Shown in pieces: positions 1 to 64,000 of a stretch of DNA of 64,000 nt. The notes below the pieces were generated by a model. It was not told the DNA's origin. It did not search any database and saw nothing but the letters and a program-made list of their open reading frames with translations. A program made the translations under genes and the position numbers. This DNA is from Candidatus Kuenenia stuttgartensis (lineage in GTDB: Bacteria > Planctomycetota > Planctomycetia > Pirellulales > UBA1268): NCBI GenBank assembly GCA_945865325.1, contig CAMBFA010000003.1, forward strand, positions 1 through 64,000. Reading direction: 5' to 3'. Every line of letters starts with the position of its first letter. Position 1 is the stretch's first letter.

Positions 1-2
1 CC

Positions 3-557
3 CTCGGGGCGCTCGGCGATGCCGACGTGATCGTCAATGTGCAGGGCGACGAACCGGAGCTCGCCGCCGCCGCCATCGATGCCGCCATCGACCTCCTCCA
101 CCGCTGCCCAGGGGCCGGCATCGCCACGCTCGTCACGCCGATGCGATCGATCGACCTCCTCGACGACCCCTCCGCCGTCAAAGCCGAGCTGACCCCATGG
201 CGCGAGCCAGGCACGCCAGGCTCCTGGCTCCCCGGAGCGGCAGTCGCCGGCGCCTGGCGGGCGATCACCTTCAGCCGCTCACGCGTGCCCGCCGCCCGCG
301 AATGGAGCGACCAGCTTCTCGCCGCCGACCCGCCCTACTGGTGGCAGCATGTCGGCCTCTACGCCTACCGGCGCCAAGTCCTCGAAGCCTGGAACGAGCT
401 CCCCGAGTCGCGCTTGGCCAGTCTCGAAAGCCTCGAACAATTGCGGCCGCTCGAGGCCGGCATCGGCATCGTGGCCGGGGCGATCGACCACGCCGCCAAG
501 GGGATCGATACGCCGCGCGACTACGCCGCCTTTGTCCAGCGCTGCAGGCGCCGCTAG
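3..557 (+). CDS. kdsB: 3-deoxy-manno-octulosonate cytidylyltransferase, C-terminal part (5' truncated by window edge)
   Basis: Open frame from window start; 'LGALGDADVIVNVQGDEPEL' and 'WWQHVGLYAYRRQVLEAWNELPESRLASLESLEQLRPLEAG' are typical of KdsB. Confidence 0.92.
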   Translation, partial: LGALGDADVIVNVQGDEPELAAAAIDAAIDLLHRCPGAGIATLVTPMRSIDLLDDPSAVKAELTPWREPGTPGSWLPGAAVAGAWRAITFSRSRVPAAREWSDQLLAADPPYWWQHVGLYAYRRQVLEAWNELPESRLASLESLEQLRPLEAGIGIVAGAIDHAAKGIDTPRDYAAFVQRCRRR

Positions 558-560
558 CGA

Positions 561-1454
561 TCAGCCCTTCTCGACCGGCACGAGCAACACGCTCGACGGC
601 ACGCCGGTGAGGACCGCTTCGGAGGTGCTCCCCAGCAGCCAACGCGTGACCGCGTCGGACGGGGTGCGGCCAAGGATGATGAGGTTGTCGCCATGATCGC
701 GAACATGGGAGCGGATCTGGTCGCCGGGATTCCCCTGGACCACAATCGGGGCCTTCGCTGCGAAGGCCGGCGGAAGATGCTTCTGGAAGCCTTCGAGGGC
801 CTTGGAGAGCGTGCCGACTTCGTCGTCGTGCTCCTGCTGCCAGGCCGACGCGATCGCCGCCGATTGCGGGTCGCGGACCTTCCGCTCCAGCCACGACGGC
901 AGCGGGCCGGCAAGGAGCGATTCTGCGACGCCGATCACCTCGCCTGACGTGTCGGCGGGCCAGCGGAGCTTGCTGACCACCGCGGCCACCGCCTCGGCAC
1001 TGGCAGCGAGATAACAGGCGATCGGCCGGATCGACTCACTGGCGGCGGGAGCGTTGCGGACGACAAGCACCGGCAGCGTCGAGCCATGGACCACCGCTCG
1101 CGACACGCTCCCGAGGAGAAAGCGCTCGAGCGACGTCTGGTTGCTCGCGCCCACGACAACGAGATCGGCCTTCCAGCCGATCGCCGCTTCGAGGATTCCG
1201 GCCGCCGCCGACTTCGTGCTCACGATCACCTCAACGGGGCGCGTGAACGGCTGCGGGAGCCGGCCCTCGGCCTCGTCGAAGAGCGCCTTGCTCGCCCCCT
1301 CGACGAGCGTCTGCCCCCAAGGGACGCGGCGCTGGAGCTCTGCGGGGGAAAAGTAGATCGCTACTTCGTCGGCACGCGGGTCGATGAGCCGGCCGACGAG
1401 CGAGACGGCCTCGAGCGAAGAGGGCGACCCGTCGACACCGATGAGGATCTTCAT
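561..1454 (-). CDS. Universal stress protein with two Usp-like domains
   Basis: ORF 561..1502; start at 'MKILIGVDGSPSSLEAVSL'; 'DLVVVGASNQTSLERFLLGSVSRAVVHGSTLPVLVVR' and a second 'NLIILGRTPSDAVTRWLLGSTSEAVLTGVPSSVLLV'. Confidence 0.88.
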   Translation of the reverse strand: MKILIGVDGSPSSLEAVSLVGRLIDPRADEVAIYFSPAELQRRVPWGQTLVEGASKALFDEAEGRLPQPFTRPVEVIVSTKSAAAGILEAAIGWKADLVVVGASNQTSLERFLLGSVSRAVVHGSTLPVLVVRNAPAASESIRPIACYLAASAEAVAAVVSKLRWPADTSGEVIGVAESLLAGPLPSWLERKVRDPQSAAIASAWQQEHDDEVGTLSKALEGFQKHLPPAFAAKAPIVVQGNPGDQIRSHVRDHGDNLIILGRTPSDAVTRWLLGSTSEAVLTGVPSSVLLVPVEKG

Positions 1455-1557
1455 GACTGGCTCCGACGAAACGAAAGGGACGTGTTCGGTAGGGGGAGGC
1501 AACGCTCCGCCGGGATCATCTTACCCGAGATTCGACGACCCCCGCCGCGGCAGACGA

Positions 1558-2622
1558 TCAGGCAATCGTCACCTTCGACGCCTCCCCAGGGACCTCGCGG
1601 ACCAGCCGCGGGACACCGTAGCCGGAGAGCTTTTGCCGGAGGGCGTCGACAAGCTCGACCGCCTTCGCTTCCGGGACGTCGAAGTGCGCGGTGCCGACGA
1701 CCCGGTCGGGGAGGTGGAGGTAGTAGGGGAGAACACCGATCGCGAGGAGCCGCTCCGAGAGCCCGAGAAGGACGGGGAGCGTGTCGTTGACCCCGGCAAG
1801 GAGAACGGCCTGATTGAGGAGGATCGCCCGGGCGCCGGCCAGGGCCCGAATTGCCGCCGCCTGTTCCGGGCCGAGCTCCGCCGGATGGTTGGCATGGATC
1901 ACGACCACGGCCGGAAAGGGAAGGCCGGCGAGGAGCTCCACCAGCCGCCGCGTCACCCGCGAGGGGAGCACGATCGGCAGACGTGTGTGGATCCGCACCC
2001 GGCTGATCGCGGGGATGGCGACAATTCTTCCGAGGAGCTCGGCGAGACGGTCGTCGTCGAGGAGGAGCGGATCGCCTCCGGAGAGGATCACCTCGCGGAT
2101 CGAAGGATCGGCCGCGATCGCCCGCAGCGCCGCGGCCGTGCCGGCCGACGAGACCCCATGCTCGGCATAGGGGAACTCACGGCGGAAGCAGTAGCGGCAG
2201 TGGACGGCACAGGCGCCGGTCGCCAACAGGAGCGCCCGGCCCTCGTACTTCTTCACCAAGCCCGGCGCCGCCAGCGCCGCTGCTTCCTCGAGTGGATCGG
2301 CTACCCAGCCGGGGGGCGAGGCGAGCTCCGCTTCCAGCGGCAGGACCTGGCGGAGGAGCGGGTCGTGGGGATCGCCATGGGTCATCCGCTCGAGGAATGG
2401 ACGGGGGACAAGGAGGGGAAAGCCACCGGCGGCGCGGCGGGCCTCAGCGGCGAAGGTGGCGTCGAGCCCGAGGAGCCGGCAGAGCTCGTCGGGATCGCGG
2501 ATGGCGGCCGCCAGCTCCACCTGCCAGCGTTCCCGGGGGGAACCCCGGTCGCGGAGCCCCTCGGCCGCAGGGTTGGCCGCAGGGGCCGAGACCGGCTCGG
2601 ACTGCGTCGAATCGAGCGTCAT
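1558..2622 (-). CDS. epmB: Radical SAM KamA/EpmB family: EF-P beta-lysylation aminomutase-like protein
   Basis: 'ATGACAVHCRYCFRREFPYAEH' radical-SAM CxxxxxxC motif region, 'VILSGGDPLLLDDDRL', 'GVNDT'; divergent neighbour of efp. Start chosen at 'MTLDSTQSEP'. Confidence 0.88.
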   Translation of the reverse strand: MTLDSTQSEPVSAPAANPAAEGLRDRGSPRERWQVELAAAIRDPDELCRLLGLDATFAAEARRAAGGFPLLVPRPFLERMTHGDPHDPLLRQVLPLEAELASPPGWVADPLEEAAALAAPGLVKKYEGRALLLATGACAVHCRYCFRREFPYAEHGVSSAGTAAALRAIAADPSIREVILSGGDPLLLDDDRLAELLGRIVAIPAISRVRIHTRLPIVLPSRVTRRLVELLAGLPFPAVVVIHANHPAELGPEQAAAIRALAGARAILLNQAVLLAGVNDTLPVLLGLSERLLAIGVLPYYLHLPDRVVGTAHFDVPEAKAVELVDALRQKLSGYGVPRLVREVPGEASKVTIA

Positions 2623-2878
2623 GGGAGGGCGAGCGGGCCGGGGGCGGATGGATGAATCGATGGCCGGAGCCGGAGCCTGGGGCCGCCGTGCTCCCGCGGC
2701 GGCCGCGGACGTTGACATCCGCCACCGCTGCGGCCACCCTTGACGGTCTTCCGCGGAGCCCCGGAGCCCTTTCAAGGATACGACCGGCCGCCCGGAAAGG
2801 GAACGCCCGGCGGCTGGGCCGCCGGAGCGCATGATCAGGAATCGGGTTTTAGGTTCAACGTCCAGGAGCATCGAAGCA

Positions 2879-3448
2879 GTGGCAGGCTACAACACGAGCG
2901 AGTTCAAGAAGGGGCTCAAGGTCCAGATCGACGGCGACCCCTACCTCATGATCGAGTGCAATTTTGTGAAGCCGGGGAAAGGGCAAGCACTCTACAAGTG
3001 CAAGCTCCGCAACCTCCTCCGCGGCACGGTGCTCGACCGGACGTACAAGAGCGGCGATTCGCTCGATGCCGCCGACATCGCCACCATCGAGGCGCAGTTC
3101 CTCTACAAGCAGGGGGAACAGTTTGTCTTCATGGACAACACCAGCTACGAGCAGTACGAGCTGACGAAGGAGCAGGTCGACGACGCCTGGAAGTGGATCA
3201 AAGAGGGCACCGTCTGCTCGATGCTCCTCTACAACGGCAACCCGATCTCGATGGAGGCGCCGAACCACATGATTCTTCAAGTCGCGTATGCCGAACCGGC
3301 CATGCGCGGCAACACGGCGACGAACCTCACCAAGACGGTGAAGCTCGAGACCGGCGCCGACGTGGTCGTGCCGGCCTTCATCGAGCAGGACGACTTCATC
3401 AAGATCGACACCCGGACCGGCGATTACCTGGAGCGGTCGCAGAAATAA
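2879..3448 (+). CDS. efp: Translation elongation factor P (probable GTG start; ORF extends to ATG at 2831)
   Basis: 'YNTSEFKKGLKVQIDGDPYLMIECNFVKPGKGQALYKCKLRNLLRGTVLDRTYKSGD'; GTG at 2879 gives 189 aa, the canonical EF-P length. Confidence 0.95.
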   Translation: MAGYNTSEFKKGLKVQIDGDPYLMIECNFVKPGKGQALYKCKLRNLLRGTVLDRTYKSGDSLDAADIATIEAQFLYKQGEQFVFMDNTSYEQYELTKEQVDDAWKWIKEGTVCSMLLYNGNPISMEAPNHMILQVAYAEPAMRGNTATNLTKTVKLETGADVVVPAFIEQDDFIKIDTRTGDYLERSQK

Positions 3449-3467
3449 GGGCTTCGCAGCCACCACC

Positions 3468-3524
3468 CGGAAAAAGGTGCCAGCCACCAATTGACCGACA
3501 AATGGTGGCAGGCACCTTTTTCCG
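3468..3524. repeat. Long imperfect hairpin (26-nt arms, 5-nt loop), REP-like
   Basis: cggaaaaaggtgccagccaccaattg / accga / caaatggtggcaggcacctttttccg; arms pair except two mismatches. Confidence 0.8.
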
Positions 3525-3540
3525 CACCCCAAACCGGCAA

Positions 3541-3681
3541 GCTCGGGGCTGACCGTGCCCCGAGAGCCGGCCTCGCCGGCAAGCGAAGCCCGGAGGGCGA
3601 AAGCGCAGGCGGCGCGGAGAGAGCGTCGGCCATGGATGGCCGACGTGAACGTCCGGCGACGGGGCACGGTCAGCCCCGAGC
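3541..3681. repeat. Structured intergenic element bounded by perfect 22-bp inverted repeats
   Basis: gctcggggctgaccgtgccccg (3541-3562) is the exact reverse complement of cggggcacggtcagccccgagc (3660-3681); interior hairpins gccggc-ctc-gccggc, gccc-gga-gggc, cgtcggccat-gg-atggccgacg. Confidence 0.85.
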
Positions 3682-3712
3682 GGAGCCCAAGCGAGAAGCG
3701 ATGAAACGACAA

Positions 3713-3750
3713 CGGCCCGCCGGAAACTCCGGCGGGCCGCTTCGTTTTTA
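3713..3750 (+). terminator. Intrinsic terminator-like hairpin between efp and the convergent 3772..5439 gene
   Basis: cggcccgccgga-aac-tccggcgggccg perfect 12-bp stem followed by cttcgttttta on + strand. Confidence 0.7.
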
Positions 3751-3771
3751 TCAACTGCAAGAAGCGATCGC

Positions 3772-5334
3772 TCAGTCCCACCACCACTGGCCGGCGGGGA
3801 GGTCGAGCTTCTCGCCTCGGGCGATGGCGATCGTGCCCTCGTCGTCGCCGAGGATGTTCGCGGGATCGAGGGCCAGCTTCGGCTGAACCGTCACGCCACC
3901 ACCGATCGGGGTGACGAGCCGGTTGCCACGCTGGATGGCGTTGATCGCCGGCTGGACCTCGGTCGGCGCGACGAGCCGCTCGATCGTGCAGATCGACTCG
4001 TCGCGGAGGCTCTCGGCCCCCCAGGCGGCCCGGCCGTAGGCGTCGTGCTCCTGCATCCAGGCGGCCACGATCGAGAGATCGATGAGGTTGCGGAGCTGGC
4101 CGTAGACCGGGTTGCGGGCGGCGATCTCGGGGTATTTCCGCGTGAACGTCTCGGTGAACGTCTTGCTTGCCCGGTCGGGCCGGTCGGCCGACATCCGCTG
4201 GCCGTTGGGGAGCACGACCTCATCGGCACCGACGAGCTTCACCCCCCGGCCGACAAGCTCGATGCCGAGGTCGTCGTCAGTCGCCCGCACGCACTGGTAG
4301 TCGGGGGTGAAGAACCAGCGCTGGAGGGCGTTGGTGGCGACGCTGGAATTGGCGTTGAGATCGACCCACGACTTCATGTTCCGGGCCGGCACGCGCTCGA
4401 GGCCAATCCCGATGAGCTTCATCCGGTAGTCGGCCTCGACCATCACCTGGGCGAAGTGCGTCATGGGGCTGACGCCGTCGACGCGGACATCCTGCGGCCC
4501 GAGGGCCTGCGTCATCCCCATCACGAGCTCTTCGGGACTGGCCTTGGGGTTGATCCGCCCGACGCTCTTGATAAACGCCTGAAGCTGGGCGAGCCCCTCC
4601 TGACGCGGATCGATCGAGCAGCCGATGGTGGCGCTGGTCGGCTCGCCCGGCTCGAAGACACGGATCGCGGCGACGAGATCCTCGAGGAGGACCGTCGGGC
4701 TGCCCGACTCGATCCCCACCACGCGCCCGGTGGCGTCGGTGATCCAGCCCTCGGCCGGGCCGGCGATGACGACTTCACCCGGCTGCCCATCCTCGGCCGG
4801 ATAGACAAACACATACTGCACGCGCGTCAGGCCGGCGAGCCGGACGACATCGTCGGCGATGTCACGCCCCTCGGCGGCAGCGCGGGCCACCTCGGCCTCG
4901 AGTCGCGACAGCGCCACCTTGCGGAACGTCGAACGCTTGCGAATGTCACCGGGCAACTCGGCGTAGGCGGCCACACGCCGCTGGCGGGAGAGCCCCGCAT
5001 CGGAGACGAAGCGCGTCCGCAGGACTCCCTGAGCGTCGATGACGACACCAGCCGCGCCCGCGGCGCTGCCCAATCCACCACCACCCCCCTGGCCACCACC
5101 CCCCTGGCCGCCGCCACCCATGCCGCCGCCACCCTGGCCGCCACCCATGCCGCCGCCGCCCTGACCACCACCCATGCCACCACCGCCACCCCCCATACCG
5201 CCGCCACCGATGCCACCCTGGGCATGGGCGAATCCGGCGGGTGCGACGGCCACGGCAAGAGCCACGATCGCCGTCGTCAACAGCGAGGCGAAGCGGTGGA
5301 CGAGGGTCATCCGGTCAGCGAGGGGCTTGGACAT
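3772..5334 (-). CDS. Secreted planctomycete protein with Gly/Met/Gln-rich tract, DUF1598-like
   Basis: Signal peptide 'LLTTAIVALAVAVAPAGFAHAQGG', then 'GGGMGGGGGGMGGGQGGGGMGGG...'; C-terminal body resembles DUF1598 from memory. Start 'MSKPLADRMTLVHRFAS' within ORF 3772..5439. Confidence 0.7.
   Translation of the reverse strand: MSKPLADRMTLVHRFASLLTTAIVALAVAVAPAGFAHAQGGIGGGGMGGGGGGMGGGQGGGGMGGGQGGGGMGGGGQGGGGQGGGGGLGSAAGAAGVVIDAQGVLRTRFVSDAGLSRQRRVAAYAELPGDIRKRSTFRKVALSRLEAEVARAAAEGRDIADDVVRLAGLTRVQYVFVYPAEDGQPGEVVIAGPAEGWITDATGRVVGIESGSPTVLLEDLVAAIRVFEPGEPTSATIGCSIDPRQEGLAQLQAFIKSVGRINPKASPEELVMGMTQALGPQDVRVDGVSPMTHFAQVMVEADYRMKLIGIGLERVPARNMKSWVDLNANSSVATNALQRWFFTPDYQCVRATDDDLGIELVGRGVKLVGADEVVLPNGQRMSADRPDRASKTFTETFTRKYPEIAARNPVYGQLRNLIDLSIVAAWMQEHDAYGRAAWGAESLRDESICTIERLVAPTEVQPAINAIQRGNRLVTPIGGGVTVQPKLALDPANILGDDEGTIAIARGEKLDLPAGQWWWD
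5070..5222. repeat. Low-complexity GGN-type coding repeat (Gly-rich tract)
   Basis: Repeated ccacc/gccgcc/acccatgccgcc units encoding GGGMGGGQGGGG on the minus strand. Confidence 0.85.
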
Positions 5335-5637
5335 GGTCGTACCCGGCGAAGGAGGAAAGGTCTGCCGACATTTGATTCCCGCAGGGCTCCGCAGACCGGA
5401 ACCTGTCCGCAGGGTACGCCCCGGCGAAGCTGACGGCAATCAAACGACCGGCGTGTAGGGAGCCTCCGCGTCGGCGGACTCGCCCCCAGTATCTCTTCTC
5501 TCTTCGGCCCGGAGACGACAACAGCTTTGAGGGGCTTGGGGGGAATGGCGGGCGATTCGCCGGTTTTCCCCCCCCGCCCTGCACCGGGGAGCGGTCGTGC
5601 CGGTTGTCGGGGAAGGTCTCTCCCGGCCGCTGTCGGC

Positions 5638-8600
5638 TCACCCCGTCCGGGCCGCGGAGCGCCCTCCGGAGAACCGGCGCCCATCCCCCCGGCCGTTGTC
5701 GTCGCGGCTGCGGCTGCCCCCGGTGCGGGGGATCGAAATCCCCGCCCGGATCATGCCGGTGCCGAGGAGCCCCGAAACCTCGGCCTGGAACTGGGGCGTC
5801 CAGGCGACGGCGTGGCGGTCGGCCTCCAGGTGGACACGGCGACCGTCGATCAGATCGAGGACGAGCCGCAGCGGCACACTCCCCGGATGGCGCCGCAAAA
5901 TCTCCGCCAGCCGGTCGAGTGTGGCAGCGTCGTGGCCGGGCTCGGCAAAACGCAGCGTGACATGCTTGACCGGCTTTTGCCAGGCGTCGGCGAGGGGGAC
6001 GATCTCGTTGACGATTAAGTTCGTCTCCTCGCTCCCCGCCCGCCGGTCGATCGAACCGACGACGAGGATCACCGCGTCGGCCCGGATCGCCTCGCCGCAG
6101 CGGGCATAGTCCTCGGGCCAGCAGATCGAGCGGACGATGCCGTCCATGTCTTCGAGATCGAACATCCCGTAGCGGGTGTGGGTCGAGCCGGGGCGCGGCT
6201 GCTTGGTGTTGGAGAGCTTGATCGCGGCCACCATCCCGCCGATCACCACCTCTCCCTTGGGGGGCACCGCGGCGAGGTCGGCCGTGCCGTGGGTGCAGAT
6301 CGCCCCGAGGAGATCAGCAAACTCCGCCAGCGGATGGCTGTGGACGTAATAGCCGAGCACCTCCTTTTCATACGACCGCGTCTCCTTGTCAGAAAGTGGC
6401 GGCACCTCCGGCAGCCCCGGCGGCGGGGCGGTGGGGGTGGCAACGGCCGGCGCTTCGTCGAAAGCATCGAAGAGGTTCTTTTGGCCACTCTTGCGATCGG
6501 CCGCGCGCGAAGCGCCAGACGCAAGCGCCTTCTCGATGCCCGCCAGCAGTGCGGCGCGCTTGGCCCCCATGGATCGATCGGGCACAAGCGAGTCGAGGGC
6601 CCCGGCCTTGGCGAGGCTCTCGACGGCGGTCTTGTTGACGACGCTCGAGTCGAGCCGTCCGCAGAAGTCGTCGAGATCGCGGTAGGGGCCGGCCTTCTTC
6701 CGCTCCGCGTCGATCGCGGTGGAGGCCTGGCCGCCGCAGCCCTTGATCGCGGAGAGCCCGAAGAGGATCCGCCCCGACGCCACCGTGAAGTCGGCGGTGG
6801 AATGATTCACGTCGGGGGGGGCGACCTCGATCGCCATCCGCCGGCAGTCCTCGATATGCTCGACGAGCGCGTCTTTCTTTTTGAAATTGCGGCCGGTGAT
6901 ATCGCCGGAGAGGAGCGCCGCCATGAACTCCACCGCATGGTGCGTCTTGAGGTAGGCCGTCTGCCAGGCCAGCAGCGCGTAGGCGGTGGAATGGCTCTTG
7001 TTGAAGCCGTAGCCGGCAAACTTCTCGATCAGACCGAACAGCTCCTGCCCCTCGGCCGCCGCCATCCCCTTCGCCTTGGCCCCGGCGACGAATTGCTCGC
7101 GGAAGGCGGCGATGGTCTCGAGCTTCTTCTTGCTGATCGCCTTGATGCAGGTGTAGGCGCTGGAGAGCTCGATGCCACCGAGGCGCTCCAGGATCCGCAT
7201 CACCTGCTCCTGGTAGACCATCACGCCGTGCGTTTCCTCGAGCACCTCCTTCATCACCGGATGGGCATACTCGGCCGGCTTGCGGCCATGCTTGACGGCG
7301 ACGTAGTCGTCGACCATACCCCCCTCGAGCGGCCCGGGGCGGTAGAGGGCGTTGACGGCGACGATGTCGCGGAAGTGATCGGGCTTCATCCGCTGGAGGA
7401 GATCGCGGATACCGCCGCTCTCGAGCTGAAAGATCCCCTTTGTCTCCCCGCGGCAGAGAAGATCGAACGTCGGCTGGTCGTCGAGCGGGAAGGCGAGCGG
7501 ATCGGGGCGATGGCCGGTCGTCTCGGCGATGATGTCGATCGTCTTGGCGACAACTGTCAAATAGCGGAGGCCGAGGAAGTCCATCTTCATCAGGCCGGCG
7601 CGCTCGACATCCCCCATCGCCCACTGCGTGATCACTTCCTCCTTCCCCGTCACCCGCTGGAGCGGGACATACTCGACGAGCGGTCGGTCGGCGATCACCA
7701 CCGCCGCGGCATGGGTGCCGACATTGCGGGCCAGCCCCTCGATCCGGCCGGCGAGATCGACGAGCTCCCGGATCTCCCCGTCAGACTCACACGCCGCGGC
7801 GAGCTGGCTCCCCGGCGCCGAGGCCTCCTCGATCGAGATCCCGAGTTGGTCGGGGACGAGGGCGACGATCGAGTCGACCCGCGGGATCGCCAGCCCCATC
7901 GCCCGGCCGACGTCGCGGATTGCAGCCCGCGCGGCGAGCGTGCCGAAGGTGCCGATCTGGGCGACATTCGCGGCCCCGTACCGCCGCTTCACATACTCGA
8001 TGACCTCGCCGCGGCGCTCCTTGCAGAAGTCGATGTCGATATCGGGCGCCTCCTTGCGGTTGACGTCGAGGAAGCGCTCGAAGAGGAGGTCGTATTCAAG
8101 CGGGCAGACATGGGAGAGATAGAGCGCGTAGGCGACCAGCGCCCCGACGCCCGAGCCTCTGGCCGCCGCCGGGATGCCGAGCTCGCGCGACTCGCGAACG
8201 AAATCCCAGACGATGAGGAAGTAGCTGGAGAAGCCGAGGGTGTCGATGACGCCGAGCTCGCGGTCGAGCCGTTCCATGACCTGGGCATGAAGGACGGGCC
8301 GGCCATCTTCCGCCTCTGACCAACGCTTCGCCAGCCCGTCGTAGCGGGCATGGAGCCCTTCGAGACAGAGGCGACGCAGCTCCTCCGAGGCGGTCAGCCC
8401 GCTGGGCACGTCGAAGCCGGGGAAGTGCCGCTGGCCGAGATCGATCTCGATCGCCACGCTGTCGGCGATCTCCTGGCTGCGGGCCACGGCCGCCTGAGTC
8501 ACCTCCCCCGCCACCCCCCCGAAGGCGTTGTGCATCTCCTCGGGGCTCTTCAGATAGAACTCCGTCGATTCCATCTTCATCCGCGTCGGGTCGTTGCGGA

Positions 8601-9309
8601 ACCGGCCGGTGTTGACGCACAGGAGGATGTCCTGGGCGACGGCGTCCTCGCGGTTGACGTAGTGGCAGTCGCAGGTGGCCACCGGCGGGATCCCCAGCTC
8701 GCGCGAGATCTCGAGCGCCGCGAGCGTCACCTGTCGCTGCATCTCCAGGCCGTTGTCCTGGATCTCGAGGAAATACCGGTCGCCAAACAGCTTGTGGAAC
8801 CAGCCGGCCACCTCGCGCCCCTTGGCCAACTGCTCCGGCTGGTCGGCCCCGACGCCGATGAGCGAACGGCTGAACTCCCCCGACAGGCACCCCGACAGGC
8901 AGACGAGCCCACCGGAATGGGCCTCTAACAGCTCGCGGTCGATCCGCGGCTTGAAGTAAAAGCCCTCCAGAAAGGCCTTGGTCGCCAGCTGGAGGAGGTT
9001 GGCATACCCCTCGCGGTCCTTGGCTAGGAGCGTGAGGTGGTAGCTCGATTCCTTCTGGCTGCCGGCCTCCTTGTGGAAGCGGCTCCCGGGGGCGATGTAG
9101 GCCTCGTAACCGATGATCGGATTGATGCCGGCCGACTTCGCAGCGGCATAAAACTCGAGCGCTCCGTGGAGATTGCCGTGGTCGGTGATCGCCAGGGCAT
9201 TCATCCCCAGCTCCTTCGTGCGGTCGACCAGCCGCTCGATCGAACTGGCCCCGTCGAGAAGGCTGTAGTGGCTGTGGCAGTGGAGATGGACGAAGGAGCG
9301 GGCGGACAT
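5638..9309 (-). CDS. dnaE: DNA polymerase III alpha subunit
   Basis: 1223 aa; PHP 'SFVHLHCHSHYSLLDGASSIERLV', 'EAPDIDIDFCKERRGEVIEYVKRRYG', 'YQEQVMRILERLGG', 'GYGFNKSHSTAYALLAWQTAYLK'. Confidence 0.97.
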   Translation of the reverse strand: MSARSFVHLHCHSHYSLLDGASSIERLVDRTKELGMNALAITDHGNLHGALEFYAAAKSAGINPIIGYEAYIAPGSRFHKEAGSQKESSYHLTLLAKDREGYANLLQLATKAFLEGFYFKPRIDRELLEAHSGGLVCLSGCLSGEFSRSLIGVGADQPEQLAKGREVAGWFHKLFGDRYFLEIQDNGLEMQRQVTLAALEISRELGIPPVATCDCHYVNREDAVAQDILLCVNTGRFRNDPTRMKMESTEFYLKSPEEMHNAFGGVAGEVTQAAVARSQEIADSVAIEIDLGQRHFPGFDVPSGLTASEELRRLCLEGLHARYDGLAKRWSEAEDGRPVLHAQVMERLDRELGVIDTLGFSSYFLIVWDFVRESRELGIPAAARGSGVGALVAYALYLSHVCPLEYDLLFERFLDVNRKEAPDIDIDFCKERRGEVIEYVKRRYGAANVAQIGTFGTLAARAAIRDVGRAMGLAIPRVDSIVALVPDQLGISIEEASAPGSQLAAACESDGEIRELVDLAGRIEGLARNVGTHAAAVVIADRPLVEYVPLQRVTGKEEVITQWAMGDVERAGLMKMDFLGLRYLTVVAKTIDIIAETTGHRPDPLAFPLDDQPTFDLLCRGETKGIFQLESGGIRDLLQRMKPDHFRDIVAVNALYRPGPLEGGMVDDYVAVKHGRKPAEYAHPVMKEVLEETHGVMVYQEQVMRILERLGGIELSSAYTCIKAISKKKLETIAAFREQFVAGAKAKGMAAAEGQELFGLIEKFAGYGFNKSHSTAYALLAWQTAYLKTHHAVEFMAALLSGDITGRNFKKKDALVEHIEDCRRMAIEVAPPDVNHSTADFTVASGRILFGLSAIKGCGGQASTAIDAERKKAGPYRDLDDFCGRLDSSVVNKTAVESLAKAGALDSLVPDRSMGAKRAALLAGIEKALASGASRAADRKSGQKNLFDAFDEAPAVATPTAPPPGLPEVPPLSDKETRSYEKEVLGYYVHSHPLAEFADLLGAICTHGTADLAAVPPKGEVVIGGMVAAIKLSNTKQPRPGSTHTRYGMFDLEDMDGIVRSICWPEDYARCGEAIRADAVILVVGSIDRRAGSEETNLIVNEIVPLADAWQKPVKHVTLRFAEPGHDAATLDRLAEILRRHPGSVPLRLVLDLIDGRRVHLEADRHAVAWTPQFQAEVSGLLGTGMIRAGISIPRTGGSRSRDDNGRGDGRRFSGGRSAARTG

Positions 9310-9478
9310 CCGTGGCCTCGCGGAAGGGGACGTTGGGGGCCGGCGATCGGAGGGGGAACGGCGGCCCCGGGGATCGGGACCGACGGAGGCCGGGAGCAGG
9401 ATTGTACCGCGCAGGAATTCCCCTCTCGCACCCCCCTGAAACGGCGGTCACGCCCCGCGCCGGGCCGAGCAGCGGCGT

Positions 9479-10159
9479 TTAGCGATCGCGCGGCTCCGCG
9501 ATCGAGCGCAGCATCGCGGCGAGCTTTCCCTGGAGGTCGAGGATCCCCTGCCAGTGGGCAAAGTCGATCTCGACCCGTTCGGCTCCGGGGCGCATCACCG
9601 CCCCCTCGGCCGCCTCGCGGAGCACCGCCAGAACGTGATCGAACAACTCGACGAACTCAGCCGACTGGGCCGGGCTCATCCGCTCCGGGAGGGAGGGGAG
9701 CTGGCCGGGGAGGATCGGCACGGGGAAGTCGGAGAGGTCGGACTGACCGTCGGGGCGCGGCGCAGCGATCTTCCGCAGGCGCTGCCCCAGCTCGCGGGCA
9801 CGCCCCTCCTCGCCGGCGGGGAGACGGGCCGCGATCTCGGCGATCCGCCGATCGATGTCGGTCTGCGAGCCGACCAGGATCAGCGAGCGCCCCAGAGCGA
9901 TCATGTCGCCGTCGCGAACGATCCGCACTTGGATGTCCTCGCCGTTGACCTTCGTGCCATTGGTGCTCTCGAGATCGGTGAGGACGACCTTGTCGTTGTC
10001 CTCCTGGAACTTGAGATGGTAGCGGCTGATCCGTTCGTCGTTGAGCTGGATCGTATTGCCTTCCTCGCGGCCGATCGTGACCGGCGTGGCGAGGCGTTCA
10101 AACACCTTGCCACGGTCGGCGCCGTGCAGGACTCGGAGGGTGACATACGCCATCGGCAC
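9479..10159 (-). CDS. FHA domain-containing protein
   Basis: 'VTIGREEGNTIQLNDERISRYHLKFQEDNDKVVLTDLESTNGTKVNGEDIQ' classic FHA motif. Confidence 0.93.
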   Translation of the reverse strand: MPMAYVTLRVLHGADRGKVFERLATPVTIGREEGNTIQLNDERISRYHLKFQEDNDKVVLTDLESTNGTKVNGEDIQVRIVRDGDMIALGRSLILVGSQTDIDRRIAEIAARLPAGEEGRARELGQRLRKIAAPRPDGQSDLSDFPVPILPGQLPSLPERMSPAQSAEFVELFDHVLAVLREAAEGAVMRPGAERVEIDFAHWQGILDLQGKLAAMLRSIAEPRDR

Positions 10160-10392
10160 TCATCCGGGCGGCCAGCGCGCAGCTCGTGGCTCTCCTTGCC
10201 TGCCAGCAGCGCTTCCCTAAAGATTATCTGCGCGGGGCCGGGAAAGCCCGAAAAAGCTCCGACCTGCCCCCCCACTTCCCTCCCCCGGCCACGCTACGAC
10301 CCTCCCGATCGACGCCACGCCCCTCGGGCAAGGGATCGCAGAGACCTTCCCGGCCGCCCGTCGCTTCTAGCCGGCGCCGGGCGCCGCCGGCA

Positions 10393-11394
10393 TCACCCGC
10401 GCCGGACCGTTTCGGCCCCCGGCCCCCGTGCTTCCCGGGCCAGCCAGTCGAGCATCTCCGCGAGCCCTTCGCGGGTCGATTGGGGATGGACAAACCCCTC
10501 CGCCACGAGTCGATCGGCAGGAAAGTCGCTCGCCAGCGCCAAGCCCGCCAGCCACGCGCTCGACAGCGGCAGCCCGCGGCCGATCAGGCGCCCGAGCCCA
10601 TCGGCGATCGGGGCCGCGAGCCGGGCAAGGGCCGGGGGGATGCTGCGGGGCGGGGGAGCGCCGCTGATCTCCGCGATCATGCCCGCCAAACCGGCCACCG
10701 AGGTCGTGGCGGGATCGGAAACTTCGAACACGGTACACCCCGCCCCCGGGGCATCGAGGGCGAAGGCGATCGCCGCGGCGAGGTTTCGGCGCGAGACGAC
10801 CGAGCGGGGGGACGTGCCCGGCCCGACGAACGCGGGGCGCCCGGCAATCACCCGGCGGGCGAGCGCGGCGAAGTTCGTGCCGGGGCCGGGACCGTAGACC
10901 GGCGCGGGGCGGAGGATCACCCCCCGCCGACCGGCATCGGCCTCCACCCAGCTACGGACCTCCGCCTCGGCACGGGCCTTCGACCCGCCGTAGGTGGCAC
11001 CCGTCTCGAGCCGGCGCTCGGACGGAGAGCCCGATGATCCCGGCACGATGGCGCTGATCGAACTGACGAATACGAACCGGCGAACACCATACTCCGCCCC
11101 CCACTCCAGCCAAGCGCGAGTGCCGGCCACGTTGACCCGGTCACAGGCGTCCGGATCGGCGGGCGTCGGCGCTAGCACCCTCTGCTCGACCTCGAGGTGG
11201 ATGATCGCCGCGGGGCGCGGATGCGGCGCCGCGGCCAGCATCTCCCCGCGCGTTCGTCCCTGCCAGCCGGGCGGAAGCGAAAGATCGGTCGGCGGGTGCC
11301 GGCTGGTGGCCGTGCCACCATGGCCGGCGGCGGTGAGCACCGAAAGGAGGCCCCGGCCGACGAACCCCCGCGCTCCGGTGACGACGCACTCCAT
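10393..11394 (-). CDS. NAD-dependent epimerase/dehydratase (extended SDR)
   Basis: 'MECVVTGARGFVGRGLLSVL' Rossmann N-terminus, 'FVFVSSISAIV', 'YGGSKARAEAEV' (YxxxK-like). Confidence 0.88.
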   Translation of the reverse strand: MECVVTGARGFVGRGLLSVLTAAGHGGTATSRHPPTDLSLPPGWQGRTRGEMLAAAPHPRPAAIIHLEVEQRVLAPTPADPDACDRVNVAGTRAWLEWGAEYGVRRFVFVSSISAIVPGSSGSPSERRLETGATYGGSKARAEAEVRSWVEADAGRRGVILRPAPVYGPGPGTNFAALARRVIAGRPAFVGPGTSPRSVVSRRNLAAAIAFALDAPGAGCTVFEVSDPATTSVAGLAGMIAEISGAPPPRSIPPALARLAAPIADGLGRLIGRGLPLSSAWLAGLALASDFPADRLVAEGFVHPQSTREGLAEMLDWLAREARGPGAETVRRG

Positions 11395-11398
11395 GCCG

Positions 11399-12697
11399 TC
11401 ACCCGGCCAACGACTCGAGCCAGTGGGCGAACCGAGGGTAGGTCTGTTCCCGATCGAAGGCGTCTTCGGCAAGGCGGCGAGCGCCCTGACGCAGCTCGAG
11501 CAGGAGACGACGATCGGCGGCGAGGGTCGTGAGAACATCCGCCAAAGACTGCGGATCACCAGCGACATAGGGGAGACCGGCTCGGTGAGCGTCGATGAGG
11601 TCGGCGAGCTCGCCCGGCAGGGCGTTGACCAGCGCCAGCCCCGCCGCCGCGTAGTCGCAGGCCTTGTAGGGCACCGCCACGAGCGACTCCGGCTTCACCG
11701 CCACCAGACCGACGTCGCATTCCGACAGAAGCTTGGCATAGGCACCGCGCGGCAGGAGTCCGTGGACCACCACCCGCGACGGTCGGGGGATCGTCGCCGC
11801 ATCGGCCTTGAGTTTCGACTCGAGCTTCCCCGTACCGGCGACATGGATGTCGACGGCCGTGCCCGCGGCGGAGAGCCTGCGGGCCGCGGAGAAGACGGTG
11901 TCGAGATCCTGCCCCTGCTCGAGGCTCCCGGCATAGACGCAGGCCAACGGCCGCGGGTCGACGGCGGTCGAAGGCACCTCGAGCGGATCGGGGCGCGGCG
12001 GCTCGGGATACTCGGCGAGATAGGCGCCAAGGTGGCAGACATAGGGGGGCCGTTCACGCGCGACCGCCGGCAGATCGCGGAGGGCGGCCTCGGCATAAGC
12101 GCGGGTGGCGGATGAGATCCCGTCGGCCGATTCCAGGAGCACCCGGCGGCGGCGCAGCATCCCCCCGAGGAGGAGCGGGGCCAGCATGCGACGGAGCCAC
12201 TCCGGCCCGGGAAGGAGGCGCTCGAACGTCTCCGGCCAGAGATCCATGAGATCGACGACAAGAACGGCATCGAGGCGGCGGGCGAGCCGGGCGGCCGCCT
12301 CCGGCCCCTCCAGGGGCGGCAGGCTGGCGAGCACGATGTCGGGCCGCTCGAGCTTTCCAGAGGCGACCGCTGCGGTCGCCTCGCGCTCGAGATTCCGGCC
12401 GAAGTCGCGGTGGCTGCGGAGCCGCGACAGCGAGACGTTGCCGCGGTACGGCTTGACGGGGACCATCCGGATCCCGAAGCCCTCCTCTTCCTCGACGAGC
12501 CTCGGCACGGGGCGGCGCGGCGCCTTCCGCCGGTGACTCCAGTCGGCGGTCCACCAGGTGACATCATGCCCCCGCCCAGCGAGCACCCGGCAAAGCGTCC
12601 AGAAACGGAGCGGAGGCAGCCCCTCGCCGGGGACGTCGTCGAACGGGTTCACGACCCAGATCGACAACGGGTGGGGCGAGGGATCAAATCGACTCAT
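11399..12697 (-). CDS. Glycosyltransferase family 4-like (WbuB-like)
   Basis: 'SIWVVNPFDDVPGEGLPPLRFWTLCRVLAGRGHDVTWWTADWSHR', 'CVYAGSLEQGQDLDTVFSAARRL', 'ECDVGLVAVKPESLVAVPYKACDYAAAGLALVNA'. Confidence 0.87.
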   Translation of the reverse strand: MSRFDPSPHPLSIWVVNPFDDVPGEGLPPLRFWTLCRVLAGRGHDVTWWTADWSHRRKAPRRPVPRLVEEEEGFGIRMVPVKPYRGNVSLSRLRSHRDFGRNLEREATAAVASGKLERPDIVLASLPPLEGPEAAARLARRLDAVLVVDLMDLWPETFERLLPGPEWLRRMLAPLLLGGMLRRRRVLLESADGISSATRAYAEAALRDLPAVARERPPYVCHLGAYLAEYPEPPRPDPLEVPSTAVDPRPLACVYAGSLEQGQDLDTVFSAARRLSAAGTAVDIHVAGTGKLESKLKADAATIPRPSRVVVHGLLPRGAYAKLLSECDVGLVAVKPESLVAVPYKACDYAAAGLALVNALPGELADLIDAHRAGLPYVAGDPQSLADVLTTLAADRRLLLELRQGARRLAEDAFDREQTYPRFAHWLESLAG

Positions 12698-12793
12698 GTT
12701 CGCGAGCTTAGCAGATGCGCCGCCGCAGCGAGAGCCGGCTGTGTGGCGCGGCCGCACGAACGGGAGGAAACCGCAAAAATCGGGCTGCCTCGC

Positions 12794-15700
12794 TCACGTC
12801 CAGTCGCCGAGGCCCTCGACGGCGGCAGCCGAGCCGTCCCGGAGCCAGCCATCGAGCTGGGAGACATCCTTGAGCTGCTGCCCCCGGAACCGGGGGACGA
12901 CGAAGTAGCGCGTCGAGACCTCGGGGAGGGCGGTCATGTCGCCCCACAGTTTCTCGAACTGGGCCACCGGGAAGACATCCTCCTGACCGTGCCCCCACCG
13001 CTTCTTGACGTCTTTGAGGGTCACGTAGGTCGGCATCCGGGATGCCACCGCGCGGATCGCCGCCGCGACCCGGGCCGTGGCCCCCCCATCGCCGTCAGCC
13101 GCGGCGATCACGTCGCCGCGATCAATCCCAAACACCCCGAGGAGCGCGTCGAGGTCGATCCAGATCGTGGCGGAATTGTAGAACCGCAACCGGAACTCAT
13201 CCTCCTCTCGGGGCATCGCCAGCCCCTCGACGAGCCGCGGCCGGCCGTTGACCCGCGCCAGGCCGCCACCGCGGTCCTCGATCTGCCGCGGAATCACCTC
13301 GACCCCGAGCGTCGCTCCCCCGGCGATGTGACGGCCGAGGATCGCCGGGTCGAGATCGGTGCCGACGGTGTCGATGTTGTGGATCATCAGCCAAGCCAGC
13401 CGCGGCTGAACGCGGAGGAGTCGGGCGAGAACTCCGTTGCGGAGCATGTTGGGAAATTCGTACCAGTGCCCGACCGGGTGGAGGCACTGCGCCAGCGCGT
13501 TGTCGGTGTAGTCGCTCCCCTCCCCGACACGCTCGGCCCAGGCCACGAGCGCGGCTTGGACACTGTCGCGCATCTTCTCTCGCTGCTCGTCGAGCACCTG
13601 CCGGGCCGACTCTTCCCAGGCAAACCGCAGATCGCGGACCATCGGCACCAACCGCAGTCCCACGGCCCTGCCGGGGGAAAGGATCACCGGCAGCCCGGCA
13701 GCCTCGAGCTGTCGGTGCGTCAGATGGCTGGTCGTGACAACATGCGGAACGGTGCCCCCGGCAAGCCGCGAGACGCGCCGCGTCTTGGCGACATGGACAT
13801 CGAGGAAGGTTCGCCACGCACCGGCGAGCCGGCAGAAGGGATGGAGGGCCTTGACCACCCCCGCGCCCTGCGTCCAGCGGCTGCCGATCCCCGCCGAGAG
13901 CGTGATGACTGCGGCCTCGCCCCGGGCGATCGCCGCCAGCCCCACCTCCCGGTCGGCGGAGGCCGCGGTCTGCCCCGATCCACCGACCCACTCCACATCG
14001 CCATCCTCGACATCGTCGATCGACGTCGAGGGGGGGAGCCGGTTCTGCGCCAGCCCGATCCGACCGCCCCGAAGATCGGACCGGATCTGTTCGTGCTCGA
14101 CGTTGTCAAACCCCAACGACTCCAGCGCGCCCCGCAGATCCCGCGCCGTGGTCCGGGCCGTGTCGCCGGTAGGGAAGAGCCGATCGAAGAGGGTGTGCAC
14201 CATGCCGGCGAGCTCGGGGCGGGAGCGGCAGGCGGAGCCGAAGGCATCGAGCTCGCTGCGGCGCGATTCGGTCAGCTCGGGGCGCGACGTGCGGAGAAGC
14301 CCAGGGACGACGCGGGCGTAGTACGGGGAGGGCATGAGGGCATCCGCCCCCTCATGGAGCTGGCACCAGGTACCGCGGGAGTTGACGGTGAAGTCGTAGA
14401 CGACCGGCTCCATGGCGAACGGGAGGCCATGCTCGAAGCGCCGCTTCGTCGCCGCCATGATGCCGGCGAGCGCCTCCTGCCCCTCGAGGCGGGCCGATGG
14501 ATCGAAGATGAATCCCATCCCCCCGCCCGACATGCCACCGAGCATCCAGAAGCCCCAGAAGCGATCGCCGAAGCGGGCCTGGACGGCATCGATCAGCGCT
14601 TCGGTGTAGGCGTTGCTCGACCAGGGGATGATGGTGCGGAGCGGGCCGGTGAAATTGCGCGTCGTGGCGGCGGCGATCCGCCGCGCGTCCCCGGCGGTGA
14701 GGCCGGCGATGATCTCGTCGAGCACCTCCCCAGCCTCGATCCGGGCCTGCCACTCCGCCTCGCAGCGGAGAAGGTATTTCTCGGTCACCATCTCGAGGAT
14801 CGGACCGACGTTTTGGGCCATGCCGCCATGGACGAGGACGAGCGATTCCTGGAGATCGACTCCCAGCGTTAACGGATCGTGCCGGGGGAGGAGACGCCCG
14901 CGGCTGACGCCGAACTCCGGATCCCCCTCGGCGGCGACGACCCCGCGGATGAGCTTTGCAGCCGGCCACACCCCGCCGGAATCCTGCCACCCGCCACCAC
15001 TCCCGCCGAGCCACTCGCCGAGGATCGCCCGGGCCGCGACGAGACGACGCTCCGTCTCGTCGAGCCCGCCGGTGAGGGAGCGGGCCTGCCCGGTGGCCCG
15101 CATGCAGACACTGATGAGGGCGGCGAGGAGATTGGTTGAGACGGCCAGGCGCGATCCCTTCGGAATCCCGTTGACCGAACTGACCAGCTCCAGGCCGTGG
15201 CCCGGGCCGACGACGGCGGCAAGCACGTCGGCCAGGGACTCCCCCGATCCCTCGATCCCCGGCGGCACGATCCCCGCGGCGATGATCGCCGCCTTCAGCA
15301 ACCCGAGGTGGTCACGACCGAAATCGAAGACCTCGCCCAGATCGGTGATGTCGGCCGTGGCGTCGAGGTCGATGCTCGTCAGCCGGAGCAAGGGCTCGTC
15401 GATGACTCGGAAGAACACCTCCACCGGCGGCCGGGCCCTGGCATCGCGCCCGTGGACGCCCAGATCGACCGACACATTGAGGACCCGCGCTGCCTCGGGG
15501 CAATCCATCCCGAGGAAGAAGATGTCGCTCCAGCCGGTATGCGACAGATCCATCCGGACCGGCGTCGATTCCTGGAGGAGCGGGAAAGGGGTCGTGGCCC
15601 CGGGCGCCCCGCGCCGGAGTAACTCCGGGCGGATGCGGAGCGGGTGGTCGTCGGGATGGCCGACCCGGAACATCCACTGGTTGCCGCGGATCGAACGCAC

Positions 15701-16111
15701 CGACTGCCGCACCTGATTGGCTAACGTCTGCAGCCCAAGTTCGCGATAGGCGCTGGCCAAGGCGCTCGACAGGGCGGCAGACGGCCCGTCGGCCTGCTGG
15801 CGCGCGAGGAGGACGTCGATCGCCTCCTCGAAACGTCGACCGAGGAGATGGTGGACGGCTGCGGCGGGGATCAGCCCCGCCGTCGCGGCCGACTCGCCGA
15901 GGGCCGCAGGGAGCTGGTAGCGGTGGATGGCGGCGAGAAAGAACAGCGCCCGGACGCGGCGGTAGAGATTGGGACACTCGCGCCGGAAGGCATCGAGGGC
16001 CGCCGCCTCGGCAAGCAGGCCCGCCGGGCCCGCGCCCCGGCAGACCTCGTCGATCGAACGATCACGCGAATCCGCGTCGGCCGCGGTGATGATTTCGACG
16101 AGCCTGCTCAT
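12794..16111 (-). CDS. Fusion: GHMP-family sugar kinase domain + UDPGP-type nucleotidyltransferase (putative sugar-1-kinase/pyrophosphorylase)
   Basis: 1105 aa; GHMP-like '[23 protein letters not shown]' and '[17 protein letters not shown]'; C-terminal '[27 protein letters not shown]', '[14 protein letters not shown]', '[37 protein letters not shown]'. Confidence 0.78.
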
Positions 16112-16947
16112 GGCACCTGCGGTTGCCGGGCGAGGAGTTCGACGATCTGTGCCAGCACATGGGAACGGTCGCGCCCGGAGAGGGCCAGGGCCATCTGGGC
16201 GGTGAGTAGGCCATAAGGAAGACCGAGGTCGTAGCGGGCGCCCTGCACCTGATGGGCTAGATAGCGCTCCTGGCGAGCCAGTCGCGACAGCGCCCCGGAG
16301 AGGTTACGGCGCCCCGACTCGTCAGCCGATTCGAGCAGGTCGAAGATCGCCGGCGTGAGCACGTGCATCCCGAAAAAGCAGAGATAATGACCGGCCCTCA
16401 GCCCCGGCACGACCAACTCCTGCTCGGCCTGCGTCGGTGTCGGCTTCTCGAGCACCGTCTCGATCTCGTAGAGCCGGTTGGCATGGGCCACACGGCGCCC
16501 ACCGACGGCGCCGAACCAGGGGAGCATGCTCTCCCGCGTCGGCTGCACCGCCGACACGGCACAATTCTCGCGCCGCGCCGTCTCGACCAGTTGCTCGGCA
16601 CAGCGTGCCGGGACATCGCTGACGTAGAGATGATCGCCGACAAAGTGGAGGAACGGCTCGTCGCCGACGAAGCCCCGGGCACAGAGTACCGCGGCTCCGT
16701 AGCCATTGGGCTCCAGCTGGGGGATCATCTCGAGGCGACCGGGGCGGCGGTCGATGGCGGCCAAAAACGCCGATTCGTCCCCCGGCCTGACGACGACAGC
16801 GATCTCGTCGGCCCCCGCCGCCAAGGCCTCGTCGACGATGATGCCAAGCGCCGAACGGACCACGCCATCCCGGTCGACGAGCCGTTGGAGCGGATGCTCC
16901 TGGGGGGTTTTCCCGGCGGCGGTGATCACGGCGCGGCGGAGATTCAT
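16108..16947 (-). CDS. GalU-like nucleotidyltransferase-fold protein lacking the GxGTRxxPxTK signature
   Basis: '[53 protein letters not shown]', '[31 protein letters not shown]'; 4-bp stop/start overlap with 12794..16111. Confidence 0.8.
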
Positions 16948-17041
16948 GGCGGCTCCGTGGGAATAGCAGGAAAGCCTGGAAAGAATCGCTCCCGAGGGAC
17001 GAAAATGCAACCCGCCACTACCGGGACAAGGGAAGGAAGGC

Positions 17042-18247
17042 TTACGCCCGACGCGACGAGCCGCCGGCGTCGTCGCCCACGCCGTACAGCCGCGTCAGGT
17101 GTCGACGGGCGATCGCCTCCCAAGCGTAGTCGGCCCGAACCCACCCCCGACCACGGCGCCCCATCGCCTCGAGGTCCGCTTCCGGCAGCGCCGTGGCGCT
17201 CGCCAAGCCCGCCGCGATTCCGGCGACGGTCGGCGCCACACTCCATCCGCAGCCTCGCTTCTCCACGTCCCCCCAAGGGGCCGCGGTCGTGACCACCGTC
17301 GGGACACCGCAGGCCAGCGCCTCCCCGACGGTGAGCGCGAAGGCCTCGGAGCGGGAGGGGAGGAGGAACAGATCGAGCCCGGCATAGTGCTCCCCGAGGC
17401 GGCTCATCGGAACCGCGCCACCGATCTCGACCTCGGCGCCGAGGCCGAGGCGATCGGCGAGTTGCCGGAGCGACACGGTCATCTCCGCCGGCCCGGGACC
17501 ATCGATCGCCAGCCGCCAGCCCGCGGGCCGGACCAGCTTCCAGGCGTGGAGCAGGACATCGAGATTCTTGATGGGGAGGATCCGGCCGAGGTAACCGGCC
17601 CGCCGCGGCTCTCCGGGAGCTCGCCCGCGCGGCGCGTCGGCGGGCGGGACGATCCCCAACGGCACGAGCACCGGCCGGCATCCGGGCAGGATCGCGGCGA
17701 GCTCCTCTCCCTCCAGCGGCGAGGTCACATGGAGGGCGTCGGCGGACACGAGCATTCGCCGCAGGCAGCCCTCCCAGACGGCCCGCTTCCGCCACCGGCT
17801 CTTCCGCAGCGCTTCGTGGCGCAGCATCCCGTGGGGGGAGACGACGAGCCTCGCACCGACCTCCATCGCCGCCAAGCCCGCGGCGAGGACCGGCGCCACC
17901 CACACGCCATGAAGATGGACCACGAGCGGACGCCCCTCCGCCCGGGCCAAGGCGGCGGTCTCGCGGACGACCGCCCCGATCCTCCGGGCGGCTTGCCACT
18001 GGCCGCCGGGATGCCACGGCGCCGAGACCGCATTGACCGCCACGCCGCTGCGTTGCTCGGCGCCCCGGACCACCGCCGCGATCGGACCGGCGTGCTGGCC
18101 GGTGATTCCAACCGGCACATCGATCGCTCCCAGCGCCTCGGCCAACTGGCCGACACAGACAGGGACACCTCCGTCATCGTCGAGTGTGCTCGACACGAGG
18201 AGCACGCGCGGAAGGTCATCGGCCGATCGACGTTGCGGCAGAATCAT
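17042..18247 (-). CDS. Glycosyltransferase family 4/group 1
   Basis: '[33 protein letters not shown]', '[21 protein letters not shown]', '[28 protein letters not shown]'. Confidence 0.92.
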
Positions 18248-18399
18248 GCCTCGGTGCTCCTGACGATGGGCGCTGCACGAACGGGATCGCCCCGACGCCG
18301 AGGAGGCCCGGAAGCCGGTGAGGTTTTCCAGGCCGCTGGTCGGCGTACCGCCCGGTCGATCCGCTGGCCGGTGGGGCGGGGATGACATAAACTCCAGCG

Positions 18400-19470
18400 A
18401 TGAACATCACGTATTGTTGGACCGAACCGTCAGGATACCTCGCCGCCTGCCTCAATGAGCTCGCCCGTCGACCAGGGGTGAATGTCTCCCTCATTCATTG
18501 GGCCCCGTCGCCGATCGCCCCGTTTGACCTCTCGCTTTTCCGCGAGGTCACACCACGGGTTCTCTCCGAGGCGCAACGGCACGACACTGCCGTTGTCAGG
18601 GATGTCGTTGCCGCCTCGAAGCCCGACGTCGTCGTGTTCGCGGGATGGGCCCACCGCCCCTACGTGAGCCTGCTCGACGAACCGAGGCTCCGCGGCGCCA
18701 GGTTTGTCATGACCGCCGACACGGCATTGCGGTTCACCTGGCGGCAGCGGCTGGCGCCGCTGCGGATCGGGGGGCTTTTGAAGCGGGTCGATGCCCTCAA
18801 TGTGCCGGGGGAACGGGGCTACCAAGTGATGCGCTCCTGGGGGGTGCCCGGCCGCAAGATCGCGCGGCTTCTCTACGCGATCGACTACAACGGCTTCTGG
18901 GCGGCGGGAGAGCCGCGATTCGCCGACGCCACCTGGCCGAAGCGGTTTCTCTTCGTCGGGCGCTACGTGCCCGCCAAGGCGATCGACACGCTCGTCGAGG
19001 CGTATCGCTCCTATCGACAGAGCGTCGCTGACCCATGGCCGCTGACGACCTGCGGCTCCGGGCCGCTCGAATCGCTCCTGGGAGGGGTCGAAGGAATCGA
19101 GAACCGTGGCTTTCTCCAGCCGGCGGACCTCGGCCGCGAGTTCCGCAGGGCGGGGGTGTTCATCCTTCCCAGCCGGGTCGAGCCGTGGGGGCAGGTGATC
19201 GTCGAGGCCGCCGCGTCGGGGCTCCCCGTGATCTGCAGCCAGGATTGCGGAGCCGGTGTCGAGCTTGTCCGGGATTACCACACCGGGTTCATCATCCCCA
19301 CCGATGACGTCGAGGCGGGCCGGCGGGCCCTGGTGAAGATGCACCACGCCCACCCCGACTTGGCAACGATGGGGAGGGAGATCCGTCACGCCGCCGCGGC
19401 CTACTCGGCCGAGCGCTGGGCCGACAACCAGCTCGGGCTGTGCGCGCGGCTCCTCAACCGGCCCGACTGA
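18400..19470 (+). CDS. Glycosyltransferase family 4/group 1
   Basis: 'FLFVGRYVPAKAIDTLVEAYRSY', 'VFILPSRVEPWGQVIVEAAASGLPVICSQDCGAGVELV'. Confidence 0.92.
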   Translation: MNITYCWTEPSGYLAACLNELARRPGVNVSLIHWAPSPIAPFDLSLFREVTPRVLSEAQRHDTAVVRDVVAASKPDVVVFAGWAHRPYVSLLDEPRLRGARFVMTADTALRFTWRQRLAPLRIGGLLKRVDALNVPGERGYQVMRSWGVPGRKIARLLYAIDYNGFWAAGEPRFADATWPKRFLFVGRYVPAKAIDTLVEAYRSYRQSVADPWPLTTCGSGPLESLLGGVEGIENRGFLQPADLGREFRRAGVFILPSRVEPWGQVIVEAAASGLPVICSQDCGAGVELVRDYHTGFIIPTDDVEAGRRALVKMHHAHPDLATMGREIRHAAAAYSAERWADNQLGLCARLLNRPD

Positions 19471-19507
19471 TCCCGGCGCCACTCGACCCAGCCGATCCGG
19501 GAGCCGC

Positions 19508-21133
19508 TCACCGCCCCCCGTCGACGGAGCCGATCGGCAGGGGGCTCCCCGCGTGGACCGGACCGGTGAGACGCAGGCGCTCGGGAGGGGGCGGCAACGC
19601 CGGCGCCAGGGGGGAGGCAAAGACCGGCGACAAAGGGGCACCCAACGGACTCCGCCTCGCCAAGCCCACCTGCCGAGCGCGGAGGTGTTTCTTCCAGGCC
19701 CCGCCGGCCGGTTCGGTGGCGGCCCAGGTCACCAAGAGGATGCTCAACAGACCGACTCCTCCGGGCGAGAGGAATGCCGCCTCGGCGATGTTCGTTAGCA
19801 TCACCGCCGCAAACACGGCGATTGGGAGGATGCCACCGCGAGTGGCACAGAGGGCGAGCGTGCCGATCCACAGATAGACGAGAAACCCGAGCGGAATCCC
19901 CAATTCCTCGAGGATCATGATCGGGAGAACGCCCTTCTCGACCGTGGCCATGAGCGGGAGGCCGAGGATCGGGTCGCGCTGGATGTTCGATCGGAGCTTC
20001 GGTGTCGAGCCGATACCGAATCCGATCCCGGTGAGCGGGTAACGATCGATGTTCGATTTCATGATGTCGATCAGCCCCTGCCGCGACGCCAGCCCCTGCT
20101 CGAGAAGCGAGACGTCTTCCTGCTCGTCGTACTTGAGGAGAAACGCCTTGGCGCCTTGCGCCAACTGCTGTCCGGCGACGACGCAGAGCAGGAGGAACAG
20201 CACGGCAGCGGCCCCCAGGCGTGCCACTACGATCCGCGGATTCTCGCCGCGCAGATAGAGCACGCCGCTGACCATCTGCAGGATGAATGCGATAGCCACG
20301 GCGCCGACATACGACAGCAGGGCGATGCGGGCCCCCGACCAATAGAGCTCCAGAAGGCTCACCCCGAGGAGGCCGATCCTCCACCACCGCAGCGGGCGGA
20401 TCGTGAGACAGTGGACGGTGAGGATTGCCGCCACGAGGGCGGCGGTGCCCCCCATGACCTGGGAATGGACGTAGATGCCGGCGAAAAATGCGGTTCCACC
20501 CATCATGCCGCGCCCCGTGAGCTTCATCAGGAAGCTGAAGAGGATTCCGAGCAAGAGACCGCCGAAGATCGTCTGGATCGCGATGTGGCGGTCGGCCGGC
20601 GTCATCCAGGACCATCCGCACACCGCCGTCGCGAAGACGATGGTGAAGGTCAGCGATTTCAGGAGCGAGACGTCGGCGATCAGGCTGAAAATCATCGAGT
20701 GAGCGACGACCAAGAACAGCACCGGAAGCGTCACCTTCAGAAGGCCCGTTGCCTTCGTCGTCGACGATCGGCTCGGTCCGTAGAGCAACACCGAAAACGC
20801 ACACACGAAGAACACGATGAACCGGAACTGCGCACCGAGGAGAGGTGGTCCGCAGAAACTATGGCTGGTCATGTTGATCTGCCAGCAGAGGAAGAGGCTG
20901 ACGATCGCCTGACGGCGGCCAGTCAGGGCCCAAGCGCAAATCAACAGATAGGCCAGAGCCGACGTCGGGGACGACGCCACGCGGAGCAGCATGGCCACCA
21001 ATGGCACGAGCACCAGCCCGATCTGCCGGAAGCGGAAGGCGCCCCCGTCGGCCTGCACGGGGATCCTGGGGAGGAACTCCCCCCAACCACCATCGAGGGC
21101 TGGCGCGGACGCTGCATGGACCTGAGAAGACAT
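19508..21133 (-). CDS. Polytopic O-antigen ligase/polymerase-like (WaaL/Wzy-type) membrane protein
   Basis: ~540 aa, many hydrophobic segments, 'RYPLTGIGFGIGSTPKLRSN' loop typical of Wzy_C/O-antigen ligase-like proteins. Confidence 0.75.
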   Translation of the reverse strand: MSSQVHAASAPALDGGWGEFLPRIPVQADGGAFRFRQIGLVLVPLVAMLLRVASSPTSALAYLLICAWALTGRRQAIVSLFLCWQINMTSHSFCGPPLLGAQFRFIVFFVCAFSVLLYGPSRSSTTKATGLLKVTLPVLFLVVAHSMIFSLIADVSLLKSLTFTIVFATAVCGWSWMTPADRHIAIQTIFGGLLLGILFSFLMKLTGRGMMGGTAFFAGIYVHSQVMGGTAALVAAILTVHCLTIRPLRWWRIGLLGVSLLELYWSGARIALLSYVGAVAIAFILQMVSGVLYLRGENPRIVVARLGAAAVLFLLLCVVAGQQLAQGAKAFLLKYDEQEDVSLLEQGLASRQGLIDIMKSNIDRYPLTGIGFGIGSTPKLRSNIQRDPILGLPLMATVEKGVLPIMILEELGIPLGFLVYLWIGTLALCATRGGILPIAVFAAVMLTNIAEAAFLSPGGVGLLSILLVTWAATEPAGGAWKKHLRARQVGLARRSPLGAPLSPVFASPLAPALPPPPERLRLTGPVHAGSPLPIGSVDGGR

Positions 21134-21167
21134 GGCGGGAATCATGGCGGGAGGGGGGAATCACCTT

Positions 21168-22280
21168 TCAGCGATCGGATGGCCCACGAACCGCGAGCCT
21201 GTCGAGGAACGCGCGGACGCCGGCCGCGGGATCGTGCCTTTTGGCCACCGCATGGACACGGCACCGGCGCTCCCATTCGATCTTACCGGCCGAGAGGCAC
21301 CGTTGCAGCGCCTCGGCGAGCGGTCGAACGCGCCCGGCCGGCACGACCATGCCGGCCACGGGATCATCGATCATATCGGCCGCCCCGCAGCCGTCGCTGC
21401 ACACGACCGGAGTTCCAGCGATCAGGGCCTCATTGACCACCATGCCCCAGCCGTCGTGTCGGCTCGGCACGACGCAGCAGTCGCTGGCCGCGATGGCACG
21501 ACGGACCGCCCCGTTGGCCATGGGGGGATGGAAGCCGACGCGTGCCTGCGGCAACCCCCCTGCCGCCCGCCGCAGTTCGTACTCGAGCGGCCCGCTCCCG
21601 TAAAAATCGCACCGCCATGGCAACCCGTCGAGGTCGGCCAGGGCGGCCATGAGCACCTCGAGCCCCTTGCGCCGGATCATCTGTCCGACGGCAATGAACC
21701 GGAAATCCCCGCCGGCGGTCTCCTCCGCAGGTGGCCACGGGGAATCGGGCACGTCGAGATAATAGCCAAAACGCCCGATCTTCCGCCGCGGGATGCCGAT
21801 CGACTCGAAGAATTGCCGGCCGACCCCCCCCATCGCCAGCACGAAGTCGATCCGTTGCCCCCAACGACCGACGAGCCAGCGGCCGCGGGCCCGCTTCAGC
21901 CCCCCGGTCCACGGCCCCTGCTCCGGGGCCTCCGAGAGGATCGCCAGACGAGCCGCCGACGGAGTCAGTTGGCGGAAGGCCCGCCAGACGATGCGGTGCG
22001 AGAAGAAGCCGGAGAAGACGTGGAGCGAATCGGTCCCGCGATGTGCGACGAGCGTGCCGAAGCCCTCCGCCGACGACACGTCAACCACCCGCACGCGCTT
22101 GTGGGGGGCGTGACGCCACCCCTGATCGACACGGCAGGCCGGAAGCGCGGATTCGACGGCGAGGATCACCTCGCCCGGCACGGCCGCAGCGAGCGCTTCG
22201 AGAAAGTCATGCTGATGCGGACTCTCGATCGGCTGCCAGAACACGATCCGCTGGAGTCCTTCGAGCCCGCCGCGGTTCAC
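21168..22280 (-). CDS. Glycosyltransferase family 4/group 1 (probable GTG start overlapping ABC gene)
   Basis: 'RFIAVGQMIRRKGLEVLMAALADL', 'CCVVPSRHDGWGMVVNEALIAGTPVVCSDGCGAADMI'; GTG at 22280 overlaps the stop of 22277..24016. Confidence 0.87.
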   Translation of the reverse strand: MNRGGLEGLQRIVFWQPIESPHQHDFLEALAAAVPGEVILAVESALPACRVDQGWRHAPHKRVRVVDVSSAEGFGTLVAHRGTDSLHVFSGFFSHRIVWRAFRQLTPSAARLAILSEAPEQGPWTGGLKRARGRWLVGRWGQRIDFVLAMGGVGRQFFESIGIPRRKIGRFGYYLDVPDSPWPPAEETAGGDFRFIAVGQMIRRKGLEVLMAALADLDGLPWRCDFYGSGPLEYELRRAAGGLPQARVGFHPPMANGAVRRAIAASDCCVVPSRHDGWGMVVNEALIAGTPVVCSDGCGAADMIDDPVAGMVVPAGRVRPLAEALQRCLSAGKIEWERRCRVHAVAKRHDPAAGVRAFLDRLAVRGPSDR

Positions 22281-24016
22281 CTCCGCACGACCTCCGCGAG
22301 CGTCCCCGAACCGACGACCCGCCCCCTGTCGAGGCGGTACACGACGTCGCACTGCTCCACCGTCGACAACCGATGGGCAATGATCACCAGGGTCTTGGCG
22401 CCTTGAAGGGCATTGACCGCCGCCATGACCTCGCTCTCGGTGTCGGTGTCGAGCGCGCTGGTCGCCTCGTCGAGGACGAGCACGGCCGGATCGTGGTAGA
22501 GAGCGCGGGCGATCCCGATCCGTTGCCGCTGCCCTCCCGAGAGGCGCACCCCCCGCTCCCCCACGACAGTCGAAAGACCCTCAGACAGCGAAGCGACGAA
22601 ATCATCCAAACGAGCGGCCCGGATGGCCCGTTCAAGCGCCTGCTCGTCGATCTCTTCCGGAGGGACACCGAAGGCGACATTCTCACGCAACGACTCGTCA
22701 CAGAGGTAAATACTCTGCGGGACGTACCCCACCATGTCCTGCCAACCGCGGAGATTGTCGCGGATGTCGACACCGTCGACCGTTATCCTCCCCTCTTTCG
22801 GCTCGAGAAGACCAAGAAGCAGGTCGACGGCGGTGCTCTTGCCGGCACCACTACCACCGATGATTCCGACCGCCGCGCCGTAGGGGATGGACATCGACAC
22901 TCCGTCGAGCGCCGGGGCAGACGCGTTTGCAAACCGGAACGTTACCCCTTCGATGGCGATCGATCGTCGAAACTCCATCTTTCGTGAGGCTTCCGGAGGC
23001 GAAGAGAACAGCATCAGATCGTTCTGCAGGGCTTTCAGCCCAGACGCACCAAAGCGGAAGTTCTGGGCGGCCAGGGCGAGCCGGTTGACCGACGGGAGGA
23101 GTCGGAAGGCAGCCGTCGCGAACAGGCCGAGGCTACCAACCATGTCGCGGCTGTCCCGTCCTTGCCAGAGCATCGTCCCGGCCAGCGCGCAGAGGGTTGA
23201 TACGGCGACGAGCTCGAGCCACATCCGCGGAATCTGCCCCATCACGATCTGGCGGACCGAGATGTTGGCTGCAACACGGGCGTGCCGGTCGTATTGGTTG
23301 ACGAAGTATTCCTCGCGTCCCCGGATTTTCACATCCTTTGCTCCCCCCAGTCCCTGGTTAACATGCCGACCGATGACGGCCGCCAATTTGAACCGCATGT
23401 CACCCCAGCGCTGCATCCGCTTTCCCGTGATCCAAGCGAGCAACTGCATCGCGATCAGCAGGGAGCCGCCAGCAACAAGGGTGCTCAGCGGCTCAATGTA
23501 CGCAAGCATCCCCACCACCCCCACGAGCACGAGGCTGTCGCTCACCGAGGAAAGCATGGTCGAACAAAGCTGGGAGAAATTGTTCACCTCGTTCATCGTT
23601 CGCATCAATTCAACCGAGTTGCGTCCGAGGTGGAACGACCACGGCTGATGAAGGTAGATCGCGAACAGTTTCCTCGCGAGGCTGGTCTGGAGGGTGGTGA
23701 TGAACCTCGATTGAAAATAGATCGAGACAACAAGAAAACCCGTTTTGACCAGATAGATGACAAACAGCGCGAAAAATGCACCGACGATCAACTGCTGTTT
23801 CGTCGGGTTCCCCAGTCGGGCGAGGATCGCGGCGGCCACGGGTGAGGGGGTCGAATCATCGAGCGTCATCGCCGCCAAGGCCGGAATCATCAGACCGACA
23901 CCGAGCATCTCGAGGATCATGCTCACGAACATCAACCCCAGCAGGCCGATCGAGGCGACCTTTTGCCTGGCGCTCAAGATCGACCAGACGGCGGACACCA
24001 TCTTGAGGACGTTCAT
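22277..24016 (-). CDS. ABC transporter, fused TMD-NBD (MsbA/PglK-like lipid-linked glycan flippase candidate)
   Basis: 579 aa; Walker A 'GIIGGSGAGKSTAVDLLLGLL', signature 'VRLSGGQRQRIGIARALYHDPAVLVLDEATSALD'. Confidence 0.93.
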   Translation of the reverse strand: MNVLKMVSAVWSILSARQKVASIGLLGLMFVSMILEMLGVGLMIPALAAMTLDDSTPSPVAAAILARLGNPTKQQLIVGAFFALFVIYLVKTGFLVVSIYFQSRFITTLQTSLARKLFAIYLHQPWSFHLGRNSVELMRTMNEVNNFSQLCSTMLSSVSDSLVLVGVVGMLAYIEPLSTLVAGGSLLIAMQLLAWITGKRMQRWGDMRFKLAAVIGRHVNQGLGGAKDVKIRGREEYFVNQYDRHARVAANISVRQIVMGQIPRMWLELVAVSTLCALAGTMLWQGRDSRDMVGSLGLFATAAFRLLPSVNRLALAAQNFRFGASGLKALQNDLMLFSSPPEASRKMEFRRSIAIEGVTFRFANASAPALDGVSMSIPYGAAVGIIGGSGAGKSTAVDLLLGLLEPKEGRITVDGVDIRDNLRGWQDMVGYVPQSIYLCDESLRENVAFGVPPEEIDEQALERAIRAARLDDFVASLSEGLSTVVGERGVRLSGGQRQRIGIARALYHDPAVLVLDEATSALDTDTESEVMAAVNALQGAKTLVIIAHRLSTVEQCDVVYRLDRGRVVGSGTLAEVVRR

Positions 24017-25179
24017 GGCGACACGATCTCCACGGACGTCCCAGCGGCGGCATCACGACCGAAAGCCCGAGCCAATCTCTCGAGGCAAGCCTCCCAGGTG
24101 AACCCGGCGGCGCGCTGCCGCCCCCGTTGAACCCAGGAACGACGCAGCACCGGATCGGCACGCAGCGTCGCCACCGCCTCCACCACCTCGTCCGGCCGGT
24201 TCTCATCGACATACCATGCCCCGTCACCGGCCGTCTCCGGCACCGCCGTCAGCCGACAGGCCAGCACCGGCAAGGCCGCGGCCATCGCCTCGAGGGCAAC
24301 GATCCCGAATGATTCGACGTTGGGGAGATAGAGGAGCGCCAGATACTGGGGCATCATCGCGGCGAGTTCCGCGGGGGGACGAAAACCGAGATGTCGGATG
24401 GTGGGACGGCGCTGACACGCCGCGAGGCTGCGAGGATCGTCCATTGTACCGACAACGTCGATCTCCAGCCCAGGAATCCGTTCCGCCAGGGCATCGGCAC
24501 TGGCAAGAACGCGATCGGCGCCGTCCCAGCCGTTGAGCCCGCCGACGACGAGCACCCGGTTCGGATCATAACGCACACCGGGCCCCGCTGCGATCGCCGC
24601 GTCACCGGCGCTGAAAAACGCCTTGTCGACGCCATTCCCCACGACCATCGACCGTTCCGGGCGAAGACCGAAGGAGTCGATGAGGAAGCGCTCGAGATAG
24701 TGTGACACGGGGAGCACGAGGTCGGCACAACGGCAGATCCGCCGAAAAAACCAGGCCATTCTCGCCCGCTCGAAGCGGGCCGTGGCGGAGTGATAGCCGG
24801 GGAAGCTCGGCTCGAAGTACGTGCTACCGTGGACCGTGACGGCGGTCCGCGCATGCCGAGCGGGCGCCCACAGCTCCTGCGGCGACCAGACCCAGTCGAC
24901 GCCCGGGCAGAAGCGGTCGATCGGCGGGACGTCGCTGACGGCCCACAGCAGCCTCCCGAACCGGTTTGAGAAGGGGATCGGATCGACCGGAAGCCCATGG
25001 AGGCTGCTCGCCTGCGGTAGATCCCCACCGACGAGTTGGTTCCGTGGCGCTACGACGGAAACATCGAATCTGGGGCACGTTGCCAATCCCCGCACCATCC
25101 GCGCGATGTGCTTGTCGACCCCGGTAGGCAGCCGGGTCGTGTAGCGGACATCGACATGGGCGGCGACGCGGAGTGTCAA
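24013..25179 (-). CDS. Glycosyltransferase family 4/group 1
   Basis: 'VLVVGGLNGWDGADRVLASADALAERIPGLEIDVVG', 'LALLYLPNVESFGIVALEAMAAALPVLACRLTAVPETAGD'; 4-bp overlap with ABC gene. Confidence 0.9.
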   Translation of the reverse strand: MTLRVAAHVDVRYTTRLPTGVDKHIARMVRGLATCPRFDVSVVAPRNQLVGGDLPQASSLHGLPVDPIPFSNRFGRLLWAVSDVPPIDRFCPGVDWVWSPQELWAPARHARTAVTVHGSTYFEPSFPGYHSATARFERARMAWFFRRICRCADLVLPVSHYLERFLIDSFGLRPERSMVVGNGVDKAFFSAGDAAIAAGPGVRYDPNRVLVVGGLNGWDGADRVLASADALAERIPGLEIDVVGTMDDPRSLAACQRRPTIRHLGFRPPAELAAMMPQYLALLYLPNVESFGIVALEAMAAALPVLACRLTAVPETAGDGAWYVDENRPDEVVEAVATLRADPVLRRSWVQRGRQRAAGFTWEACLERLARAFGRDAAAGTSVEIVSP

Positions 25180-25197
25180 CTGGCGACTCCCGGCCTG

Positions 25198-25890
25198 TCA
25201 GGAAAGGAGCGGCCCGTGCCGTCCCGGCACACCGTAGACGAGCGTGTCGGCGGGAACGTCGGCCAACGCGCACGAGTTGGCGCTGACCTTGCTCCGATCG
25301 CCGACCTGCCGCCCGGGGCCGACCGAGGCGTGAAGACCGAGGAACACGTCCGCACCGACCCGGGCGAACCCGGCGAGTGTGGCATACGGGGCGAGCACGC
25401 CGTAATCGCCGACCGCCGCATCATGCGCCACCGAAGCGTGGTAATTGAGGAGCACACACCGACCGAGCACGGCTTCAGCGCTGACGATGCCATGCGGGCA
25501 GACGATCGCCCCCTCCCCGATGACCGCCGAGGGCGCGACGACGGCCGTGGGGTGGACGAGCGTCAGGAACCGGCCCCCGAGCGCGGCGAGCGTCTCGGCC
25601 AATCGCCTCCGAACCCCGGGGATGCCGATCCCCAGCAGGAGGCCGTCGCCGGGCATCGGCTGGTAGGAGGCCGGATCGCCGACGACCGGGCCGTGGGCTC
25701 CACCGCGCGACGCATCCGCATCGAGAAAACCGGTGAACACAGCCCCTTCCCCCGGCCAGGCATCGCGGATCCAGCAGCGGACCTCGCGTCCGAAGCCACC
25801 CGCCCCGACGATCAGGATCCGGTGGCACTCCGGCCAGAGGGGGAAACGTCGATTCGGCACCGGCAGACTCCCGGGAGCGGATCCGGACAA
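25198..25890 (-). CDS. PglD/NeuD-family sugar O/N-acyltransferase (left-handed beta-helix)
   Basis: 'RILIVGAGGFGREVRCWIRDAW', hexapeptide repeats, 'VLLNYHASVAHDAAVGDYGVLAP' with the His of PglD-like enzymes. Confidence 0.88.
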   Translation of the reverse strand: MSGSAPGSLPVPNRRFPLWPECHRILIVGAGGFGREVRCWIRDAWPGEGAVFTGFLDADASRGGAHGPVVGDPASYQPMPGDGLLLGIGIPGVRRRLAETLAALGGRFLTLVHPTAVVAPSAVIGEGAIVCPHGIVSAEAVLGRCVLLNYHASVAHDAAVGDYGVLAPYATLAGFARVGADVFLGLHASVGPGRQVGDRSKVSANSCALADVPADTLVYGVPGRHGPLLS

Positions 25891-25943
25891 ACCGGGAAAG
25901 GGGAGAACTCGACTCTTATCCTACCCCACCGCGGCGCATCGGC

Positions 25944-26768
25944 TCACGCCGCGCCGCCGCCATCGATCGTGAGCGTCTGGCCGGTGACGAACGCCGCACC
26001 AGGACCGGTGAGGAAGTCGATTGCCCCGACGATGTCGGCCGTGTCGCCGAGCCGTCCCAGAGGTGTCCTGCGGACGATGCGCTCCCGGTCGCTGGGCGAG
26101 AGCGTCGCCGACAGGTCGGTGGCGAGGAAGCCGGGAGCAACGGCGTTGACGCGGATGCCCCGCGGCCCCACTTCCCTGGCGAGGCAACGGGCAAACCCCT
26201 CCAAACCGGCCTTCGTCGCGGCATACACGGCCAATCCCGGGCTGCCCCGGGCCGCGACCACGCTCGACACCATGACGACCGATCCCGCCCCGGCATCGGG
26301 AAGGGAACGCGGCTGGGCGAGGAACTGCCTGACACACTCGCGCACCAGAACGATCGCCCCACGGAGATTCACCGTCAGCATGGCGTCGATGTCGGCATCG
26401 GCCATCGTGGCGAGGATTCCTTCCGCCGCCACCGCCGCATTGGCGACACAATGATCGACCCGGCCGAATCGGTCGACGGTGTTCCCCACGAACCGGCGCA
26501 CGGCGTCTGAGTCAGCCGCATCGAGTTGCTCGTGGTGCACCCGGCCGGAATGCTTCGCTGCCAATGCCACCAGGGCCGCCGAACCGGAGCGCGAGAAGGT
26601 CGCCACCCGGTCACCGCGCTGGAGCAGCCGCTGGGCCACGGCCAACCCCAGCCCACGGGATCCTCCCGACACGATCGTCGTGACCTCACCAACCGCAGTG
26701 GAGGGCGTGTCAGATTTGACCGTGGCTTGATCCCGGTTGCTGACCGGCCCCGATCGGGGCCCGTTCAT
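25944..26768 (-). CDS. SDR, 3-oxoacyl-ACP reductase (FabG)-like
   Basis: 'IVSGGSRGLGLAVAQRLLQRGDRV', 'YAATKAGLEGFARCLAREVGPRGIRVNAVAPGFLATDL', 'TGQTLTIDGGGA'; 4-bp overlap with upstream ligase gene. Confidence 0.9.
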   Translation of the reverse strand: MNGPRSGPVSNRDQATVKSDTPSTAVGEVTTIVSGGSRGLGLAVAQRLLQRGDRVATFSRSGSAALVALAAKHSGRVHHEQLDAADSDAVRRFVGNTVDRFGRVDHCVANAAVAAEGILATMADADIDAMLTVNLRGAIVLVRECVRQFLAQPRSLPDAGAGSVVMVSSVVAARGSPGLAVYAATKAGLEGFARCLAREVGPRGIRVNAVAPGFLATDLSATLSPSDRERIVRRTPLGRLGDTADIVGAIDFLTGPGAAFVTGQTLTIDGGGAA

Positions 26769-28165
26769 CGGCCAACCGGCCTTCGCGGCACCTTGCCCGA
26801 TGGGTTCGTGAACAGCTTCCGGGTGAAGTCGAGCACACGAGGCACGCTGTGGGCCTCGAGGGCCGAACGGCACGCCGCCAGCGCCGCGGCCCGGAGATTC
26901 TCCGGCGTGACACCCTCGGGGAGGGGATCGACGGCGACGATCTGCGCGGCGACGATCTCCCCAGTGATCGCACTGGGGAGGCCGTAGGCCCGCGCGTCAG
27001 CGACACCGGGCACGGCGCGGAGAACGTCCTCGACCCTGCGGGGAAAGACCTTGGCCCCGCCGACGAAGATCGTGTCGCTGCGTCGGCCGGAAAATTCGTA
27101 CCGCTCGCCACGGCGCTCGACGAGATCGCCGGTCGCCACCTCGGCCGTGTCGCGCGAGAGCTGGACGAGGAGCTCGCCATCGCGGCGGGTCGACAATTTT
27201 GCCCCGCCCGGCAGGGCCCGGCCGAGCCACTCGGCAGGAAAGCCGGGCAAACCGTCACTCACGCGGAACACCTCGCCCAGCTCGGTGGTGGCGTAGACAT
27301 GCGTCACCCGCGCCGTCGGGAAGAGGGCCCGGGCCTGCTCGAGCAGCTGGCCGTCGGCGGCCTCACCACCGAGGGTGATCCGATCGAGCCTCATCCTGCC
27401 GACGGCATCAGAATCGGCGGAGGCGATCACGCGACGCAGGAGCGTCGGCGTGGCGGGGAGGATCGAGACATCCTCGTCGGCGGCTGCCCGGGCGACGCAG
27501 TCGGGATCGCGTGAGGCCGGCACGATCAGACGTCCACCGGTGAGGATCGCCTGCAGCCAGACCTGGGTCCCGGCCCAGCGGGTGGCGTCGTAGACAAGCA
27601 TCCAGCCGCGCCCATGCCACTGCTCCGCGAGGCGGGCGGCGGCGAGGAGCGAGTCCCACGAGTGCTCGACGAGCTTCGGCGGGCCGCTCGTCCCCGAGGT
27701 CGCCACGACGACCTGTGGCGAGGAGGAGTCGTATTCGCGGCGTGAGCGTCCCTGGGCGGGTGACGAGGGGACGGCCAGATCGTCCCCGCAGACACTCCAA
27801 TCGCGGAGCTCGCCGACGAGATCCCGCGAATCCTCGGCCACCAAGGCAAGCGGGACACGCTGCCTTCCGCAGGCCGCGACGATGGCAACCAGCGCAGCGA
27901 TCTCGCCCGAGCGCGCGATCACGCCGATGGGATGGGCCTCCGCGAGACGGCGTTCTATGGCGGCGACGTCGCTGGCGAGCGTGCCGTACGACACCGCTCG
28001 CCGCCGGTCTGCCCCGAGCCCCGCAGCCGTGACGACGGCCACGCGGTCGGGGTCGGCGGCAGCGACCGACTCGATGGCGGCAGCCAGTCGTGCCGGCGCG
28101 GCAACGTCGGCGACGTCAGGAGCCTGGGCTTGGGCAGAGCGTGGCGGGGAGGCGGAGGATGGCAT
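26765..28165 (-). CDS. AMP-dependent acyl-CoA/acyl-ACP synthetase-like ligase
   Basis: 'VVVATSGTSGPPKLVEHSWDSLL' (AMP-binding signature), 'VYATTELGEVF', 'GDLVERRGERYEFSGRRSDTIFVGGAKVFPRRVEDVL'. Confidence 0.9.
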   Translation of the reverse strand: MPSSASPPRSAQAQAPDVADVAAPARLAAAIESVAAADPDRVAVVTAAGLGADRRRAVSYGTLASDVAAIERRLAEAHPIGVIARSGEIAALVAIVAACGRQRVPLALVAEDSRDLVGELRDWSVCGDDLAVPSSPAQGRSRREYDSSSPQVVVATSGTSGPPKLVEHSWDSLLAAARLAEQWHGRGWMLVYDATRWAGTQVWLQAILTGGRLIVPASRDPDCVARAAADEDVSILPATPTLLRRVIASADSDAVGRMRLDRITLGGEAADGQLLEQARALFPTARVTHVYATTELGEVFRVSDGLPGFPAEWLGRALPGGAKLSTRRDGELLVQLSRDTAEVATGDLVERRGERYEFSGRRSDTIFVGGAKVFPRRVEDVLRAVPGVADARAYGLPSAITGEIVAAQIVAVDPLPEGVTPENLRAAALAACRSALEAHSVPRVLDFTRKLFTNPSGKVPRRPVGR

Positions 28166-28224
28166 GATCGTGGCTGGGGTTCGGGGTGGACGAAGGCACG
28201 ACGGTCGGGACATGGAGATCGAGG

Positions 28225-28515
28225 CTAGGAACGGGCCGCGAGGGTGGCCGCATAGAGCGCGACGAGGTGGTCGAAAGTGCGAATCGGCGGGCGGGGGGCA
28301 GAGCCTCTCGCATCGCGGAAGGGATCGACGCCGAGCGAACGCTCCAGGAGCACGATGATCTGCGCCAGATCGAGCGAATCGAGTCCGAGGTCGCTGCCGA
28401 GGAGGGCTGAGCCGGGCGTCTCGCGCGGCGGGCGGGCGGTATCTCGGTAGACCGCCAGGATCGCCTCGCGCACCTCGGCGGCGATGTCGCGCGTGGCGCC
28501 GTCGATGGACGTCAT
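28225..28515 (-). CDS. Acyl carrier protein
   Basis: 96 aa; 'SALLGSDLGLDSLDLAQIIVLLERSLGVDPF' with DSL phosphopantetheine site. Confidence 0.88.
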   Translation of the reverse strand: MTSIDGATRDIAAEVREAILAVYRDTARPPRETPGSALLGSDLGLDSLDLAQIIVLLERSLGVDPFRDARGSAPRPPIRTFDHLVALYAATLAARS

Positions 28516-29189
28516 GCTTCGAACTCCTTCATGGTCACCGACCCCGCCCCCGAGATCCCCCGTCCGGTCAGCCCCTGCCAGGCCACGACTCCGCCAGTGG
28601 CAACGAAGATGCCGATATCTACCACCGGAGCGTACCAGCGGGAGAGGATCTCGACGTATCGGACGTCCAACTCGAGCCGGGCCGGCCAATCAAGGCCATT
28701 CCGGCCCCGAACCTGGGCCAGCCCCGTCAATCCCGGACGAACCTCGAGACGGCGGCGTTGCCTGGAATTGTACCTGCCGACGTAGCGCAGCGGGAGCGGT
28801 CGCGGGCCGATCAGGCTCATGTCGCCGGTCAGGACACTCACCAACTGGGGCAGCTCATCGAGGCTCGTTCGCCGGAGAAAGCGGCCGAATGCCCCCAACC
28901 TTTCCCCGTCGGCGAGCAGTTGACCGTCCCGGCCGACCGCCTCGGACATCGAACGGAACTTCCCGATCACGATCGGCACTCCACCCCGTCCGGCCCGCCT
29001 GTCAGAGTAGAAAGCCGGGTATCCGAGGACCGCCACGACCGCCGCCCATGTCCCCAACAACACCGGCAACAGCAGCGCCAGGAGCGCGGCGGCGACGACC
29101 GTGTCGATGCCCCGCTTGACGAAGCGCGCATAGAACCCCCTGGGCCCGACAGGCCACTCACCGACGGTCGCCGGCGAAGAGTTGAACAA
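28512..29189 (-). CDS. Initiating sugar transferase (polyprenyl-phosphate phosphoglycosyltransferase, PglC/WcaJ C-terminal type)
   Basis: 'KFRSMSEAVGRDGQLLADGERLGAFGRFLRRTSLDELPQLVSVLTGDMSLIGPRPLPLRYV...VRPGLTGLAQVRGRN'; overlaps ACP gene by 4 bp. Confidence 0.95.
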   Translation of the reverse strand: MFNSSPATVGEWPVGPRGFYARFVKRGIDTVVAAALLALLLPVLLGTWAAVVAVLGYPAFYSDRRAGRGGVPIVIGKFRSMSEAVGRDGQLLADGERLGAFGRFLRRTSLDELPQLVSVLTGDMSLIGPRPLPLRYVGRYNSRQRRRLEVRPGLTGLAQVRGRNGLDWPARLELDVRYVEILSRWYAPVVDIGIFVATGGVVAWQGLTGRGISGAGSVTMKEFEA

Positions 29190-29262
29190 CGCTCCGTTCC
29201 TCCCTGATCCGTTGGTGATGGTCCGATTCTCTGGGGGCCGATGGCCCCGAGACCCCGGGCTG

Positions 29263-30468
29263 TCAGTCGCGCCGTTGGCAGGCGGCGATCATCCCGCAGA
29301 CCTCGCCGATCACCGCCGCATCGACATGCGGGCCGATGGGGAGGGACAGACTCCGCGCCGAGAGACTGTCGGTGACGGGCAAGTCGGCCCGCCCGTCGTG
29401 GAACCGCCGGAACGCCACCTGACGGTGACAAGGGGGATCGTAATACGTCCGCGTCTCGATGCCGCGACCGGCCAGCGCCCTGCGGAGGTCGTCCCGCGTG
29501 GCACCGAACCGATCGGGATTGACGGTGATGGAGAAATCCTTGTGGCTCGAGACGTCGCCGGGACCGACAACAACCAATCCGATGCCGGCGATTCCATCGA
29601 GCGCCGCCGTATAGGCCGCGGCGACCATCCGCCTGTGGGCCGCCACCTCGTCCAGCCGGTCGAGCCCCAACCACGCCGTCGCGGCACACATCTCGGGCAT
29701 GCGACCGTTGCAGCCCGAAAACTGGGCGTCGTAGGAGCCGTCGTTGCCGTATTCGCGCCCCACCCGGATCAGCGTGGCCAGACAATCGCAGTCGGTGGCC
29801 ACGATCCCACCTTCACCGGCGACGAGGAGTTTGGTCGGGGAGAGGCTGAAGACCTGCGCGGTTGCCCCTCCACCGAGGGGACTCCCCGCCTGAAACGCTC
29901 CGAACCCATGGGCGGCGTCGATGACTAGCGGCAAGCCGTGTTTTGCGGCCACCTGACGGAGCCCGGCAACGTCACAGGGATTGCCGAAATTGTGGCAGGC
30001 CGAGAGTGCTACGGTTCGTGGCGTGATCGCCGCCGCCACCGCCTCCGGCCGGGCGTTGGTCGACGCCGGATCGACATCGACAAACACCGGGCGGAGGCCG
30101 TTCCAAACAACCGCCGCCGGCGCTGCCAGGAAGGTGAAGCTCGGCATCACGACCTCGCCGCCGGCTCCGCCGCCACCCGACAGTACCGTCGCTGTGGCGC
30201 AGTCGACCGCGGCCGCGGCCCGGCACCCCGTCAGCTTGAGCTCCGCCAGCGCCCGGTAGACGAGCATCAGGCCGGTGGTGCAACTACTGACGCCGATGGC
30301 ATGCCTGACGCCGAGATGCGTTGCCGCAGCGGCCTCGAGACGCTCGAGGTACGGGCCCTTCGTCAACCGGCCCGACCGCCAGATCGCCTCGAGATGCGGC
30401 CGGATCTCCTCCGCCGCTGGAAGGGCCGGACGCACGAACGGGACTCGAACCGGACCTTCAGCCGCCAC
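29263..30468 (-). CDS. DegT/DnrJ/EryC1 family PLP aminotransferase (PglE-like); probable GTG start
   Basis: 'FVRPALPAAEEIRPHLEAIWRSGRLTKGPYLERLE', 'VMPSFTFLAAPAAVVWNGLRPVFVDVDP', 'LPLVIDAAHGFGAF', 'SLSPTKLLVAGEGGIV'. Confidence 0.92.
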   Translation of the reverse strand: MAAEGPVRVPFVRPALPAAEEIRPHLEAIWRSGRLTKGPYLERLEAAAATHLGVRHAIGVSSCTTGLMLVYRALAELKLTGCRAAAAVDCATATVLSGGGGAGGEVVMPSFTFLAAPAAVVWNGLRPVFVDVDPASTNARPEAVAAAITPRTVALSACHNFGNPCDVAGLRQVAAKHGLPLVIDAAHGFGAFQAGSPLGGGATAQVFSLSPTKLLVAGEGGIVATDCDCLATLIRVGREYGNDGSYDAQFSGCNGRMPEMCAATAWLGLDRLDEVAAHRRMVAAAYTAALDGIAGIGLVVVGPGDVSSHKDFSITVNPDRFGATRDDLRRALAGRGIETRTYYDPPCHRQVAFRRFHDGRADLPVTDSLSARSLSLPIGPHVDAAVIGEVCGMIAACQRRD

Positions 30469-32473
30469 GGGCAGGCCTTTCTGTGATGTCTCCGGAGAGT
30501 CGGTCGCCGGGAACTGCCCCGCCGGTGCCCCGGGGCCGGGGCGGCATCGCTGGCCTGTATTCGGGGACGATCCGCTGAAGGGATTCACGGATCACGTCCG
30601 GGGGTTCGCCGGGGAGCGCGTGGAGCCGGTCGAATTGGTCTTCAATCTCCTCTAGGACCGCCTTCGGCCCGAAGACATAGCATACCTTGGGATGTAATGT
30701 CTGCACCCTCTGCTCCTCCGCGGAGATCAGCTCCTCGGCGAGCTTCTCCCCCGGCTGGAGTCCGGTGAACTCGATTCCGATCTCCTCCTCGTCGCAGCCG
30801 GAAAGGGAGATCATGTCGCGGGCGAGGTCGACGATCTTCACCGCGGGCCCCATGTCGAGAAGGAAGATCTCCCCCCCCTTCCCGATTGCGGTGGCCTGGA
30901 TCACGAGTTGCGCGGCCTCGGGGATCGTCATGAAGAACCGCTCGACGTCGGGATCGGTGACGGTGACCGGGCCGCCCCGGAGGATCTGCTCTTGGAACTT
31001 CGGCACCACGCTGCCGTTGCTCCCGAGGACGTTGCCGAAACGGACGACGACGAACGTCGTCCGCGCCGTGGCCGCGAACGCCTGGACATACCGCTCGGCG
31101 AGGAGTTTCGAGCATCCCATCACGCTCGACGGCTTCACCGCCTTGTCGGTGGAGATGGCAACGAAACGCCCGACGGCGTACTCCTCGGCCAGACGCACGA
31201 GCAACCGGGTGCCGAAACAGTTGTTCGTGATCGCTTCCCCGGGGTTCTGTTCGAGCATCGCGACATGCTTGTGGGCCGCCGCGTGGAACACCACTTCGGG
31301 GCGCTCGGTGTCGAACACATTCCTGATCCGCGATTCGTCGAGGATGTCGGCAAGAACGAACGCCATCGGCACCCCCGTCCGCAGCGATACCAGGCCGTTC
31401 TCCGCGTCGAACAGGGCGTTCTCGGCACGCTCGACGACGACGAGCCGGCGCGGACGGTAACGGAGCACCTGTCGGCAGATCTCCGACCCGATCGACCCCC
31501 CCCCTCCGGTGACGAGGACCACGCGATCGCGGACGATACCCTCGATCGCCGAATCGTCGAGAACGACCGGTTCCCGGCGGAGGAGATCGCGGATCTCGAC
31601 CGGCCGGAGCACGTTCGGGGAGGCGACGACCCCTCCCGAGGCGAGCAGTTCGCCCATCGATGGGATCACCTTCACGTTCACACCGAACTCGGCGGCATCG
31701 CTCAGAAGCCGGCGGAACGCCGACCTCGGGAGCTCCCCGGCCGTGACGAGGATTTCGTCGACCGGGCGCTGCCGCAACACCTTTCTCGCGTCATCGACGC
31801 GGCCGAGCACGCGGAGCCCGGCGATCCTCGAACCGCCGAGAAGGATGTTGTCGTCAAGAAAGCCGACGACGATGTACGACGGCGCGTGGTGTGCCGCGAG
31901 ATTCCGCGCGAGGATCTCGCCGGTCTCCGTGGCGCCGACGATCAGAGCCGAACGGACGTCGCCGCTGGTGATCCATGGTCTGAACACCTCCCGGATCGTC
32001 CGCGGCAGCGCACGGAGGCCGCCGATGAGAAGCATGGTCGCCGCCCAATCGATCACCATCACGCTCCGGGAGAGCCTCTGCCCAAGTCCAGGGAGCACTC
32101 CGACGGCCTCCCGGACGACGTCGACCGCGACCAGCGTCAGGGTGGCCAGGGTCGTGGTGAAGGCGAGCCGGCCGAGATCGGCGAACGACAGCCTGCCGAA
32201 CCGCCAGCGGAATTGATCGTGGAGGAGGAACACGATCGTCTTCACGACGACGACCCAGACAACCGTGGCACGAAACATCGCCACCATCGGGGCATCGGGC
32301 TGGAAGTCCCAACGGGTCAGCAAGGAGGCGAACCAGGCAGCGAGAAACAGCCCGATGTGGACCAGCAGCATCGACACCGTTCCCCCGCGGAGACCGACAA
32401 TGCCCGATCGCAGCCCCCCGCCACGGGGACGGAGGGGGGCAGGGGGGCGGGGATGGGCGGAGGCGGACGTCAT
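30458..32473 (-). CDS. Membrane-anchored nucleotide-sugar 4,6-dehydratase (PglF/WbpM/CapD family)
   Basis: TM N-terminus; 'VLVTGGGGSIGSEICRQVLRYRPRRLVVVERAENALF', 'VAISTDKAVKPSSVMGCSKLLAERYVQ'. Confidence 0.95.
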   Translation of the reverse strand: MTSASAHPRPPAPLRPRGGGLRSGIVGLRGGTVSMLLVHIGLFLAAWFASLLTRWDFQPDAPMVAMFRATVVWVVVVKTIVFLLHDQFRWRFGRLSFADLGRLAFTTTLATLTLVAVDVVREAVGVLPGLGQRLSRSVMVIDWAATMLLIGGLRALPRTIREVFRPWITSGDVRSALIVGATETGEILARNLAAHHAPSYIVVGFLDDNILLGGSRIAGLRVLGRVDDARKVLRQRPVDEILVTAGELPRSAFRRLLSDAAEFGVNVKVIPSMGELLASGGVVASPNVLRPVEIRDLLRREPVVLDDSAIEGIVRDRVVLVTGGGGSIGSEICRQVLRYRPRRLVVVERAENALFDAENGLVSLRTGVPMAFVLADILDESRIRNVFDTERPEVVFHAAAHKHVAMLEQNPGEAITNNCFGTRLLVRLAEEYAVGRFVAISTDKAVKPSSVMGCSKLLAERYVQAFAATARTTFVVVRFGNVLGSNGSVVPKFQEQILRGGPVTVTDPDVERFFMTIPEAAQLVIQATAIGKGGEIFLLDMGPAVKIVDLARDMISLSGCDEEEIGIEFTGLQPGEKLAEELISAEEQRVQTLHPKVCYVFGPKAVLEEIEDQFDRLHALPGEPPDVIRESLQRIVPEYRPAMPPRPRGTGGAVPGDRLSGDITERPARGG

Positions 32474-32731
32474 GGGAAGCCAGGGAGGCTGCGGCATCCG
32501 GCGGGGCGATCCCTGCCATGGCTACAAAAGGTAGGGGGAGTTCCGCCGGGACACAATGAATGGGATGGCAGGAGCGGAAGGGGAGGCCTACGGCCGTCTT
32601 CCCGGCAAGGACACCGGCCCCGCCACCCCCCGGCATGAGGCGGAAAAACCGGCAGAATCGGCAAAGTCTGCCATGCCATGGTGCCGATACATCCGATAGC
32701 GCCGATTTTAACGGCCGGCAAGGAGTGAGGC

Positions 32732-34135
32732 ATGACCCGAGATCGCCAGCGAACCATCCCCGTCGCCGTGGGATGCCTGCAGACCTTCCTCCCCGACCAT
32801 GGCGGAGTGGTGCGCCTCATGGTGGCGGCCCTGCTGCTCCTGACGAGCGTTGGCTGCAATATCTACGGCCGCCCCCAGCGGACGGCGTCTCACGAGGCCA
32901 CTCTGGCTGCCAATTGCGATGGCGATCCTGCCAAGATGCCCGCGAAGGAACTGGCGAAGGTGTCGCTCCCCCCGTACGTCATCGAGCCGCCGGACATCCT
33001 CCTCATCGACGCGCTGCGGATCGTGCCGAAGCCGCCGTTCCGGATCCAGTCGTTCGATTCGCTCCAGGTGATCGTCGAGGGAACCCTCCTCGAACAACCG
33101 ATCAACGGGATCTACGTCGTCGAACCGGGCGGCCTCCTTGACCTCGGCCCCTCCTACGGGAAGGTTGCCGTCGGCGGCAAATCGCTCGACGAGGCCCAGG
33201 ATGCTGTTTTCCGCCACCTCAAGCGCGTGCTGCGGGAGCCGCAGGTCTCGCTCACGCTCGCCCAAGCCGCGGGGCAGCAGCAGGTGACCGGAGAGCATCT
33301 TGTCGGCCCGGACGGCACGGTCAATCTCGGCACCTACGGGAGCGTCTACGTCACCGGGATGACGCTCGCGGAGGCGAAGGAGGTGATCGAGGCTCAACTC
33401 GACAAGTTCCTCGACGCGCCGCTGGTGAGTGTTGACGTCTTTAGCTACAACTCGAAGGTCTATTACGTGATCACAGAGGGGGCGGGGCAGGGGGACAATG
33501 TCGCCAAGTTTCCCGTCACCGGCAACGAGACCGTTCTCGATGCCATCGCCGAGATCAACGGGCTTTCGAAGCTCTCGAGCAAGGAGATCTGGATCGCCCG
33601 GCCGGCCCCGTCAGGGATCGGCTGTGATCAGGTTCTGCCGGTCGACATCGACGCGATCATGAGGGGGGGCGCCACGGCGACCAACTACCAACTCCTCCCC
33701 GGCGACCGCGTGTTCATCGCACAGGATCCGTGGATCGCCTTCAACACCATCATCGAGAAGGTCACCGCACCGTTTGAGCAGATCATGGGGTCAACGCTCC
33801 TCGGTGCCCAGACGGTCTATACGTTCCAGCGTGGTGCCGGCTTCGGCATCGGCGCCGGTGGTGTCTGCTGGGTTGCCCGCGAGGTGTATGGCGAGGAAAA
33901 CCCCAACTGGCTGCTTTTCCGGGCCTGGTTGCTGACCGAAGCCCCCATCTGGCTGCGTGACACCTACGCCACCCACGGTGAGGCCTTCGCCGCCTGGATC
34001 CATGACAAGCCGGTGGCGAAACTGGCCGTGCGGACGGTCATGGACACCATCCTCGCCTTCCGTGGAGCCGAACTTGCGGAACGCTGGGGGATCGACACAG
34101 CGGTGGCTGTTCCCCACGCCGAGTTCCCGCGCTGA
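32732..34135 (+). CDS. Polysaccharide biosynthesis/export protein (Wza-like, SLBB)
   Basis: Lipoprotein-like 'LLLLTSVGCNIYGR'; 'YVIEPPDILLIDALRIVP', 'LVGPDGTVNLGTYGSVYVTGMTLAEAKEVIEAQL', 'YQLLPGDRVFIAQDPW'. Confidence 0.9.
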   Translation: MTRDRQRTIPVAVGCLQTFLPDHGGVVRLMVAALLLLTSVGCNIYGRPQRTASHEATLAANCDGDPAKMPAKELAKVSLPPYVIEPPDILLIDALRIVPKPPFRIQSFDSLQVIVEGTLLEQPINGIYVVEPGGLLDLGPSYGKVAVGGKSLDEAQDAVFRHLKRVLREPQVSLTLAQAAGQQQVTGEHLVGPDGTVNLGTYGSVYVTGMTLAEAKEVIEAQLDKFLDAPLVSVDVFSYNSKVYYVITEGAGQGDNVAKFPVTGNETVLDAIAEINGLSKLSSKEIWIARPAPSGIGCDQVLPVDIDAIMRGGATATNYQLLPGDRVFIAQDPWIAFNTIIEKVTAPFEQIMGSTLLGAQTVYTFQRGAGFGIGAGGVCWVAREVYGEENPNWLLFRAWLLTEAPIWLRDTYATHGEAFAAWIHDKPVAKLAVRTVMDTILAFRGAELAERWGIDTAVAVPHAEFPR

Positions 34136-34240
34136 AACGCCCCGTTTCGCCGAGCCTGGCTCCCGAGACCGTGCAATCGTCGGTGCCAGGCGTAGAATAG
34201 ATTCACCGTTTGCATCCCCACCTGCCCGGAGATTGCTTCC

Positions 34241-34657
34241 ATGCTCCACCGCAAGACGTTTTCGATGGCCTGGCGGATCGCGTTGCCCGTGACGGCGGTG
34301 CTTCTGGTCGGCACGTTCGCGTCGACCGCCGCGGCCCAACAGGGACGGTTGCCGTTCGCCGATTATTCCGGGCGGAGGGGTATGAGCCCCTACACCGCAC
34401 TCGGATTCCAGGGGGACAATCCCAATACCGGCGGAACGCTCGGAGCCCTGCAAAACCTCGTCCGGCCGCAGCAACTCCAAGCCTCCCAGGTCCAGCAGCA
34501 GGTGAGCCTCGGAAGGCAGCTCAATGGCGTCCAGGGGCAGGTCCGCTCGATACAACGCGGTGGTGGTAGCAGCGGTCAAAATTACAACACGATCCGGTCC
34601 ACCGGCCACAGTGCGACGTTTCAGAACACCTCCCATTTCTATCCCAGCAATCGTTGA
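34241..34657 (+). CDS. Secreted hypothetical protein
   Basis: 'MLHRKTFSMAWRIALPVTAVLLVGTFASTAAAQQ' signal peptide. Confidence 0.6.
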   Translation: MLHRKTFSMAWRIALPVTAVLLVGTFASTAAAQQGRLPFADYSGRRGMSPYTALGFQGDNPNTGGTLGALQNLVRPQQLQASQVQQQVSLGRQLNGVQGQVRSIQRGGGSSGQNYNTIRSTGHSATFQNTSHFYPSNR

Positions 34658-35385
34658 AACGCTCCTCCGCCTTCTGGCGGTTCGCGCTTGCCATGCTCGG
34701 CACGACCGTGTGGCTGCCCTCCCCAGATGCCTCCAGCCGGCCCGGAGCCCAGGCCGCCCCGCCTTCGATCGAAGACGGGGGGAGTGAGCCGCGCCCGGAG
34801 CGGCCGCGAATGCAGACACTGGCCCCGTCGCTGCGCAGCGGGGCGGTCCCGTCGCAGCGCGCCCTTGTCGATGCCCGGTCGGAGTTCCGACAGCGCTACG
34901 GGAATCCGGCGGCGCGGGTGCGGACCTCCTCCGCCACGCTCCTGCTGGCCGAGGCGCTGATGGCGGAGGCAGCCGGTGAATCCGACCCGGCGGTGAAGTG
35001 GGTGATCCTCGAGGAGGCCAGGAAACTGGCCATCTCCGCGGGCAGCCCTCTCGTTGTCGGGCGGTCGGTGCGGGTCGCGTCGGCTGAGTTTGACTTCGAC
35101 GCCTTGGCCGTCGAATACCGCTCGCTCCTCGAGATCCCGCTGCGGGCCATCGATCCCGGGCGCGCGGCCGACCTCGCCAACGCAGCCGCGGGTGTGGCGA
35201 CGCGAGCCGAGGTCGACCACCGCTACGACGTGGCGATCCTGGCCCAAGGCCTGACGATCCGCGCCTGGCAGCGGGCCGGCAACATCCCTGCCGCTCGGGC
35301 GGCCTCCCTCCGGCTGGAGTCGCTCGAACGGCTGGCGAAATCGTCCCCCCGCCGGTCGCCCGGCGAAGCGGAGCCGGGGCGTTGA
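34654..35385 (+). CDS. Hypothetical exported protein, helical (TTG start)
   Basis: Overlaps preceding gene by 4 bp; N-terminal hydrophobic segment then Ala-rich helical sequence. Confidence 0.6.
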   Translation: MKRSSAFWRFALAMLGTTVWLPSPDASSRPGAQAAPPSIEDGGSEPRPERPRMQTLAPSLRSGAVPSQRALVDARSEFRQRYGNPAARVRTSSATLLLAEALMAEAAGESDPAVKWVILEEARKLAISAGSPLVVGRSVRVASAEFDFDALAVEYRSLLEIPLRAIDPGRAADLANAAAGVATRAEVDHRYDVAILAQGLTIRAWQRAGNIPAARAASLRLESLERLAKSSPRRSPGEAEPGR

Positions 35386-35395
35386 GCAACCCAGG

Positions 35396-37204
35396 TCAGT
35401 CGTCGTCGAAGGGGCGACGCGCGCCGGGCTTCGGGCCGGGGTCCGTCGGCTCCGGTTTCTCCGGCTGATCCTTCTCCGGACCGCGATTTCCCCCCTCCAC
35501 ACGACCTCCCCCTTCCTCCATCGACTGTCGCTCGCGCCACGGATTCCCCGCCTCGTAGCTTGCCAGCTCGCTCTTCAGCTGGTCACGGACCTCGGACGAC
35601 TCGTCACTCCCGTCGACGGCCTGCCGGCTGTATTTCTTCGCCTCCTCGAAATCCCCCGATTCGGCGTGGGCCGCAGCCAGCGTGCTGATCACGTGCGGCT
35701 GCTTCCATTCGGTCAATTCGCAGGCTTTCATGGCAATCCCGATGGCCCGCTTGCCGTCCCGGACCGCATCGTCCGGACTCGTGGCGAGCACCCAAGCGAG
35801 ATTGTTCAGGACCGTGTCGTTGTCTGGTTGCAGTTCCATGGCCTTTTCGAGGTCGGCGAGCGCCGCGGCGTGATCGCCGATGGAGATCTCGGCATCCCCG
35901 CGTCCGCGGCGGGCGAGAAACTGCTCCGGATCGATCTCCAACGCGCGATTGAAGCGGCGGATCGCCTCCCTTGGTTCCTTGGCTGCGAGGTAGAGGAAGC
36001 CGAGTTGGCCGACGACGCCGGCGTCGTTGGGGCTTTGGCGGACGAGTCGACGGAAATCGGCGATCGCCGACGGATAATCCCCCTGGTCAGCTGCGAGCAG
36101 AGCGCGAAGTTCGAGGGCCGACCGGTGGTCGGGGTCGCGGGCGAGGACGTGCGCGATGTCGGCGAGGGCGTCGTCGGTGCTGCCGGCCTGCTGGTGCAAC
36201 CGAGCCCGAAGGACGCGGGGCTCGGCCGCATCAGGGACCGCGGCGATCGCCCGATCGAGATCGGCCATCGCACGTTCGAGGTTTCCCTGCGACGCGAACA
36301 CCCGCCCGCGTTGGAAAAGGATGTCGGCGGAGTCGGGGGCAAGTTCGAGGGCGTCGTCGAAGTTCTTGAGGGCGTCGTCGGTCCGCTGTGCCATGAGCAA
36401 CGACAGGCCGCGCATCTCACGGATCCGGACATCGTCCGGATTCTCCTCGATCGCCACGTCGAAGTCCGCCAGGGCCCCGTCCTGATCCCCCTCCATCATC
36501 AGGAACAGCCCGCGCGTCCGTCGGACATCGGCATCCCGGGGGGCGAGCTCGACCGCTTTGTCGTAGTCGGCACGGCGAGCCGGCGGATCGTCTTCAGCGA
36601 GATTCCCCAGCACGACGTGGGCCTGGGCCGTCTGCAGCGGGTCGTCGCCGCCGAGCTCGACCGCGCGGCGGGCAGAGCTTCCGGCCCGCTGCCGATCCCC
36701 CCCGGGCAGCGCCTCGAGGCGAGCGATCATCACGTGCGCCGCAGCGAGCGTGTCGTCGCGCTGCACCACCTCCCCCAGATCGCGCAGCGCATAGGCCCGC
36801 ATCCGCTCCCATTGCTGCTGGGCTCCCGGGGCGCCGTCGAAGAGTGCTTCGGTGAGCATCGACGCCCGATCGACCAGCGTGCCTGTGTAGAGGTCGTTGG
36901 CAAACCCCCGCGAAGACTCCTCGAGCCCTTTCCGGAGGGCGGCTCGGACCAGCCCGAGGACCCGCTCGAAATCATCGAGGGACCGGGCCGCCAGCTTGGC
37001 ATCGACAGCCGCATCGAGATCCTCCTGCCCCGCCGCCGCGGCCGGGGCACTGTCGACGGCCGGTTCATCGGCGTGGAGCGGGAGGCACGCCGCCGGGTCC
37101 AGCAGCATCGATGCCGCAGCCAGGAACCACCGGCCCCGACGGCGGCGATCCGCACGCTGCGATGACGGCGGCAGGAGACGGCTGGCATGCGGGAGAACGT
37201 TCAT
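35396..37204 (-). CDS. Exported TPR-repeat protein
   Basis: Tandem TPR units e.g. 'ALADFDVAIEENPDDVRIREMRGLSLLMAQRTDDALKNFDDALELAPDSADILFQRGRVFASQGNLERAMADLDRAI'. Confidence 0.92.
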   Translation of the reverse strand: MNVLPHASRLLPPSSQRADRRRRGRWFLAAASMLLDPAACLPLHADEPAVDSAPAAAAGQEDLDAAVDAKLAARSLDDFERVLGLVRAALRKGLEESSRGFANDLYTGTLVDRASMLTEALFDGAPGAQQQWERMRAYALRDLGEVVQRDDTLAAAHVMIARLEALPGGDRQRAGSSARRAVELGGDDPLQTAQAHVVLGNLAEDDPPARRADYDKAVELAPRDADVRRTRGLFLMMEGDQDGALADFDVAIEENPDDVRIREMRGLSLLMAQRTDDALKNFDDALELAPDSADILFQRGRVFASQGNLERAMADLDRAIAAVPDAAEPRVLRARLHQQAGSTDDALADIAHVLARDPDHRSALELRALLAADQGDYPSAIADFRRLVRQSPNDAGVVGQLGFLYLAAKEPREAIRRFNRALEIDPEQFLARRGRGDAEISIGDHAAALADLEKAMELQPDNDTVLNNLAWVLATSPDDAVRDGKRAIGIAMKACELTEWKQPHVISTLAAAHAESGDFEEAKKYSRQAVDGSDESSEVRDQLKSELASYEAGNPWRERQSMEEGGGRVEGGNRGPEKDQPEKPEPTDPGPKPGARRPFDDD

Positions 37205-37340
37205 CGAGTCGTATCCTCGAGGGGGCCATGGGGGCCGGACAGATCGGCATCCCCTATCCCCCCAGTATGCGACGGGCCCCACCCTCGGGGCCAGACGGAT
37301 CGGCGGACGGGGAAAACGGCCCGTCGGTCCCGCGGGCGCA

Positions 37341-38246
37341 TCACAGCGGGGCGGGGAGGTCGCGACGGCAGAAGATCACGCCGCCGATAACGTATGCCAC
37401 GCACCCGACGCCGAGAAGAATTCCGTCGTAAACGACGAGATTCGCTGCGGCGGATTCGGTGGGGCGAAGGAGGAGTGGAAATGATGCGTCGTAAACGAAG
37501 AGATTCGTCCAGCCAACTGCGGGATCCCCGACCAGCCGCTGCGGTTCGTAGGCATTCAGAAAGGAGAGGTAGCCGACCCAGCCAAACGCCCCGCTCATTC
37601 GGCCGACGAGCTTCGCCAGCAGGGAGAAGACGTAAAAGCCGGACATCGCGCCGATCGTCCGCCAGCGATAGCTGTCGGCAGCCGACACGCAGGCGGAGAT
37701 CCCGGCCAGGCAGACCATCAGGCCGAAGACATTGGCGACCGGAAGCAGGAATCGATCCGGCTCGACCTTGCCAGCCCACGGACCATAGGCCACCGCCGCG
37801 CACACCGAGAGGGCCAGCACGCCGCACAGGCAGGCCGCCGCAGCCGTCGTCGCCAGCGCCTGCGTCACCCACACCGCTTTGCGTTGCACCGGCTGCGCGA
37901 GGAGCAACTCCATCGTGCCCCGTTCGAGCTGCCCCGACACGGCATCGCTCCCCCGGGTGATCCCCCAGACCGTCGCCGCGAGGACGACGACCGGATCGAC
38001 GAAGGCCAGCGCTACCCGGCCGGCGTGGGTCGCAACCTCGGAGAACGGCACCCCGGAGAGCCGCTGCCAGTCCTTCGGGATCGCCTGGAGGAGCACGTCC
38101 TGGAATGCCAGCATCGGAATCTGCGCCGATAGCCAGAGGAACAGCCAGGGGAACACGCCCCACAGCGCGGCAAACGCCAGCACGAGCCCGCGCTGATCAC
38201 CCCAGGTTTTGCGCCAGATGGCGGTATTCCACACGCGGTCACCCAT
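37341..38246 (-). CDS. ABC-2 type transporter permease
   Basis: Polytopic; 'VRSDAVSGQLERGTMELLLAQPVQRKAVWVTQALAT'-like region; overlaps ATPase gene. Confidence 0.85.
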   Translation of the reverse strand: MGDRVWNTAIWRKTWGDQRGLVLAFAALWGVFPWLFLWLSAQIPMLAFQDVLLQAIPKDWQRLSGVPFSEVATHAGRVALAFVDPVVVLAATVWGITRGSDAVSGQLERGTMELLLAQPVQRKAVWVTQALATTAAAACLCGVLALSVCAAVAYGPWAGKVEPDRFLLPVANVFGLMVCLAGISACVSAADSYRWRTIGAMSGFYVFSLLAKLVGRMSGAFGWVGYLSFLNAYEPQRLVGDPAVGWTNLFVYDASFPLLLRPTESAAANLVVYDGILLGVGCVAYVIGGVIFCRRDLPAPL

Positions 38247-39114
38247 GGCGATGAAAACGGTCATAGACGGCATCGAGCCCGACGGGGTCGACCCGGATCT
38301 CACCGAGAGGGAGCGTCGAGAGCCAGCCGAGGAGCGGCCGCAACGAATCGGCTGTCTCGAGGACGACCCTGCCGTCGCGGTCGCGGGTGACGGTGACATG
38401 CTCGCGGAGCTCCGCCGGCACCTCTCCCATCGCCCCCTCGAGCCGGGCGGTAATGCGGTGATGGCGGCGGAGCTGCGCGACCGACTGCTCGTGAACAACC
38501 CGCCCGGCGCGGAGGATCACGACGCGGTCACACGTTGCCTCGACCTCAGACAGGACATGCGAGGAAAACATCACCGTTCGGCCGGCCGCCTGCGCCTCGC
38601 GGACGAGATCGAGGACGACCGCCCGGGCCGTCGGATCGAGGTTGGCCGTCGGTTCGTCGAGGATCACGAGGGACGCCTCGGTGGCGAGAACGACGGCCAG
38701 GGCGAGTTTTTGCCGCATGCCCGTACTCATCCGCGCGACCTGACGCGAACAGTCGAGATCGAGGCGCCGGGCGATGCGCGTGGCCGCGTCACGGCGACAT
38801 TCACGGCGCAATCCGGAGAAGAAATCGAGGACCGCATGGCCCGACATCCGGCGGAAGAGGCGGGCCTCCCCGGGGAGATAGGTCGTCGCAGCCCTGACGG
38901 CGAGCGAGTCGAGAACGCAGTCATGCCCCGCCACCCGGGCCGTGCCGGAGGTGGGATGAATAAAGCCGAGAAGAAGGCGGAGGAAGGTCGTCTTCCCCGC
39001 GCCATTGGGGCCGAGGAGGCCGAACACCTCCCCCTGACGGACGGCCAACGAGCAGCCCTCGAGCGCCGTGAAAGGGCCATACCGCTTCGTGAGTTGATCC
39101 GCTTCAACGAGCAT
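38239..39114 (-). CDS. ABC transporter ATP-binding protein
   Basis: 'VFGLLGPNGAGKTTFLRLLLGFI', 'MSTGMRQKLALAVVLATEASLVILDEPTANLDP'. Confidence 0.96.
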   Translation of the reverse strand: MLVEADQLTKRYGPFTALEGCSLAVRQGEVFGLLGPNGAGKTTFLRLLLGFIHPTSGTARVAGHDCVLDSLAVRAATTYLPGEARLFRRMSGHAVLDFFSGLRRECRRDAATRIARRLDLDCSRQVARMSTGMRQKLALAVVLATEASLVILDEPTANLDPTARAVVLDLVREAQAAGRTVMFSSHVLSEVEATCDRVVILRAGRVVHEQSVAQLRRHHRITARLEGAMGEVPAELREHVTVTRDRDGRVVLETADSLRPLLGWLSTLPLGEIRVDPVGLDAVYDRFHRHG

Positions 39115-39139
39115 TGACCGCCTGGCAGGACCGGGGACA

Positions 39140-40024
39140 CTAGCCTCGGAGGAAATAATAGCCGGCCAGGCCGAAACCGATGAGGGCCACGATCCGGCGG
39201 ACCACCGGCGCCGGCATCCGCCGCATCAATCGGACGCCAACCACCGCGCCGCAGATCGACGCCAGCGCCATCACCAGGGCCAGCGGCCAGGAGACGATGC
39301 CGCCCCCCCCCCCGACGCCGCTCGGGAGGATCGACGCGGACGCAAACACGACTGCTGTGGTGCCGTTGACCGCTGTCGCAAGGAGGTTCTTAACGGCGTT
39401 GATCCGGTGGATGTCTCCCACCCCGAGGCATCCCAGGACGGCGAGCATGAGGATGCCGATCGCGGCGCCGAAATACCCGCCGTAGACGGCCACCAGGAAC
39501 TGGAGTCCCCAGGCGAGGAGGAACATCCCGCGGGTCGGCTCGCCGTTGGGGGTGGCCCCCGATCCGCCAGCGGCGAGCCGGGCGGCAAGACGGGGCTGGA
39601 GCGCGAACAACACCGCCGCACCGAGGATCAGCCAGGGGACGAGCCGGCCGAACCAGGCCGGGGGCAGCGCGAGCAGAAGCGCGGCGCCGACGATCGCCCC
39701 GCCGACACTCGCCGGCAGGAGCCAGCGGGTCCAGCGGGTCAAGCGCGGCTGGCCATCCCGCTCGGCACGGCCCGCCCAGGCTGCGGCCATCGCGCCTGGC
39801 CAGAGGCCGAGGGTGCTGGTCGCGTTGGCGGCCACCAGTCCGGCCGGGCCATCAGGAAGGATCGCCGCCACGACCGGGAAGGTGAGGATCGTGCCCCCCC
39901 CCGCCACGGCGTTGACCGCTGCGGCGATGAAGGTGGTGGCGGCGAGAAGCAGCAGTTGCTCCAGAGGGAAGGCGTTCGACGCCCCTCCGACCGAGGCGAT
40001 ATCGGCAGCCAGCGGAAGGGGCAT
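39140..40024 (-). CDS. TSUP family (TauE/SafE) transporter
   Basis: 'FIAAAVNAVAGGGTILTFPVV', 'RINAVKNLLATAVNGTTAVVF', 'ICGAVVGVRLMRRMPAPVVRRIVALIGFGLAGYYFLRG'. Confidence 0.92.
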   Translation of the reverse strand: MPLPLAADIASVGGASNAFPLEQLLLLAATTFIAAAVNAVAGGGTILTFPVVAAILPDGPAGLVAANATSTLGLWPGAMAAAWAGRAERDGQPRLTRWTRWLLPASVGGAIVGAALLLALPPAWFGRLVPWLILGAAVLFALQPRLAARLAAGGSGATPNGEPTRGMFLLAWGLQFLVAVYGGYFGAAIGILMLAVLGCLGVGDIHRINAVKNLLATAVNGTTAVVFASASILPSGVGGGGGIVSWPLALVMALASICGAVVGVRLMRRMPAPVVRRIVALIGFGLAGYYFLRG

Positions 40025-43000
40025 CACTTCGCCCCCCGGACGGCCGCCGGATCGCGCTTGCCAGCCGCCGGCAACGCGGCCGGACGGCCACCGATGCCCT
40101 TCGCTGCGGCCGCTTCGACCGGGGCGCTGATCCCGCCGTCGACGAGCATGTAGCCGGCCCAGAACAAGGGGTGACGCATGTCGGTCAGCACCGTCTGGCC
40201 AACCCCCCGGATCCGCCCCTCGAACGCCGGATCGGGCTCCTCGGCGGAGACAAGATCGACCGCCCGCCGCCAACTCGCCGCCGGGATCGCCGTCGGGTCG
40301 TCGCTGTCGCGGACGAGCTCGGCCACGAGATCGGTGGTCGACTTCCCCCCCATCCGCCAGCGACTGACAAGCGCCGTGCGGGCGCCGGCGGCCAGCACGT
40401 CAGTGGCGGCGATAAACAACTCCTCCCCCGGCCGGGACTGTGGCTTGGTGAGCCCCGAGGCCATCGCCGACTGAACCCCCGGGAGGATGACCAGTGGCGG
40501 ACGTTTGTGCGGCGAAGCGAGCCAATCGTTGAACGTCATCCCCGACTTGGCCCCACGGTCGGGCGAACGACCGAACAGGCCGCGCAAGCCCACCGGCCCC
40601 TCACCGGCGACATTGATCTCGTCGAGGACCACGAGCGTCTCGCACAACGCAGCCGGGAGCAACGGCGAGACGACGACACCATGCTGCTGAAGTGGCTGAG
40701 CCGGGAGGACGACGGCGCGTTCGAGGGCCTGGGTGAGGCGGTCGACCGCCTCCCCGATCGCCTCCGGCCGTTCCCCACGGACGGCCCGGCCGGCATGGAT
40801 GCCAATGGGCCCACGCCCGGCCGATGGCTCCACCGGCGCCGGTGGCCTGCCAGCGACGGCCAGACTGCGAGTGGGAGCGTAACGGATGCGGCAGACGTCC
40901 CGCAGGAGCGGCGGCGGCTCGACGGTCGCCGCATCGCCGTCGGCGGGCTCGCCAGCGGAACCGGTGGGAAGGAGTTCGAACGGCAGATACCACAGCGCCC
41001 CGTCGGGCACGATCACGAGCTCCTCGATCCCCTCCGAGAGCGTGACCTTCGACTGCTCGAAGAGGAGTCGTTCGACGGTGACCATCGCGGCCCGCCAGTC
41101 GGAGGCGATGATCCGATCGGTCCCCACCGGCACGTGGGGGTCGAACAGACACAGTGCCTTCGCCAGGTGGGTCAGCTCCCGGGCCAGTGCCGCCGGTTGC
41201 CGGACCTGCCACAGGGCGACGCGGTCGCGAGACTCCAGGGCCCCCCACAGCCCCGACGCGCCCCAATGAAAAGAGAGGAGCAGTTCGCCCGGAGCCAACC
41301 TTCCACGGACATCGGCCGGGGGGAGGAGCGGGGGAAACTCGAGCCCGATCGGCTCCCGGCCGGCGGCGAGCTGATCGATCAAGACCCCGCGTTGGGCCGA
41401 GCCCTGCGCGAACGATTCCCAATCCCTCGGCTCGCCCGGCGGACCGACCCGGCGCAGCGGACCGGCGCCGCCATCCCCGCCGGCGGAGGCAAGGAGCGCG
41501 GCAGTCAGCGCCGTCCGCAGGCGGGCGTCCTCGTCGACGAGTCGGGCCAGCTCCGGATGGCGCCTGAAGAGTCCCGTCCGGCCAGCGACGGCGTCAGGCC
41601 CCAGCCCGGAGGGATCGGGGCCGAGCAGACGCTCGAGCCCCAGCCGTCGCCCTCCCACCGGCTGCGTGTCGAGCCACCGGGCCCGGGCCGAGGCCTCAGC
41701 GGCGGCCAGGGCCGCATCGCCGCCACGGCGCGCCGCGACCAACATCCACGCTTCGTGGGCCTCAGGGCGGGGCGTCGTCATCGCCGCGAGCGTGGCCAGC
41801 GGATCGATGACCAGCTCACGCGGTTGCGGGTCGCCAAGGAGCCTCGCGAAGAGCACGTCGGCCTGCCGGTCGGAGATCGTCGTCGCCCCGGCCATCACCA
41901 TCTCGACCAGCCTGCCGGTCTGGAAGAGGCGCGGGGAACGGGGGCGGGCGATCGCCAAGGCACGCTCCAACTCGGCATCCCCTGTGGTCGGATCGCCGGC
42001 GCCGTACGCCGTCAGGGCCGCGGCATGCGCGACGATGGCGCCCGGCGTCCCCTGGCCGGCATCCGTGCGGAGAAACCGCCCGTCGACCTCTCCGAGCCGG
42101 GCCCTCGCCCCCTGGAGATTGCCGGCGGCAGCCAACGCCTCCGCTTCGTGCGCCAGGAGGGTGGTCCGGAGCACGGGCAATCCACCGCGGGCCCACTCGC
42201 AGCCCCCGTGGACGGTCGCCGGCACCCCCGGCGTGCCGGCGGCCTGGTGGGCGGCAAACGCCATCCGGAATCCCTCCTCGAGCGCCCGGGCATCGCCGAA
42301 CTCGGCCGCCGCGTAGGTTGCCTCCTCGAACCACCGTGCGGCGCCGATGGAATCGTCGCGGGCCAGCGCGATCCGCCCGAGCACGAGCAGGCCCCAGGCC
42401 GTCAAGGGGTGATCGAGTTTGCCGCCGAGGGCCACGCCGCGCTCGAGCAGCGGCACCGCCTGATCGAGCCGGCCCTGCGACCATGCCGCGGTTCCCAGCG
42501 CCACGTCGATCCACGACTGCGACCAGTGGTTCGGGGGCGCCGGGCGCTTCGCAAGGGCATTGTTCAACCCATCGATCGCATTCCCCTCGCCGGCGAGCGG
42601 CCCGAGGATCACGGCCCGCCGGTAGATCGCGATCACGAGGGCCCGCATGATCTCATGAGGACGGATCGGAACATTGACCGGGGCCGCGAGCACTCCCCCC
42701 TGCTGGAGCACCTTCTGGGGATCGACCGGCGTCTGCCGGATCGTCATCGTGTCGGGAAACGTCGCCGGCTTGGTGCCCCGCGCGCTCCGCCCCCAGGTGG
42801 CCACGCGCGGGCGCGGCGAAGGCTGCGGTCCCTGGGTCGGAAACTGGACCGCCAGCAACCACTCGGCATGCACGGTGCCGAGGCCGATCGCCTCCTCGTA
42901 AGCGGCGACGGAATCCCGCCAGCTACCGAGCTCGTACTGCGATTCACCGATCGCAGTGGCGGAGGCGATCGAGTCGATCCAGCGCTGGTTCCCGGCACGG

Positions 43001-43218
43001 ACCCCCGCCCCGTAATCCCGGCCGGCCGTTTCCAGGGCCACGCCATAGTCGCCGTTGGCCAGCGCCGCGAGCGTGGCATCAAAGGCGATCGTCGGCACGG
43101 TCTGGGCCCCGCGGGGCACGATCTGGGCCCGGGCCACACCCAGGCTCAACAGGGCCGTCACCGCGAGGATCGCGGCCGATCGGCGGAACAGCGACTGCCA
43201 GAGAACAACACGCCACAT
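40024..43218 (-). CDS. Large secreted CHAT-fold protein with helical repeats, catalytic dyad apparently absent
   Basis: C-terminal 'LVILPGVQSAMASG...GEELFIAATDVLAAGARTALVSRWRMGGKSTTDLVAELVRD...RHPLFWAGYMLVDGG' matches CHAT layout; N-terminal signal segment. Confidence 0.78.
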   Translation of the reverse strand: MWRVVLWQSLFRRSAAILAVTALLSLGVARAQIVPRGAQTVPTIAFDATLAALANGDYGVALETAGRDYGAGVRAGNQRWIDSIASATAIGESQYELGSWRDSVAAYEEAIGLGTVHAEWLLAVQFPTQGPQPSPRPRVATWGRSARGTKPATFPDTMTIRQTPVDPQKVLQQGGVLAAPVNVPIRPHEIMRALVIAIYRRAVILGPLAGEGNAIDGLNNALAKRPAPPNHWSQSWIDVALGTAAWSQGRLDQAVPLLERGVALGGKLDHPLTAWGLLVLGRIALARDDSIGAARWFEEATYAAAEFGDARALEEGFRMAFAAHQAAGTPGVPATVHGGCEWARGGLPVLRTTLLAHEAEALAAAGNLQGARARLGEVDGRFLRTDAGQGTPGAIVAHAAALTAYGAGDPTTGDAELERALAIARPRSPRLFQTGRLVEMVMAGATTISDRQADVLFARLLGDPQPRELVIDPLATLAAMTTPRPEAHEAWMLVAARRGGDAALAAAEASARARWLDTQPVGGRRLGLERLLGPDPSGLGPDAVAGRTGLFRRHPELARLVDEDARLRTALTAALLASAGGDGGAGPLRRVGPPGEPRDWESFAQGSAQRGVLIDQLAAGREPIGLEFPPLLPPADVRGRLAPGELLLSFHWGASGLWGALESRDRVALWQVRQPAALARELTHLAKALCLFDPHVPVGTDRIIASDWRAAMVTVERLLFEQSKVTLSEGIEELVIVPDGALWYLPFELLPTGSAGEPADGDAATVEPPPLLRDVCRIRYAPTRSLAVAGRPPAPVEPSAGRGPIGIHAGRAVRGERPEAIGEAVDRLTQALERAVVLPAQPLQQHGVVVSPLLPAALCETLVVLDEINVAGEGPVGLRGLFGRSPDRGAKSGMTFNDWLASPHKRPPLVILPGVQSAMASGLTKPQSRPGEELFIAATDVLAAGARTALVSRWRMGGKSTTDLVAELVRDSDDPTAIPAASWRRAVDLVSAEEPDPAFEGRIRGVGQTVLTDMRHPLFWAGYMLVDGGISAPVEAAAAKGIGGRPAALPAAGKRDPAAVRGAK

Positions 43219-43502
43219 GCCGTCAGTTGTACACCCTCCCCACGCGCCCGCCGACCCGAGAGTCGGGTCCGTGACCAGGAATCCCAGCCCGCCGTCAGAC
43301 CGTCGACCGACCGGTAGTCTGGGAAACGTCGGGCAGCCGGGGAGGCTCCGCTGGCGCCGTTTCGAACGATCGCAACGGTTTGTCAAAGTTTGGCGGTTCT
43401 GCCGGCCGATACCACTGCGGTCGGCGGCGGATCGACCCTGCCGGGCCTGGCCCGACAGCGAACCGTGACGCGGAACAAAGCACCGATGCAGGGGCGAGAA
43501 CC

Positions 43503-43763
43503 ATGAGATCATCGACTCCGGAACGGCCGACCCATACCGAGACCCGCCTCGGCGTCCGCGCGGCCCTGCTGGCGGGCGTGGCCCTGGCCAGCGTCGGGCT
43601 GACGGGCTGTCAGGTCGACATCGGGGGGCAGACGCTCCCCAGCGCCTACTACCTCCAGGACGACATCCAATACTTCCCGGCCGGACCGGAGTTCAAACTC
43701 TCCAAGGAAGCAGCCGCTCTCAAGGCTGCCACCCCGGTCCCGGCCGACGACTGCTGCAACTGA
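43503..43763 (+). CDS. Small lipoprotein-like hypothetical
   Basis: 'LGVRAALLAGVALASVGLTGCQVDIGGQTLPSAYYLQDDIQYFPAGPEF'; lipobox LTGC. Confidence 0.7.
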   Translation: MRSSTPERPTHTETRLGVRAALLAGVALASVGLTGCQVDIGGQTLPSAYYLQDDIQYFPAGPEFKLSKEAAALKAATPVPADDCCN

Positions 43764-43813
43764 CCACAGGTTGCCACGTCTCTGTCCGGAACCTTGGCAC
43801 CGACGACTTTCTC

Positions 43814-43850
43814 CGACACCCCGTCTCCTCGGACGGGGTGTCGATGTTTT
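43814..43850 (+). terminator. Intrinsic terminator-like hairpin
   Basis: cgacaccccgtc-tcctcg-gacggggtgtcg perfect 12-bp stem followed by atgtttt, downstream of 43503..43763. Confidence 0.7.
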
Positions 43851-43872
43851 CCAAGCGCGTTCAACGCCGCCG

Positions 43873-44772
43873 TCACGGCCGCGTGAATCCGCGGCCGCCG
43901 AGCCAATCGACCAGACGCGCCGGCCAGTCGGCGGTGCCCGGGGACTGCTCCCGGCGCCGCAGGCCGTAGCCATGCCCCCCGCGCTCGTAGACGTGCAGTT
44001 CGGCCGGCACCTTCGCGTCGAGCAGCGTGGCAAACAGCGCCACCGCCCCCTGCGCCGGCGAAGCGGTGTCGTCCGCGGTCTGGGCGATGAACATCGGGGA
44101 GGTGGCGGCATCGATCTCGACCCCCGGCCACAGCCCCTTTCCTTCATTGCCAAGCACGCGCCATGGGTAGACAAGGATCGTGGCATCGGGACGGGCTGAC
44201 GGGGCGGTGTCGGCCCCCGGGAACGACGCCTTCGTGGTGGCAGCCACCAGCGCCGTGTGGCCCCCCGCGGAAAAACCCATCAGCCCGATGCGGTCCGGAT
44301 CGATCCCCAGTTCGAGGGCCCGCCCGCGGACCACCGAAACGCTCTTCTGGGCATCCATCACCGGCCCGGCATCGGGATTCGCGAAGGCACCGGTGGGGAC
44401 CCGGTAGAGGAGGGTGAGGGCGACGATGCCATGCCCATTCAGGAACCGGCCGATCTCTCCCCCCTCATGATCATCGGCAAGGATGTTGTATCCCCCACCT
44501 GGGAGTATAATCACCGCCGGACGGGGCCCACTGGCACGCGGCGGCAGGGGATGGAGGATGAGGCGAGGATCGGAGACGAACGACCGGCGCTGGATGTCGT
44601 CCTTCCCCCGTTCCACTTTCTCGGCCGGTTCCTCCGGCACCCGATCCCCCGGCACCCCTTCCGGCCAGAGGCGGATGTCACGATCCGCGTCGGCGGCGGA
44701 CGCGCCGTCGGACCCGACGGTGAACATCGCGGCCAGGAGAAAAGGGATGACGCCGGGGCATCGCGCGCGCAT
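43873..44772 (-). CDS. Secreted alpha/beta hydrolase (acetyl-xylan-esterase-like)
   Basis: 'AVIILPGGGYNILADDHEGGEIGRFLNGHGI', 'IGLMGFSAGGHTAL', 'HVYERGGHGYGL'. Confidence 0.9.
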   Translation of the reverse strand: MRARCPGVIPFLLAAMFTVGSDGASAADADRDIRLWPEGVPGDRVPEEPAEKVERGKDDIQRRSFVSDPRLILHPLPPRASGPRPAVIILPGGGYNILADDHEGGEIGRFLNGHGIVALTLLYRVPTGAFANPDAGPVMDAQKSVSVVRGRALELGIDPDRIGLMGFSAGGHTALVAATTKASFPGADTAPSARPDATILVYPWRVLGNEGKGLWPGVEIDAATSPMFIAQTADDTASPAQGAVALFATLLDAKVPAELHVYERGGHGYGLRRREQSPGTADWPARLVDWLGGRGFTRP

Positions 44773-44834
44773 GGTTTTTCGTCTCAGGGGAGGTCAGGGT
44801 GGACGGGACGATCCACCTGCGTCAGGAAAACGGG

Positions 44835-45962
44835 TCAGGAAAACGGGTTGCCGCGGGGAACGATCGGCCAGACGATGCGTTCGCCGGAGAGCCCCGACGC
44901 AAAGGCGGCGGCCGTCATTTCCACCGTTGTCTGGCCGGCGAACATCCCCGCCGTCGGCTCCCGGTCCTCGACGATCGCCGCGACGAGATCGGCAGCGGCC
45001 CGCCGCGCCCACGAAGCGCGCTCGGCGGTCCGATCGGCTTCCTCGACGGGGAGTCCGGCGCCGATCCCCTCGGGGCCGATCGGCAGCCAGGGAACCTCCT
45101 TGTCGACGCGCCACAGCGGCGCCTCGCGGAGATACGCGTGGGGAAGGTTGTCGGGGCGGATGTGGATCGCTCCCTTCGTGCCGACGAGGGTCAGGGAGAA
45201 GTTGGGCTGCTTCAGCCCGGCCTCGCGGACGCTGGCGAAGAACCCGACCGGTCCGTCGGCCAGCCCGTACATCGCCTCGACGGCATCGCCGGCGATCTCC
45301 CCGAGCCCCTCGGGGCCTTCGGTGGCATCCGCTGGCGTGATCGGCCTGCCGTCGCGCGTGATCGTGGCCTGGCACCAGCGGGGGGCCCCGCCAAGGTCGG
45401 CCATCATGTCGAGGACATGGCATCCGAGCACCCACAGATCCTCGCCGCCGCCACGCGCATCCTCTTTTCCGCGGCCCCGGAGCTCGAGGAGCCGGCCGAT
45501 ACGGCCATCTTCGACGAGATCGCGGACGACCGCGTAGGTGGGGCTGTGGCGGTTGACCATCGCCAGGGCGAGCTTCGTTCCCGAGGCCCGGCAGGCGGCG
45601 ATGACCGCGTCGGCCTCGGCGGCCGTGCGCACGAAGGGCTTCTCCAGAAAGATCCCCTCCACCCCCGCCTCCGCGGCGGCGATCGCCATCTCCGCATGGC
45701 AGTCGATGTGGCGCATGCAGAGCGAGACGATCTCCGGCTTGACCTCCGCCAGCATCGCGCGCCAGTCGCGGAATCCCAACGGGGGGTTCCCGGCAGCGCG
45801 GCCGAGCCGCTCGACGGCCTTGCCGAGGCCGTCGGCCGATTCGTCGGCCACGGCGACCAGCTCCGTCCCCTCGACCGCGGTCCACAGTTCGTCGATCGCG
45901 TGCCCCCAGTCGCCCCGTCCCGTCCTGCCGACGACCGCGACTCGCAGCGGTTGCGTTGTCAT
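44835..45962 (-). CDS. Gfo/Idh/MocA family oxidoreductase
   Basis: 'LRVAVVGRTGRGDWGHAIDELW', 'GVEGIFLEKPFVRTAAEADAVIAACRA'. Confidence 0.9.
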   Translation of the reverse strand: MTTQPLRVAVVGRTGRGDWGHAIDELWTAVEGTELVAVADESADGLGKAVERLGRAAGNPPLGFRDWRAMLAEVKPEIVSLCMRHIDCHAEMAIAAAEAGVEGIFLEKPFVRTAAEADAVIAACRASGTKLALAMVNRHSPTYAVVRDLVEDGRIGRLLELRGRGKEDARGGGEDLWVLGCHVLDMMADLGGAPRWCQATITRDGRPITPADATEGPEGLGEIAGDAVEAMYGLADGPVGFFASVREAGLKQPNFSLTLVGTKGAIHIRPDNLPHAYLREAPLWRVDKEVPWLPIGPEGIGAGLPVEEADRTAERASWARRAAADLVAAIVEDREPTAGMFAGQTTVEMTAAAFASGLSGERIVWPIVPRGNPFS

Positions 45963-46088
45963 TGTCTGACCCCTCCCACGATGTCGTCCCACTCACGCCC
46001 GCTGCTGCCACGGGCGGTCGGGAAGCGTATGATCCTCTCCGCCCCGCGGAAGTTGTAACACATGCCGCGCCTCGGAGGTGTCGCCACG

Positions 46089-47027
46089 ATGCCCTGCGAC
46101 CACGACCACCGCGACGGAACAGGCCACGGCGGCCACCGGCACTTCTCACCGGAGCGGCTCGACCGGGCGATGGCCATTGGCGTCGGTCTGAATGCGGCTT
46201 TCGTGCTCGTCGAGATCGCCGCCGGCCTGTGGGGGGGATCGCTGGCGCTGGTGGCCGATGCCGGTCACAATGCCGGCGACGTGGTCGGCCTCCTCCTGGC
46301 GTGGGGCGCCTCCCGCCTCGCCCGCCGCCCGCCGACCAACCGCTATACCTGGGGCTTCCGCCGATCGACGATCTACGCCGCCCTGGCCAACGCCTTGCTC
46401 CTGATCGTGGCCTGCGGCGGCATCCTCTGGGAGGCGATCCACCGCCTCCGTGATCCAGTCTCCGTGGCGGGGCCGTGGGTGGGGATCGTGGCCGCGGCCG
46501 GCGTCGTGATCAACACGCTGACAGCGCTCCTCTTCCTCCGCGGTTCGCACACCGACGCCAACGTCCGCGGGGCCTTCCTCCACATGGCGGCCGATGCCGC
46601 CGTCTCGGCCGGGGTGGTCGTGGCGGGGATCGTGATCGCGTTCACCGGGATCAACCGAATCGACCCACTGGTGGGGATCGCGATCACGGTGGCGATCCTC
46701 GCCGGCACCTGGGGATTGCTCCGCGAGAGCATCGATCTCGCCCTCGACGCCGTGCCGCGGGGAATCGAGCCGGCCGCCATCACCGACCTCCTCGCCGCGA
46801 TCCCGGGGGTCAGCGAGGTCCACGATCTCCACGTCTGGAATGCGAGCACCTCGGAGATCTCGTTGACGGTCCATCTTGTCGTTCCCGCACGGGATGGACA
46901 CGAGCGGGTGCTCGCCACGGCGTCGGACGATCTCCGCGCCCGCTTCGGCATCGCCCACACAACGATCCAACTGGAGTCCGAGGAGGCGTGCCGCTGCTGC
47001 CCGCAGAGACCCGCCGACAGCCTATGA
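46089..47027 (+). CDS. Cation diffusion facilitator (CzcD/ZitB-like)
   Basis: 'HDHRDGTGHGGHRHFSPERLDRAMAIGVGLNAAFVLVEIAAGLWGGSLALVADAGHNAGDVVGLLLAWGA', 'HDLHVWNASTSEISLTVHLV'. Confidence 0.95.
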   Translation: MPCDHDHRDGTGHGGHRHFSPERLDRAMAIGVGLNAAFVLVEIAAGLWGGSLALVADAGHNAGDVVGLLLAWGASRLARRPPTNRYTWGFRRSTIYAALANALLLIVACGGILWEAIHRLRDPVSVAGPWVGIVAAAGVVINTLTALLFLRGSHTDANVRGAFLHMAADAAVSAGVVVAGIVIAFTGINRIDPLVGIAITVAILAGTWGLLRESIDLALDAVPRGIEPAAITDLLAAIPGVSEVHDLHVWNASTSEISLTVHLVVPARDGHERVLATASDDLRARFGIAHTTIQLESEEACRCCPQRPADSL

Positions 47028-47046
47028 GGATCAGCCGCCGGACCGA

Positions 47047-48192
47047 TCAGGCCACCGACCCACCGACCGTTGTGGTCGGGGCGACCTTCGCCGCCGGTGC
47101 CGCGGGGCAGAAGCGACGGAACCGCCACTCGGTCCAAGCCGTCAGCACCGCCGCCAGGAAGACGACGGTCAACGGCAGACAACGCCGAACGTCGGTCGGC
47201 ACGGATGGCTCGAGCATCATCCAGCCGGCGACCGACCCCGCCGCGGCCAGCAGTGCATAGAGCAGCGCGACGGCCGCGTGGCTGATCCCCGAACGAACCA
47301 AGCGGTGGAAGAGGAACTCGCGGTGCGGCACGAGTGGATTGTGACCCCCCCAGACCCGCCGGATCACCGTCAGAAGCGGGTCGTAGATGTAGGGCCAGGC
47401 CGCCATCGCCAGCGGCATGAAGTTCAGTTCCGTCGAACCGGTCACGTCAAACAGGGTCAAGGCGGCAAAGAAGGTCCCCAGGAACGCACTCCCGACGTCC
47501 CCCATGAACACCCGGGCCGGGGCCCAATTGAAGACGAGGAATCCGGCGGCGGCAGCGCCGACGAAGGACGACAGCAAAACGACCGGAAAGTCGCCGTCGG
47601 AGTACGAGATACCGACGAACCCGACCGCCACGGCCACCGCCGCAAGCGCCGCCATGCCATCCGACCCATCCATGAAGTTGAAGGCGTTGATGAACCCCAC
47701 GATCCACACGACGCTCAGCGGCCAGGCCAGCCAGCCGAAATCGATCAACGGCACCCCCGGCATGTTCAGCCCGCGGACCGGGCCGAGCACGGCCACAATC
47801 CCCGCCGCCACGCCGATCTGCACGACGAGCCGGAGGAGGGCCCGGAGCGGACGGATGTCGTCCCAGAAGCCGACGATGGCGATGATGAAACTGGGGAGGA
47901 TGACGCCCAGGGCCACCGGGAGGGCATAGAACGGCCAGCGGAAACAGACCGCCGTCGAGGCCAGGCAACAGGTCAACACCAGGGCTATCCCCCCGCCCCG
48001 GGCGGTGGGAAGTGAGTGGGCGCTGCGATCACTCGGCACGTCGACCAGACGCAACCGCGTCGCGAGGAGAATCATCACATCGACGAGCACGGCCGTGACG
48101 ACAAACACCACGAGGGCCAGGCCTGGCCAGAGGATCGACTCGAGCGAGTCGAGCGTCGGGAACAGTGGTTCCAGCGCCGGGGGTGGGTTCAC
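47047..48192 (-). CDS. WecA/MraY-family polyprenyl-phosphate glycosyl-1-phosphate transferase
   Basis: 'RLVDVPSDRSAHSLPTARGGGIALV', 'FINAFNFMDGSDGMAAL', 'FMGDVGSAFLGTFFAAL'. Confidence 0.93.
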   Translation of the reverse strand: MNPPPALEPLFPTLDSLESILWPGLALVVFVVTAVLVDVMILLATRLRLVDVPSDRSAHSLPTARGGGIALVLTCCLASTAVCFRWPFYALPVALGVILPSFIIAIVGFWDDIRPLRALLRLVVQIGVAAGIVAVLGPVRGLNMPGVPLIDFGWLAWPLSVVWIVGFINAFNFMDGSDGMAALAAVAVAVGFVGISYSDGDFPVVLLSSFVGAAAAGFLVFNWAPARVFMGDVGSAFLGTFFAALTLFDVTGSTELNFMPLAMAAWPYIYDPLLTVIRRVWGGHNPLVPHREFLFHRLVRSGISHAAVALLYALLAAAGSVAGWMMLEPSVPTDVRRCLPLTVVFLAAVLTAWTEWRFRRFCPAAPAAKVAPTTTVGGSVA

Positions 48193-50153
48193 GACCGCGA
48201 CTCCCGCGGATCATCATCCTCACGCAGCGGCGCAGTCCCCACCGAGGAAGCCATGCATTCCAGCGCCGCGATCTCCATCAGCACCCCGCGGGCGGCATCG
48301 GGGCCATCGCCGAGGATCGCGGCCTTGAGATCGCCGAGCCACTGACGGACCTCGGCCAGCGGGCGGCTGGGACGGAAGACCTGGAACACAAGACCACCCC
48401 CAACCGAATGCCTGATCTCGTCGTCGAAAAATAGCTCCTCGGCGAGCTTCTCCCCGTCGCGGAGGCTACCGAAGCGGATCTCGACATCCTCCCTCGGCAC
48501 GCGCATCACGTACGCCAGGCTGTTGACGAGCTCGACGATCTTGACCGGCTCGCCCATGTCGAGGACGAACGTCCCGCTCCCTCCGGCCAACGCCCCGGCT
48601 CCCAGTGAGAGACAGGCGGCATCGGACGCCGTGAGGAATCGCCGTGCCACGTCGGGATGGGTGACAGTGATCGGCTGGCGGCGGACGAGTTGGCGGGTGA
48701 AGATCGGCACGGCGGTCCCGCTGGAGCCGATGACGTTCCCGAATCGTACGACCACGAACTTCGTCGTTGAGCCCTCGCCGAGCGACTGGAAGAACCGCTC
48801 TGCGACGAGCTTCGAGGCCCCCATCACCCCCGTCGGGTTGACGGCCTTGTCGGTCGAGAGGGCGACAAACGTCTCCACGCCGTGGGCCTCAGCGAGGTCG
48901 GCAAGTGCCGCCGTGGCGAGGATGTTGTTCTCGATCGCCTCCACGGGGTGCCCCTGGAGCATCGGCACGTGCTTGTAGCCGGCGGCGTGGACGACGATCG
49001 CCGGCCGGTGGCTCTGGAAAACATCCTCCAGCCGCTCCGTGTCGTGGATGTCGACGAGGCAGAGAACGAGGCCGATCTCCCCCTCCCCGAACGCGGCGGC
49101 CCGCTCCTGCAACTCCCGATGGATTTCGAAAAGGCTGCATTCCGACCGGTCGACCAGCAGGATCCGAGCTGGACGGAGCGTCACGAGGAGCCGGCAGATC
49201 TCGGCACCGATCGCTCCACCGGCGCCGGTGACCATGACTGTCTTGTCATGCACCCAGGAGGCGAGCCGAGGGCCGTGCGCGGACGCCGTCGGATCGGGGA
49301 GTGTGACGAGGTCGCGCAGTTCCACGCCGCGCACGCGGACGTCGGCGTCGGCCTCCTCGCCGCACGGCTCGGCGATCACCACGCGGACACCGATCGCGGT
49401 GCAGGCCTCGCAGATCCGCCGCAGCCGGCGGCCGAACACGCTCCCGGAGCGGACGATGACATCGGTCACACGCAACCGCTGGGCGCAGGCGGCGACATGG
49501 TCGATGCCACCGATCACGCGGGCGACGGCCGTTCGGGAGCCATGTCGGGTGGGATCGTCATCGAGCAGACCCGACACGAAATACCCCCCGCGCTTCGCCG
49601 ACATCAACTGGGCGGCGATCGCCAACCCCTGCGGTGAGCCATCGATGACGAGGGCATTGCGCTGATGGCCGACCGGCTCGGCGGGCATCAACTCTTCGTA
49701 GATGCTCCGCGCCGCCGCCTGGAGGCCACCGACGGCGAGGAGGGTGAAGGCCCAATCGAGGAGGAGGACGGTCCGGGGAATCTGGATCCAGCCCAGCCGC
49801 AGCGTGGTGAAGTAGTAATTGGCCGCCACGAGAACCAGCAGGCAGGTGGTCGTGGCCCGGACCAGGATGCTCAAATCCGCGAAGCGGATCGTGCGGAGCG
49901 ACCGGTGGCAGATGCCGCGGGTGTAAAAGACGAACAGCTTCACAAGCACGACCCAGCCGATCGTGCGGACGATCGTCGCTGCGTCGCTCCCCCGGAGGAG
50001 AAGCTCGCTGCGGGTGAAGTAGGCTGCCAGGTAGGTCAACCCGAAGACGAGGGCGAGGCAGCCTGCCGTGACGATCGCCTCGCGCGTTGGCGCGACCGAT
50101 CGGAGCCAGATGCGGAAGGCCGAAGCGGCGGCAGCGATGAGCGTGAGCGGCAT
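48189..50153 (-). CDS. Second membrane-anchored nucleotide-sugar dehydratase/epimerase (PglF/CapD family)
   Basis: 'VMVTGAGGAIGAEICRLLVTLRPARILLVDRSECSLFEIHREL', 'VALSTDKAVNPTGVMGASKLVAERFFQ'; overlaps WecA-like gene by 4 bp. Confidence 0.93.
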   Translation of the reverse strand: MPLTLIAAAASAFRIWLRSVAPTREAIVTAGCLALVFGLTYLAAYFTRSELLLRGSDAATIVRTIGWVVLVKLFVFYTRGICHRSLRTIRFADLSILVRATTTCLLVLVAANYYFTTLRLGWIQIPRTVLLLDWAFTLLAVGGLQAAARSIYEELMPAEPVGHQRNALVIDGSPQGLAIAAQLMSAKRGGYFVSGLLDDDPTRHGSRTAVARVIGGIDHVAACAQRLRVTDVIVRSGSVFGRRLRRICEACTAIGVRVVIAEPCGEEADADVRVRGVELRDLVTLPDPTASAHGPRLASWVHDKTVMVTGAGGAIGAEICRLLVTLRPARILLVDRSECSLFEIHRELQERAAAFGEGEIGLVLCLVDIHDTERLEDVFQSHRPAIVVHAAGYKHVPMLQGHPVEAIENNILATAALADLAEAHGVETFVALSTDKAVNPTGVMGASKLVAERFFQSLGEGSTTKFVVVRFGNVIGSSGTAVPIFTRQLVRRQPITVTHPDVARRFLTASDAACLSLGAGALAGGSGTFVLDMGEPVKIVELVNSLAYVMRVPREDVEIRFGSLRDGEKLAEELFFDDEIRHSVGGGLVFQVFRPSRPLAEVRQWLGDLKAAILGDGPDAARGVLMEIAALECMASSVGTAPLREDDDPRESRS

Positions 50154-50411
50154 GGATCGGATCGCAGGCCGGGGGCTGCCCGGCTCCTCGTCTGGCTCGC
50201 TCGTCTGGCTCGGACACGGACCGCTGTCGGGAGCGACGGATGACGCTGGCCCGTATCCTAAGGCTTCGTAAGGATCGGTCCCAAGCGGGCAAAAGTCCAG
50301 CCGCCCTGCCGGGGGACTTCCCCCACATCAAGGGGATTCACACGATCTCGCCAGCGCGATTGCGACGGCTGGGAAGATTGGCCGGGGACGCGGCCCGGGG
50401 CGCCCCACGGC

Positions 50412-51938
50412 TCATCGATCGGCCCTCCCCGCTGGGGTCTTGGCGCGGGCCACAATACCAGCCAGCATCCCACCGAAGATCAGCTCGTGGAGCGGCCAGA
50501 TGGCATACCAGTAGGCCAGGCCGCCGAGGCCCCGCGGGTCGAAGACGGCCGTCTGGTGGATCGTCACCATGCCCCCGTCGGTGAGGCCCGGATCCCGGCG
50601 GACCACCTCATATTCCAGCCAGCCGCGGCCGGGGAGCAGCATCTCCGCCACGAGCCGGATCCGACGCGGTGGATCGCACGCCTCCACCCGCCAGCAGTCG
50701 AGGACATCCCCGGCGACAAGGCGGTCGGGATCGCGGCGACCCCGTCCCATCCCCGGGCCCCCTAGGATCCGATCGACCCAGCCCCGCAACTGCCAGAGCC
50801 ACTCGTGCCCGTACCAGCCGTGCGGGCCGCCGATCCGCTCGATGGCGGCAAAAGCTCGCTCGGGCGCGACATCGACGGTGGCATGGCGATGATCGACGAG
50901 CCGTGGCCCCTCGAAGTGCCCGCCATACCGGCGTGGCAGTTCCTCGGCATCGGCGATGTCGGCCCACCGCCGCCCCTCGAAAACGGCGTCCTCCCGGGCC
51001 ATCGCGTCGCGCACCGCCACCGCCAGCGACTTCGGCCGGATCGGAAAATCGTCGCGGGCGGTCCGATCGGTGACGACGGTCGGGTTTTTCAGCCCGTCGA
51101 TCAGCTTCCGACCGACCTTCGAATAACGCGGTGTGACCAGCGCCAGCCAGAGGCTCGAAAGCCGAGGCGTGAGCACCGGCACCGGAATCAGAAGACGGCG
51201 GAGCCCGCGCTGCCGGGCATACTCCCGCATGATGTCGCCGTACGAGACTCGGTCGGGGCCACCGATGCCATAGATCCTCGACCCCTTCCCCACCGGCCCG
51301 GTGGGGAGGTCGGCCGCCGCCACGAGGTAGGCGACGACGTCGTCGACGGCGATCGGCTGGGTGGCGGTCGCGAGCCACGCCGGGCAGATCATCACCGGCA
51401 GCCGCTCGACGAGGGTCCGCACGAGGTCGAAGGAGAAGCTCCCTGCCCCGATCACGATCGAGGCCCGGAGCTCGACCACCTCGACTCCCGTTCCCCGGAG
51501 GATCGCCCCGACTTCGTGCCGGCTGCGAAGATGGGCCGAGAGCCGGTCGTCCTCGGCGCCCAGGCCGCCGAGGTAGACGATCCGCGACACCCCGGCTCCC
51601 CGCGCTGCCTCGGCAAAACGCTCCGCGGCGAGTCGGTCGGCGCGTTCGAAATCGACCCCCTGGTCCATCGAATGGACGAGCCAATAGGCGACCTCGACCC
51701 CAGCGCAGGCCTCGACCAGCGCGGCCGGGTCGGACGCATCCCCGACAACGACGCTGACGCGCGACCGGAGCGCTGCGGCCGGGGGGCCAACCGCTGCCCC
51801 GGCGTCGAGGCGATCGAGGATCTCATCGAGCTTGCCCGCCTTGCGGACGAGGCAGCGAACCTCATGCCCACGCTCGAGAAGCGCCCCGAGGAGACAGCTC
51901 CCCACGTAGCCCGTGGCGCCAGTGAGGAGGATGTTCAT
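50412..51938 (-). CDS. NmrA-like SDR fused to DUF2867-type C-terminal domain
   Basis: 'MNILLTGATGYVGSCLLGALLERGHEVRCLVR', C-terminal 'MLLPGRGWLEYEVVRRDPGLTDGGMVTIHQTAVFDPRGLGGLAYWYAIWPLHELIFGGMLAGI'. Confidence 0.88.
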   Translation of the reverse strand: MNILLTGATGYVGSCLLGALLERGHEVRCLVRKAGKLDEILDRLDAGAAVGPPAAALRSRVSVVVGDASDPAALVEACAGVEVAYWLVHSMDQGVDFERADRLAAERFAEAARGAGVSRIVYLGGLGAEDDRLSAHLRSRHEVGAILRGTGVEVVELRASIVIGAGSFSFDLVRTLVERLPVMICPAWLATATQPIAVDDVVAYLVAAADLPTGPVGKGSRIYGIGGPDRVSYGDIMREYARQRGLRRLLIPVPVLTPRLSSLWLALVTPRYSKVGRKLIDGLKNPTVVTDRTARDDFPIRPKSLAVAVRDAMAREDAVFEGRRWADIADAEELPRRYGGHFEGPRLVDHRHATVDVAPERAFAAIERIGGPHGWYGHEWLWQLRGWVDRILGGPGMGRGRRDPDRLVAGDVLDCWRVEACDPPRRIRLVAEMLLPGRGWLEYEVVRRDPGLTDGGMVTIHQTAVFDPRGLGGLAYWYAIWPLHELIFGGMLAGIVARAKTPAGRADR

Positions 51939-52031
51939 GGAACGACCGATCGTTTCCGCGGCGTTGCGTAACGGGCGACGAACAGGCCACTTCGGGCGCC
52001 CGTTCCCGGGCGTGGAGCCCCTGAAATCAGA

Positions 52032-52889
52032 TCATGGCTCGTCTGTTTCGAAGGCCCGGTCCATGAGCTTCGGATCGCCGGTCTTGAGGCCATAGAGAAA
52101 CCAGCGCTGCCGCTGTTGGCTCGTGCCGTGAGTGAAGGCATCGGGAACGACATACCCTTGAGCCTGCTTTTGGATCTTATCGTCGCCGATCGCGGCCGCG
52201 GCATTGACGGCGTCGAGGATGTCCTGCTCGTCGAGGATCCCCGCGTAGCGGGCCTCGTGATGGGCCCAGACACCGGCGAGGAAGTCGGCCTGGAGCTCCA
52301 TCCGCACCGAGAGCTTGTTGTAGTCGCGTTCCGATAGCTGCTTCCGCATCGCCTGCACCTTGGTGCTGATGCCGAGTTGGTTTTGGATGTGGTGGCCGAT
52401 CTCGTGGGCGATGACGTAGGCTTGGGCAAACTCGCCCGGGGCGCCGAACCGCTGCTTCAGCTCGTCATAGAACGCAAGGTCGATGTAGACCTTCTTGTCC
52501 ATCGGGCAGTAGAAGGGGCCGGCTGAGGCACTGGCCATCCCGCAGCCGCTTTGCACCTGACCGGTGAACATGACGAGCTTGGCGGGAACGTAGCGCCCCT
52601 CGAAGTTCGGCGGGAAGAGCTTCGTCCACACATCCTCGTTCTCGGCGAGGATCGTCTTGATGAAGCGGGCCCCGGCGTCGTTGGCCGGTTGCTTCTGCGC
52701 CTGGGCCTGCGGCTGCGGCGCCGGGGCGAGGCCACGGGAAATGCCCATCGCCTTTTGGGGATCGACCCCGAGGAACATCAGGCCGACCATGAGGAGGAGC
52801 GCGAACAGGCCCCCGCCAACCATCGCCGGGGCGCCAATCCCACGCCGATCCTCGACGTTCTCACTCTGCCGACGACCTTCCCAACGCAT
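52032..52889 (-). CDS. YpfJ-type neutral zinc metallopeptidase
   Basis: 'MRWEGRRQSENVEDRRG', 'QAYVIAHEIGHHIQNQLGI', 'LQADFLAGVWAHH', 'FTHGTSQQRQRWF'. Confidence 0.95.
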   Translation of the reverse strand: MRWEGRRQSENVEDRRGIGAPAMVGGGLFALLLMVGLMFLGVDPQKAMGISRGLAPAPQPQAQAQKQPANDAGARFIKTILAENEDVWTKLFPPNFEGRYVPAKLVMFTGQVQSGCGMASASAGPFYCPMDKKVYIDLAFYDELKQRFGAPGEFAQAYVIAHEIGHHIQNQLGISTKVQAMRKQLSERDYNKLSVRMELQADFLAGVWAHHEARYAGILDEQDILDAVNAAAAIGDDKIQKQAQGYVVPDAFTHGTSQQRQRWFLYGLKTGDPKLMDRAFETDEP

Positions 52890-53083
52890 CTTCCTGCTTC
52901 TCCACTTCGGGGAACCGGGGGGACTTTGGACCGCGGAGCGGCCCGAAAAATAATTTAGCAGATCGGGCCGCCCGCGACAGCCAACCGACTCCCGACGGGG
53001 GCCACGCCGCGCGGGGTGAATGGCCCCCGCTCTACGGCCCTCCGGCCACCGTGGTTCAGGGCGAAATCCCCCCCGACCAGCGA

Positions 53084-54490
53084 TCACTCCGGCAGTGGCT
53101 TGCCGTTGGTTTCCGGGGCGAAGGGGAGGACCGCGAGCCCGAGAAGGAAAACACTGCACATGACGATCCCCGCCGGCCGCATCGGCTCAGGGGATCCGGC
53201 AAACACGCCCGAGGTCAGCTGGCCGAGAAGGAACGGCCCCCCGGCGGCGATGAACCGGCCGACGTTGTAGCAGAAGCTCGTGCCGGTGCTCCGCAGCCGA
53301 GTCGGGAACAGCTCCGGCAGATAGATCGCGTAGCCGGCGAACAGCGACAGCTGGCAGAAGCCCATGATCGGCAGCATCCACCAGATGTCGGAGGGCTTCG
53401 AGAGAAACCTGAAGACCATCGCCGTGGAGAGCATCGCAGCGACCAGTGCCAGGGCGAAGAAGGGCTTGCGGCCGATCCGCTGGCAGACCCGTGCCGCCAG
53501 CATCATGGAGGCAAATGCCCCCACCTGGATCATCATCGACGAGAGCCCGACATACTTGCCGAGCTTTCCGGCTAGAGCCGCCCCCTCGAGCCCTTCGGCG
53601 ATGAACTGCTTTTGGAACACACTGCGGACGAGATCGAGCGAGAAGAAGGCGATCCCCCACAGGCCGATCACCCCCGAGCAGGCCAGGAGCATGCCGACGA
53701 TCGCGTTTTTCCGCCAGCGCGGATCGGCAAACAGGGCGCCGTAGCCCCCCAGGGCCGTGCCCGTGCTCTCCGCCTGGGCCTTCATCGCCTGCCAGCGCTC
53801 CGGTTCCTTCAGCCTGGAGCGGATGACCAGCGCCAGCACGGCCGGGAGGGCCCCGATGACAAACTTCCACCGCCACGGCTCCCAGCCGGCGAGCTTGCTT
53901 GAGTGGGCGAGGATCTGCAGTTCTCCCAGGCCGATGCCGATCGACGCGGCGAGGAAGTTCCCCACCGCGGAGAGGGCCTGGAGGAGCCCGAGGGCGTGCG
54001 GCCGGGCCCGGTCGGGCATCACCTCGGCAACCAGCGCCACGCCGACGGCAAACTCCCCGCCCACCCCCAGCCCGGTGATGAATCGATAAAAGGCGAAATC
54101 CCAAAACCCGGTCGAGAGCGCGGAGAGTCCGGTGCACAGCGAGTAGATGACGATCGTGATCATCATCGTTTTGGCGCGGCCATAGCGATCGCCGACGACG
54201 CCGAAGATCAGACCGCCGGTGGCCCAGCCGAGGAGGAAAATGCAGGTGGCAAGGCCGCCATAGTAAGCGACGTCCTTCGGATCGGCTGCCGCACCGCCGA
54301 CAGCCAGCAGCGTTTCCATCGCCGGCTTGCGGGCGAGATTGAAGAGCTGCTGGTCGAGGCAATCAAACAGCCACCCCAGTGCCGCCACCACGAGGACGAA
54401 CCAGTGATAGCGGGTCATCCCGGTCCACCACGGCTGGCCGTCGTTAGGAATCGTGGTCCCCGACGAGTCGAAGTGGGGTAGATCTGCCAT
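53084..54490 (-). CDS. MFS transporter (sugar/acid porter)
   Basis: 'YYGGLATCIFLLGWATGGLIFGVVGDRYGRAKTMMITIVIYSLCTGLSAL', 'FITGLGVGGEFAVGVALVAEVMPDRARPHALGLLQ'. Confidence 0.95.
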   Translation of the reverse strand: MADLPHFDSSGTTIPNDGQPWWTGMTRYHWFVLVVAALGWLFDCLDQQLFNLARKPAMETLLAVGGAAADPKDVAYYGGLATCIFLLGWATGGLIFGVVGDRYGRAKTMMITIVIYSLCTGLSALSTGFWDFAFYRFITGLGVGGEFAVGVALVAEVMPDRARPHALGLLQALSAVGNFLAASIGIGLGELQILAHSSKLAGWEPWRWKFVIGALPAVLALVIRSRLKEPERWQAMKAQAESTGTALGGYGALFADPRWRKNAIVGMLLACSGVIGLWGIAFFSLDLVRSVFQKQFIAEGLEGAALAGKLGKYVGLSSMMIQVGAFASMMLAARVCQRIGRKPFFALALVAAMLSTAMVFRFLSKPSDIWWMLPIMGFCQLSLFAGYAIYLPELFPTRLRSTGTSFCYNVGRFIAAGGPFLLGQLTSGVFAGSPEPMRPAGIVMCSVFLLGLAVLPFAPETNGKPLPE

Positions 54491-54556
54491 GGAGGTTGAT
54501 CCCGGGGAGGAGGGGCGGAGGAACGAAGGAATCGGGCCCGGCGGCGAGCCGATGGC

Positions 54557-55384
54557 CTACGCCGCATCGAGCCCGGCCGCGACCCCCCGCAGATAGGCGA
54601 TGCTCTCCCGGGCGGCGCGCTCGGGACCAGGAGCATAATCGAAGACCTCGACGCTCACCCATCCGGGATAGCTCACGCCGCGGAGGGCCGCGAAGATCGG
54701 ACCGAAGTCGACCGCGCCAAAGCCGGGCCCCCGCAGGTTGGCGTCGTTGGCATGGAAGTGCTCGAGGTGGCGGGCCGAAGCCCCGATGATCGCGGGAATA
54801 GGCTCCACTTCGCTCGACATCGCTTTGACGTCGAGATGGAGTCGAACGTGCGGCGAGCCGATCCGCTCGATCAGCCGGCAGGTCTCGGCGGCGGTGTTGA
54901 GAACGTCGGTCTCGCTCGGTGAGAGCGGCTCGAGCGCCACCACCGTGCCGGTTTCCTCGAGCACCGGTACGAGGTCCGAGAACACCCCCCGGAGCCGGTC
55001 GATCGCTTCCTCCGGCGTCGTGCCGGGGAGGAGGCTACGCTGCTGCGGCGAGCCGAAGACCAGAACGCGGCCGTCGAGGTCGCGGCAGAGGCGCGCCAGC
55101 TCGCCGAGATAGGCCGTCGTGGCCCGACGCACCGAGGCGTCGGCGTGCGTCGCATGGAAGCCCTCCGTCTTAGCCAGGAGCCAATGGAGGCCGAGGCACT
55201 CCAGCCCCGCGGCCCGGATCGTGTCTCGGATCGTCGCCCGTTCCCGCGCCGAAAGCTCGGTGACGAGGCTCGCGAGGGTGAACGGCGCGACCTCGAGGCC
55301 GGTGTAGCCCGCGGCGGCTGCTTCGGCACAAGCCCGCTCCAGCGGCCAGTCGACAAACGTCTCGTTACAGATGGCGTAGCGCAT
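54557..55384 (-). CDS. Sugar phosphate isomerase/epimerase (xylose isomerase-like TIM barrel)
   Basis: 'ERACAEAAAAGYTGLEVAPFTLASL', 'VVALEPLSPSETDVLNTAAETCRLIERIGSPHVRLHLDVKAMSSE', 'YPGWVSVEVFDYAPG'. Confidence 0.92.
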   Translation of the reverse strand: MRYAICNETFVDWPLERACAEAAAAGYTGLEVAPFTLASLVTELSARERATIRDTIRAAGLECLGLHWLLAKTEGFHATHADASVRRATTAYLGELARLCRDLDGRVLVFGSPQQRSLLPGTTPEEAIDRLRGVFSDLVPVLEETGTVVALEPLSPSETDVLNTAAETCRLIERIGSPHVRLHLDVKAMSSEVEPIPAIIGASARHLEHFHANDANLRGPGFGAVDFGPIFAALRGVSYPGWVSVEVFDYAPGPERAARESIAYLRGVAAGLDAA

Positions 55385-55397
55385 CGCGGCTCCGGAG

Positions 55398-56483
55398 TCA
55401 GGAGGGATCCTCGATCTTCACCGGCCGTCCGGTGCGGGCCGATGTGTAGCAGGCGGCGACGATCGCCACGGCCTTCCGCCCTTCGAGGGCATCGAGATCG
55501 GGCCGGCGCCCGGCGCGGAGGGCGGTCACGAAGGCCTCGAAGTTGCGCGTGTGGCAGGCGTAGTTGATCGCCATCGGATCGGCGGCCCCGCCGCTGGTGC
55601 TGCTCCCCGCCCCGAACCGGGAGCGGGTCGCCTCGTCGTCAGGCGAGGGCACGCGGAAGCGCCAATCCGTCAGCTGCTCTTCGAGAATCTCGGCGGTGCC
55701 GTCGCGGCCGCCGACGAGGATCCGACGCAGCTGGCCGGGGAACATCGCCGTGGTGGCGAGGATCTGCCCAAGCGCGCCGTCACGGAAACGGAGCACGGCC
55801 ACGCAGCTGTCCTCGACTTCGAGCCGGGCGGGGTCGTGCGCCCGGATGGCCGTCAGCGCCACGACGCTCTCCACCGGGTTCTCACCGGGGGTGAGCCCCG
55901 GCATCGTCGCCCCGGCGATCCACTGGAGGGCGTCGACGCCATGGATCGATTGGTTCATCAGCGCGCCGCCGCCATCGAGCGCGGTGGTTCCCTGCCAGCG
56001 CCCGACGCCGTAATAGGCATCATCCCGCCACCACGGCACGTACGCGGCGACGAGAGCCAGGCGGCCGAAGCGACCGGCCGCCGCCGCCGCGCGGACGGTC
56101 TGGACAACCGGGTTGAAGCGCTGCGGGAAGATTGCGCCCAGCGTGATCCCCGCCTTGGCGGCGATCGCCCGCATGGCGTCGATCCGCCGGAGCGTGATTT
56201 CGAGTGGCTTCTCGCAGATCACATGGACCCCGCGCCGGGCGGCGGCCTTCAAGCCCTCCAGATGGGCACCGGAAGGGGTGGCGATCGTGACGAAGTCGGG
56301 CTTCTCACGGCGCAGCATCGTGGCGGCATCGGCGTACCACCGGCAGCCGAACTCCTCCGCGAACGCGGCCCCCTTCGCCTCGGTGCGGCAGCACCCGGCG
56401 ACGAGCTCGATGCCGTCGATGTCCGCCAGCGCCCGGGCATGCATCCGCGCGATCGCACCGATGCCGATGATCGCGGCCCGCAT
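55398..56483 (-). CDS. Gfo/Idh/MocA family oxidoreductase
   Basis: 'MRAAIIGIGAIARMHARALADIDGIELVAGCC', 'RRGVHVICEKPLEITLRRIDAMRAIAAKAG'. Confidence 0.93.
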   Translation of the reverse strand: MRAAIIGIGAIARMHARALADIDGIELVAGCCRTEAKGAAFAEEFGCRWYADAATMLRREKPDFVTIATPSGAHLEGLKAAARRGVHVICEKPLEITLRRIDAMRAIAAKAGITLGAIFPQRFNPVVQTVRAAAAAGRFGRLALVAAYVPWWRDDAYYGVGRWQGTTALDGGGALMNQSIHGVDALQWIAGATMPGLTPGENPVESVVALTAIRAHDPARLEVEDSCVAVLRFRDGALGQILATTAMFPGQLRRILVGGRDGTAEILEEQLTDWRFRVPSPDDEATRSRFGAGSSTSGGAADPMAINYACHTRNFEAFVTALRAGRRPDLDALEGRKAVAIVAACYTSARTGRPVKIEDPS

Positions 56484-56625
56484 CAGGTCCCTCCTCGTGT
56501 CGAACCGGGAGGCGGCGCCAGCCCACAGACCAGCGCCCCCAGAGGACGCAGTGTGGACCCCCGGAGACGGCAGAACAAGCCTGCCGGAGGAAGAGGAGAG
56601 CGACGACCTGCGGAGGCCGGCCCGA

Positions 56626-57348
56626 TCACTTCGCCCGGTAGAAGGCGTCGAACAACCGATCGTTGACCCGGTGGAGCCGCGGCAGCGGGCCATCATCATG
56701 CGTGCCGGTCCGCGGGCAGCAGGGGCCCCGGTAGATCGGCCCACAGGTCGGATCTCCCGCGACGCCGACGAGGTCGTAGGGATCAAGAGGATGGCTCGGA
56801 TGACAGGGTGGGAGCGGGATGCAAAGCTCGATCCAGCGGGGCTCGCCGCAAGCATGGAGCGGTTCGGCACCGGCCAACCAGTCGCCGGGCCGATCGCTCC
56901 GCAGCGGAAGGGTGCGGGCGAGAATCTCGTCGATTGAGGTCTTCGTCGTCACGCTGTCGATCGCGGCCTTCTCTGCGGCCAGCGAGCCATCCCCCGATCC
57001 GGCCGTGACCGCGCGCCGCTCTACCGGATCGGCCGACTTTGTGGCGGGATCAGCCCGCTTCGTCGCTGGCGGGGACGCAGCCTCCTTCGCCTCGTCGGCC
57101 TTGGCCGCGGCAGGGGTGGGGGCCCGCTTCGTGGCCGCCGCATCGGCTTCCGACTTCGCCCCGTTGTCGGCTGGCGAGTCCCGCCGGACTTTCTGCCTCC
57201 AGCCGTCGGTGGCCAGGGGCTTCGCGGCGCCTCCCTCTGCGGAAGGCTCCGGCGACTGGGCACTTGTCGGGCTGGCCATCAACGCCCATGCCGCCACCCA
57301 GGCGGCGGTCGTCACGGCCAAGCATCGCCCCTGCGGTATCATCTTCAT
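56626..57348 (-). CDS. Secreted hypothetical protein with Ala/Lys/Asp-rich linker
   Basis: 'MKMIPQGRCLAVTTAAWVAAWALMASPTSAQS' signal peptide; low-complexity middle. Confidence 0.6.
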   Translation of the reverse strand: MKMIPQGRCLAVTTAAWVAAWALMASPTSAQSPEPSAEGGAAKPLATDGWRQKVRRDSPADNGAKSEADAAATKRAPTPAAAKADEAKEAASPPATKRADPATKSADPVERRAVTAGSGDGSLAAEKAAIDSVTTKTSIDEILARTLPLRSDRPGDWLAGAEPLHACGEPRWIELCIPLPPCHPSHPLDPYDLVGVAGDPTCGPIYRGPCCPRTGTHDDGPLPRLHRVNDRLFDAFYRAK

Positions 57349-57552
57349 GCTGCGGGTCCCCCTCGAAAGACACCATCGACAGCCCACCCCGTCGGGCTGG
57401 AGTGCTGCCAGGGAAGGCACCCGGAGCCGGTGAAGGGGCGGAGTCTGCGGCGGGAAAAGCGCCCTCTCCGCCCGGCAAACCCTGCTTGTCTCCCCCCGTT
57501 CCCAGCACCGTTTCCAACACCGGAAGGGTCACGGCCGTTCCCTTTCCAGCCC

Positions 57553-58710
57553 ATGGCACCTACCAGCCCCCCTCCCTTCGACGCCCCTCCCGTCCTCGCC
57601 GCGCTCCAGGCCCGGGGCCGGCGGGTGGTGATGATCACCGCCGGTGGGGGGTCGGCGGCGATCCCGGCCCTCGTCACGCTCCCCGGTGCCAGCGCGGTCG
57701 TCTTTGAGGCGATCGCCCCCTCCGTCCGCAAGGCAATCGATGCGCTCCTCGGCGGAGAGCAGGAGTCGTATGGTTCGTCCCGGGCTGCGCGTCGTCTGGC
57801 GATGGCCGCCTGGGAGCGCTGCTGCCGGTACGGCGCACCCGGCGACAGCGCCGTGGGCGTCGGGGCAACCGCCGGCCTGGCGACGACCATCCCCAAACGG
57901 GGCGACCACCGGATCCACGTCGCGGTCCAGACCCTCGGGGAAACCTCCGTCGCCTCACTCACCCTCGCGAAGGGGGCCCGAACGCGGGCCGAGGAGGAGA
58001 CGCTCGCCGCCGCACTCGTCCTCGCGCGGCTGGCCGCTGAAGGAGAGGCGGACTCGACGACCGCGGCAGGGCTCGCGGCGCTGCTTGGGCCGGAGGAGCG
58101 GATCATCATCGAGCGGCAACCGGGGCCGATCGCCTGGCAGTCGGTCCTCGATGGGACATCGGGGAGGGCCCGCTTGGCTGGGGCGGCAGGGAACGAAGCG
58201 ATCTTCCCCGGCTCATTCGATCCGCTCCACGACGGGCATCGGGCGATGGCCCGAATCGGGGCCCGGATCACTGGGCTGCCGGTGGCCTACGAGCTCTCGA
58301 TCCGCAACGTCGAGAAGCCTGCACTCGATTTTGTGGAGATCGCCGCGCGGGCCGATCGGTTCGATGGCGCGGCGGCTTGGTTGACGTCGGCGGCGACCTT
58401 CGTCGAGAAGGTGGCGCTGTTTCCGGGGGCTCCGTTCCTCGTCGGCGCCGACACCTTCGTGCGACTCGGCCACCCGCGCTATTCGGGAGGCTCCACCGCA
58501 GCCGCCGCCGAAGCCGTGAGACGGATCGCGACGGAATCAGGGGGGCTGATCGTCTTCGGCCGTATCCGAGACGGCGTGTTCACCGATCCGGCGCGACTGC
58601 TGGCGCCGCCAGCCCTGCGGGCGATCGCCCGGTTCGTGACGGAAGAGGAGTTCCGCGACGACGGGTCGAGCACGCTTCTGCGGCGGGCCGAATCGGCGGG
58701 GCAGGAGTGA
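57553..58710 (+). CDS. Fusion: CinA C-terminal/PncC-like domain + NadD/cytidylyltransferase-like (HxGH) nucleotidyltransferase
   Basis: N-terminal 'SAVGVGATAGLATTIPKRGDHRIHVAVQT' (CinA-C-like); C-terminal 'IFPGSFDPLHDGHRAMARIGARI' and 'FLVGADTFVRLGHPRY'. Confidence 0.8.
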   Translation: MAPTSPPPFDAPPVLAALQARGRRVVMITAGGGSAAIPALVTLPGASAVVFEAIAPSVRKAIDALLGGEQESYGSSRAARRLAMAAWERCCRYGAPGDSAVGVGATAGLATTIPKRGDHRIHVAVQTLGETSVASLTLAKGARTRAEEETLAAALVLARLAAEGEADSTTAAGLAALLGPEERIIIERQPGPIAWQSVLDGTSGRARLAGAAGNEAIFPGSFDPLHDGHRAMARIGARITGLPVAYELSIRNVEKPALDFVEIAARADRFDGAAAWLTSAATFVEKVALFPGAPFLVGADTFVRLGHPRYSGGSTAAAAEAVRRIATESGGLIVFGRIRDGVFTDPARLLAPPALRAIARFVTEEEFRDDGSSTLLRRAESAGQE

Positions 58711-58737
58711 CCCTGCGGGCGTCGTCGCCAGGGAACG

Positions 58738-58971
58738 TCAGGCGGGGGTGCGGGAACGATCGCCGCGGGCGAGGCGGCGGCGGCGACTGGCCAACATCGC
58801 GTTCCAAAATCCGAGAAAGCCGACGACGCAGGCGAAGACAATGATCGGGCGACGGATGTCGTGGTTGAAGGTCCACGAACCGGCGGCGAGGGTCGTGCCC
58901 CAGACCAGCACGGCGAGCATGATCCAGCGGAGGATCGTTTCGGCCTTGGCGGAGGGGGGCGGGGTGATCAT
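58738..58971 (-). CDS. Small membrane hypothetical protein
   Basis: 77 aa with two hydrophobic stretches 'ILRWIMLAVLVWGTTLAAGSW' and 'PIIVFACVVGFLGFWNAML'. Confidence 0.55.
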   Translation of the reverse strand: MITPPPSAKAETILRWIMLAVLVWGTTLAAGSWTFNHDIRRPIIVFACVVGFLGFWNAMLASRRRRLARGDRSRTPA

Positions 58972-59299
58972 GGCCCTACTATAGGCCCGTGCCCAGCGGC
59001 CGCCGATGCCGCCGCACCCGAGGCGCAAAAAAAAGGCCCCCGGAACGGTCCAGATCCCAGGGGGGCGGGGAACCTGAACCGTTTCCGGGAGCGATTGGAC
59101 GGACGGTTGTCTCGGAGGGGCCAGGAGGGGTTGGTGGGTCCAAGGGGGGCAGCGATCCCCCCCATCGGCTCCACTCATCACTGCCGCGGGGCCGCGTGGC
59201 GAACCCCTCGTCAACCTCAAAGCTGGGGGGAAAGTAGGGGACCGGTTTTCAGGGGTCAAGGCCTCTTCCAGCCACGAAAAAAAGAATCCACGTCATCCC

Positions 59300-59337
59300 G
59301 TAACCCCCGTGAAATCCTGGGATTTCACGGGGGTTAC
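59300..59337. repeat. Perfect 18-bp inverted repeat hairpin
   Basis: gtaacccccgtgaaatcc-tg-ggatttcacgggggttac. Confidence 0.85.
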
Positions 59338-59462
59338 GCAACCGGCCCGACGATCGGATGGCAAGGCGGCGCGGTCTGGGGGAAAGGGGTATGCTCTCGC
59401 GATGCCCGCGCTCGAGCCGATTCTCCCGTCGCTCCCCCTCCGCAGGCCCCGACAGGTTGACC

Positions 59463-60086
59463 ATGGCCACTTCGCCCCAGCTGCTTTCCCCCACTCCCTC
59501 TGGCTCCGGAGCGCCTCCGACCCCGGCCGCCTGGGAGCAGACCTTCGAGGCCGGGCTGCGGTATGGCGATTTCCTCGAGCGCCACGGCACCCCCGAACAG
59601 CGCTCGCGCTGGCAGGGGGTCTATGACCGGGTGGTGCTGACCAGCGAGGAGCGGCGGATCCTCGGTGGCTTCGTGCGGCGGATGCCGGTGCTCGTCTTGG
59701 CCGGGGCGTGGTGCGGCGACTGCGTCAGTCAGTGCCCGATCTTCCCTCACTTCGCCGCCGCCACGTCGGCGATCGATTTGAAGTTTCTCGATCGCGACGC
59801 CCGCCCCGACATCGCCGCCCATCTCAAGGTCTGCGGTGGCCAGCGGGTGCCGACGCTGGCCTTCTTCAGCGAGGACTTCACCCCCGTGCTCATCTATGGC
59901 GAGCGCACGCTCTCGGCCTACCGGGCCGCGGCCGCATCCCAACTCGGCGGCACGTGCCAGACCGGGATCGTGCCCCCGGCAGCCGACGCGCTGGCCGCGG
60001 TGACCGGCGACTGGCTCCGCGAATTCGAACGGGTGCAGTTGATCCTGCGGTTGTCGGGTCGACTCCGCCAACTCCATGGCGACTGA
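59463..60086 (+). CDS. Thioredoxin-family protein
   Basis: 'VLVLAGAWCGDCVSQCPIFPHFAAATSAIDLKFLDRDARPDIAAHLKVCGGQRVPTLAFFSEDF'. Confidence 0.88.
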   Translation: MATSPQLLSPTPSGSGAPPTPAAWEQTFEAGLRYGDFLERHGTPEQRSRWQGVYDRVVLTSEERRILGGFVRRMPVLVLAGAWCGDCVSQCPIFPHFAAATSAIDLKFLDRDARPDIAAHLKVCGGQRVPTLAFFSEDFTPVLIYGERTLSAYRAAAASQLGGTCQTGIVPPAADALAAVTGDWLREFERVQLILRLSGRLRQLHGD

Positions 60087-60167
60087 CGCTTCCCGCGGTC
60101 TGCGGAAGCGGCCCCCCGACCGTCCTGCCCGGCTTCCCCCCGAGGATCGACGCCGCCCTGCGGCCAC

Positions 60168-60605
60168 ATGACCATGACGACCCGCGAACGCTGGACGGTC
60201 TATCCGCTTCTCTTTCTGGCGATCGGCCTGGCCATGCGGGCCCAGTCGGGCACGCCTGATCTCAATGGCCGCATCCGCTGCGAGATTCTCGAGGCCGAGA
60301 ACGTTGTTTGCCAGAATCTCCGGGTGGAGTCGGCCGACGGAAACCCGCTCGTCCACCTCGGACGCGTGCAGGGGGGCGGCGGAGGGCGGATCGAGATCCG
60401 CGACGCTCGGGGCAACGTTTCGATGGCCGTCGGGACACGCTCCGGCCGATCCGAAGGGGGCGTGGAATTTTTCGAACGCGATGGTCACGAGTCGGCGCGA
60501 CTCACGTCGACCGGCCTCGATGAACCGCCCCCGGACGCCCCCGCTCCCCGAGCCTCTCCGACAGACCAACAGCCGGGGGCCGAGGCCACCGACGCCGGGA
60601 CGTAG
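60168..60605 (+). CDS. Hypothetical exported protein
   Basis: N-terminal hydrophobic segment 'WTVYPLLFLAIGLAMRAQ'; 'VHLGRVQGGGGGRIEIRDARGNVSMAVGTRSGRSEGGVEFF'. Confidence 0.6.
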   Translation: MTMTTRERWTVYPLLFLAIGLAMRAQSGTPDLNGRIRCEILEAENVVCQNLRVESADGNPLVHLGRVQGGGGGRIEIRDARGNVSMAVGTRSGRSEGGVEFFERDGHESARLTSTGLDEPPPDAPAPRASPTDQQPGAEATDAGT

Positions 60606-60616
60606 GGCTGTCTCTA

Positions 60617-60836
60617 CCTTCACGCGAGGCCCGTCATCCCTGACGGCCTCGCTTGCGAACCTCCGGTTCGTGGCGCGCTCAGCCGGGCTCCAAGCCCGCG
60701 AACTTTTCAATGCGCCCGGCAGGACTCGAACCTGCAGGCACCCTTCACGCGAGGCCCGTCATCCCTGACGGCCTCGCTTGCGAACCTCCGGTTCGTGGCG
60801 CGCTCAGCCGGGCTCCAAGCCCGCGAACTTTTCTAG

Positions 60837-60861
<25 letters not shown>
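60617..60861. repeat. ~125-bp tandem direct repeat (two near-identical copies, 60617-60735 and 60742-60861), each ending in the 3' 24 nt of tRNA-Arg
   Basis: ccttcacgcgaggcccgtcatccctgacggcctcgcttgcgaacctccggttcgtggcgcgctcagccgggctccaagcccgcgaacttttc..tgcgcccggcaggactcgaacctgca occurs twice. Confidence 0.93.
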
Positions 60862-60910
<49 letters not shown>

Positions 60911-61195
60911 GCGATGGCAAAGAGTATACGCGCTGAACGGCCAGCCGCCTCCCCGCTCCAACCGGCACCGCCATCCTAGCCGGTCTTTCTTTCCACCGAC
61001 TCTGCCGGTGGGGCAAATCTGCCGATCTTTTTTTCAACGGCGGAGCAGAAGCCGTTCCCGGAACCGGGGGTGTCGAGACCGTCCTAATACGGCCACGGAC
61101 GTCCGATCGGTTCCGTCGGTTTTTTCCAGCAACAACCGGCTCGTAACGATCCATCCCTTCCCCACCCCCAACTTCCGTTTTCCGGAGATTCCACC

Positions 61196-62383
61196 ATGCC
61201 CGTCGTCAATCCCCATGGCACCGTCCCAGCGGCTTCCGCGTTCCCCAGGATCGACACATGGTCGTTCCTCTTCGGCAGCGGAGCGATGCTTCTGGTTGCC
61301 TGGTTCGGCCTCCTCCGCCCCTCGCAACAACACCTCACCGGCCTCGAGCGTCAGGTGAGCCAGCTGACGAGAACCGTGTCTGATCTGAATGCCACCGGCA
61401 ACGCGGCCAAGGGCACCAATGCCCTCCTCGCGCAGCTCCAGATCCAGGCCCGCCAACTCGGCGATGCCGAGGAGGCTTTCGGAAGGTTTGAGAAACTCGC
61501 CGATCGGATCTCGGCCCAGACCGCAGCGATCGAACAGGCAACAATGACCCTCGATCGCGTCGATACCCTCCACGCCGGGATCGCCGCCCGTGGTCCGGCC
61601 GTCGGTGAAGCCTCGACCGTCCTCGGCGAGATGGCCGATCTGTCGGCGAAGATCGAGGCGTCCCGTGATTCGGCCCGCGAAGCCCGTTCGTCGCTGGCGG
61701 TCCTCGACGCCCTCCACCAGGATCTGACGGTGGGGATGACGAAGATTGACGCCGCGACGCCGGTCCTCGATGACGTCCAGAAGCTCGTTGCCCGGATCGC
61801 CGGATCGGCGACCGTCGTCGATCACGCCACCGAGGTCCAGGAGCGTGCCGGCCGGCTGGGACGCGCCGTCATCGACTCCGAGGCATCGATCGTCGACGCA
61901 GAAAAGTCGGTCGAGCGGATCTCCGGCCTGACATCGTCGATCGTCAGTCAGGATACGGTCACCGGCCCAGCCGAGGAACGTCTCCGTCGACTCGTGGCCC
62001 TGAAGAGTGCGGTCGTGTCGGGTGCCGACCACCTCGATGACGCCGATGCCACGCTCGCCAGGTTCCACGATCTGCGGGACGGCCTGCGGAACGCCACCTC
62101 GACCGTCAGCGACGTGCAGCACATGATCGTCGACGTCATGCTCCTCCAGCCGGCCGTCGACCGGGCCGTCGCCGCCCTCAAGCCGGTGATCGAACTGACG
62201 CGGACCGCCCGTCAGGCCGATCCGGCCGCGATGGCCCCCCGGGCCTCCTTCGATCCGACCCGGAAGGGGGAGTCGAATCCCTCCGCGCCGCAACCGGCCA
62301 GCGACACGCTGACCCCAGTGTCGGCCCCGGCCGCGGCCACCCCGGTGGTCGGTGCCGCGCCGACCAGCGACGTCACGAAGTGA
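61196..62383 (+). CDS. Membrane-anchored long coiled-coil hypothetical protein
   Basis: One N-terminal TM 'WSFLFGSGAMLLVAWFGLL' followed by heptad-like 'LERQVSQLTRTVSDLNATGN...'. Confidence 0.75.
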   Translation: MPVVNPHGTVPAASAFPRIDTWSFLFGSGAMLLVAWFGLLRPSQQHLTGLERQVSQLTRTVSDLNATGNAAKGTNALLAQLQIQARQLGDAEEAFGRFEKLADRISAQTAAIEQATMTLDRVDTLHAGIAARGPAVGEASTVLGEMADLSAKIEASRDSAREARSSLAVLDALHQDLTVGMTKIDAATPVLDDVQKLVARIAGSATVVDHATEVQERAGRLGRAVIDSEASIVDAEKSVERISGLTSSIVSQDTVTGPAEERLRRLVALKSAVVSGADHLDDADATLARFHDLRDGLRNATSTVSDVQHMIVDVMLLQPAVDRAVAALKPVIELTRTARQADPAAMAPRASFDPTRKGESNPSAPQPASDTLTPVSAPAAATPVVGAAPTSDVTK

Positions 62384-62406
62384 TCCCCAGCTGCTGTCAC
62401 CAAGTG

Positions 62407-62444
62407 CCACCGGGGCCCGTCACAGGGCCCCGGTGGTTTTTTTT
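62407..62444 (+). terminator. Intrinsic terminator
   Basis: ccaccggggccc-gtcaca-gggccccggtgg perfect 12-bp stem followed by 8 T, 24 bp after the 61196..62383 stop. Confidence 0.92.
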
Positions 62445-62494
62445 GGGGTGGCGGATTCCCTTCCGGCCGCTGATCCGCAACACTGATCCCCGCC

Positions 62495-64000
62495 ATGGGG
62501 GAACCGCCACGCACCACCGTTGATCCACCTCAGACGCTGTTGGGAGCCTTGCGCCATCTCGGCCCCGGGATCGTGCTGGCCAGTTCGATCGTCGGTAGCG
62601 GCGAGCTGATTGCCACCACAACCACTGGAGCCCAGGCCGGATTCGTACTCCTGTGGCTGATCCTCATCGGCTGCGTGATCAAGGTGGCGGCCCAGGTGGA
62701 GATCGGCCGTGCCACCCTCTCCTGGGGGCGCACGCCGCTGGATGCCTTCGACCGGGTGCCTGGGCCACGCTTTGCCGGGCGGGGCTGGATCTACTGGGCC
62801 TGGGTCGTGATGACGCTTCTCGTCCTCGTGCAGCAGGGGGGGATCCTTTCAGGTGTGGCCCAGACGCTCGCCGCGGGGGTGCCGGTGACGGCGGCCGGGC
62901 GGGAATGGAATCGGGTTCATGACGAGGCCGCCAGCGACCGGATCCTCGCCGCCGCGGCCCGCCACCACGGTGACACCGCGAAGGCCGACTCGCTCGACCT
63001 CCGGATGGCCGAGCTCGCCTCCCAGAAAAAGGATCTCGTCAAACCGTTCGACGACACGTTCTGGGCGGTCGTCACCGGAATCGTGACCGCCGTGCTGCTG
63101 GGGCTAGGACGCTACAAGCTGATCGAACTGGTCTCGATCGTCCTCGTGGGCACGTTCACGCTGGTCACACTCGTGGCCCTCGGACTGCTGCAATGCGATC
63201 CGGCCTGGGCGATTTCCGCGGCAGAGTTCGGCAGCGGTTTCGCCTTCCGCCTTCCGGAGGAGCGGAAAGATTTCTCTCCGATCCTGACGGCCCTGGCGAC
63301 CTTCGGGATCATCGGCGTGGGCGCCAGCGAATTGATGGTCTATCCCTATTGGTGCCTGGAGAAGGGATACGGCGTGGCTGTCGGGCCGCGCGACGACTCC
63401 GAAGCCTGGGCGATCCGCGCCCGTGGTTGGCTCCGCGTCATGCAACTCGACGCCTGGGCGTCGATGGCGGTCTACACGGCCGTCACCGTGGCCTTCTACC
63501 TCCTCGGCGCCGCGACGCTGGGACGCCTCGGTCTCGTCCCGGAGGGGAGCGAGATGGTGCGAACACTCGGCGCGATGTACGCGCCGGTTTTTGGCGCCTG
63601 GGCCAACGGGGCCTTTCTGATCGGCGCCTTCGCGGTTCTCTATTCCACGCTCTTCGTCGCCGCGGCGGGCAACGCCCGGATGGTCGTCGACGGGCTGATC
63701 CTCGCCGGCCTGCTGCCCGGGGACGCCGCCGCCCGGACGACCTGGAACCGCCGCCTGTCGATCGCCTGGCCGCTGGTGGCGATGGTTTTGGCACTGGCGA
63801 TCCGCGCCCCGCTGGCGATGGTCCTCGCCAGTGGGGCCGCACAGGCGGTGATGCTCGCTGCCCTCGGCGTGGCCGTGCTCTGGTTCCGCTGGCGGGCACT
63901 CGACCCCCGGCTGCGGCCGGGCCGCGCCTGGGACATCCTCCTCGTGACATCCTCGGCCGGCTTCATCATCATCGGTCTGTGGACGCTCTGGCAGCAGCTC
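62495..64000 (+). CDS. Nramp-like transporter with non-canonical TM1/TM6 motifs (3' truncated by window edge; absent from the supplied ORF track)
   Basis: Open frame from ATG 62495 to the window end: 'MGEPPRTTVDPPQTLLGALRHLGPGIVLASSIVGSGELIATTTTGAQAGFVLLWLILIGCVIKVAAQVEIGRATL...'. Confidence 0.85.
   Translation, partial: MGEPPRTTVDPPQTLLGALRHLGPGIVLASSIVGSGELIATTTTGAQAGFVLLWLILIGCVIKVAAQVEIGRATLSWGRTPLDAFDRVPGPRFAGRGWIYWAWVVMTLLVLVQQGGILSGVAQTLAAGVPVTAAGREWNRVHDEAASDRILAAAARHHGDTAKADSLDLRMAELASQKKDLVKPFDDTFWAVVTGIVTAVLLGLGRYKLIELVSIVLVGTFTLVTLVALGLLQCDPAWAISAAEFGSGFAFRLPEERKDFSPILTALATFGIIGVGASELMVYPYWCLEKGYGVAVGPRDDSEAWAIRARGWLRVMQLDAWASMAVYTAVTVAFYLLGAATLGRLGLVPEGSEMVRTLGAMYAPVFGAWANGAFLIGAFAVLYSTLFVAAAGNARMVVDGLILAGLLPGDAAARTTWNRRLSIAWPLVAMVLALAIRAPLAMVLASGAAQAVMLAALGVAVLWFRWRALDPRLRPGRAWDILLVTSSAGFIIIGLWTLWQQL

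Follow-up and report, generated by a model that had tools for sequence, protein, structure and literature searches.

Most interspersed repeats of bacteria are simple hairpins of small size. Those of the REP/BIME/REPIN type, which are RAYT-associated or CGTC-tagged, measure 20–40 bp, and ERIC/IRU, Correia and other small MITE-like elements are intergenic, multicopy sequences of 100–170 bp with terminal inverted repeats. The element described here has features of both. Like REPs, BIMEs and REPINs it is a dispersed, palindromic, non-coding repeat located mainly at gene 3′ ends, found in head-to-head pairs and with no target duplication seen, but it is 141 nt long and three-armed, it ends in GCGAGGGG/CCCCGAAGC and not in the GTAG/CGTC tag of REP/RAYT (REPIN) elements, and it lacks the linked RAYT that goes with these. 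It resembles ERIC/IRU and Correia in size, ends, intergenic location and copy number, and differs from their descriptions in its strand-specific covarying interior arms, in its GGA tips and in belonging to another phylum. A further likeness is to TwoAYGGAY RNA (RF01731) and the Csr/Rsm sRNAs, which also combine two hairpins carrying A(Y)GGAY-type loops with an internal loop of the tandem-GA type. CsrA binding has been proposed for the TwoAYGGAY and Bacillaceae-1 RNAs from paired hairpins of this sort (PMC4333381), and the C-A(N)GGAX-G loop is the high-affinity binding form for CsrA/RsmE (PMC4005645). Paired A(N)GGAX hairpins on a C-G closed stem, in a host that encodes CsrA, are traits that the element shares with Csr/Rsm-binding RNAs, whereas its many dispersed copies and its outer 22-bp palindromic stem set it apart from them, and in Rfam no family reached the gathering score, with only noise at E values up to 10. 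The description that suits it best is that of a variant among the interspersed mobile repeats of bacteria, one whose conserved fold is RNA-like.

Within the window (the whole 64,000-nt stretch of DNA that was analysed), one copy lies in a convergent intergenic region downstream of the gene for elongation factor P (EF-P; Table 1). The 22-bp inverted repeats noticed at its ends in the initial annotation are indeed perfect, and the element strand folds at -105.8 kcal/mol against -67.8 +/- 4.0 in dinucleotide shuffles (z = -9.4). No T-tract is found at the element's end; a terminator-like hairpin with TTTTT at 3711-3751 belongs to the EF-P locus itself. Two other features of the neighborhood may be recorded. 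A separate palindrome, AAAAAGGTGCCAGCCACCA..TGGTGGCAGGCACCTTTTT, occupies positions 3471-3523 of the same intergenic locus; it has no counterpart in the aligned pieces of genome G005, and its G002 version (L096) has additional sequence inserted in the loop. Inside the DUF1598 gene ARAGORN calls a tRNA-Ser at 3923-4007, which is probably a false positive because Rfam makes no such call.

Table 1. Parts of the element and its flanking genes in the window
Feature	Position	Strand	Remarks
Whole element	3541..3681	+	One full copy of the ~14 in the source genome; + is the covariance-model strand
Left terminal inverted repeat, 5′ arm of outer stem P1 (GCTCGGGGCTGACCGTGCCCCG)	3541..3562	+	10 of 17 P1 pairs change on both sides
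Right terminal inverted repeat, 3′ arm of P1 (CGGGGCACGGTCAGCCCCGAGC)	3660..3681	+	
Inner stem P1b, 5′ side GCCGG	3566..3570	+	Pairs with CCGGC near 3653-3657; nearly invariant; 95% of cells paired
Arm P2 (approximate limits)	3571..3618	+	Composite helix; near-invariant GNA/GRA internal loop; GGA tip, here GCCCGGAGGGC
Arm P3	3624..3646	+	Hairpin CGTCGGCC-ATGGAT-GGCCGACG; tip loop AUGGAU matches the Csr/Rsm hexaloop A(N)GGAX
3′ junction strand GAACGTCCGGCGA	3647..3659	+	Strongly conserved (A2 columns 114-127); contains the P1b 3′ side
Upstream gene, elongation factor P	2831..3448	+	Pfam EFP_N, EFP, Elong-fact-P_C; stop codon 92 bases 5′ of the element
Downstream convergent gene, DUF1598 protein	3772..5439	-	Pfam PF07643

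The search for further copies that had been proposed as a check on the initial annotation returned many, both in the source genome and in its relatives. BLAST detected about 14 near-full copies with 75–100% identity, plus several end fragments, in the source genome (a 4.42-Mb MAG in 298 contigs), and matches in every one of the 11 further genomes from the genus and in most genera of the host family; in a first BLAST sample of genomes from other families there was no match. A stringent pattern of 31 bases, taken from the element's right end, occurs in 57 of the 72 family genomes, with up to ~105 matches per genome; the reversed pattern, used as a control, gave zero matches. With a covariance model, 15 of the 118 sampled genomes of the order were found to carry the element, all 15 from the host family and among them genus g7, which the 31-base pattern had missed; no genome sampled outside the family had it. 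Copy number is high in genera g4, g8 and g12, and the element is missing from g2 and from most of g3. A comparison based on EF-P shows the close relatives to be planctomycete MAGs, many of them apparently of lake origin. In the open-access literature we found no description of this repeat, which is not proof of absence. The element is a previously uncatalogued non-coding interspersed repeat of ~141 bp, specific to one family and reaching ~100 copies per genome.

The conserved structure was derived from an alignment (A2) of 66 copies differing by more than 5%. It comprises outer stem P1, for which 17 pairs were counted, inner stem P1b (GCCGG/CCGGC) and two arms, the long P2 and the hairpin P3; across the 66 copies 95% of cells pair on it. 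Changes on both sides affect 26 of the 41 pairs, compared with 14.8 +/- 1.8 in shuffles that leave the relatedness of the copies in place, and include pairs of P1 (10/17), of the lower stem of P2 (8/8) and of P3 (5/6). Compensated cells number 264 against 70.6 +/- 10.5 after shuffling, and structures slid by 1–3 columns reach at most 53; these counts come from an alignment made by sequence and not fitted to structure, although the structure itself was derived from it. The sequence therefore changes in matched pairs, preserving a three-armed fold on one strand. Compensatory change, for which a statistical test had been called for, is accordingly strong among true copies of the element. The three local hairpins originally described can be drawn, but what is conserved is instead the long outer stem with two arms. 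The first of those hairpins (gccggc-ctc-gccggc) was rejected as a conserved pairing, none of its 6 pairs changing on both sides.

The two strands of the element are not equivalent. On the + strand G-U cells number 83 and A-C cells 10, the + strand is more stable than the - strand in all 66 copies (mean difference 10.6 kcal/mol), and the covariance model scores the window copy at 127.8 bits on + against 19.5 on -. The + strand is therefore probably the one under constraint, either as RNA or as single-stranded DNA. A C-to-T mutation bias could contribute part of the asymmetry, since unpaired columns also show C>T in 52 cells and G>A in 35.

Comparison of insertion sites points to mobility, with the reservation that all genomes compared are MAGs, so that copies at contig ends or swaps of flanks may be assembly artefacts. 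Two copies of the source genome, L005 and L006, and one of a congener, L241, share an identical sequence of 142 bp, and the DNA directly flanking them is unrelated; beyond the element only CACG, sometimes TTTGAGCC, continues. The EF-P locus contains the element in G000 and G006, internal-deletion remnants of it in G011 and G002, and none in G008. At a hemB-linked locus (the gene being named from sequence alone) seven congeners carry the element and the site is short in G009, G003 and G008, and locus L339 of G018 is filled where the orthologous site in G061 has almost no spacer. The short hemB site of G009 (CCTTCCCCGAGCGG) is explained equally well by a deletion between CCCCG repeats, and intergenic spacers diverge too fast for exact empty junctions, and hence the insertion point, to be fixed. 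The absence of a clear target-site duplication, remarked on earlier, was borne out: in 183 copies, flank repeats of 5–9 bp occur at chance level, a result that leaves room for a duplication of 2–4 bp. Neighboring copies not more than 150 bp apart are arranged head-to-head in 12 cases, in tandem in 5 and tail-to-tail in none.

Several individual loci showed rearrangements. In G085, the copies L351, L352 and L353 form head-to-head pairs with a conserved spacer of ~35 bp (ACCCGAAGGAGATGA...CGGA) in a REPIN-like manner, and the end arms in this genome read GGCTTCGGG/CCCGAAGCC or GGCACGGGG/CCCCGTGCC, altered in concert. At L073 (G010) the element has been duplicated in tandem together with ~44 bp of flank. 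The flanks of L005, L006 and L245 are swapped between G000 and G004, which stems either from recombination between copies or from MAGs having been assembled chimerically where repeats of 142 bp are nearly identical. At the orthologous locus L403 (G061) the interior has undergone mosaic exchange: the element's outer stem here surrounds another module, arrayed stem-TCC-stem hairpins with GGA on the other strand.

The distribution of copies relative to genes is strongly biased. According to a simple home-made codon-usage gene finder, and counting copies that are partly orthologous, the 155 copies with both neighbors known lie between convergent genes in 95 cases, tandem genes in 56 and divergent genes in 4, as against 28, 129 and 39 for other gene pairs of the same sequences (chi-square P ~1e-20, shared ancestry of the copies uncorrected). 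The median distance to a 3′ end is 73.5 bases. Avoidance of 5′ regions accounts for most of this bias. There is no preference for the sense orientation: in tandem contexts 32 copies run along the genes and 24 against them (P = 0.35), and in convergent contexts the element is antisense to the nearer gene in 64 of 95 cases. Orientation thus speaks against a simple role in cis for the upstream mRNA.

Taken together, these observations are most consistent with a REP/BIME-like or small-MITE non-autonomous mobile element with a conserved fold, acting or moving as a folded single strand, with CsrA binding as a less certain part; we assign this reading a probability of roughly 0.7. An enzyme acting in trans would copy the element via its folded + strand, as RNA or single-stranded DNA, and copies would survive mainly at sites where no gene is cut off from its promoter; where transcribed, their two conserved GGA tips might in addition, although this is less certain, bind the host's CsrA. 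The initial annotation had proposed a dispersed non-autonomous mobile-type element of RAYT type or a structured RNA, and its general terms agree with the copy number, the covariation, the presence or absence at orthologous loci and the identical copies in unrelated flanks.

Mobilization by a RAYT, by contrast, is highly improbable, in spite of the REP-like head-to-head pairing and 3′ location (PMC3733652). The Y1 transposase (PF01797) is present in only 26 of the 72 family genomes and is missing from the source genome as well as from G082, a genome with ~100 copies, whereas G012 has four Y1 transposases and no element, so that copy number is unrelated to it. No element lies near any of the 30 RAYT loci in the family (best E 0.13), the GTAG tag is lacking and the element is 4–5 times as long as a REP. 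The linked RAYT/IS200-like transposase that was to be looked for is thus neither encoded in the source genome nor adjoining the element, and the RAYT part of the earlier reading is not supported. Across the 72 family genomes and the 30 loci covered for Y1 transposases, no mobilizing enzyme was found. That the element could be a classical MITE of a DDE insertion sequence is suggested by its ~22-bp terminal inverted repeats changing in concert, its small size and its many copies, but this too is disfavored and appears improbable: a target-site duplication of 5–9 bp does not rise above chance, all exact repeat ends in the source genome belong to 141-bp units or fragments and none to a longer coding element (no autonomous relative with the same ends was seen in this incomplete genome), and strand-asymmetric covariation of interior helices would not be expected if the element were recognized as duplex. 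It could also be that the repeat is a REP/BIME-like 3′-end element whose GC-rich outer stem stabilizes or terminates transcripts arriving from either side and which is selected at convergent ends. The strong 3′-3′ location, at the short median distance given above, and the ability of the palindromic P1 to form on both transcripts would fit such a role. It nevertheless seems unlikely to us, as the element is without a terminal T-tract and the EF-P locus has a terminator-like hairpin of its own, congeners have lost orthologous copies or show them in eroded form, and neither the asymmetric conserved interior nor the excess of G-U over A-C is needed for it.

A CsrA-related role deserves to be weighed separately. 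The GGA tip is kept in P2 in 64 of 66 copies, in P3 in 61 and in both in 60, and beneath these tips the stems vary in a compensatory manner. The canonical C-A(N)GGAX-G loop is formed by P3 in 48 copies and by P2 in 36, and at least one such loop is present in 63 of 66; in the window copy the P3 loop is canonical and the P2 loop is CGGAG. Every one of the 72 family genomes encodes CsrA, mostly with 2–5 matches each, and the source genome has three matches, one of them a normal CsrA beside fliW that matches solved CsrA/RsmE proteins. From the motif and the presence of the protein, binding of CsrA by the GGA tips of transcribed copies is putative, and less certain than mobility. By the same reasoning as was applied to the TwoAYGGAY and Bacillaceae-1 RNAs (PMC4333381), the element might even be primarily a CsrA-binding RNA module, in which the two loops would bind one CsrA dimer and the copies would serve as a CsrA sink or as marks of mRNA 3′ ends. 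As far as sequence goes this is possible, but we hold it only tentatively. It has to be set against the lack of sense bias in tandem contexts and the mostly antisense position relative to the nearer convergent gene, against the P2 loop of many copies from the genus to which the window belongs, which reads CGGAG and lacks the A, and against the fact that family genomes without the element also encode CsrA universally. Moreover, the remaining intergenic hairpins also have GGA/TCC as their most frequent loop (128/581 against ~35/400 in shuffles), again without sense bias, and a DNA-level reason for GGA loops is therefore possible. GNA loops are stable in DNA hairpins, and a general cause of this kind, for instance DNA hairpin stability, may be involved.

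The non-autonomous mobile element that we favor might, in a more speculative version that we regard as doubtful, carry a putative two-site CsrA-binding RNA module that has been seeded behind dozens of genes and that rewires or buffers a global post-transcriptional regulator family-wide. If true, a selfish repeat would be rewiring or buffering CsrA regulation in a whole bacterial family, in a phylum that appears to be without a catalogued Csr RNA (Rfam gave no match here). CsrA binding is the most testable proposal for the element's role. A large repeat family with a three-armed fold supported by covariation, apparently without the usual RAYT partner, raises the questions of what copies a structured single strand where a RAYT is absent and whether mobile repeats can serve as distributed CsrA sites.

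A second dispersed repeat of ~110 bp (TCGGCGGGGCCGGCAAAAGTTTCGTCGTTTCTCGGAGGACCTCGTCACTCCTCAAGCGTTCGCCGATCCCCGCC; L004:1640-1800) occurs at 16 places in the source genome, and often adjoins the element or has fragments of element ends at its flanks. The hairpins at 60617-60836 of the window, on the other hand, which had been taken for a related copy, could not be linked to the element: BLAST of this locus gave no match to it, a profile HMM with filters off matched the window only at 3541, and the covariance model matched it only at 3541-3682 (127.8 bits, E 4e-24); the 60.6-kb locus gave it no match at E values up to 10. What the two loci have in common is a short motif of ~25 nt, a stem-GGA-stem followed by AAGCG, and since they are otherwise unrelated the compensatory change proposed between them is unfounded. 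The region 60617-60862 consists of two perfect copies of a 92-nt hairpin cluster at a spacing of 125, for which BLAST found no other copies in the source genome. On the minus strand the final ~26-31 bases of tRNA-Arg(TCG) stand before each 92-nt copy, an arrangement that represents either a tandem duplication or the trace of an integration at a tRNA 3′ end.
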